This document shows positions 1 through 35,874 of a stretch of DNA of 35,874 nt, piece after piece (the first letter of the stretch is position 1; each line of letters begins with the position of its first letter). The notes under the pieces were generated by a model. That model was not told the DNA's origin, ran no database searches, and worked only from the letters and a program-made list of their open reading frames with translations. The DNA is from Candidatus Methanomethylophilaceae archaeon (GTDB lineage: Archaea; Thermoplasmatota; Thermoplasmata; Methanomassiliicoccales; Methanomethylophilaceae). The translations under genes were made by a program, and so were the position numbers. The DNA is taken from positions 1 through 35,874 of the forward strand of contig JAFVZY010000083.1 of the NCBI GenBank assembly GCA_017507885.1. Reading direction: 5' to 3'.

Positions 1-1964
1 CATTCCGGGCACACCCTGTTCCCGACCTCCACGGTGATGAATCCTTTTCCGTTCATTTTGGAGGATGCGGACGATTTGCATTGGGATATTGCCGCGTTGA
101 TCTCCCTTCCCGCTTCGGCATCCTTGCCGACGGGGAACAGGGCATGGACCTTGGGCGACATCTCTCTTTCTTTGGCCTTTTCAGGACGTGCCATGCGGGT
201 GCCTACACGGGTCATTGCCCTTGCACGTACTTCGAATCCCGCCGCCGCGGATACGGCCTCCAATGCGTTGGATCCGGTGAACGGTCTGTTTTCAGACAAC
301 CTTTCCCCATCCACCTTCAATCCCAGGCAATCGACTATGGGTTCGGAATATCTTTCATCCACGACTATCGTGTTATCGGACATCTTGTGGATGGCTCCGA
401 GGTCTTCGAGCATCCTTTTCGAGGAGGGGTCTTTCGGTATGCGGAGGGTATCGCCGATGTACCTTCCGTTGCGGAGTATATGGTCCCTCAGGGCGGTCAA
501 TCTCTCCACAGGCCAATCGGACCAGAACAGGTTGTACCTGGGGTGGAGTGGTACCCCGAGTTCCGCACACATCTCCTTTGCGCGCGCGTACGTGGGTTCC
601 CTCCAATCCTTTGGCAGATCCCCTTTTGATCCGAGTTCCAATTTATGCCATTCCAAGGGATATCCGCAGGGTACGAGGGTGTGGTTGTTTTCGCAGAATT
701 CCCCGAATGGTATCAGAATCTCCCCGTTGTCAACGATTTCCGCGATTTTGTCGCGGATCTCCAGGACCTCCTCCTTCGTATGACAGTAGACAAGGTCTCC
801 GTTCTTCAGTAGGAGCAGGGGACCTTCCAATTCGTCGCACGGTGTGACGACACAGGCCTTGCCGGGCCTTTCGATTTTGACCTGAGTACCCAATGCCATG
901 AATTCGTCCATGGCGTACATGCTGCCCGTGTTGAATGCCAGGGATGCCAGCCCTGCGGTGCGTGCCCTGCCGTATCTCAATCTGAATCCACCCACTTCGC
1001 AGGGATGTCCGAAGATGGGGCGTCCGGCAACGATGTCCCTCAGATACTTGTCCTGCGGTTGGACCTTTTTGACACGGGGTTTGTCGTCCTTCTCCTCTTT
1101 TTTTTCGGGAACCTTGTGGGCATCCAGGAATTTTCCGATGAAATCCCATCCTTCGAGGCCGATCTTGTCCACGTGCTTCTTCAGTTTTGCGGCCTTCTGA
1201 CACATCCCCTCCGCGATGACCAGGCAGGCCCCTCCCCTGACCCTGTTCGTGTCTATGCGTGGAAGGTCCCTGAATCCCGAGATCTCCACCTTTTCGGTAC
1301 CCTCCCCATCGACGCATACGGGGCAGTTCCTGACTATCAGGTCGATCTCTTCGGAGGTGGGTGTGTATTGGAGGTGTTGTTGCTGTTTGTACAACGGAAT
1401 CTCCTCATCGAATCTGGCGATCTCCGCATCCGTGGCTATGTACTTCCCGATTCCCAATTCCGTACGTACGACATCCGCGATCAGGACACTCATGGCCTGG
1501 CCTGTTCCGCCGGCCGCACGGATGGGGCCAGCGAAGACCAGATCCACATAGTTGGTTCCGTCCGCGTTGTTGCGGATGCGCGTGGTGGCGATACCCTCCA
1601 GAGGGGCCACCAGGATGCCCTCTGTGAGGACGGCCAGACCCACACGGGTCGCTCTGTCCAGGGCAAGTTCCAGACTCGCGGCGGGCCTCTTGGCCATCTC
1701 CTTGGCCACCATGAGTGCCACTATCTCACGATTCCCGTATTCCGCAGTGAGCCTTCTGATGTCTTCCGCCACCCCTTCGACGTCGTAGTCCTTGAGCAGT
1801 TTCTCCACACGGGATGCCAGGTCCGAGGCCTGGGGGATTTCCACGAACGTTTCCGGATCGTATCCCATGGCACGGGCCTTCTCCGAGATTTCGTAGCATT
1901 CATCCTTCATCGCGGAGAGGTGCTCGAAATACGCCTCCATCTCCGGGCTGGCGGCAGGCATCAT
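1..1964 (-). CDS. polC: DNA polymerase D (Pol II) large subunit DP2, N-terminal part
   Basis: This is the large, catalytic subunit of the archaeal replicative DNA polymerase D; it works with the DP1 exonuclease subunit. About 654 N-terminal residues are visible and the gene runs off the left edge. The beginning (EAYFEHLSAMKDECYEI) and the segment around RVRGGACLVIAEGM match the DP2 family. The last visible residues, RVCPE, are where the family's first zinc finger begins, so the catalytic aspartates lie outside the window. No intein is seen in the visible part. Translation starts at ATG 1964, which overlaps the TGA of the upstream NOG1-like GTPase gene in an ATGA junction, so the two are co-transcribed. 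A second ATG follows directly at 1961. Family assignment is from remembered sequence features, with high confidence. Confidence 0.93.
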   Translation of the reverse strand, partial: MMPAASPEMEAYFEHLSAMKDECYEISEKARAMGYDPETFVEIPQASDLASRVEKLLKDYDVEGVAEDIRRLTAEYGNREIVALMVAKEMAKRPAASLELALDRATRVGLAVLTEGILVAPLEGIATTRIRNNADGTNYVDLVFAGPIRAAGGTGQAMSVLIADVVRTELGIGKYIATDAEIARFDEEIPLYKQQQHLQYTPTSEEIDLIVRNCPVCVDGEGTEKVEISGFRDLPRIDTNRVRGGACLVIAEGMCQKAAKLKKHVDKIGLEGWDFIGKFLDAHKVPEKKEEKDDKPRVKKVQPQDKYLRDIVAGRPIFGHPCEVGGFRLRYGRARTAGLASLAFNTGSMYAMDEFMALGTQVKIERPGKACVVTPCDELEGPLLLLKNGDLVYCHTKEEVLEIRDKIAEIVDNGEILIPFGEFCENNHTLVPCGYPLEWHKLELGSKGDLPKDWREPTYARAKEMCAELGVPLHPRYNLFWSDWPVERLTALRDHILRNGRYIGDTLRIPKDPSSKRMLEDLGAIHKMSDNTIVVDERYSEPIVDCLGLKVDGERLSENRPFTGSNALEAVSAAAGFEVRARAMTRVGTRMARPEKAKEREMSPKVHALFPVGKDAEAGREINAAISQCKSSASSKMNGKGFITVEVGNRVCPE

Positions 1965-2968
1965 TCCACTTCCGTTTCTTCCTCTTCGATGGCTTTGCGA
2001 CGGAAGACGGCCCTCATCTCCTTGGTGACGGCCTCGGTGAGTGCATCCATGTTCTCGCCGGTCTGCGCGGAGAAGAATATGCGGTCGTTCCCGGTCTTCA
2101 TGACGTCGCATTTGCTTTCGGCCACTATTATGGGGACTCCCGGGAAACCGTTCTGCACGGTGTTCAGCAGTTTCTCCTGGACCTCGAGGGTGAATCCGCA
2201 CGTCTCCGAGGGGTCGATGACGAAGAGCATCGCATCCGTCAGATACCTGAGGGCCAGGACGGCCTGTTTCTCGATGTCGTTCCTCTTATCGAACTCCCTG
2301 TCCAGGAGTCCGGGGGTGTCGATTATCTGATACTTCCTCCAATCGTCCTGCACATGACCTACGATGACGCCCTTGGTCGTGAAGGGGTATGGTGCAATCT
2401 CTGGTGCCGCGGAGGACATGACCGTGACGAGGTTGCTCTTCCCCACGTTGGGGAATCCGGCCACCACCAGCGTGGGGACCTTGGGGTCCACGGCGGGGAG
2501 TCTCCTGAACTTGTTCTTGGCATCCTGCAGGAACAGGAGGTCGTCGGAGATCCTGTCCACATAGGAGTTCAGTCTGCCGTAGAAGCTTCTGCGGGTTGCT
2601 TCGATGACTTCGGGATCCTTGCTGCGCCTTATGTCCTTGAGACAGTCGTTCTTGAGTTTCTCGACCTTGGTGGCACACCAGTTCACGGCACCCAGGGCCT
2701 TCTTGTATCTGTCTATGCCTATGACGATGTCCACCAGCTGGGGGAGGAAATCGTCCATCTTGTCCATGCGCGGGAACCTGTCGACGTATCCCGCCAATGC
2801 GGTGACCACGATGTCGCCCGATGCGGTGACCTTGGCGAGTGCGGTCTTCTTGCGTGTGTCAAATGTGTTGGCGCCGTTCTTGTAGATCTTGGACGCCCTG
2901 TGGAACGCCTTCTCCATCAGTTCCTCGGACGACAGCACAGTGGGCACCTTGTAATCCATTCCGGCCAT
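1961..2968 (-). CDS. NOG1-like GTPase
   Basis: A 335-residue GTPase of the OBG/NOG1 group. NOG1 proteins are known to act in large ribosomal subunit assembly. An N-terminal helical region (about residues 1-160) precedes the G domain: G1 GFPNVGKS at 171-178, switch region with PYPFTTKG near 193-200, G3 DTPG at 217-220, G4 SKCD at 285-288 and G5 SAQTG at 300-304. G4 reads SKxD rather than the usual NKxD, a mild deviation. The C-terminus is acidic (EEEETEVE). It is the first gene of a two-gene operon with polC (4-nt overlap) and has its own TATA box about 25 nt upstream of the ATG, which suggests a leaderless or very short-leader mRNA. Pairing with the replicative polymerase suggests coupling of ribosome and DNA synthesis to growth, which is inference. 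Confidence 0.9.
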   Translation of the reverse strand: MAGMDYKVPTVLSSEELMEKAFHRASKIYKNGANTFDTRKKTALAKVTASGDIVVTALAGYVDRFPRMDKMDDFLPQLVDIVIGIDRYKKALGAVNWCATKVEKLKNDCLKDIRRSKDPEVIEATRRSFYGRLNSYVDRISDDLLFLQDAKNKFRRLPAVDPKVPTLVVAGFPNVGKSNLVTVMSSAAPEIAPYPFTTKGVIVGHVQDDWRKYQIIDTPGLLDREFDKRNDIEKQAVLALRYLTDAMLFVIDPSETCGFTLEVQEKLLNTVQNGFPGVPIIVAESKCDVMKTGNDRIFFSAQTGENMDALTEAVTKEMRAVFRRKAIEEEETEVE

Positions 2969-2988
2969 GATTGTGCATCGACTCCTTG

Positions 2989-2996
2989 TATAAAAA
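2989..2996 (-). promoter_or_regulatory. TATA box of the NOG1-polC operon
   Basis: On the minus strand the sequence reads TTATTTTTATAC, centred about 25 nt before ATG 2968, the spacing expected for an archaeal promoter with a leaderless transcript. An AAGGAG lies 13 nt before the ATG, probably too far away to act as a ribosome binding site. The same T-rich tract forms the 3' part of the terminator of the upstream gene. Confidence 0.6.
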
Positions 2997-3020
2997 TAAG
3001 GGGAGGGGAGCGTGCCCCTC
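2990..3020 (-). terminator. Hairpin plus T-rich tract after the large surface-protein gene
   Basis: On the minus strand, GAGGGG (3020-3015), a 6-nt loop and CCCCTC (3008-3003) form a 6-bp stem six nucleotides beyond the TGA at 3026. A T-rich tract follows (TTATTTTTATA). The tract also serves as the TATA element of the next gene, so terminator and promoter are fused. Confidence 0.5.
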
Positions 3021-3025
3021 TGATT

Positions 3026-6000
3026 TCATCTCCATCCCACGGTGACCTTCAATACCCACAGGTCCCCCTTCATGTCCTCGTCGAAGTTCAATCTCCCAGG
3101 GACCGTTTCGGGCATGCAGTCCAGGATCCTTGCACCGAATGTGACCTCGGGTCTCCCCACATCCCGTCCGGCGACCTCTTTGATGGAGGAGAGGTTCGTG
3201 TAGAACGTGATTCCAAGTTCAAGGTCCGGCATGATGTCGCCTCCGTTCAGGAATTCGGGAAATCCGATCGACGTACCCATGGTGAGTTCAAGGTCCACCT
3301 CGTCGTTGAACGATTCCGGAAGTATTATTCCGGACGGGTTCTCCACGTTGAACATCATCCCTTCGATCTCCCCGACGATGTATTTCAGGATGTCCTCCGG
3401 CAGTTGTGATTCGGTGCGCAACGCCAATCTGAGTCCCGCCGATGCGGTGTCCAAGGTATCTGAGAAATCCACTTCGATGAACACCGCGGCCTCCACCAAC
3501 CTTCCTGTGACCGTTTCTATGACTCCATCCACGGTGTTGCGTACCACGCATTCGAGGAAGTCGCCCAGGGAGTCCATATCGGTTATCACCCCCACCCGGT
3601 CGAACGCCTTCGTAACCGCATCCCATGCCACATCCTTCATGTCGGATGCGGATATCACCGCATCCAACATCGATCCGTTGCATTGGCCGTACGTCCCTTC
3701 GGAGAAGGACCATTCCGTGCATCCGTCGAAGTTCCTGTGCCAGGTCCTGTGGTCGTCTTCCGTGTCCTTCAAGGTGGGCGTCTTGTCCACCTTGTTTCCA
3801 TCCGGGTCCTTCAGTGTCAGGGCCTCCCCTGATTTTGTGTATTTGCCGGAGTCGTTGACGAGGACGAATTCCGGCTTCAGGACCACCATCTGACCCGGTC
3901 CTATGCTTCCGGATAGTCCCATGACCTTCTCCCTCCAGTCCGACGAGGCCGTTATCGTGTATCCGTCCAGGTCTATGGTGGATGTCGTGTTGTTGTACAG
4001 TTCCACCCATTCGTTGCCCTTGTCATCTCCTTTCGGATTGGATTCGAACTCGTTGATCATCAATCCGTTCTTCACGGGTGACGAGTACCTCAACTGGAAT
4101 CCCGCATCCACACCCATCTCCATGCCTGCGACAGGCAACGGTATGTTCGATAGGATGTCTCCCAGACCTGGTACATCGCTCAATGTCAAACCCAGTTCGT
4201 GATACTGTACCAGTTCGGGCATGATCAGGGACACGTCCGTGTCGCCCATCCTCCCGTCCAGTGTCAACAGGTGCTTCCCGCCCTTCATGAGAGGGTCCAG
4301 GGTACCTTTGACACTCCAGTCCCCCTTCACATCCTTGATGGAACCGAATCCCGTGACAATGACGTTGTCCGCTTCGGTCTCACCGCGGATCCTGATTTTG
4401 AGTCCTGCGGTGAATTCCAGGTCTCCCGTGTCGCCTGACAGCTGTGCGGTCATGAGTTCTTTGGTGTTGTCCGTCCAGGATAGCGCGTCGGTGGACACGG
4501 TCAGCGTGTATCCGAAGAACGGCATCGACACGCTCTGCCTTTCCAGACCTATCGCGATGAGGAAGTTCTCCAGGTATTCCGCAGCGAATGCGTCCGCACT
4601 CTCCACGATCCAATCCCATATCTCCTGTATGGCACCGCCCACCGTTCCAAGGAGGGTTTCCACGATTCCGGATACGAAGTTCGCAACATCAGCCATGTGT
4701 TCGTAGAGCTCGGACGTCGCTTTCTTGAACACCTCCATCACCTTCTTGAGGGGTTCCAACACGGGTTCGAGGACATCCAGCATGACCTTCCAGGCGTCTG
4801 TGAGGATGGTGTCCGACGGGCGGTACTCCACATCTTTCAACGCCCATCCGCTCACCACCGGGATGGTCAGGGTCATGTCGATGTCGATCGTCCCTTCGGA
4901 TGTGGATGATTGCGCCCTCATGGCTCCTGCCAGGGCTCCCATCCCGGTCACCGTGTATTCGACTCTGTCCCCGATGCTGGTTTCGAACACGGTGGAGTAC
5001 GCTGCCGTGCGGTCGTCCGTGAATCCGGTCTGATGGACGCATTGATCTCCCACGATGACCGGTTCCGATATGACTGGGTTTGATACGATCTCCACATCCA
5101 GGCGTTCGATGATGCGGTTCCCATCCGAATCGGACATCTCGAAGACATCCATTCCCGGAAGTGTTTCGACCACCCCATGGGAGTTCATCATGGAGAGGTC
5201 CAGCATCTCGTTGCACATGGTCTCCATGCGTTGTTCTATTATCCCGACGATGAGGGTCTGATCCAATATGAACGCCAATATCTCGGAAAGCGCTTCCCTG
5301 ATGAAGCTCCCGCCCGATTCGGGGAGTTCGGAGAGGTCCGTGAACATCTTCACGTACCTGTCCAGTTTGAGGTCGTAGTGGGTGTGGGCCGACTTCATGG
5401 CGTTGCTCGCGAGTCTGTTCGCGGTGGCAGGAGGGTATTTCTCCAGGAATGCGGCCGAGACGTTCGCATCCAGCGTCGCATAGTCCGTGAACGTGTCCCT
5501 GTTCTCCTCCATGGCCTTCAGCAGCTCCATGTAGATCGGATCGACTATCGTGGCCTCCGCCAGGGATTCGTACAGTGCGTCGGATATCACCTCCCCTCCT
5601 CCGTCCATGAGCGACCCCACTGCATCCCGGAGGGTGTCCACGAGTCTTTCCGAGTCGTAGGGGTCCACTTCGTATGCGACGGTTCCCAGTCCCAATCTGT
5701 CGCCGAGTTTCAGTCCCGCCGAGCGTACGATCTCCATGATGTAGTCCTTGATGTAATCCCCGTCGTCATAGGTCTTTTTGAAGTTCTTTATCCAATCCAG
5801 TTCGAATATGTCGATCTGCGGAAATTCCGCCGATATGTAGCTGTACACGTATTTCTGTTCGCTCGCACTCCATGTTTTCACCCCGAACGTCACGAATCCG
5901 CCGACGGGATGGCGGTAGTCCTCCTCCGCGTATCCGTTGAGTTCCATCATCGTTTTCAACAGTGGTACGGCACTGTACACGCTTTCCCCCGTGAACAGTG

Positions 6001-6979
6001 ATTTGAGGGCGTTTATGGCATCCTTGAATGGTTCCAGGACATCCTCCAGGTAATCCACGATGACGTTGCCGTAGAAGTAATCGAACCATCTGGTCGCTAT
6101 GTCGTCAAGAAGGGATTCGAGCGCCTGCGCATATACGGCGGAGACGTCGATGACCACCTTCCCGTCCGAATCCGTGGACATGAGGTCCCCGAGGTCCACC
6201 CTGTCCCTGGATGACAGTTCCCCGTCGCCGTCGCGGAAACAAATCAGTCCCATGACTTCGAGAGCGTTCTCATATGCATCGGACACATCTTGTTGTGTTA
6301 TTATCCCCGATGTCGACCTCCCTCCGTGGACGGACAATGCGCCGTACCCGTTCACCACCCTGAGCTGGGCGAGTGATGCAAGTTGATACGTCACCATCTG
6401 GGACATCGCGGTCCCCTCACCTGATACGAGGGATTCGAAAAGGGATCCCCTGGAGTCCGTCAGAGGGAGGGAGCAGCTTCCGTCCGACCTGATCTCCATA
6501 TCGTATTCCGTCACGCCCGTGACTGTGGTGGCCTTCACGGTCACCGTCCCGGTCGCCCTCAGATATACCGGGACGTGCCCGTCCGTCGCCCCCGGCAATG
6601 TGGATATCGACAGATTCTCCGTACCTAGTTCGATGTCATGGGACATCAGCTCCATGATGGTACCGTCGTCTTCCAGGGGGAATTGGAAGGACATCCAATC
6701 CGATACGCGGTCGTCGAACGTTGCGGTCTTCTCCGAGAGGCCTCCCGTGCCTCCGCTGAGGGATATGTCGCGTATGATTTCCCCCAGACCCCTGTTCACG
6801 TGATTCCTCGCGTTCGTCAGGGCGATGTCGATGGCGTCCGCATCCTTTTCGGCATTCCCCGTGTTCTCCGAGGCGTTCCCGTATTGGGTCGCCTCAGCCA
6901 TGCACATCATCGATCCCAGCAGTATCGCCACCGCGATCACCGCAAACGGCATGGCGCCCCGTTCATCGTTGCGTTTCAT
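3026..6979 (-). CDS. Large exported or membrane-anchored protein with lamin-tail-like domain
   Basis: A 1,317-residue protein of unknown function. The N-terminus (MKRNDERGAMPFAVIAVAI) is short, charged and then hydrophobic (residues about 9-29), like a pilin-type leader or signal anchor; the rest is predicted to face outward. Most of the chain is acidic, with few cysteines and alternating helical and beta-rich stretches. Around residues 970-1100 there is a lamin-tail-like (LTD) module: MINEFESNPKGDD, EWVELYNN, DLDGYTI, a GPGQMVVL turn and KDPDGNKVDKTPTL. LTD modules are known in many secreted bacterial and archaeal proteins. The opening resembles haloarchaeal DUF7286-like proteins encoded near type IV pilus genes, an unverified recollection. 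The gene is alone, with its own TATA box and terminator. It could be an adhesin, pilus accessory or cell-envelope protein. Confidence 0.8.
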   Translation of the reverse strand: MKRNDERGAMPFAVIAVAILLGSMMCMAEATQYGNASENTGNAEKDADAIDIALTNARNHVNRGLGEIIRDISLSGGTGGLSEKTATFDDRVSDWMSFQFPLEDDGTIMELMSHDIELGTENLSISTLPGATDGHVPVYLRATGTVTVKATTVTGVTEYDMEIRSDGSCSLPLTDSRGSLFESLVSGEGTAMSQMVTYQLASLAQLRVVNGYGALSVHGGRSTSGIITQQDVSDAYENALEVMGLICFRDGDGELSSRDRVDLGDLMSTDSDGKVVIDVSAVYAQALESLLDDIATRWFDYFYGNVIVDYLEDVLEPFKDAINALKSLFTGESVYSAVPLLKTMMELNGYAEEDYRHPVGGFVTFGVKTWSASEQKYVYSYISAEFPQIDIFELDWIKNFKKTYDDGDYIKDYIMEIVRSAGLKLGDRLGLGTVAYEVDPYDSERLVDTLRDAVGSLMDGGGEVISDALYESLAEATIVDPIYMELLKAMEENRDTFTDYATLDANVSAAFLEKYPPATANRLASNAMKSAHTHYDLKLDRYVKMFTDLSELPESGGSFIREALSEILAFILDQTLIVGIIEQRMETMCNEMLDLSMMNSHGVVETLPGMDVFEMSDSDGNRIIERLDVEIVSNPVISEPVIVGDQCVHQTGFTDDRTAAYSTVFETSIGDRVEYTVTGMGALAGAMRAQSSTSEGTIDIDMTLTIPVVSGWALKDVEYRPSDTILTDAWKVMLDVLEPVLEPLKKVMEVFKKATSELYEHMADVANFVSGIVETLLGTVGGAIQEIWDWIVESADAFAAEYLENFLIAIGLERQSVSMPFFGYTLTVSTDALSWTDNTKELMTAQLSGDTGDLEFTAGLKIRIRGETEADNVIVTGFGSIKDVKGDWSVKGTLDPLMKGGKHLLTLDGRMGDTDVSLIMPELVQYHELGLTLSDVPGLGDILSNIPLPVAGMEMGVDAGFQLRYSSPVKNGLMINEFESNPKGDDKGNEWVELYNNTTSTIDLDGYTITASSDWREKVMGLSGSIGPGQMVVLKPEFVLVNDSGKYTKSGEALTLKDPDGNKVDKTPTLKDTEDDHRTWHRNFDGCTEWSFSEGTYGQCNGSMLDAVISASDMKDVAWDAVTKAFDRVGVITDMDSLGDFLECVVRNTVDGVIETVTGRLVEAAVFIEVDFSDTLDTASAGLRLALRTESQLPEDILKYIVGEIEGMMFNVENPSGIILPESFNDEVDLELTMGTSIGFPEFLNGGDIMPDLELGITFYTNLSSIKEVAGRDVGRPEVTFGARILDCMPETVPGRLNFDEDMKGDLWVLKVTVGWR

Positions 6980-7004
6980 GGGGTACCGTTCGAGGGATGT
7001 ACGG

Positions 7005-7012
7005 ATTTAAAG
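7005..7012 (-). promoter_or_regulatory. TATA box of the large surface-protein gene
   Basis: The minus strand reads CCTTTAAATCC, about 29 nt upstream of ATG 6979. It supports that ATG as the start and suggests a very short leader. The 186-bp intergenic region is shared with the divergent tes operon. Confidence 0.55.
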
Positions 7013-7128
7013 GGGTCCGTGTGCGTCCATGTTACCCGTTTCGAAGGGTTCCAATGGAAACGGATCGCCACATCCCCCGACCCTGGCATAATAAACTTCG
7101 TTTATTCCGTTGGTTCGTGACGGGTCTG

Positions 7129-7137
7129 CTTTTATAT
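7129..7137 (+). promoter_or_regulatory. TATA box of the tes-ferredoxin-GGR operon
   Basis: CTTTTATATG is centred about 32 nt before ATG 7166, the expected place for a leaderless or short-leader archaeal promoter. No clear Shine-Dalgarno sequence precedes that ATG, which fits. Confidence 0.6.
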
Positions 7138-7165
7138 GACGACCTCTTAACCGCGAACAGGTACC

Positions 7166-8794
7166 ATGACTAAAACGTCTATTGATTACGCTAGCAAGAC
7201 CGGTCTTCCCAAGAGGACCAGGTCATTGTGCCCCGAGTGCGGCAAGCTCATCGAGGCCGACATCCTTGCCAGGGACGGCAAGGTCATGATGGAGAAGGAG
7301 TGTCCGGACTGCGGAAGGAGTTTTTCCGACGTGTACTGGTCCGATGTGGATCTCTATCTCAAGGCCGAGAAGTTCGCACACGACGGAGTCGGACTTCACA
7401 ACTCCATGAATGAGACGTTGAAGGACGGTCAGGACGATTCAGTGAATTTCATGATAGGGGACGAGAGGTTCGACCTTCTTTCCTGTACCGCCATTGCCAA
7501 TATCGATCTCACCAACAGGTGCAACATGAACTGTCCCATCTGTTTCGCCAATGCAAACGATCAGGGATACGTCTATGAACCCACCTTCGATGAGGTCCAT
7601 AAGATGCTTCTGACCCTCAGGTCCGAGGAGCCCATCAAATGTACTGCCGTCCAGTTCGCCGGAGGGGAGCCCACCATCTACGACAGGTTCGTGGATGCCG
7701 TGGCGGATGCCAAATCCATGAATTTCGCTCAAATCCAGGTGGCCACCAATGGAATCAAATTCGCCAGGGACTATGAGTTCCTGAAGGCTTCCAAACTGGC
7801 CGGACTCAACACCATTTATCTCCAGTTCGACACCTTGAACGATGACACCTACAGGCGTTCCAGGGGAAGAAGGATGCTCGATGTCAAGATGAAGGTCATC
7901 GAGAACTGCAGGAGGCTCGTTTCCGAGGGTATATCCAGCCCCTCCATCGTACTGGTTCCCGTTGTCGTCACTGGAATGAACGACCACGAGATAGGAGATA
8001 TCATAAGGTTCGCCTTCGATAACGCCGATGTCATCAGAGGGATAAACTTCCAGCCCGTCTCATTCACCGGACGTGTCACCCAGGAGGAGGTCTCCGAGGG
8101 AAGGTTCACCCTCCCCGATCTCGTCAGATGCGTGGAGGAGCAGACAGGTTACACCAACAAGGACGATTGGTACCCCGTCCCCGTAGTGGCCCCCATCTCC
8201 AAATTCGCATCCACGATCCTCGGTCAGAACAAGGTGACCTTCACCACGCACCCCCATTGTGGAATCGCGACATACCTCTTCCAGGATGAGAACGGAAACG
8301 TCGTTCCCTTCCCCAGGTTCGTCGATGTGGCCATGTTCTCGTCGGAACTCGACAAGATCGCGGACAAGGCCGATGATGCCACTTTCAAGAAGCTGTATGC
8401 CATGAAGCTGGTCAAGCTGCTCAACAAGTGCGTCGACGAGGAGAAGATGCCCGAAGGTCTCTCCAAGAAGAAGTTCGTGGATCTCATCTCCGGTGTCATG
8501 AGCGACAAATCCAAGGAGACTCTGGCAGCATTCTCCTGGAAGATGATGCTCATCTGCGGAATGCATTTCCAGGACAATTACAATTACGATCTCGAGAGGG
8601 TCAGGCGTTGCGGGGTCCATTACGTGACTCCCGATTGCCGCGTCATCCCGTTCTGTGCCTACAACAGCGGTCCGGAACTCCGCAGGGGTGTGGAGGAACA
8701 GTTCTCCATCCCCTTGGAGGAGTGGAAGGCCACCCACAAGGAACAGGCGAGGGAGTTGGCGGAAGCCCTCATAGTCCCCAAGGACCAGGAGTGA
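7166..8794 (+). CDS. tes: Radical SAM tetraether lipid synthase (Tes/GDGT-MAS family)
   Basis: A 542-residue radical SAM protein that best fits tetraether lipid synthase (characterised as MJ0619 and MA_1486). Tes joins the phytanyl chains of two archaeol-type lipids by C-C bonds to make membrane-spanning tetraethers. Visible features: an N-terminal rubredoxin-like pair CPEC (22-25) and CPDC (46-49); the radical SAM cluster motif C119-x3-C123-x2-C126 (CNMNCPIC); a glycine-rich AGGEPT segment for SAM binding; and a C-terminal cysteine group (RRCGVHY, PDCRV, PFCAYN) for extra Fe-S clusters. It heads an operon with a 2x[4Fe-4S] ferredoxin and geranylgeranyl reductase. The same trio is found in Methanosarcina acetivorans (MA1486-MA1484), as I recall, and supports the lipid role. 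Other radical SAM enzymes share the fold, but context makes Tes the best call. Confidence 0.88.
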   Translation: MTKTSIDYASKTGLPKRTRSLCPECGKLIEADILARDGKVMMEKECPDCGRSFSDVYWSDVDLYLKAEKFAHDGVGLHNSMNETLKDGQDDSVNFMIGDERFDLLSCTAIANIDLTNRCNMNCPICFANANDQGYVYEPTFDEVHKMLLTLRSEEPIKCTAVQFAGGEPTIYDRFVDAVADAKSMNFAQIQVATNGIKFARDYEFLKASKLAGLNTIYLQFDTLNDDTYRRSRGRRMLDVKMKVIENCRRLVSEGISSPSIVLVPVVVTGMNDHEIGDIIRFAFDNADVIRGINFQPVSFTGRVTQEEVSEGRFTLPDLVRCVEEQTGYTNKDDWYPVPVVAPISKFASTILGQNKVTFTTHPHCGIATYLFQDENGNVVPFPRFVDVAMFSSELDKIADKADDATFKKLYAMKLVKLLNKCVDEEKMPEGLSKKKFVDLISGVMSDKSKETLAAFSWKMMLICGMHFQDNYNYDLERVRRCGVHYVTPDCRVIPFCAYNSGPELRRGVEEQFSIPLEEWKATHKEQARELAEALIVPKDQE

Positions 8795-8802
8795 TGTGTC
8801 TT

Positions 8803-8967
8803 ATGAAGGTCAATTACGACAAATGCCTCCACTGCGGAGGTTGTGTGGGGTCCTGCCCCAAGAACGCGATCTTCCTGAACGATTACGTTCTGGAGTTCAA
8901 CGACGACTGCAACGGATGCGGAAGATGTGTCAAGCTCTGTCCCGTGGCCGCACTTTCCAAGGAGTGA
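8803..8967 (+). CDS. Small 2x[4Fe-4S] ferredoxin
   Basis: A 54-residue ferredoxin with two complete cluster motifs, CLHCGGCVGSC (Cys 8, 11, 14, 18) and CNGCGRCVKLC (Cys 36, 39, 42, 46), each followed by Pro. It is probably the electron donor to the downstream geranylgeranyl reductase and perhaps to Tes. The M. acetivorans homologue at the same position is known to support GGR activity. I chose ATG 8803 because GGAG at 8788-8791 is well spaced (11 nt). The other ATG, at 8794, overlaps the tes stop (TGATG) and would add only MCL, with the SD too close. The downstream gene starts 6 nt after the stop. Confidence 0.9.
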   Translation: MKVNYDKCLHCGGCVGSCPKNAIFLNDYVLEFNDDCNGCGRCVKLCPVAALSKE

Positions 8968-8973
8968 TTCAGC

Positions 8974-10164
8974 ATGAAGACTTATCAGTGTGACGTGGTC
9001 GTCGTCGGGGCCGGACCTGGCGGAAGCATGGCCGCAAGGTACTGTGCCGAGGGCGGAATGGATACCATCCTCATCGAGAAGAAAGCCGAGATCGGAGCAC
9101 CCCTCAGGTGTGCCGAAGGTGTTTCCAAGAAATGGCTCGAGGAGGTCGGAATCACCCCCGATCCCGTATGGATCCGTGGAGACATGAAGGGTGCCGTCAT
9201 CAAATCCCCTCAGGGAACCACCTTCCAGTTGGATGAGTCCAAGGCAGGTGCCGAGGTCGGATACGTCCTCGAGAGGCATCTGTTCGACAAGGCCCTTGCA
9301 AGGGATGCCGCAGAGGCCGGTGCGAAGATCATGCTCCGTACCTCCGCCACCGCGGTAATCCGTGAGGAGGGCAAGATCGTCGGAATCAAGGCAAGGAGCA
9401 TGGGGGAGGACATCGAGATCCGTGCCAAGGTGGTCGTTGCAGCCGACGGGTACGAGAGTCAGGTCGGCAGATGGGCTGGAATCGACACCACCCTCAAGCT
9501 GAGCGACATAGATTCCTGTATCCAATACAGGATGTGCAACATCGATGTCCTTCCCGACTACTGCGAATTCGTCATCGGATCCGTCGCACCCGGGGGATAT
9601 GTATGGATTTTCCCCAAGGGCAACGGAATCGCCAATGTCGGAATCAGTGTCGCCGGACAGCTTTGCACCAAGGGTGCCGATGCCAAATACTACCTCGACA
9701 AGTTCATCGCCGAGGATCCCAGGCTCAACAAGGGCCAGTGTCTCGAGATCATGGGTGGATTCGTCTCCACCTGTCCCGGTCTCGATTGCGCGGTCGATGA
9801 CAACATCGTCCTCGTCGGTGACGCCGCAAGGATCATCGATCCCATCACCGGAGGCGGAATCTGTCACGCATGCAGGACCGGAATGTACGCTGGAAAGGTC
9901 CTTTCCGAGTGTTTCAAGACCGGGGACTACTCCAAGAAGGCCCTCATGCCTTACGAGAAGATGTGGCGCGACAGGATGGAGGACAAGCTGTTCAGGAACT
10001 GGATGGCCAAGGAGAAGCTCGCCACCCTGGATGACGAGACCATCGATGAACTTATCAAGATGATCGCATCCGCCGATATCAAGGAGGTCAACGTGTACAA
10101 CCTCCTCAAGGCCGTCAAGGAGAAGTTCCCCAAGGTCGTCGAAGGATTCGAGGACCTCATCTGA
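8974..10164 (+). CDS. Geranylgeranyl reductase (digeranylgeranylglycerophospholipid reductase family)
   Basis: A 396-residue FAD enzyme that saturates the double bonds of geranylgeranyl ether lipids to give the phytanyl chains of archaeal membranes. The N-terminal Rossmann motif is GAGPGGSMAA (12-21). The substrate-site segment GAPLRCAEGVS (41-51) and the second FAD motif VGDAARIIDPITGGG (about 281-295) are typical of the family, as is the length. AAGGAG at 8959-8964 lies 9 nt before ATG 8974 and supports the start. It is the last gene of the tes operon, so one transcript would deliver chain reduction, its electron carrier and chain coupling to tetraethers. A hairpin follows the stop. Confidence 0.93.
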   Translation: MKTYQCDVVVVGAGPGGSMAARYCAEGGMDTILIEKKAEIGAPLRCAEGVSKKWLEEVGITPDPVWIRGDMKGAVIKSPQGTTFQLDESKAGAEVGYVLERHLFDKALARDAAEAGAKIMLRTSATAVIREEGKIVGIKARSMGEDIEIRAKVVVAADGYESQVGRWAGIDTTLKLSDIDSCIQYRMCNIDVLPDYCEFVIGSVAPGGYVWIFPKGNGIANVGISVAGQLCTKGADAKYYLDKFIAEDPRLNKGQCLEIMGGFVSTCPGLDCAVDDNIVLVGDAARIIDPITGGGICHACRTGMYAGKVLSECFKTGDYSKKALMPYEKMWRDRMEDKLFRNWMAKEKLATLDDETIDELIKMIASADIKEVNVYNLLKAVKEKFPKVVEGFEDLI

Positions 10165-10172
10165 AACCTTTC

Positions 10173-10199
10173 ACAGGGGGCCCGCTCCCCCTGTTTCTC
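10173..10199 (+). terminator. Hairpin terminator after the lipid operon
   Basis: ACAGGGGG (10173-10180) and CCCCCTGT (10187-10194) form a perfect 8-bp stem with a 6-nt loop and a T-rich 3' flank (TTTCTCATT), 8 nt after the GGR stop. Confidence 0.6.
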
Positions 10200-10212
10200 A
10201 TTCAATCCTTAT

Positions 10213-10598
10213 CCTCAGATGAACGATTTTCTAGCGTCGCATCCGTTCATCCGTGCCCGTAATGGGGGCGATTCCGCCTTATGCACCAAGCGAGGGTTAC
10301 CGGCCAACCCGACGGTGGGGCATGTCCCGTGCCGTGTCCACGTCGCGTCCATCAGGAGCCCGCAGTTCGGGATGCGTACGAAGGTCATCCGTGCCACCCC
10401 GTACAATGCCGTCATGGCATCATGCATGTTTTGCGATTGGTACAATGAATCGCATCGGAGGAGCATGGAATGGAACGGTTATATGGGTTTTCCGCCCGAT
10501 CCGAACGGAAAATCGGGTGAAAGACAAAGATTTTGATCGATTTTGAGAAGTTTTGAATGTTTTCAGAGACCTATTGCTAAAACTTTGTTCATCTGAGG
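10213..10598. repeat. 12-bp inverted repeat bounding a gene-free stretch
   Basis: CCTCAGATGAAC at 10213-10224 is repeated in perfect inverted orientation at 10587-10598 (GTTCATCTGAGG). Similar bases lie just outside both copies (TTAT and ATAAG). The 386-bp unit fills nearly all of the 471-bp gap (10165-10635) between GGR and the convergent mvk gene. Inside are GGGTT/AACCC hairpin-forming bases near 10304 and a TATA-like TTATATGG near 10479. The short open frames here do not look like proteins. It could be a small mobile-element remnant or an untranslated RNA. I recognised no SRP, RNase P or tRNA signature. Confidence 0.35.
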
Positions 10599-10635
10599 CT
10601 TATGCAGAGGCCACGGCTGCGACGGCATCGTCGGT

Positions 10636-11616
10636 TCAGGGGTCCATCGGTATGTCCATTAGTGGGTCTGTGGACATCTCGAGTTCCGAACGTGCGCCTT
10701 GGGAACCGGTTTGAACGATGTATGCGGTTCCTCCACGTGATTCTATGACGGATGCGACCTTCTCGGGGGTGTCCGTGAGTGCGACCATGCATCCGCCTCC
10801 TCCGGATCCCGTGAGTTTCGCCCCGTATGCATAGGGGAGTGTGGCGTTGACGAGTCTGTTGAGTTCATTGCATGACACCCCCAGAATGGAAAGCAGTTTG
10901 TGGTCCATGGTCATGATCCTCCCGAGGGTCTCCACGTCGTTGTTCCTGAGGGCGTCATATCCTTCGATGGTGATGTTGCCTATTTCGTCCACGATGTCCA
11001 CTGCGAAATGACTCCTGTTCGTGAATCTGCGGACCTTGTCGACCAGGGGGCCTGTAGGTGCACGTATTCCCGTGTTCCCGACCACGAAAGTCATCTTGGG
11101 GACGTTCATTTCCGTAACGTTCCAGGACCTGTTGCCGCGGGATATGTTCCAAAGGTGCTTTCCGGTACTTTCGGGAAGGTTGACTGCTATGCCACCGCCA
11201 TGGACGCATGCCGACGCATCCATCGGACTTCCGTTTCCCTGGGCATACAGTTCGGCACCGTATGCCTCGTCCACCAGCTGTTTTTCCGTCATCTGTCTTC
11301 CGGATTCCTCCTTTAGTGCCAGTGCCAGTGCGGCCGAGAGTGCGGCCGAGGATCCGAGGCCCGAACCTGCAGGTATTTCACTGTTCGTCACAAAATCCAT
11401 GGCATAACGCAGGTCCCTCGTAAGGTATCTGAAGTGGGGTTGCCTGTTGAAATCCAGGGGTTCCCCATTCAGAGTGTTCCGTTTACTCCTGCGTACGCTG
11501 CATGATATCCTGCGATCCATCGCCAGGACGAGTGCCGGTTTGCCATATACGACGGCATGTTCACCGAGAACAACGAATTTCCCCGGTGCGGATGCGGTGT
11601 ACCATTCGTTGGACAT
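10636..11616 (-). CDS. mvk: Mevalonate kinase
   Basis: A 326-residue GHMP-family kinase that phosphorylates mevalonate in isoprenoid synthesis, feeding the archaeal lipid pathway. The N-terminal segment SAPGKFVVLGEHAVVYGKPA (9-28) is diagnostic. The ATP loop is PAGSGLGSSAA (82-92), the likely catalytic Asp is D133 in GSPMDASACVHGG, and the third GHMP motif KLTGSGGGGC is at 267-276. It looks like a standard mevalonate kinase rather than the 3-kinase of Thermoplasma, though sequence alone cannot fully exclude that. ATG 11616 overlaps the TGA of the upstream gene (TGATG), so it is translated from the aminotransferase operon. A C-terminal tail of about 20 residues after the kinase fold is rich in Met, Asp and Pro. 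Confidence 0.92.
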   Translation of the reverse strand: MSNEWYTASAPGKFVVLGEHAVVYGKPALVLAMDRRISCSVRRSKRNTLNGEPLDFNRQPHFRYLTRDLRYAMDFVTNSEIPAGSGLGSSAALSAALALALKEESGRQMTEKQLVDEAYGAELYAQGNGSPMDASACVHGGGIAVNLPESTGKHLWNISRGNRSWNVTEMNVPKMTFVVGNTGIRAPTGPLVDKVRRFTNRSHFAVDIVDEIGNITIEGYDALRNNDVETLGRIMTMDHKLLSILGVSCNELNRLVNATLPYAYGAKLTGSGGGGCMVALTDTPEKVASVIESRGGTAYIVQTGSQGARSELEMSTDPLMDIPMDP

Positions 11617-12146
11617 CAGTCTTCCAATCCGTATCTGAGGATCTCTTCCTGAATGGCATCAGTGGGGTTCCTCTTGTTGAGAAGGGGCTGGGGTATGGAC
11701 CACCAGGATTCCGCCATCGCGTCGATTCTGCTTTCGAACTGCTCCTCGCTCTCCCCTTCTTCCATCTCTACCTTCTCGAGTGCGTCGTAGAGCTCCTTCA
11801 TGAGGTCGATGCTGTACTTCTTGTTCACGATGCACATGCCGATGTAATGGTCGAAGCATTCGGCGACCTCCTCCGCAGTCTCGGGGGAGAGGCACTCCAT
11901 GACGATGTCCAGAACGCTGTTCGCGGCCATCTTGAAGATCATCTGTCTCTTTCCCTCCTCGGGGACGGTGGAATCCGCATTGATCGCCTGCATCATCTCC
12001 TTGCCGAAGAGGTCGGCCATGGCATCCGTCCTTCCCGGGTTCTTTCCGAAGAGTCTCTTGACGTGGAGTTCTTCAGGACTGAGTTCCGGTTCGTCTCCTC
12101 CGAAGAGGCCTGCATTTGGATCGTAATCGTCTGACACCTTGGTCAC
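11616..12146 (-). CDS. Acidic protein of unknown function (176 aa)
   Basis: I do not recognise this protein. It is soluble, highly acidic and predicted mostly helical, with no signal peptide, membrane segment or metal-binding cysteine cluster. The N-terminal 30 residues are probably disordered (DDYDPNAGLFGGDEPELSPEE). The rest contains helices such as MIFKMAANSVLDIVMECL and DLMKELYDALEKVEMEEG, then an aromatic patch ESWWSIPQPLL near the end. The start is GTG 12146, overlapping the TGA of the aminotransferase gene by 4 nt (GTGA), and its own TGA overlaps mvk. Tight coupling on both sides suggests a steady stoichiometric or housekeeping role, but nothing in the sequence says which. Confidence 0.82.
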   Translation of the reverse strand: MTKVSDDYDPNAGLFGGDEPELSPEELHVKRLFGKNPGRTDAMADLFGKEMMQAINADSTVPEEGKRQMIFKMAANSVLDIVMECLSPETAEEVAECFDHYIGMCIVNKKYSIDLMKELYDALEKVEMEEGESEEQFESRIDAMAESWWSIPQPLLNKRNPTDAIQEEILRYGLED

Positions 12147-13267
12147 CTGAGACGGCCCATGACATTTTCTAATATATCCATTCCTGTTTCGATTTTCTCC
12201 TCCGATGCGGCATAGGAGAACCTCAGGTGTTTTTCACCGTATCTGCCGAAAGCCGATCCCGGAGTGCAGATGAGCTTGTTCTTAGCCAACTCCGTGGCCA
12301 GTTCCGAAGAGGGCATGTTCAAATCGTACGAAGGGAATGCATAGAATGCTCCGCGCGGAGGTATGATGGACATCCCCGGGATTTCGTTGATTCTTCTCGA
12401 GATGAGGTCCCTGCGTGTTTTGAACACGCTTCTTGCATTCTCCAGATACCCGTCCATCACGGGGAGTGCATTGAGAATCCCGTACTGTGCAGGCATGTTG
12501 GGGCTTGCGCAGAGGTGGTATTGCATCTTGACGAGAGGGTCCATCACATCCCTGTTCGCACAGATGAAACCCATCCTCCATCCTGTGACGGCCATCATCT
12601 TGGAGAATCCGTTCACCACCACGGATACGTCCAATCTGTCCATGAACGAGACGTGTTTCCCTTCGTACACGAACGAATCGTAGACCTCGTCCGCGACGAT
12701 GGTTATGTCCTTGTCCTGGGCTATGTCGCAGAGTGCCTTTTTGGATTCCTCCGTAAGCACCCCTCCGGTCGGATTGGACGGGGTTGTGACCACGATCATG
12801 CGGGTGTTGCTTTTGATCTTGGATTGGATGTCGTCGATGTCCGGTTGGAAATCCCCATCGGTGAGTCTGTATTCGTCGAAGGATCCGCCACAGAGTTGTG
12901 CGTGGGGTCCGTATATGACGAATCCCGGACTGGGTATGAGGACCTCGTCACCGGGGTCCACCATGCTTTCGAATATCTCCAAGAGTGCGGATGATCCGCT
13001 CGGTGTGATCAGGATGTTGTCGCCGGTCATCTCACCGTATTTGGAGAATCTGTCCGCGACCGCGTTTCTGAGTTCCGGAATGCCTGCGGTGGGTCCGTAT
13101 TTGTTCAGCCCCTTGGATGCGGCGGCGTTCATGCCTTCGATGGCTTCGACAGGGGGGTTAAGGTCGGGTTCACCGAGGCCGAGGTTGATCGAGTCCGGAC
13201 CTGCAAGGTCGAACATCTTCCTGATGCCGGACATGGGGATGTCCGATATCCTTTTCGAAATCTTCAT
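12143..13267 (-). CDS. Class I PLP-dependent aminotransferase (aspartate-aminotransferase-like)
   Basis: A 374-residue fold-type I aminotransferase. PLP-site features: SNPTG (164-168), DEVY (193-196), the Schiff-base lysine K223 in NGFSKMMAVTGWR, and the substrate-carboxylate arginine in LRFSYAAS near the C-terminus. Family members transfer amino groups between Asp, Glu, Ala or aromatic amino acids and 2-oxo acids; the substrate cannot be told from sequence. I place the start at ATG 13267 (MKISKRISDI). A TTG three codons upstream is possible but would crowd the TATA box at 13289-13296. It leads an operon with the 176-residue protein and mvk. Confidence 0.9.
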   Translation of the reverse strand: MKISKRISDIPMSGIRKMFDLAGPDSINLGLGEPDLNPPVEAIEGMNAAASKGLNKYGPTAGIPELRNAVADRFSKYGEMTGDNILITPSGSSALLEIFESMVDPGDEVLIPSPGFVIYGPHAQLCGGSFDEYRLTDGDFQPDIDDIQSKIKSNTRMIVVTTPSNPTGGVLTEESKKALCDIAQDKDITIVADEVYDSFVYEGKHVSFMDRLDVSVVVNGFSKMMAVTGWRMGFICANRDVMDPLVKMQYHLCASPNMPAQYGILNALPVMDGYLENARSVFKTRRDLISRRINEIPGMSIIPPRGAFYAFPSYDLNMPSSELATELAKNKLICTPGSAFGRYGEKHLRFSYAASEEKIETGMDILENVMGRLR

Positions 13268-13288
13268 GTGCCCCAAATCCCCATGGGA

Positions 13289-13296
13289 CTATAAAT
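13289..13296 (-). promoter_or_regulatory. TATA box of the aminotransferase-mvk operon
   Basis: The minus strand reads GATTTATAG, about 25 nt before ATG 13267. It separates this operon from the upstream DRG gene despite a gap of only 52 nt and favours the ATG 13267 start. Confidence 0.55.
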
Positions 13297-13319
13297 CCAG
13301 TTCTTCCGTGGGAGGCGGA

Positions 13320-14420
13320 TCATCTCTTGACGATGATGCACACGACATCCTCGTCTTCGACGACGTGGTCCATTCCGACGGTCTGACCAGGGAATTTCGC
13401 ACTCTTTCCCCATACCATCGCGTAACGGAAGTTGTTCTTGAAATCCCTGTGGATGAGCTCGCACACATCACCGATGTTGTTTCCGCGTTTGACGATAAGT
13501 GGAACATCCATGTCCGCCTCCTGCCCCTGGGGTTTCAGATAGATGCGGATCATATCGATGGTGTCGTAGATGGATTGTTTGAGTTCGGGCATTCCCTGTC
13601 CGGTGGCGGCGGATATGGGTACCGTGAGGTATTGTTTGTGCATCTCCTGCACGGCCTCCAACTGTCCATCCCTGGCCAGGTCCATCTTGTTGATGGCCAT
13701 GACCGCTTTGATGTACACTCTGTTTCCTGCGAGGACGTCCAGCATCTGTTCGACGTTGATGTCCTCACGGACGACGACGGTGGCATTTACATGACCGTAT
13801 GCCGCGGTCATGTCCTTGATCGTCTCCACAGTGATCTTGGTCAGTTTGAGTGTGGGTTTGACCAGGATTCCTCCATGGTCCGATCCTGTGATGACCACAT
13901 CGGGTTTCTTCTGGTTGAGGCGGATTCCCGCGTTGTACAACTCCTTGAACAGGACGTTCATGTTGGGGTTGAATATGTCGACGACCAGGAGGATGACGTC
14001 GGCGGACCTTGCTGCGGCGATGACCTCCCTCCCTCTTCCCTTTCCACGGGATGCATCCTTGATCAGTCCGGGCATGTCGAGGATCTGAATCTTGGCATGG
14101 TTGTAGTGCATGACCCCCGGGACGACGTCGAGGGTTGTGAAGTGGTATGCTCCAACTTCGGATTTCGCTCCGGTGAGCTGGTTCAGAAGGGTGGACTTTC
14201 CCACCGAAGGGAATCCGACCAACGCCACGGTGGCGTTCCCTGCCTTCTTCACATAGAATCCCTTGGTGGGTCCTTTGGAGGAGCGTCTCTTCTCCTCTTC
14301 CTGGGTGAGGCGTGCGATCTTGGCTTTGAGCTTACCGATGTGACTTTCGGTGGCCTTGTTGTACTTGGTCTTGGAGATCTGCTCCTCCAATTCCTTGATT
14401 TGTTCCTCAATCGTCGCCAT
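13320..14420 (-). CDS. DRG-family GTPase with TGS domain
   Basis: A 366-residue GTPase of the developmentally regulated GTP-binding (DRG/Rbg) family, which in eukaryotes binds ribosomes; the archaeal role is presumed to be translation-related. Residues 1-50 are a charged coiled-coil (KELEEQISKTKYNK). The G domain has G1 GFPSVGKST (69-77), G3 DMPG (115-118), G4 NKMD and G5 SAATG. The family stretch DASRGKGRGREVI follows G3. The C-terminal 75 residues are a TGS domain (VKRGNNIGDVCELIHRDFKNN). It is a single-gene unit, divergent from the zinc-ribbon protein gene, with a TATA-like TAAATA at 14454-14459 on its strand. Confidence 0.94.
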   Translation of the reverse strand: MATIEEQIKELEEQISKTKYNKATESHIGKLKAKIARLTQEEEKRRSSKGPTKGFYVKKAGNATVALVGFPSVGKSTLLNQLTGAKSEVGAYHFTTLDVVPGVMHYNHAKIQILDMPGLIKDASRGKGRGREVIAAARSADVILLVVDIFNPNMNVLFKELYNAGIRLNQKKPDVVITGSDHGGILVKPTLKLTKITVETIKDMTAAYGHVNATVVVREDINVEQMLDVLAGNRVYIKAVMAINKMDLARDGQLEAVQEMHKQYLTVPISAATGQGMPELKQSIYDTIDMIRIYLKPQGQEADMDVPLIVKRGNNIGDVCELIHRDFKNNFRYAMVWGKSAKFPGQTVGMDHVVEDEDVVCIIVKR

Positions 14421-14453
14421 TGTCGATAACCAGTCCTCCCCATGGGGACCCTG

Positions 14454-14459
14454 TATTTA
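14454..14459 (-). promoter_or_regulatory. TATA-like element of the DRG GTPase gene
   Basis: The minus strand reads CCTAAATACAG, about 35 nt upstream of ATG 14420. It is a weak match and is called mainly from position in the 133-bp divergent intergenic region. Confidence 0.35.
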
Positions 14460-14525
14460 GGTTCTATTACCGTCACGTTTCCTGTCGAACGTGTTTCGAT
14501 GATACGAGGTGCCATTCGGAACAGG

Positions 14526-14534
14526 TTTATTAAT
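14526..14534 (+). promoter_or_regulatory. TATA box deciding the start of the zinc-ribbon membrane protein
   Basis: TTTATTAAT is centred 25 nt before ATG 14554. Because the box must lie outside the transcript, it rules out the in-frame ATG at 14509 and supports a leaderless start at 14554. Confidence 0.6.
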
Positions 14535-14553
14535 CGGATGGGATGCACCGTCG

Positions 14554-15669
14554 ATGACAGAAATTACAGGGGTGAATGGCACGTCTCTCGTAGACGAGTT
14601 CAGGAACCTCAAACCCAGACAACTGTTGGGGATGGCCGTGGCATTGGTCGTATCCCTCGTGTTGGAGGCCGTGGGTTTCGGAACCATGTGCATAGGGTTC
14701 CTGGTCATTTCCGTGATCCTGTACATGCTTCCCCATCTCCTTGGTGTGGAGTCCGTCAGGATCAAGGCGATTCTCGGTGCGGTGTTCATCGTAGTCGCCC
14801 TCGTCATGGGTACGTTCATGTACACTGGTGTGAACAACGAGACCGCGGGAATGATAGATCAGGATTCCGACAAGATCATGGATGTCGGATATGACGAGTC
14901 CTCAGGCGTTCTCACCGCGACACTCGTCTATCCTAGCGGGGTCGTCGCGGAACCGTACGTCATCCATGGAAAGATCGACGGTATAGCGTTCGGAAACATG
15001 AGGGCGACGGAATTGAGTGACAGGATCCCGATGGTCGCCGTTTCGACGGTGGGTGCGGGTACGGTTTACAGTGCCGACATAGATCTCCCGATGGATTCAT
15101 ACAATCTGGTCACCGTCTATTGGGATGACGATACGGGTATGCAGTTCACCGTCGACACCGGCGTTTCCGGTGACGACATGGTCGGAATATGTTTTACCGG
15201 TGCCATCTACACCGTCGCGTACAGTGCCGTGATATTCTACATGATTCTCGGATTCTCCGCACTCATGCGCAGGTCCATCACCAAGACCCGTGCGAAGATG
15301 GAGGCCCAGGGCCGTCTGTATCCCCAGGGATATGGAAGATGCAAGGAATGCGATGCGATAGTACTGCCCGGTGAGATCACATGCAGGAAGTGCGGAACAT
15401 ACATCGATGTCCCCGACGAGTTGAGGGCAGTCAAGAAGGATTACTTCGTCTGCACCGATTGCGGTTCCGAAGTCCCCTCCGATGCGAAGGCCTGCCCCAA
15501 GTGCGGTGCCAGGTTCGATCAGGGTTCCGTGGAGACCGAGGTCCGTCATGTGGACGGCTCCGTCGACACCAGCACCGAGTATTTCGTATGCGGCGATTGC
15601 GGAGAGAAGGTCCCCTCCAATGCGAAGCGGTGTCCCAAGTGCGGCGCCACCTTCGACGAGGACGAGTGA
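14554..15669 (+). CDS. Membrane protein with three C-terminal zinc ribbons
   Basis: A 371-residue protein not assignable to a characterised family. Hydrophobic segments lie at about 24-61 (probably two helices), 70-90 and 212-240. Between the third and the last is an extracellular-type beta-rich domain of about 120 residues. The cytoplasmic tail has three short zinc ribbons: CKEC...CRKC (about 263-281), CTDC...CPKC (about 300-317) and CGDC...CPKC (about 347-364). The last two are near duplicates with EVPSDAK/KVPSNAK linkers. Such tails commonly mediate protein or nucleic acid contacts, so a membrane sensor or scaffold is possible. A strong hairpin follows the stop. Confidence 0.8.
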   Translation: MTEITGVNGTSLVDEFRNLKPRQLLGMAVALVVSLVLEAVGFGTMCIGFLVISVILYMLPHLLGVESVRIKAILGAVFIVVALVMGTFMYTGVNNETAGMIDQDSDKIMDVGYDESSGVLTATLVYPSGVVAEPYVIHGKIDGIAFGNMRATELSDRIPMVAVSTVGAGTVYSADIDLPMDSYNLVTVYWDDDTGMQFTVDTGVSGDDMVGICFTGAIYTVAYSAVIFYMILGFSALMRRSITKTRAKMEAQGRLYPQGYGRCKECDAIVLPGEITCRKCGTYIDVPDELRAVKKDYFVCTDCGSEVPSDAKACPKCGARFDQGSVETEVRHVDGSVDTSTEYFVCGDCGEKVPSNAKRCPKCGATFDEDE

Positions 15670-15675
15670 CCCGTC

Positions 15676-15714
15676 GGCGGTGCGGTGAATCCGCCCGCCC
15701 AAACCCCTTATTTT
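15676..15714 (+). terminator. GC-rich hairpin terminator after the zinc-ribbon gene
   Basis: GGCGG-T-GCGG (15676-15685) pairs with CCGC-CCGCC (15691-15699) around a TGAAT loop. The 9-bp stem has one bulged T and is followed by a T-rich TTATTTT tract, 7 nt after the stop codon. Confidence 0.65.
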
Positions 15715-15719
15715 CATAC

Positions 15720-16215
15720 AACCGTGACTTTTCCATTCACGTGTCGCATCATGATGTGAGGGGATCCCGTGTCATCCCTCTGGGATCGGTTCCGTAATCG
15801 GAATCCCTCGACCATGGGTAACGGTCGTCGTTTTCACGGCATTGTTGGAATCGCACGATTACCATCCGAACGCCCCGGACCCCTATTGTGGCCACAGGTT
15901 TTTCGTCATGTCCACGTCTTGTGATCTGTACAGGGGTCGTCCGATGCAGAACCTGTGAATCGGAGGGGATGTCGATGTGATGACCATGACATCCGGGATT
16001 CCCCTATTCCCGTTGAAGTCCAATCCCTTCTTCGTGGAACTCCTGCCCTCATGCATATCGGTCGCGGGAGTCGGACGAGGGGGAATGCGAACGGGTGGAG
16101 GATTTGGCCGAGAGTGTCGCGACCAAGGTCCGTGGATGAACACGGATGTCTAATCCAATACACAATATGATGCATCTTGGACACATCCCACGTCTCTGTC
16201 CATTGTCGGGACAAG
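15720..16215. other. Gene-free intergenic region with three consecutive small hairpins
   Basis: About 500 bp without a convincing gene; the open frames are short and have no protein character on either strand. Between 15763 and 15827 three hairpins follow each other: GATCCC/GGGATC (15763-15768/15782-15787), TTCCG/CGGAA (15790-15794/15799-15803) and CGACC/GGTCG (15809-15813/15823-15827). The TTATTTTCATA tract just upstream could be a promoter as well as the terminator tail. A further TCCGTG/CACGGA hairpin lies near 16129. No RNase P, SRP or tRNA signature was found. Confidence 0.3.
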
Positions 16216-16217
16216 GA

Positions 16218-16223
16218 TTAATA
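16218..16223 (+). promoter_or_regulatory. TATA box of the top6B-top6A operon
   Basis: GGATTAATACC is centred about 28 nt before ATG 16249, giving a leaderless or very short-leader transcript. No Shine-Dalgarno sequence precedes the ATG. Confidence 0.55.
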
Positions 16224-16248
16224 CCGCGCCCTGCATTCGCGAACCCGG

Positions 16249-18279
16249 ATGCCCTCTGACGAAGTTGTGAAGGGTTCGGCCTCTCCCCCGGAAAAAAAGA
16301 CGGCCATTGCACACAAGCTTGCAACCAAGCAGCAGGAGATCTCCGTCACGGAGTTCTTCGAGAAGAACAAGCAGATCCTCGGTTTCGATTCCCGTTCCAA
16401 ATCTCTTCTCATGGGAATCAAGGAGGCCGTGGACAATTCCCTCGATGCATGCGAGGAAGCGGGGATCCTTCCGGATGTGGAGGTCACCGTCGAGAAGGTC
16501 GGGGACGAGGAGTACAGGATAACCATCGAGGACAACGGTCCCGGCATCGTACACAAGATGATGCCCAACGTCTTCGGACGTCTGCTCTACGGTTCCAGAT
16601 TCCATGCACTCAGACAGTCCAGGGGACAACAGGGTATCGGAATCTCCGCCACCGTCATGTACGGCAACATCACGACCGGGAAGCCGGCCCATGTGGAATC
16701 CCTCATAGAAGGGGAGGACGAGGTCGCATGGGGGATGGACATCGTCATCGACACCAAGACCAACAGGCCCATCGTCACCAACGACAAGGCCTTCACCTGG
16801 GAGGGCAAGGAGCACGGCACCAGGATCCAATACACCATCAAGGGTAGATACATCACCGGGAAGCAGTCCGTGTTCGAATACCTGAAGAACACGGCCATCG
16901 TCAACCCCCATGCACAGGTGGTCTTCCACGATCCCGAAGGGAAGAGGTATCTGTTCGAGAGGGCCACGGACATCATGCCCCCCAAGCCCAAGGAAATCAA
17001 ACCCCATCCGGAGGGCATGGAGATCGGGGATCTTCTGAAATACGCATCCAATTCGTCACAGAAGACCGTGTCCGCATTCCTGAAGAACGATTTCTCCAGG
17101 ATAACGGACAGGATAGCGAAGGAGATCCTGGAGAAATCCAAGGTCAATGGGGACAAGAAGCCCGAGAAGATCACCCGTGAGGACGCGATCGCGATCCTCG
17201 ATGCGATAAAGACCACCAAGATCATGGCCCCTCCCACGGACTGCCTGTCCCCGATAGGTGACAATCTGATCAAGAAGGGTCTGATGCACGTCCTGGATGG
17301 ACTCCGCCCGGAGTATTACGCCACACCGGTCACCCGTTCACCCAAGGCCGTCAACGGGAATCCGTTCGTGGTGGAGGCGGGGATAGTCTACGGAGGGGAC
17401 ATAACGTCCGAGGGACAGGTCCAGATCCTGAGGTTCGCCAACCGTGTACCGTTGCTGTACCAGCAGGGTGCATGTGCCATAACCAAGGCCATCTCCGAGA
17501 TGGATTGGAGGAGATACGGTCTGGAGCAGAGGGGAGGGAAGGGTATACCCTTCGGACCCGCCATCATCCTGGTCCACGTGGCCTCCACCAAGGTCCCGTT
17601 CACCTCCGAAGGAAAGGAGGCGGTCGCCGGATTCCCCGAACTGCAGAGCGAGATAGGTCTCGCGCTCAGACTCTGTGCTAGGAATCTCAAGAGCCATTTG
17701 AACAAGATGGAGAGGAAGAAGAAGACCCACGCGAAGTTCGAGATCGTCCAGGAGATCCTTCCGGACATGGCGAAGAAGGCCGCAGATCATCTGGGAAGGC
17801 CGGTCCCCAATCTCGACAGGACCATTACGAGGATCATGAATGTGGTATGGGTCGAACCCACCGTGAAGAAGGACGGCAAGAAGGCCCGTACCATCACCTA
17901 TACGGTGTACAATTACACGAGCCTGGAACGCACGTTCAGGTTGCATGCGCAACTTCCGAAGGAGTGTGTGAATCTCTCGCTGTTCTCCCACCCGCTGTTC
18001 CTGGACATGAACGAGGATGGAAAGGCGAATTGGGAGGTCAGGTCGATACCCCCGTCGGCGCATGTGGAGATATCATTTGAGCTCAAAGGGGATATGGCGG
18101 ACACCTTCGATGCCGATGACATCTATTTCTCCGGTCTCAATCCCGTCATGGTGATGGGTGCGGAGATGCTTCCCGGCGACTGGGGAATCAAAGGAATGGA
18201 AATCGTTGAAACCGACGAGGGGGACTTCGTCGAAGAGGAAGAGGAAGAGATGGAGGCTGAGGATCTTGGCGACGAATGA
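16249..18279 (+). CDS. top6B: DNA topoisomerase VI subunit B
   Basis: The ATPase subunit of the type IIB topoisomerase that relaxes and decatenates DNA in archaea, acting as an A2B2 heterotetramer. The Bergerat (GHKL) ATP site is complete: EAVDNSLDA (59-67), DNGPGI (95-100) and GQQGIGIS (126-133). The H2TH and transducer regions follow, with the conserved lysine region near [18 protein letters not shown]. The 676-residue chain is slightly longer than many relatives because of an N-terminal extension of about 30 residues and a very acidic tail ([15 protein letters not shown]). The tail coding region overlaps the top6A start, so the subunits are made from one transcript by coupled translation. 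Confidence 0.96.
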
Positions 18280-19360
18280 CAGGCACAAGCTCGCCCTCGA
18301 CAGTCTTACAGGCGTCGTCGAGGGGATATACGATCAACTCGACGGGGGGCAGATTCCCGCCATGTCCCTGCCCATGAGGTCGAAGAAGAACATCGAATTC
18401 GACACTCAGCACAATGTGTGGAAATACGGCGACCTCAGGACATCCAGGTCAGCCAAGACCGTCAACGGTGCGGTCATGATGCTCAGGACCGTCTACACCG
18501 CGGATTTCATCAATGAGATGATCCGTGACGGCAAATCGTCCACATTGAGGGAGATGTACTACATATCGGAGGGTTGGAACAATGCCAAATTCCACTCCCA
18601 GGATGAGAGCAACCTTCTGGCTGAGGATATGGAGACCATCACCGGTTGCATGAGGGAGGATTTCAAACTCCGTCCCGAGGAATCCGGTGCCCATGTGTTC
18701 GGGGATGTGAACTTCACCACCAGCACCCGCAAGGGGATGAAGACCATGAACTGCATCGATGACGTGTCCGAAGCCGGTTTCGCGGTGCCGTACAACGTGG
18801 AGGAGGACAATTTCCAGATAGATCCCGGAAACGCGAAGTTCGTCATGGCCATCGAGACAGGAGGTATGTATGCCAGGTTGATCGAGAACGGTTTCCCGGA
18901 GAAGCACGACTGCGTACTCGTGCATCTCTCCGGACAGCCGGCCAGGTCCACCAGGCGTCTTATAAAAAGGTTGAACGAGGAGCACAACCTCCCGGTCACC
19001 GTCTTCACCGACGGGGATCCATGGTCATTCAGGATCTTCGCATCCGTGGCGTACGGTGCGATCAAGACCGCACACATCTCGGAGTATCTGGCCACCCCCA
19101 CCGCGCAGTTCATCGGAATCACTGCATCCGATATCCTGAACTACAATCTGCCGACCGACGCCCTGAGTGACAAGGATACCGGTGCCCTTAACGCGGAACT
19201 GACGGATCCCAGATTCGCCGACGAGTTCTGGACCACCGAGATACAGGCCATGCTGGCGATGAAGAAGAAATCCGAGCAGCAGGCTTTGGCCAAATACGGT
19301 CTGGATTATGTGACGGACCATTACCTTCCGGAGAAGCTCACGGACATGGGCATACTCTGA
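18266..19360 (+). CDS. top6A: DNA topoisomerase VI subunit A (Spo11-like)
   Basis: The DNA-cleaving subunit of topoisomerase VI. The winged-helix domain carries the catalytic tyrosine within [10 protein letters not shown] (Y98/Y99, numbered from the start chosen here). The Toprim domain shows its glutamate in [11 protein letters not shown] and the D-x-D pair in FTDGDPW. I choose the start codon TTG 18266, giving 364 residues, because no in-frame ATG exists before MSLPMRS, which would remove conserved N-terminal residues ([16 protein letters not shown]). A good GGAGG at 18252-18256 sits 9 nt upstream. The gene thus overlaps top6B by 14 nt in another frame. A hairpin terminator follows. Length and motifs match the family. 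Confidence 0.95.
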
Positions 19361-19371
19361 AACCCATTCAT

Positions 19372-19397
19372 CCCCGGGGGTGTTCCTCCGGGGTTTT
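19372..19397 (+). terminator. Hairpin plus T4 terminator after top6A
   Basis: CCCCGGGGG (19372-19380) pairs with CCTCCGGGG (19385-19393) around a TGTT loop, a 9-bp stem with one G-T pair. TTTT follows immediately, 12 nt after the stop. Confidence 0.65.
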
Positions 19398-19404
19398 CCG
19401 TATT

Positions 19405-19412
19405 CTTATTAT
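19405..19412 (+). promoter_or_regulatory. TATA box of the QueG-like/larC/helicase operon
   Basis: TTCTTATTATCG is centred about 27 nt before ATG 19436. It lies directly downstream of the top6A terminator. Confidence 0.5.
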
Positions 19413-19435
19413 CGCGGTACACATTCCCTCGTGCC

Positions 19436-20203
19436 ATGGTTCCGGATGTCAGGGCTGTTTTGAAGGAGGAGATCTCCCGTTACGTGGGGCAATACTGCCT
19501 GGATGGGGGCATCGAATCCATATGGGGTGAACCCCTTGTCGGTTTCGCGGATGCCCATGATCCCGGTTTCGACATGTTGAAGGCCCTCGTTCAGGATTCC
19601 CATCATCTTCCCGGCGACATACTCCCGGGTGCGACCATAGTGGTATCGTACTATCTCCCGTTCAAGGAATCCCTGGCCAGGGAGAACATCGAGGGGGAAT
19701 CCCCTTCCGATTCGTGGGGACGCGCATACATGGAGACGAATCTCCTTTCCGTCGGTCTGGGGGAGCATCTCGCCTCGGTGGTCCGTTCCATGGGTTTCCC
19801 TGCCGAATCACCCAAGGATGTGAGGCGTACGGAGGGCACCATAGTGAGCAGATGGTCCCAGAGACACATAGCCCGCATGGCGGGCCTGGGCACATTCGGT
19901 ATGAACAACATGCTCATCACCGATTCCGGGTGTTGCGGCAGATTCTATTCCATAGTCACAGGGTTGGATGTCGAACCGGATCCGCCCGTCCAGGGTGAGA
20001 ACTGTCCCTTCAAGAACGATGGTTCCTGTGGTGCGTGCATGAGGCGTTGCGTCAGCGGTGCCTTGACACCGGATGGTTTCGATCGTCATGTGTGTGACGG
20101 GGTCGGCGTGGGGAACAGTGCAAGGTTCGGAGGCGTCAGTGTGTGTGGGAAATGCATAGTCGGTATGCCGTGTTCTTTCCGCAATCCCCGCAGGAGGGTC
20201 TGA
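19436..20203 (+). CDS. QueG-like (COG1600) Fe-S oxidoreductase
   Basis: A 255-residue protein related to epoxyqueuosine reductase QueG. The family core ARMAGLGTFGMNNMLIT (about 145-161) matches the QueG signature. The ferredoxin-like part has C-x6-C-x2-C-x3-C (CPFKNDGSCGACMRRC) and a second group, CGKCIVGMPC. QueG is a cobalamin-dependent Fe-S enzyme of queuosine synthesis, but archaea make archaeosine, so the substrate here is probably different, perhaps corrinoid- or methanogenesis-related; this is inference. The chain is shorter than bacterial QueG (about 350-380) and lacks its C-terminal HEAT-like region. It is followed 2 nt later by larC, in the same operon. Confidence 0.78.
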   Translation: MVPDVRAVLKEEISRYVGQYCLDGGIESIWGEPLVGFADAHDPGFDMLKALVQDSHHLPGDILPGATIVVSYYLPFKESLARENIEGESPSDSWGRAYMETNLLSVGLGEHLASVVRSMGFPAESPKDVRRTEGTIVSRWSQRHIARMAGLGTFGMNNMLITDSGCCGRFYSIVTGLDVEPDPPVQGENCPFKNDGSCGACMRRCVSGALTPDGFDRHVCDGVGVGNSARFGGVSVCGKCIVGMPCSFRNPRRRV

Positions 20204-20205
20204 TC

Positions 20206-21429
20206 ATGATTCTTCATTTCGAATGTTATTCTGGTATCAGTGGGGACATGGCTGTGGCGGCCATGTTGGATCTGGGGGCGGACGAGACGGTCCTCAGAGG
20301 GGTTCTGGACAGTCTCCCGTTGGATGGATACAGGGTCGAGATCACCAGGAAAAGGAAATCCGGTTTGGATGTATGTGATTTCAACGTGATTCTGGACGAG
20401 GACAATCACGATCACGATGGGGATTACCTCTACGGTCACGATCACCACGAACAGCATGCACATCACAACCACCACAATCATCATGGCAGGGGAATTGGGG
20501 ACATATTCCCCATAATCGACGCAGGGGACATGACCGAGGGCGCACGTGAGATCTCCAAGCGCATATTCGCCGTATTGGCGGAGGCCGAGGCATCGGTTCA
20601 TGGGGTCCCGCTCGAAAAGGTCCATTTCCACGAGGTCGGTGCCGTGGATTCCATCGTGGACATCGTCGCATTGGCCGTCTGCCTGGATCATCTGAACGTG
20701 GACCGTGTGAGTTTCTCGGAACTCTACGAGGGTACCGGCACCGTGAGGTGTCAGCACGGCCTCATGCCCGTTCCCGTACCCGCGGTCGCCGCACTGGCAT
20801 CGTTCTATGGCATCCGGTTGAGGAACACCGGGGTGCAGGGGGAACTCGTCACCCCCACGGGTGCGGCCTTCGTCGCCGCGGTCCGCAGTTGCGAACCCCC
20901 ATCCGGATACAGGATCGAAAGGATCGGCATGGGCGGGGGCAAAAGGGAAACCGAGGCGTCGGGGATTCTGAGGGCGATGCTCCTGACCCCTGACGACGTC
21001 TCGGACGAGGTATGTCTTCTGGAATGCAACATGGACGATTGCACAGGCGAGGCTCTCGGTCGTGCGATGGAGGTCCTTTTTGAGAAGGGGGCCAAGGACG
21101 TGTTCTACACGCCCGTTTTCATGAAGAAGAATCGTCCGGCATACATGATGTCCGTCGTATGTTCCGTCTCGGATGCCGATGTCATGGAGGATGTCGTCTT
21201 CTCCGAGACCACCACGATAGGGATCCGCAGGACCCTGATCCGCAGGTCCGTAATGGACAGGGAGGTCCGTACCGTCGAAACCCCGTACGGTCCAGTGGAT
21301 ATCAAGTTCTGTACCAGGGGAGGGATTTCGAAGGCATATCCGGAATATGAAAGTCTTGTCCGCATATGCAGGGAGAACGGTCTCGGATACCGCGAGGTCT
21401 ATGACGCGGTCATGGGTTCGGTGCGTTGA
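20206..21429 (+). CDS. larC: LarC-type nickel insertion protein for the NPN cofactor
   Basis: A 407-residue LarC homologue. LarC inserts nickel into pyridinium-3,5-bisthiocarboxylic acid mononucleotide to make the nickel-pincer cofactor of LarA-type racemases and epimerases. Visible features: the N-terminal ECYSGISGDM segment, a His-rich metal loop at about 68-93 (HDHHEQHAHHNHHNHH), and the VHFHEVGAVDSIVD motif. Start: ATG 20206, with GGAGG at 20193-20197 spaced 8 nt. The gene is one continuous frame, unlike Lactiplantibacillus larC, which needs a ribosomal frameshift. No larA, larB or larE is seen in the window. The helicase gene begins 1 nt after its stop. Confidence 0.9.
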   Translation: MILHFECYSGISGDMAVAAMLDLGADETVLRGVLDSLPLDGYRVEITRKRKSGLDVCDFNVILDEDNHDHDGDYLYGHDHHEQHAHHNHHNHHGRGIGDIFPIIDAGDMTEGAREISKRIFAVLAEAEASVHGVPLEKVHFHEVGAVDSIVDIVALAVCLDHLNVDRVSFSELYEGTGTVRCQHGLMPVPVPAVAALASFYGIRLRNTGVQGELVTPTGAAFVAAVRSCEPPSGYRIERIGMGGGKRETEASGILRAMLLTPDDVSDEVCLLECNMDDCTGEALGRAMEVLFEKGAKDVFYTPVFMKKNRPAYMMSVVCSVSDADVMEDVVFSETTTIGIRRTLIRRSVMDREVRTVETPYGPVDIKFCTRGGISKAYPEYESLVRICRENGLGYREVYDAVMGSVR

Positions 21430-21430
21430 A

Positions 21431-22954
21431 TTGCGCCCATACAGGGTCAAGGGACATCGGTTGGATCCACAGCAGATGGATGCGGTGATCGACGATTCGC
21501 CCACCCAACTGGTGATAGCCGGTGCCGGGACCGGAAAGACCACGACATTGGTCGGAAAGGTCAGACATCTCATCGAACACGACGGTCTCGATCCACGCAG
21601 GATACTCGTCATATCCCTGACGAACAACACCGTCGAGGATCTGAAGGGCGTGTTGACTGCCGAGTTCGGAAGGTCGCACGGCGTCAATGTCATGACGATC
21701 CACGCCCTGGGCAACAGGATCACGGGGGGAAGACCTTGTGTCGGTGCCGTCAAGGCACGTCTGTTGGGGGAGATATGCGACGATCTCTTCCAGAGCGACA
21801 GGAGGTCTGCCCGGGAATTCCTGTTGTTCGTGGACGAACTCCGCAAAACCCAGTTCACGGACACGTCGTTGAACGGTCGTCAGATCAGGATGAGGGGTCT
21901 GAGGGCGGTTGCGGACGCCTTGTTCGAATGCGGATTCGGATGCGAATACACCGCACCGGTCTATACGGAGAACGAGAGGTCGCCCGGATACATCACCGCC
22001 CAGCTTCCCGGTGGCAGGGTGTTCAAGGCGTTCTCCGACGACAACAACGTCGTTGCAGCGGGCAGGAATCCCGCGGCCGCATGGTCGCTTCTCGAGGATC
22101 GCGGAGTTCCGGTGGATAGGTTGAATGCCAACGATCTGGCATCGAACGTCCTGTCGGCATGGGGGAACAGGATCCCGGACGCTTTCGGCAACATGATATC
22201 CCGTTGCAAGTGCACCGGTACCACCGTTTCAGATCTCAGGAAAAGGAACGAAGACAACCCGCCCTATATGAGGGAGACGCTGACTCAGATGCTGGATCTT
22301 CTGGACAAGGTGTGGGATCTGTATTCGGTCGTCTGTGTGGACAAGGGATTGACCGATTACGACGACATGGTCATCCAATCCGCAAGGGCGTTGGATGCGG
22401 GGCTCATGTTGTCATTCGCGTTCGATGCGGTGTTGATCGATGAATATCAGGATGTTTCGAGGATACTCGTGGACCTTGTGACGTCCCTTCGTAGGAGCAT
22501 GGGTTTCAAGCTGTTCTGTGTGGGTGATGATTGGCAGAGCATCTACTCGTTCTCCGGGGGTGACGTATGGCAGATGCTGGAGTTCGAATCCGTATGGGGG
22601 GAATGGGGGCCGATATCCATACGCAGGATAGAACAGACCTATCGCTCCCCACAGCAGATCGTGGATGTGGCCGCCAGGTTCGTTTCACGTAATCCCGTCC
22701 AACAGAGGAAAAGCATCCGTGGTCTTCCGCCGGTGTCCCCTCCACCGGTCCAATTGCTGCCCGTATCCAACGACAAGGAGATTCCGCGCATGATCGCAAA
22801 CAGATTGGAGCATATCGATCCCGGGGAGAGCGTGTTCATAATAGGAAGGGCCCGTTCGGACCTGTATGCGCTCGGATACGGTAGCGGTCAATTCAAGTTC
22901 GAGGGCTCCGCCGGTTCCATGGATGTGATGTTCAGGAGGTGGGATGTGGATTAA
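21431..22954 (+). pseudogene. HelD/UvrD-like superfamily I helicase, N-terminal part ending at an in-frame TAA
   Basis: The first 507 codons of a superfamily I DNA helicase, probably of the helicase IV (HelD) type. Motif I GAGTGKTT is at 31-38, the DExx box IDEYQD near 336-341, motif III GDDWQSIYSF near 365 and motif IV EQTYRSPQQ near 401. The frame ends at TAA 22952-22954, before motifs V and VI, so this product alone should lack a complete ATPase site. The same frame continues beyond the TAA with those missing motifs. Start: TTG 21431, directly after the larC stop; TTG 21461 or ATG 21476 are alternatives. It may be a pseudogene, a split gene, a readthrough case or a sequence error. Confidence 0.72.
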
Positions 22955-22963
22955 TCGTCCTGG

Positions 22964-23401
22964 GTGGATGTGAGATCGGTCAGATTCCTGACGGCCCATT
23001 CCTCCAAGGGGTTGGAGGCGGATTACGTGTTCGTCATCGCGGAGCGGGAGTTCGGAGGATTCCCCAGCAGGGTCTCGGGGGATCTGGATTCCCTTTTCGT
23101 CGCACGTGACGAAGGGATAGAACTCCCCGAGGAGAGGAGGGTGTTCTATGTGGCGATGACGCGTGCGAGGAAGGGTCTGTTCCTGGTCAGCAGGATGCAG
23201 GATGACGGGTTCGCGTTGGCCTCCGATTCGGAATTCCTGAGCGAGATCATCAAGGACAACGCCAAGATGCTGGTGGAATCAACGCCTCATTGTCCCAAAT
23301 GCATGGGACCTATGAGGATCGCCGATTCGGTGAACGGGCCGTTCTACGGTTGTTGCGCCTATCCTTCATGTCGTGGAATCAGGAAATTCACAGGTTTTTG
23401 A
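22964..23401 (+). pseudogene. HelD-like helicase, C-terminal part after the in-frame TAA
   Basis: The continuation, in the same frame, of the interrupted helicase (145 residues from GTG 22964). It has motif V VRFLTAHSSKGLEADYV and motif VI VFYVAMTRARKGLFLV, then a topoisomerase-type C4 zinc finger CPKC...CCAYPSC (about 110-137), the C-terminal arrangement of helicase IV. Only three codons separate the TAA from GTG 22964, and the sequence between is consistent with helicase linker. A GGAGG lies at 22936-22940, about 23 nt upstream, too far for an efficient start. It could be a separately translated subunit or the tail of a broken gene. Confidence 0.72.
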
Positions 23402-23466
23402 ACGACGTTCATGTCCATATCGGGTGTTGTTTTCATGTATGTTCGGTGAAACCATCTCCCATTTTC

Positions 23467-23482
23467 AAAATATATTTATATA
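23467..23482 (+). promoter_or_regulatory. Strong AT-rich TATA element upstream of htpG
   Basis: AAAATATATTTATATA lies 58-73 nt upstream of ATG 23540. If transcription starts about 25 nt downstream, the mRNA has a leader of about 35-40 nt, longer than for most genes here. The leader includes ATTGAA at 23504-23509 and again at 23534-23539. Confidence 0.55.
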
Positions 23483-23539
23483 GGGTCTATTAGTACTTCG
23501 CATATTGAACACCGTGTATCGGTGGGGATACTGATTGAA

Positions 23540-25444
23540 ATGGCAAAGAAACAATTCAAAGCGGAATCCAAACAGCTTCTCGATCTGATGATCAATTCCA
23601 TTTATACCCACAGGGAGATCTTTCTGAGGGAGATCATATCCAATGCATCCGATGCGATCGACAAGCTTCACTACAAATCCATCACCGAATCGGATGTCCC
23701 CGTCGCTAGGGAGGACTTCAGGATCACAGTCTCCGTCGATCCCGAGGAGCGTACCGTCATCGTCACCGACAACGGAATCGGAATGACCAAGGAGGACATG
23801 GATGCCAACCTCGGTGTCATCGCCCACAGCGGATCGCTCGATTTCAAGAAGACCATGGAGGACAACCCCGATGTCGACATCATCGGACAGTTCGGAGTCG
23901 GTTTCTACTCCTCCTTCCTTGTATCCGACAAGGTCACTGTCATCTCCAAGGCATACGGACAGGATCAGGCGTGGAAATGGCAGAGCGAAGGTGCCGACGG
24001 ATACACGATCAAGGAATGCGAGAAGGCCTCCCATGGAACCGAGGTCATCATGCACATCAAACCCTCCGACGACAATGAGGACTATGACGACTTCCTCGAG
24101 TCCAGGACTCTGGAGGATCTCGTCAAGAAGTACTCCGACTATGTCCGCTGGCCCATCCACATGATGCTCGAGAAGGGTGCCATGGAGGAGACCGGCGAGG
24201 TCGACGAGGAGGGCAACCCCAAGAGGGAGTGGGTCACCCATCTGGAGGATGCCGTCGTCAACAGCATGGTTCCCATCTGGCAGCGTTCCAAGGACGATGT
24301 CTCCAACGAGGACTGCATCAAGTTCTACAGGGAGAAGTTCAGGGACTATGAGGATCCAGTCTCCGTCATCAGGGTCAATGCCGAGGGTGCCGTCAGCTAC
24401 AAGGCGATGCTCTTCGTTCCCAAGAACGCCCCCTACAACTTCTACAGCCGCGATTTCGAACCCGGACTCCAGCTGTACTCCTCCGGTGTCATGATCATGG
24501 ACAAGTGCAAGGATCTCCTCCCCGAGTGCTTCAGGTTCGTCAGGGGTGTCGTGGATTCCCCCGATCTGTCCCTCAACATCTCCAGAGAGATGCTTCAGCA
24601 CGACCGTCAGCTCACCACCATCAGGAACAACCTCGAGAAGAAGATCAAGAACGATCTCCTCCGTCTTCTGGAGGAGGACCGTGAGAAGTACGAGGAGTTC
24701 CACAAGAGCTTCGGTCTCCAGTTGAAATACGGAATCGTCGAGGACTACGGAATGAAGGCCGATCTTCTGAAGGACCTGCTCCTGTTCCATTCCGCGGACC
24801 AGGACAAGCTCGTCACCCTCAAGGAGTACATCGAGGCCATGCCCGAGGGTCAGGAGAAGATCTACTATGCATCCGCAGAGTCCGTCGCTCGTGCCAAGCA
24901 GCTTCCCCAGACCGAGCAGTTGAAGGCCAAGGGATACGATATGCTCTGTTTCATCGACGATGTGGACGAGTTCATGGTCCGTACCATCAGGAACTACGAC
25001 GAGAAGGAGTTCGTCGACATCGCAGGCGGGGACCTCGGACTCGAGACCGAGGAGGAGAAGCAGGAGCTCGATGCCAAGGAGGAGGAATCCAAGGACATCC
25101 TCGAATTCATCAAGGAATCCCTCGGCGACAAGGTGTCCTCCGTCAAGGTCTCCCGTAAGCTCAAGACCCATGCGGTCTGTCTCAGCACAGAAGGCGACGT
25201 CTCCCTCGAGATGGAGAAGTACTTCGCCAGCATACCCGGTGCACCCGAGGGACCCAAGGCCCAGCGCGTGTTGGAGATCAACGCCATGCACCCCGCATTC
25301 GAATCCCTGAAGGCCACCTACGAGGTGGACAGGGACAAGGCCGCGGATCTGGCCAGGATCATGTATGCACAGGCCGTCCTCATCGCGGGAATGCCCGTGG
25401 ACGATATGCTCGATTACTCCGAACTGGTCTTCAAACTCTTCTGA
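23540..25444 (+). CDS. htpG: HtpG (bacterial-type Hsp90 chaperone)
   Basis: A 634-residue Hsp90 chaperone that acts as an ATP-dependent dimer on client proteins. The N-terminal GHKL site shows EIISNASDAIDKL (31-43), DNGIGM (77-82) and GQFGVGF (116-122); the middle-domain arginine region is SLNISREMLQHDRQL. The acidic linker is short, as in bacterial HtpG, and there is no MEEVD tail. Hsp90 is absent from most archaea, so acquisition from bacteria is likely. ATG 23540 (MAKKQFKAES) is the natural start; a GTG 18 nt upstream is less likely. It has its own promoter and terminator and is not part of the flanking operons. Confidence 0.96.
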   Translation: MAKKQFKAESKQLLDLMINSIYTHREIFLREIISNASDAIDKLHYKSITESDVPVAREDFRITVSVDPEERTVIVTDNGIGMTKEDMDANLGVIAHSGSLDFKKTMEDNPDVDIIGQFGVGFYSSFLVSDKVTVISKAYGQDQAWKWQSEGADGYTIKECEKASHGTEVIMHIKPSDDNEDYDDFLESRTLEDLVKKYSDYVRWPIHMMLEKGAMEETGEVDEEGNPKREWVTHLEDAVVNSMVPIWQRSKDDVSNEDCIKFYREKFRDYEDPVSVIRVNAEGAVSYKAMLFVPKNAPYNFYSRDFEPGLQLYSSGVMIMDKCKDLLPECFRFVRGVVDSPDLSLNISREMLQHDRQLTTIRNNLEKKIKNDLLRLLEEDREKYEEFHKSFGLQLKYGIVEDYGMKADLLKDLLLFHSADQDKLVTLKEYIEAMPEGQEKIYYASAESVARAKQLPQTEQLKAKGYDMLCFIDDVDEFMVRTIRNYDEKEFVDIAGGDLGLETEEEKQELDAKEEESKDILEFIKESLGDKVSSVKVSRKLKTHAVCLSTEGDVSLEMEKYFASIPGAPEGPKAQRVLEINAMHPAFESLKATYEVDRDKAADLARIMYAQAVLIAGMPVDDMLDYSELVFKLF

Positions 25445-25454
25445 AACGTTCTGA

Positions 25455-25490
25455 AGGGGAATGCGGGTTCCTCCCGCTCCCCTCTCTTTA
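25455..25490 (+). terminator. Hairpin terminator after htpG
   Basis: AGGGGA (25455-25460) plus GCGGG (25463-25467) pair with CCCGC (25473-25477) plus TCCCCT (25478-25483) around a TTCCT loop, with a 2-nt bulge, followed by CTCTTTA. The T-rich tail merges with the TATA box of the next gene. Confidence 0.6.
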
Positions 25491-25493
25491 TAC
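25486..25493 (+). promoter_or_regulatory. TATA box of the TerB-type gene A
   Basis: CTTTATAC is centred about 31 nt before ATG 25521. It excludes the upstream in-frame codon near 25461 as start. Confidence 0.5.
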
Positions 25494-25520
25494 TTCCCAT
25501 GCCATCGGGGTCCGATTCAG

Positions 25521-28049
25521 ATGGCCTCCGGACATTTCGACAAGAAGGTTTACAGGGATTATCGTCCCGGGGATGATTTCCAAGACCAGATCCGCAGGTA
25601 TTCCGACGTTCGGGGCAGGATGTGCGACCCTGATCTGACCGAGTATCACAATCCCGATTACAGCGTTCTTTCGAAGTCGCAATTGGCGTATTACCTTTAT
25701 TGGCGCGACATGCTGTCCGAAGGCCGGTGTCTTCCTGGTTGCAGGGGGTTCGCATCCCTCAGGATCGCGGAGATCATCAATTCGGACATGGATCCCCTGA
25801 AGGGTCTTTCCGAATTGAGGCTCATGGCCTCCAACCCGTCCCGTCTCGGCTCCGAACTGTTCCGTGCCAGAAGGGCGATGTTCGATTACGCCATCGTGAA
25901 CGGACTCCGTTTGGACCATGGTTATTCCATCGATCCCCTGGAGATGTCCATGGTGTATTCGGAGGTCTCCGAGTACCCCGCATGCATAGACGAGTCCTAC
26001 AATCTGCCTTTGCTGATGCGTTCATGGGACGATTCCTGGAAGGGGATAGAGACGGAACGCATACGGGCGTTGTTCATCGAATCCCTGCCCCGGGTGGATG
26101 TCCACATGAAGGAGGTCCATGGCAAATCCATCCGTGACATGTTCTCGACGGGTGTCGAGACGGTACTGTATTCGGTATTCGCCTCGGAGCCGTATTTCGG
26201 GGAGAGGGATTACGAGATCTCGTTCAGCAACATGGATGCCGATGGGCTGGCCTCCTACCTCCTTGGTCTCTACAAGTGTTGTGCCAGCGTCATCGCCAAG
26301 GATGCGGGGGTCAAGGGGCCGAACATACCCTTGGTCATCACCAAGGATGTCAGGTCGCTCGTTGCGGACCTGTTCCACGGGGTTGTGGAACCCTTTGTTC
26401 CCGGGGACAGGGCGCTTGGGACCGTTCGCACCCCGTTGTCCCATAGGGAGAGGATGATGAGGGAGATGGGGAAACATCTGGGATTGTGCGATGGGAAGCC
26501 TCCTGTTCTGTATTCCTCTCCGGATTGGTTCTGTTGCGACGGTATCGAGGGGATGTTGGAGGACATGCTGTTCTATTCCGTATCCAAGGGGGATCCCTGC
26601 CCCTATGTGCCGTCAAATGCGAGGTTCATCGATTACGCCAACCTTTCCCCGGAGGGGTTGCAGTATTATCTCTATTGGAGGACCATGTTCTTCCAGGGTC
26701 GGATTCTGGACTGTGACGACGGGTACCTCACGTTGTTCCTGTCCGAGGTCATCAACTCCTCCATGCCGCGCAAGGATGTCCTGGGCATCCTTCTCAGATT
26801 GGACGGGGCGTTCGGAAACACGAAGTACGGTGAATACGTCATAGGGCGGACGTTGTTCGATTTCACGGCCGTCAATGGAATCGTGATTCCCAAAACCGTA
26901 TCGCCCATGAGGGAGGCATCCACGAACATCATGATGAGGGCCTTCTTCGAGGGAGGGGACGTTCAACCGGACGGATCGTGCTATCGTTCCATCCATGACG
27001 CCTCTCGTTCCAGGAAGGTCGTCGAATACGATGCGGATCTGGTACGGATCCTGAACAGGGTCCTCATCAGGATCTCCCAATCCGATGATCCCGATTCCCG
27101 TTCCATGTACGGCATACTGGGGTGGGAGATGGTCCCGGAATACAATTATTCCATCATGCCCTATTCGTATCTGGCGTATCTCGGAACATATCACGACGTA
27201 TCGTTCAGGATCGGGATGTCGGATTTCCATTCCGCAGGTTGGTCCGCGAATCTCGTCGATCTGGCCACGTATGTCAGAAAATACATCGATCGTCCCTCTT
27301 CTCGTTCCAGATTGAAGGCACCCCGTGTGTTCGGAGTGGATGTCGCACCACTCGTTTCTGAGGAGGTGCGCATCATGGAGGGTCTCGATGACGATGGGAG
27401 GAGGGAGAAAGCCGTCGAATCCATGAAATTGGACATGGGTGCCGTGGAATCCGCCGAACGCGATCTCATGGAGGTGTCCGAGATGATGCATGTGGATGAC
27501 GACCAATCGATTCCGGATGACGTCCCGTCGAGGGAGCAGTCGTGCGTCATCGGCGAGGGCGATGACCCGTGGGCTGTGCTGTGGGATTCCATCGGGGAGG
27601 AGGGAAGGGTATACCTTCTCGAAGCCATGGAAGGGGCACGCGCCAAACCCCCCTTGGAGAGGAGGATCAACGATGCGGCCATGCGCATCATAGGCGATGT
27701 GGTGGTTCAGGACGGGTGCGTGTTGGATGATTACATGGATCGTTTGTCGTCCCTTGAGGAGGTGCACCGATGCCCGCACCGTCGAACCTGGCCGAATTGG
27801 AAACGAACCCGTACCATGGCGGAACGGGGCAGTATTGACAATACACCTCTCCGGAGTGTCCGTACGTCCCGTCCCGCATGGTGCATCCCCAATACCATCT
27901 TCTGGACAATGCCCGCCGGAGATACTATCTCTATTGGAGGTCCTCCGTTGCCCGTGGCTCATATCCTCCGACCGATGAGGGGTACATATGGTTGCACATG
28001 CACGAGTTGTTCTTCATCGATGATGATTTCAGGGAGAATCTCGCCATAA
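25521..28049 (+). CDS. TerB_N/TerB_C-type protein A with duplicated TerB_N-like unit
   Basis: A soluble protein of 842 residues as read, with no catalytic motif. Two TerB_N-like units are present: LAYYLYWRDMLSEGR...IAEIINS (from about 55) and LQYYLYWRTMFFQGR...LSEVINS (from about 380), each preceded by a Tyr/Pro-rich lead-in. A TerB_C-like tail follows: LDMGAVESAERDLMEVSEMM, then RRINDAAMRIIGDVV and CVLDDYMDRL (to about 742). TerB-type domains are known from tellurite-, stress- and phage-resistance systems. The last 95 residues or so are out of character, overlap gene B in another frame and end in the only terminal TAA besides the broken helicase. One base shift near 27740-27755 would end the protein at TGA 27755-27757, 12 nt before gene B's likely ATG 27770. 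The 3' end is therefore suspect. Confidence 0.75.
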   Translation: MASGHFDKKVYRDYRPGDDFQDQIRRYSDVRGRMCDPDLTEYHNPDYSVLSKSQLAYYLYWRDMLSEGRCLPGCRGFASLRIAEIINSDMDPLKGLSELRLMASNPSRLGSELFRARRAMFDYAIVNGLRLDHGYSIDPLEMSMVYSEVSEYPACIDESYNLPLLMRSWDDSWKGIETERIRALFIESLPRVDVHMKEVHGKSIRDMFSTGVETVLYSVFASEPYFGERDYEISFSNMDADGLASYLLGLYKCCASVIAKDAGVKGPNIPLVITKDVRSLVADLFHGVVEPFVPGDRALGTVRTPLSHRERMMREMGKHLGLCDGKPPVLYSSPDWFCCDGIEGMLEDMLFYSVSKGDPCPYVPSNARFIDYANLSPEGLQYYLYWRTMFFQGRILDCDDGYLTLFLSEVINSSMPRKDVLGILLRLDGAFGNTKYGEYVIGRTLFDFTAVNGIVIPKTVSPMREASTNIMMRAFFEGGDVQPDGSCYRSIHDASRSRKVVEYDADLVRILNRVLIRISQSDDPDSRSMYGILGWEMVPEYNYSIMPYSYLAYLGTYHDVSFRIGMSDFHSAGWSANLVDLATYVRKYIDRPSSRSRLKAPRVFGVDVAPLVSEEVRIMEGLDDDGRREKAVESMKLDMGAVESAERDLMEVSEMMHVDDDQSIPDDVPSREQSCVIGEGDDPWAVLWDSIGEEGRVYLLEAMEGARAKPPLERRINDAAMRIIGDVVVQDGCVLDDYMDRLSSLEEVHRCPHRRTWPNWKRTRTMAERGSIDNTPLRSVRTSRPAWCIPNTIFWTMPAGDTISIGGPPLPVAHILRPMRGTYGCTCTSCSSSMMISGRISP

Positions 28050-29896
28050 TGCGTGCCGTCAGGGAACATTATGCGACCGAGGATCCCGTATTGGACGCAT
28101 TCCTCGGAGACGTCATATTGAATTACATCGTGAGGGTCGGTGAACCCGTCCCGGATCTTCCGGACCTTTCCAAGGATATGAGGGGATTCCGCATATGTCA
28201 GATACTGTCGTCACCCACGTATCGTCCGTTGTCCGTTTCCGATTTGGAATCCATGTACAGGATGAGTTCCAAAGGATGGGATTCCTCGAAGGAACACATC
28301 GCCGATGTCGTCGGCAGGATACTCTGGCGGATGGGGGACGTGAAGGCGGTCGCAGGGGAAAGACATAACGTCCTGCATGTCCTGGAAGGCCATGGCGTGG
28401 CATCCCCTGAGATCAGGTTGTTCTTCAAGGACGATCCCTCGTTCGTCATGAGGTACGGCAACGTGTTCTACAGCAGATTCCGCAACATGGTCGGACGCAT
28501 AGTCAAAGCGGTGTACCACAGGATGCACAGGCCGGAATCGAAGGCCTGTTCCCAGGCGATGGCCGATCTTCCGTTGGGTGCCTTGGAGGTGTTCGAAGAC
28601 GAATTCGCAAGGACGGGTGCATTCGATCCGTTGCCACGTGTTCCGGAACTCCAACCGTATTGCACCTCCAACAAGGGATATTGGTCCAGTTCGGGCATCA
28701 AACTCTCACCCCCTAAAAGGGATGGGCATTGGCCGTCCTACAGATTCACGATGCGCATGGAGGCGTATTCCCGTCTGCCCCTGCCTCCTGGACCGATCAT
28801 CCCCTCCACGTCCCATCATCCCTCGTATTCGCGCATGTACGTTCAGGAGATGCAGTCCTTCTACGAATGGAGGCGGGTCGTGGAATCCGGTTCCATACCG
28901 AATCTCGATTCAGGTTATGCATGGCTCATGATGTCCGAGTTGTTGAACGACTCCACACGCGACCCATCGGAGAATCTGAAACCCATGCTGGCATGCTGTC
29001 GCATCATCGAGCATGACGGATGGGGCCGTGCAAGGGATGCCATGGCAGGGTATTGTCTGGTTCACGGTCTGGTCCCGGAAGGGTTCGATTTCGATATCTC
29101 TTCCGAACCGGTATCCGCATTGATGAGGCATCTCGTGATCAACGGGCGTTTTCCGGCATTGGGTCCCGGTGGGCTGAACCGTATAACGAAGATCAATCTG
29201 TCGTCCAGGGTGTGGGATTCCGTTCTGGCGGCCCTGAATGCCCTCTACGGTGACAAAGACTTCAGGGAGTCCCTGGACGAGCCGGGGGTGTCGGTGTTCT
29301 GCACCCTGTTCGACGGGTTCCCGTGCAGCATACCCAATTGGGAAGTGATCGTTCCGATGGCCAACGGACGGGCGTACAGGAATCTCACCAACGTCTGTCG
29401 CATCGTGAAATCGCTTCTCGATGACAATGGGGGTGTTTCCAATCCGAGGGGCTTCCCCAAGGAATGGAGATGCATCATTGAAAAGGCCTTGTTCGAACAT
29501 GATGTCAAGGCCCATGTGGCATCCCTTCCGGAACTGGTGTTGGATCAGAACGAGGTATCCCGTGCCGAGATGGATCTCGAAACCGTTTCAAGGATCATGT
29601 CCACCTCCGATTCCTCCGAGACCGATTCCGACGGGGCTCCGATAGCCGTTGTCGATACACATGTTGATGTTCCTCTCCCCTTGTCACTCCCGGAAGGGGG
29701 TTGGGAATCCTTCATGTCCCGTTTGGACGATGTACAGAGGGATTATCTCCACAAGGCCTTGAATGGGACCCCCACCAAAGCACGCATCGAGAAATCGATC
29801 AACGAGATGGCTTTGGAGGAGGTCGGGGACGTGATTCTGGAGGATGGAAACGTTTTGAATGATTATTCCGACGAGATTCTGAAGAGAATCGGGTGA
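27878..29896 (+). CDS. TerB_N/TerB_C-type protein B, paralogue of A with a 5' anomaly
   Basis: 672 residues from ATG 27878. TerB_N-like units start at about 15 (RYYLYWRSSVARGSY...MHELF) and 326 (QSFYEWRRVVESGS...MSELLN). A TerB_C-like tail has AEMDLETVSRIMS and SINEMALEEVGDVILEDG, ending in NDYSDEILKRIG. Homology to protein A extends upstream of this ATG: CPYVPS (27857-27874) precedes YYLYWR with exactly the same 16-residue spacing in both proteins. In-frame ATG 27770 has GGAGG at 27758-27762, but TGA 27836-27838 interrupts that frame. The true protein may thus begin at 27770 and contain a nonsense or recoded TGA (perhaps from TGG). No start codon lies between that TGA and ATG 27878, so the start given here truncates conserved residues. 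Confidence 0.72.
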   Translation: MVHPQYHLLDNARRRYYLYWRSSVARGSYPPTDEGYIWLHMHELFFIDDDFRENLAIMRAVREHYATEDPVLDAFLGDVILNYIVRVGEPVPDLPDLSKDMRGFRICQILSSPTYRPLSVSDLESMYRMSSKGWDSSKEHIADVVGRILWRMGDVKAVAGERHNVLHVLEGHGVASPEIRLFFKDDPSFVMRYGNVFYSRFRNMVGRIVKAVYHRMHRPESKACSQAMADLPLGALEVFEDEFARTGAFDPLPRVPELQPYCTSNKGYWSSSGIKLSPPKRDGHWPSYRFTMRMEAYSRLPLPPGPIIPSTSHHPSYSRMYVQEMQSFYEWRRVVESGSIPNLDSGYAWLMMSELLNDSTRDPSENLKPMLACCRIIEHDGWGRARDAMAGYCLVHGLVPEGFDFDISSEPVSALMRHLVINGRFPALGPGGLNRITKINLSSRVWDSVLAALNALYGDKDFRESLDEPGVSVFCTLFDGFPCSIPNWEVIVPMANGRAYRNLTNVCRIVKSLLDDNGGVSNPRGFPKEWRCIIEKALFEHDVKAHVASLPELVLDQNEVSRAEMDLETVSRIMSTSDSSETDSDGAPIAVVDTHVDVPLPLSLPEGGWESFMSRLDDVQRDYLHKALNGTPTKARIEKSINEMALEEVGDVILEDGNVLNDYSDEILKRIG

Positions 29897-29917
29897 TCAC
29901 CATCATGCATTCGACAG

Positions 29918-29937
29918 GTGTCGGATGAGTCCGACAC
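29918..29937 (+). terminator. Perfect hairpin after TerB-type gene B
   Basis: GTGTCGGA (29918-29925), loop TGAG and TCCGACAC (29930-29937) form an 8-bp perfect stem 21 nt after the stop. There is no T-run behind it, so termination is uncertain; it could be an attenuator or RNA-end structure. Confidence 0.35.
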
Positions 29938-30266
29938 GCTCAAGTATATCAATTATTGTGAAGTGCCTTCACATTTTCTGTCAATAGTGTCATTTGTTGC
30001 TTTACAAGGCATCGAATTTAACGGGGGTTGGGGGGAGGGGTTCTATTTTAGGACATATTTTAAATATGTGCTCTATGATAGAAAGCGTAAGGCCCGTTTA
30101 GTTTGTCGTTGCACCCGACATTCCCTAGGGTCTGACCATTCCCAGGCTAATGCCCCACGCATTCCCGTGTCGACATTTGCGATTCTTCGGAATCCCTCTT
30201 CGATATCGGCGACATGTTCCACCACAAGAGGGGTTCTGGGGATGGACTCCTTCTTTTCCAATCATC
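29938..30266. other. AT-rich gene-free stretch between gene B and the ATPase gene
   Basis: About 330 bp with no convincing gene. The first half is clearly richer in A/T than its surroundings (for example ATATTTTAAATATGTG around 30053-30068, which contains a palindrome CATATTTTAAATATG). A short minus-strand open frame at 30073-30261 begins with TTG and has no recognisable relatives. The region may be a control region or a junction scar. Confidence 0.3.
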
Positions 30267-30273
30267 ATATAAT
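30267..30273 (+). promoter_or_regulatory. TATA box of the ATPase-helicase pair
   Basis: ATCATATAATC is centred about 27 nt before ATG 30297, which implies a leaderless or very short-leader mRNA. The ATPase and helicase genes thus have a promoter separate from TerB-type genes A and B. Confidence 0.55.
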
Positions 30274-30296
30274 CAAGTTTCAGCATACCGTCCCTC

Positions 30297-31592
30297 ATGG
30301 CCCCCGACATTCCGAAAAGAACACTCATTACGATGATGAATGCCCTCTCCTCCGGTGTCGTCCCACGCAGGGGGCTGGAATACATCGCCGTCGGAAGGAA
30401 GAAGGAGACCGAGACGTTCGTACATGATCTCGATGACACTTCCGCTGGCGGAGGGGCATTCAGATTCATATCGGGTCGTTTCGGAAACGGTAAGAGTTTC
30501 ATGACGCAGATGGTCCGTAACAAGGCCTTGGATGAGAGGTTCATGGTCATGGATGCGGATCTCGCCATAAACCGCAGACTCACGGGATCCAAGAAGGAGG
30601 GCCTCAACACCTATGTGGAACTGGTCAAGAACATGGCTGTACGTACACGTCCCGATGGGGGAGCGTTGGAATCCGTCCTTCAGGAGTGGATATACTCCAT
30701 ACAGGAACGTCTGGGGGATTCCATGGGGGTCGATCCGGATGATGTGCCTCACGATGTGGTGGAGAAGGCTTTGAAGGAGTCCGTTTCGGGCATGAGCGCT
30801 CTGCCGTTCTATCAGGATTTCCTGAAGGTCGTCATGACGTATTGGAGGGAGTACATCGCAGGGGAGGACGATATGAAATCCCTGAGATGGCTTCGCGGGG
30901 AGATGGAACTGAAAACCGATGTCCGCAAGGCGTTCGGTATAAACGCGGTGATCAACGATGCCAATTGGTACGACTTCATCAAGATCTGGGCCGAGTTCGC
31001 CGTTCGCATCGGTTACAAGGGACTCGTGGTGTTCCTGGATGAGGCCGTGGTCCTTTACAAACTCCAGTCCAAGGTGTCCAGGGTCAACAACTACGAGAGG
31101 TTGTTGACGATGTTCAACGACATCATGCAGGGGAAGTCCTCGCATCTTTCCATCTATGTCTGTGGGACCCCCGAGTTCATAGAGGATGACAATCGCGGTC
31201 TGTACAGCTACGAGGCTTTGAAATCCAGGCTGGTGCAGGGGAGATACGAGAACGGCTACGACAACTTCCTCGGACCAGTCATCAATCTCAGACCTTTGAC
31301 CAACGAGGAGATATACGTCCTGCTCAGAACGCTCAGAAACCTCCATGAGAAGAGGTACGAGTACGATTCGGGTGTGGACGACGGGATGTTGGAGACCTAC
31401 CTCCGCACCGTTCTGTCATCCGTGATGTCCACGGAGATGATCACGCCCAGGGAGATCACCAGGGATCTCATCAGTCTTCTGGACACCCTCCGTCAGAATC
31501 CCGATGCGGATTTCTCGGAGATGGTCGTGGGAAGGGTGGTCAGGGCGGACCGCAATCCCGACGACGACCTTCTCGAGGATCTGGAGATATGA
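30297..31592 (+). CDS. DUF2791/BrxD-like P-loop ATPase
   Basis: A 431-residue AAA-like ATPase of the DUF2791 family, named BrxD when found in BREX phage-defence loci. Walker A is GRFGNGKS (60-67) and Walker B is VVFLDEA (D248, E249). The segment YVCGTPEFIEDDNRGLYSYE, followed by ALKSRL, is characteristic of the family, as I recall it. Many DUF2791 genes are adjacent to an Lhr-like helicase, and here the helicase gene starts within the stop codon (ATGA overlap), so the two are translated together. It probably powers or gates DNA sensing by the helicase. No methyltransferase, PglZ or BrxC gene is in the window, so this is not a standard BREX locus. Confidence 0.85.
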   Translation: MAPDIPKRTLITMMNALSSGVVPRRGLEYIAVGRKKETETFVHDLDDTSAGGGAFRFISGRFGNGKSFMTQMVRNKALDERFMVMDADLAINRRLTGSKKEGLNTYVELVKNMAVRTRPDGGALESVLQEWIYSIQERLGDSMGVDPDDVPHDVVEKALKESVSGMSALPFYQDFLKVVMTYWREYIAGEDDMKSLRWLRGEMELKTDVRKAFGINAVINDANWYDFIKIWAEFAVRIGYKGLVVFLDEAVVLYKLQSKVSRVNNYERLLTMFNDIMQGKSSHLSIYVCGTPEFIEDDNRGLYSYEALKSRLVQGRYENGYDNFLGPVINLRPLTNEEIYVLLRTLRNLHEKRYEYDSGVDDGMLETYLRTVLSSVMSTEMITPREITRDLISLLDTLRQNPDADFSEMVVGRVVRADRNPDDDLLEDLEI

Positions 31593-33733
31593 TAGACAGA
31601 TTCAGGGAGTTGCCATGGTTCCTGAAGGAATACGTCCACGAGAATCGTTGGTCCGGGTTCCGTGATGTCCAGGTGAAGGCGTTCGACGTCCTTTTCGGAG
31701 GGGACGACCATCTGTTGATATCCTCCGGGACATCCAGCGGCAAGACCGAGGCCGCGATGTTCCCCGTGGTCTCGTCCCTGTACAACAACCATCCATGTTC
31801 GGTGGGTGCGTTGTACGTGGGGCCGTTGAAGGCACTGATCGACGATCAGTTCTCCAGATTGACCCCGATGCTCAAGGATTCCTACATAACGGTCACGGGT
31901 TGGCACGGCGATGTCTCCCGGGAGGCCCGTAACCGTCTTATCGACAATCCTTCAGGAATCCTTCAGATAACCCCCGAATCCCTTCAGAACATCATCGCCA
32001 CCCGCACGGATGATCTGGAGAGGTTGTTCGGGGATCTTCGTTTCATAATCATCGACGAGGTCCATGCGTTCATGGATTCCGATAGGGGTTCCCAATTGTT
32101 GTGTTGTCTCGGGAGATTGGAGGCCGTGGCAGGCTGTGAACCACGCAGGATAGGACTCTCGGCCACGGTGGCCGACGTCGATTCCGCCGCCGATTGGATA
32201 TCGGCCGATACCGGTCGTTCCACATCGGTGGTGAGTGACGATGCCGTTTTGGACAGGATGGTGGATATAAGGTATTTCCAGGTCCCCGTCGCGGATCCGG
32301 ATGATGATGGATTGGCCCGCAAGAAGGCTGTGAACCGTTATTACCAATCCCTGTACGGGTCGGTCCGTGGAAGGAACTGCATCGTATTCACCAACAGCAG
32401 GTCGACGGCTGAAAAGACCGCACGCTCCCTCTCCGTCATGTGCAGGGCGAAAGGCGATCCCGACAACGTCTCCGTTCATCATGGGAGCATATCCAGGGAG
32501 TATCGCATGGCGGCGGAGTCCGCGTTGAAGGACCGGTTCCACAGCAGCATCACTGTGGCTACGGTGACTTTGGAACTGGGTATAGACGTGGGCGGCTTGG
32601 ACACGGTGGTCCACGTGGGGCCTCCGGTGAGTTGTTCCAGTCTCGTTCAGAGGTTGGGTCGTACGGGGAGACGCGGCGGCCATCAGAGCATGGAGCTGTA
32701 TTGCATAGACGATGATGCCGAGGGCTGGGCGGTTCTGGATGGGGTGTCCATGAATCTGGTGAAGGCGGTGGCCATGACCACGCTGACGTTGAATGACCGT
32801 TGGACCGAACCGGCAAGGGCGGATACCATGCCGTTCGGACTCCTGTTCCATCAGACCCTGGAGTACATGAGGTCGGGGATAGGTTGCAGATTCTCATCGT
32901 TGGTATCGGATGTCCTTTCCCTGTATCCTTTCCGCAACATATCGAAGGAGGATTATGCCGTTCTGGTCAAACACATGATCTCGTCCCACGTCATTTTGAA
33001 GATGGGGGATGGGACGCTTCTTCTGGATGACGGAGGGGAAAGGATGACCTTCGATCGGGAGTTCTGTTCCGTCTTCACCGTCCGTAGGGAGATCGATGTC
33101 CGTTTCGAAGGGAAGTCCGTCGGATCGATACAGAACCTTCCCGAGAAGGACGACCTCATACAGTTGGCCGGAAGGGTGTGGGCGGTCGTCGATGTGGATC
33201 GTGACGGTCTGTTCGTGGATGTGGTGGAGTCCGACGGTTCGACCCAGACGGTTTGGAGATCATCGATGAACGGTGTGCACACGAGGGTCATGCAGAGGAT
33301 GAGGGATGTCCTGTTTTCGGACGAGGAGTATCGTTTCCTAGATTCCGCCGCACGCTCCCGTTTGAACACGGACAGGGCGTTCGCCCGTGCGGCCGGAATG
33401 GACGAGGTGTTTCACGATGCGGGGGATCGCGTGGTGGTGTATCCATGGGTAGGATCGGTGGCGTTCGACACCCTTTATAGGGTCGTATCGTCGATCCCGG
33501 AGGTTTCCCATGTGTCCCAGAGGCCGCCTTACAGGATGGATGTGTTCACACGCCTCTCCGTGGATGATCTCAGGGATGAGGTCATGCGTAGGTCCCGGAT
33601 GGATCCGGGGTGTTTCATCACCCCGGAGGATCGTCTGATCCATGGCAAATACGATGTCAATGTCCCCGAGTCCCTTCTCATGAAGGGTTTCAAGGCCGAC
33701 AGGATGGACTTCTCCTTCCGTGACCACATTTGA
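31589..33733 (+). CDS. BrxHI/Lhr-like superfamily II DEVH helicase
   Basis: A 714-residue superfamily II helicase resembling the Lhr-like BrxHI group. Motif I GTSSGKTEA is at 47-55, motif II DEVH at 156-159, motif III SATV shortly after, and motif VI QRLGRTGRRGG at about 354-364. The C-terminal 300 residues contain no second helicase core and probably bind DNA or the partner ATPase. It overlaps the DUF2791 gene by 4 nt, so the pair forms one translational unit. Its 3' end overlaps, in opposite orientation, the end of the choloylglycine hydrolase gene by 44 bp (33690-33733), so no intergenic terminator separates them. Confidence 0.88.
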   Translation: MIDRFRELPWFLKEYVHENRWSGFRDVQVKAFDVLFGGDDHLLISSGTSSGKTEAAMFPVVSSLYNNHPCSVGALYVGPLKALIDDQFSRLTPMLKDSYITVTGWHGDVSREARNRLIDNPSGILQITPESLQNIIATRTDDLERLFGDLRFIIIDEVHAFMDSDRGSQLLCCLGRLEAVAGCEPRRIGLSATVADVDSAADWISADTGRSTSVVSDDAVLDRMVDIRYFQVPVADPDDDGLARKKAVNRYYQSLYGSVRGRNCIVFTNSRSTAEKTARSLSVMCRAKGDPDNVSVHHGSISREYRMAAESALKDRFHSSITVATVTLELGIDVGGLDTVVHVGPPVSCSSLVQRLGRTGRRGGHQSMELYCIDDDAEGWAVLDGVSMNLVKAVAMTTLTLNDRWTEPARADTMPFGLLFHQTLEYMRSGIGCRFSSLVSDVLSLYPFRNISKEDYAVLVKHMISSHVILKMGDGTLLLDDGGERMTFDREFCSVFTVRREIDVRFEGKSVGSIQNLPEKDDLIQLAGRVWAVVDVDRDGLFVDVVESDGSTQTVWRSSMNGVHTRVMQRMRDVLFSDEEYRFLDSAARSRLNTDRAFARAAGMDEVFHDAGDRVVVYPWVGSVAFDTLYRVVSSIPEVSHVSQRPPYRMDVFTRLSVDDLRDEVMRRSRMDPGCFITPEDRLIHGKYDVNVPESLLMKGFKADRMDFSFRDHI

Positions 33734-34709
33734 CACAGGCGTTCAGTTCATCGAAATCCTGTCTGTCGTCCATCGGGAATGATATCGGATCATCCGAATC
33801 CAAGTCCTCCTTGTTCATATCCACTACGGATATCCTGCTGTTCCCGTATGTGGTGAAGTACATCCTTCCCCTGTCCGCGTTGATGCAGCTGGAATATTGC
33901 GTGATCTCGTACCCTTCTCCGATCCTCACGCATCCTTTTTGCTGTTCCGCGCTTTTCAGGATGTGCATGAACTGTGTGACCGAATCCTCCTCCGAATCAT
34001 TGCATATGGAGTTGGATGCCGTGAATGCGGCCTTGACGAAACGGGATTGTGACGACAGGTCGCCCGGAAGTCCCAATGCACCCATTCCGCGACTGTAGTT
34101 CCATAGATTGATCTTTTTGGAGAAGCTGTTGATCACATCCCCCGAACTCAATCCCATGTAGTTGTTCAGATTCATCATCTGGTATTCGAAGGGAGGGTTG
34201 TTGGTAAGGACGCATGTGGGATTCTCGTGGATGTTCAATCCGGAGGATACCTGTTCCACGACCAGGTCCCTTTTCTTGTCGGAGACCATCCAGTGCATGG
34301 GGGACGGGGGCAGTTGCACCGAGAACGCCTCGTTGGTTATGTTCAGGTCCTCTGCGATGGAGAGGAATTCCGATGTGTCCGAGCATTGCGTCAGGACCCA
34401 GGGGATGAATTCATGGGATGCGACATCCCCCTTCTTTCCGGATGGCGGATTGTATCTGGAGGATCCGCTGAAAAGGAGTCCTGCGATGCACAATCCATCC
34501 TCGTTCGCACCTTCGAAATACAACGGGTGTCCGTTGACGATCGCGGCCGTCCCTATGATGGCGGTATGGGAATCCGTCGCCCCGGCATGACGGAATTCGA
34601 ACGGGTGATGCCTTGGCGTGATCACGACCTGTTGTCCGTAGCCCTTGTCGTAGTCGAGGTTGCGACCGAAGTAGTGGTCCCTGTTTCTCATGGATAGTGC
34701 CAAACACAT
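33690..34709 (-). CDS. Choloylglycine hydrolase family amidase (bile salt hydrolase or penicillin V acylase type)
   Basis: A 339-residue Ntn-hydrolase. After removal of Met, Cys2 is the expected nucleophile (MCLALSMRNRDHYFGRNLDYD, with R16 and D19 nearby). Family segments TNNPPFEYQMMNLNNYMGLS and SRGMGALGLPGDLSSQSRF, which carries the catalytic-site arginine, are intact. Members deconjugate bile salts or cleave other linear amides such as penicillin V or acyl-homoserine lactones; sequence alone does not settle which. I start at ATG 34709 rather than the upstream in-frame ATG because Cys must be residue 2, and GAGGA at 34716-34720 is well spaced. No signal peptide, so it is cytosolic. It is common in gut microbes and supports a host-associated archaeon. 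Confidence 0.9.
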   Translation of the reverse strand: MCLALSMRNRDHYFGRNLDYDKGYGQQVVITPRHHPFEFRHAGATDSHTAIIGTAAIVNGHPLYFEGANEDGLCIAGLLFSGSSRYNPPSGKKGDVASHEFIPWVLTQCSDTSEFLSIAEDLNITNEAFSVQLPPSPMHWMVSDKKRDLVVEQVSSGLNIHENPTCVLTNNPPFEYQMMNLNNYMGLSSGDVINSFSKKINLWNYSRGMGALGLPGDLSSQSRFVKAAFTASNSICNDSEEDSVTQFMHILKSAEQQKGCVRIGEGYEITQYSSCINADRGRMYFTTYGNSRISVVDMNKEDLDSDDPISFPMDDRQDFDELNACVKCGHGRRSPSCRP

Positions 34710-34746
34710 TGGGATTCCTCGAAAGATATGATTCCCTCTGCATTCG

Positions 34747-34775
34747 GATAAAGTATCCGTGAACATGATTCACGG
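34747..34775 (-). promoter_or_regulatory. TATA box with adjacent inverted repeat upstream of the choloylglycine hydrolase gene
   Basis: The minus strand reads ATACTTTATCC (TATA at 34747-34753), about 41 nt before ATG 34709, giving a leader of about 15 nt that includes the GAGGA site. Immediately upstream lies a perfect inverted repeat CCGTGAA-CATGA-TTCACGG (34757-34775). Its place next to the TATA/BRE region makes it a candidate operator. Confidence 0.45.
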
Positions 34776-34806
34776 TTATAGGATAAGGTGGAAAGGGGTT
34801 TGGTCC

Positions 34807-34837
34807 GTCGCATCCGTCATGAACATGGGGATGCGAC
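34807..34837 (-). terminator. Hairpin after thrS
   Basis: GTCGCATCC (34807-34815) and GGATGCGAC (34829-34837) form a 9-bp stem 12 nt beyond the thrS TGA (34852-34850). The downstream minus strand is C/A/T-rich (ACCAAACCCCTTTCC) rather than a pure T-run, so it is a moderate terminator candidate. Confidence 0.45.
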
Positions 34838-34849
34838 GATGGAATGGAA

Positions 34850-35874
34850 TCAGGACCTGTCCTCGATCTCCTTCTTCACCTGTGCGATGAATTCGCAGGT
34901 GTCGATGGCACCGAGGTCTCCCTTGTCCCTGCTCCTGACGGCCACGATGGATCCGTTCTCGCTCTCCTTCTCTCCGAGGATGAGCATGTAGGGGACCTTC
35001 TCCAGTTGGGCCTCGCGGATCTTGTAACCGATCTTCTCGTCCCTGTTGTCGAGTTCGACCCTGATTCCGGCGGCCTTGAGTTTGGATGCGATTTCGGAGG
35101 CGTACTCGAAGGATTTCTCGGAGACTGAGAGGACCTTGACCTGGACGGGTGCGAGCCAGGTGGGGAACTTTCCTGCGAAGTGCTCGATGAGGATTCCGAT
35201 GAACCTCTCGACGGATCCGAAGATGACCCTGTGGATCATGATGGGCCTGTGCTTCTCCCCGTCGGTTCCGATGTAGGAGATGTCGAACCTCTGGGGCATC
35301 TGGAAGTCCAGCTGGATGGTTCCGCACTGCCAGGTCCTTCCGATGGAGTCCTCCAGGTGGAAGTCGATCTTGGGTCCGTAGAATGCACCGTCGCCCTCGT
35401 TGACCACGTACTCGAGTCCGGATTCCTGAAGGGCGGTGATGAGACCGTTGGTGGCCCTCTCCCAGTCCTCGTCGGATCCCATGCTGTCCTCGGGCCTGGT
35501 GGAGAGTTCGACATGGTACTTGAAGCCGAACTTGGTGTAGACCTCGTCCACGAGCCTGACGACCCCTTTGATCTCGTCGGTGATCTGTTCGGGGGACATG
35601 AAGATGTGCGCATCGTCCTGGGTGAAGCACCTGACCCTCATGAGTCCGTGCAATGTACCTGATTTCTCATGCCTGTGAACAAGACCCAGTTCTGCGAGTT
35701 TTAAGGGAAGGTCTCTGTATGAACGTGACTCGCTTCCGTAGACCAATACTCCTCCGGGACAGTTCATTGGCTTGACACAGAAGTCCTCTTCATCGATCTT
35801 CGTAGTGTACATGTTGTCCTTGTAGTGGTCCCAGTGACCGGACATCTCCCAAAGATGCCTGTTAAGCATGATAG
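34850..35874 (-). CDS. thrS: Threonyl-tRNA synthetase, C-terminal part
   Basis: The C-terminal 341 residues or so of bacterial-type ThrRS, which charges tRNA-Thr; the rest lies beyond the right edge. The class II catalytic core is visible: motif 2 region MRVRCFTQDDAHIF, the zinc-site cysteine in KPMNCPGG with partner histidines further on (HIF and MIHR), and motif 3 PIMIHRVIFGSVERFIG. The anticodon-binding domain follows (PTWLAPVQVKVLSVSEK to the end). Its sequence resembles the bacterial form more than the typical archaeal form, which suggests old gene transfer. The first residues in the window (IMLNRHLWEMSGHW) lie just after motif 1. Confidence 0.94.
   Translation of the reverse strand, partial: IMLNRHLWEMSGHWDHYKDNMYTTKIDEEDFCVKPMNCPGGVLVYGSESRSYRDLPLKLAELGLVHRHEKSGTLHGLMRVRCFTQDDAHIFMSPEQITDEIKGVVRLVDEVYTKFGFKYHVELSTRPEDSMGSDEDWERATNGLITALQESGLEYVVNEGDGAFYGPKIDFHLEDSIGRTWQCGTIQLDFQMPQRFDISYIGTDGEKHRPIMIHRVIFGSVERFIGILIEHFAGKFPTWLAPVQVKVLSVSEKSFEYASEIASKLKAAGIRVELDNRDEKIGYKIREAQLEKVPYMLILGEKESENGSIVAVRSRDKGDLGAIDTCEFIAQVKKEIEDRS

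What the first reader, a model, noticed from the sequence alone, without database searches (positions are those of the whole stretch)
25521..33733. Candidate archaeal defence module: two TerB_N/TerB_C paralogues with a BrxD-like ATPase and a BrxHI-like helicase
Seen: two adjacent large proteins with YYLYWR-type TerB_N units and TerB_C tails, followed by a P-loop ATPase (GRFGNGKS, FLDEA) and an SF2 helicase (DEVH, GRTGRRGG) overlapping by 4 nt. Known: DUF2791 ATPases and Lhr-like helicases pair in BREX-type loci as BrxD and BrxHI, and TerB-domain proteins occur in Ter-linked stress and anti-phage systems. Inferred: the four genes act together, with TerB-type proteins as sensor or effector scaffold and ATPase-helicase as DNA engine. 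No nuclease, methylase or PglZ gene is present. The duplicated TerB-type subunit in an archaeon is, to my knowledge, not described.
Basis: partly seen in the sequence, partly recalled or inferred. Interest (0 to 1): 0.78.

Follow-up and report, generated by a model that had tools for sequence, protein, structure and literature searches.

The report
Archaeal Shango system with duplicated subunit
The four genes are a known anti-virus system called Shango, sitting in a gut methane-producing archaeon; what is unusual is that its fast-changing first component (SngA) has been multiplied in this archaeal family, as if one motor could be fitted with several different sensors.

Summary
The locus is Shango (SngABC), a published anti-phage system. 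PADLOC SngB and SngC profiles match the ATPase (4e-148) and helicase (2e-187) far better than BrxD and BrxHI, and both TerB_N proteins match SngA. The real novelty is in SngA. Each copy here is a canonical SngA preceded by an extra, internally duplicated TerB_N module. Two adjacent copies occur in 6 of 36 Methanomethylophilaceae loci, against 0 of 54 bacterial loci. A sister-genus genome has three SngA genes joined to SngBC through a 55-nt contig overlap, plus a separate array of four. A and B are old paralogues: A-type and B-type clades each have 100% support, and related loci keep only A, only B, or both. The locus is near-core in the genus (31 of 31 genomes searched), sits among housekeeping genes, and follows the htpG tree. 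Caveat: B carries an in-frame TGA at a conserved Trp codon (27836), and A lacks its usual stop. Best mechanism (inferred): SngA is the exchangeable recognition/adaptor subunit for a common SngBC ATPase-helicase motor. Verdict: new variant of a known kind.

The parts
25487..25492 (+). TATA-like box (TTTATA) 29-34 nt before the ATG of SngA-A
   Evidence: read directly from the sequence; function inferred, not tested
25521..28049 (+). SngA-A (first TerB_N protein); SngA-homologous part ends about 27764, remainder is an open frame overlapping B
   Evidence: (PADLOC SngA 1.2e-20)
25599..26396 (+). TerB_N module 1 of A (extra module relative to bacterial SngA)
   Evidence: hhalign N-half vs C-half, probability 100, E 1.7e-45
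26574..27380 (+). TerB_N module 2 of A (aligns to canonical SngA)
27564..27761 (+). TerB_C-like tail of A
   Evidence: hhalign to bacterial SngA
27770..27838 (+). probable original N-terminal codons of SngA-B (ATG 27770) ending in an in-frame TGA at a position that is Trp in six orthologues
27839..29896 (+). SngA-B (second TerB_N protein), open from 27839; first in-frame ATG 27878
   Evidence: (PADLOC SngA 6.1e-23)
29897..30296 (+). 400-nt AT-richer spacer between SngA-B and SngB, single copy in the genome; TATAAT at 30268-30273 before the SngB start
   Evidence: promoter role inferred
30297..31592 (+). SngB, BrxC/D-type P-loop ATPase (GRFGNGKS, VVFLDEA)
   Evidence: PADLOC SngB 4.3e-148 vs BrxD 3.7e-49; Pfam PF10923
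31589..33733 (+). SngC, SF2 Lhr-like helicase (SGTSSGKT, DEVH, QRLGRTGRRGG)
   Evidence: PADLOC SngC 2.4e-187 vs BrxHI 6.6e-113; Shango helicases of the family score about 600 bits or more, other (Lhr-type) helicases of the phylum at most 331

Best explanation
A Shango (SngABC) locus in a Methanomethylophilaceae archaeon, in a family-specific variant with two ancient SngA paralogues. SngB (BrxC/D-type ATPase) and SngC (Lhr-type SF2 helicase/translocase) form a conserved motor. SngA is an all-helical, nuclease-free adaptor made of one or two TerB_N modules plus a TerB_C tail. I infer that the TerB_C-containing half common to all SngA docks on the motor, that the divergent TerB_N modules recognise features of invading DNA or its replication complexes, and that recognition lets SngBC strip or block the invader's DNA rather than cut it. 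Different SngA copies would serve alternatively with the same SngBC, widening or changing the range. Shown: identity (about 0.95 on its own), anatomy, paralogue history, selection. Inferred: every biochemical step (about 0.35).
For: Identity: profile matches, with SngB and SngC far ahead of the BREX families, and canonical SngA-SngB-SngC order in Paenibacillus and Methylibium. SngA anatomy: C-terminal half equals canonical SngA (probability 100, E 6e-41); internal TerB_N duplication (E 1.7e-45); AF2 model of A at mean pLDDT 86.3, nearly all helix, no PDB fold match at E <= 0.001; bacterial model likewise. Alternative rather than obligate partners: A-type clade 100% and B-type clade 100% support; nine genomes carry only A-type, four only B-type, three both, beside SngB genes 60-100% identical in pairwise comparison. 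Copy number varies 1, 2, 3 in operon plus orphans and a 4-gene array. All 41 genomes with a TerB_N match also have SngB. SngA evolves fastest: at SngB 70-75% identity, SngC is 55% and SngA 24%; dN/dS of SngA is 0.05-0.21, up to about three times that of SngB.
Against: No experiment on Shango mechanism was found in the library ('unknown' in the 2026 review PMC12926258). SngA is under purifying, not positive, selection, weaker than expected for a classic arms-race sensor. The genus-wide presence (31 of 31), vertical inheritance and housekeeping neighbours are unusual for a defence system and would also fit a domesticated genome-maintenance role. In this window B has a TGA at a conserved Trp codon, so B may be disabled here, or the MAG consensus may be wrong.
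Confidence: 0.45

Rival explanations
1. SngA-A and SngA-B are subfunctionalised subunits of one obligate heteromeric complex, so the window needs both.
For: The pair is conserved in order in three genomes of the genus (window, G080, G092) and separately in three genomes of a sister genus. Paralogues within a locus share only 18-21% identity.
Against: Close relatives keep only A-type or only B-type SngA next to the same SngBC. B carries an in-frame TGA in this genome.
Confidence: 0.2
2. The system has been domesticated in this genus into a core DNA-maintenance or replication-stress machine and is no longer primarily anti-viral.
For: Present in all 31 genus genomes searched although many are incomplete MAGs. 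SngB tree mirrors HtpG (Mantel rho 0.73). Located among topoisomerase VI, UvrD-type helicase, htpG and thrS genes, and downstream of htpG in many relatives.
Against: Fast SngA divergence, orphan copies and tandem arrays, truncated or interrupted SngA genes in several genomes, and absence from most other Methanomethylophilaceae genera and the rest of the phylum sample fit accessory defence better than essential maintenance.
Confidence: 0.2
3. The extra SngA copies are mostly decaying duplicates without a role, and only one SngA works.
For: Nonsense or frame breaks occur in several SngA genes: window B TGA, G089 TGA at another conserved Trp, broken G101 SngA, TAG-interrupted orphans in G081 and G082. 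Every SngB frame in the same survey is free of stops.
Against: B-type and A-type copies remain open over about 2 kb across genomes only 26-30% identical. Single-copy SngA dN/dS is well below 1.
Confidence: 0.15

Closest known systems
Shango (SngABC; TerB-like protein, ATPase, DEAD/DEAH helicase; Millman 2022 as cited in, and Johnson 2023, PMC10250203)
   Same: All three families, gene order SngA-SngB-SngC on one strand, start-stop overlap of SngB and SngC.
   Different: Two SngA genes; each SngA has an extra N-terminal TerB_N module; archaeal; near-core and vertically inherited in its genus.
BREX (BrxD ATPase, BrxHI helicase)
   Same: SngB and SngC are distant relatives of BrxD and BrxHI.
   Different: Much weaker scores (BrxD 166 vs SngB 492 bits; BrxHI 376 vs SngC 623 bits); SngB fails the NCBIfam BrxD cut-off (165 vs 350); no PglZ, methylase or BrxC-type partner among the annotated neighbours.
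Type I restriction-modification specificity subunits (HsdS), as a working analogy only
   Same: Fast-changing, multiplied and orphan copies of one subunit around a conserved motor.
   Different: No homology; the analogy is from general knowledge and not tested.

Membership tests
Shango (SngABC) | SngA: TerB_N / TerB_C protein | tested here: met
   PADLOC SngA 1.2e-20 (A) and 6.1e-23 (B); profile-profile match to bacterial SngA E 6e-41. Pfam TerB_C alone does not reach threshold on A or B.
Shango (SngABC) | SngB: BrxC/D-type ATPase closer to SngB than to BrxD | tested here: met
   492 vs 166 bits
Shango (SngABC) | SngC: SF2 helicase closer to SngC than to BrxHI or cellular Lhr | tested here: met
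   623 vs 376 bits; other phylum helicases at most 331 bits
Shango (SngABC) | Contiguous co-directional A-B-C cluster | tested here: met
   extra SngA and a 400-nt spacer before SngB are deviations
Shango (SngABC) | Anti-phage activity | not testable with these tools
   shown for P. aeruginosa PA14 Shango (PMC10250203), not, as far as found here, for any archaeal member
BREX | BrxD at equivalog cut-off | tested here: not met
   NCBIfam NF033438 165.4 vs cut-off 350
BREX | PglZ phosphatase and methylase/BrxC in the locus | tested here: not met
   neighbouring ORFs scanned against Pfam are TopoVI, UvrD-type helicase, CBAH and metabolic or core genes; not every small ORF was scanned
Ter stress-response (TerY-P etc.) systems | TerD/TerC/TerY partners | not tested
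   none of the scanned neighbours is a Ter protein; no dedicated search

The most novel reading that the evidence does not exclude
In Methanomethylophilaceae, SngA has become a family of interchangeable recognition subunits (in operons of one, two or three genes, tandem arrays and orphans) that plug into one conserved SngBC motor, a protein-based multi-specificity immune system analogous to exchangeable HsdS subunits.
Probability: 0.3. Interest if true: 0.7.

Novelty: new variant of a known kind. Interest (0 to 1): 0.45.

Why it matters
Shango's mechanism is listed as unknown (PMC12926258). A lineage where the TerB subunit is multiplied, internally duplicated and reciprocally lost, while ATPase and helicase stay single and conserved, gives a natural experiment on which subunit carries specificity. 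It also shows that a defence system thought of as a mobile bacterial accessory can be an almost fixed, vertically inherited part of a gut methanogen genus.

Tried and rejected
BREX membership: rejected on profile scores.

Swapping of SngA between near-identical SngBC loci: first suspected from L170/L163 (SngB 91%, SngA 37%). Rejected as proof of swapping, because the L163 distal copy is the true orthologue (65%) and the proximal copy is an extra paralogue.

Positive selection on SngA: not supported; dN/dS is 0.05-0.21.

A -1 frameshift fusion of A and B: rejected, because the A frame past 27770 has no homology while the B frame does from 27839.

UGA read as Trp: considered because two genomes have TGA at conserved Trp codons. 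No evidence beyond these two cases; mutation or MAG error is preferred.

Solved structures: no sequence match for SngB or bacterial SngA and no fold match for either SngA model; the weak winged-helix hits (probability 0.3-0.47, CysB/YhaJ-type) are treated as noise.

Phages collection: no SngB homologue.

Spacer 29897-30296: no second copy in the genome.

SngC profile at E 1e-60 across the phylum: saturated by other helicases, so SngB was used for distribution.

Full report
1. Observation. The window is one contig (C56) of a 1.64-Mb MAG. Its relatives in named collections are Candidatus Methanomethylophilaceae / Thermoplasmata MAGs, several from ruminant guts. TerB_N is above the Pfam gathering score in both A and B, with two stretches each. 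The ATPase is PF10923 (BrxC_BrxD) and the helicase DEAD + Helicase_C. This is far beyond chance.

2. Identity. PADLOC assigns A and B to SngA, the ATPase to SngB (492 bits; BrxD 166) and the helicase to SngC (623 bits; BrxHI 376). SngABC is the Shango system. In P. aeruginosa PA14 Shango is a TerB-like protein, an ATPase and a DEAD/DEAH helicase, and it restricts several phages (PMC10250203). Annotated plasmid copies in Paenibacillus and Methylibium show the plain order TerB_N protein, ATPase, helicase. So the system is known, and archaeal occurrence has been reported (Asgard archaea, PMC11291487).

3. Anatomy of SngA. A profile of 47 archaeal SngA proteins aligns over its C-terminal half, from the second YYLYWR-type motif to the end, with bacterial SngA (probability 100, E 6e-41). 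The N-terminal half is a second copy of the same module of about 260 aa (probability 100, E 1.7e-45). In genus g12 and in G074 the SngA is short (about 410-430 aa in the SngA match), with a single TerB_N stretch in the one tested (L057). AF2 models (mean pLDDT 86.3 for window A, 78.5 for a Paenibacillus SngA) are nearly all helix, and neither matches any PDB fold at E <= 0.001. No nuclease is detected in any of the four proteins.

4. Copy number. Among 54 bacterial loci with at least 4.5 kb upstream of SngB, 53 have one SngA and none has two. Among 36 comparable Methanomethylophilaceae loci, six have two adjacent SngA genes (window, G080, G092, G037, G041, G096; Fisher p 0.003, ignoring relatedness). 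In G042 the end of contig C269, which carries three consecutive SngA genes, overlaps the start of C289 (end of the third SngA, then SngB, SngC) by exactly 55 nt, as adjacent assembly-graph contigs would. I infer a SngAx3-SngB-SngC operon. The same genome has a separate array of four SngA genes. Further SngA genes lie away from SngBC in several genomes, including this one (C14). All 41 genomes of the order with a TerB_N match also have SngB.

5. History. Window A groups with the first SngA of G080, G092 and G085 (UFBoot 90) and with the only SngA of nine single-copy loci (UFBoot 100). Window B groups with the second SngA of G080 and G092, with the only SngA at the SngBC locus of G090, G084 and G091, and with the one found in G093 (UFBoot 100) (same). 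The SngB tree splits these genomes in the way HtpG does (Mantel rho 0.73, p 0.001). The simplest reading is an old two-SngA locus followed by loss of one or the other copy. A second conserved pair occurs in genus g7 (G037, G041, G046). SngB was found in all 31 genus genomes and in 11 more of the family, but in no other family of the order (147 genomes), nor outside the family in 390 sampled phylum genomes.

6. Evolutionary rates. At 70-75% SngB identity, median SngC identity is 55%, SngA 24% and HtpG 74%. Pairwise dN/dS is 0.05-0.21 for SngA orthologues, against 0.00-0.12 for SngB and 0.04-0.07 for HtpG. SngA therefore changes fastest, but under purifying selection.

7. Condition of the window's copies. 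The B frame is homologous from 27839, directly after TGA 27836-27838. In six orthologues this is Trp (YWRYGGxECxYVPS-type). ATG 27770 sits upstream of it and the first ATG after it is 27878. A's frame runs past the normal end of SngA to 28049. Either B is interrupted in this organism or the MAG consensus is wrong here. G089 has an independent TGA at another conserved Trp codon of its SngA. I have not been able to decide between mutation and error. SngB and SngC are intact here.

8. Mechanism. Best explanation: SngBC is the motor, and SngA is an adaptor whose canonical half docks and whose TerB_N modules recognise. Several SngA genes would widen or shift recognition. The reciprocal A-only and B-only loci argue that either type can work alone with the same kind of motor. 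No step of this is biochemically shown; the literature lists the mechanism as unknown (PMC12926258). Rivals are an obligate A/B heteromer, domestication to genome maintenance, and decaying duplicates.

9. Novelty. Shango itself, and archaeal Shango, are known. The multi-SngA, module-duplicated, vertically inherited variant with orphan SngA arrays was not found in the held library, which lacks most subscription papers, so absence is weak evidence. Rated as a new variant of a known kind, interest 0.45.

Noticed in passing
33690-34766 (-): Choloylglycine hydrolase family gene (Pfam CBAH 3.7e-84) with third-position GC 0.48 (read on the + strand frame) against about 0.68-0.80 in the neighbouring genes, and lower overall GC (0.525), suggesting possible recent acquisition of a bile-salt-hydrolase-like enzyme; its 3' end overlaps the helicase gene by 44 nt.
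   Followed up: partly
L059, L060, L061, L064, L065 (genomes G090, G092, G080, G084, G091): A second, two-gene unit in genomes that also have Shango: a short SngA-like protein (365-451 aa, match limited mainly to the TerB_C end) directly followed by a SngB-like ATPase (41-44% to SngB), with no SngC helicase beside it.
   Followed up: partly
L007 4916-8179 (-) (own genome, contig C14): Orphan SngA-like protein of about 1088 aa with two TerB_N motifs, a long basic low-complexity linker and a TerB_C-like end, away from SngBC.
   Followed up: partly
L171 and L166 (G082, G081): Orphan SngA genes interrupted by in-frame TAG; in an order known to use TAG for pyrrolysine it is open whether these are pseudogenes.
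   Followed up: no
plasmids collection: 691 plasmids, 449 of them from Klebsiella and most of the 691 predicted conjugative, carry a SngB-like ATPase; whether these are Shango or another ATPase system was not checked.
   Followed up: no
3026-6979 (-): 1317-aa ORF whose only Pfam match is a Lamin Tail Domain (4.9e-14); probably a large surface or secreted protein.
   Followed up: no
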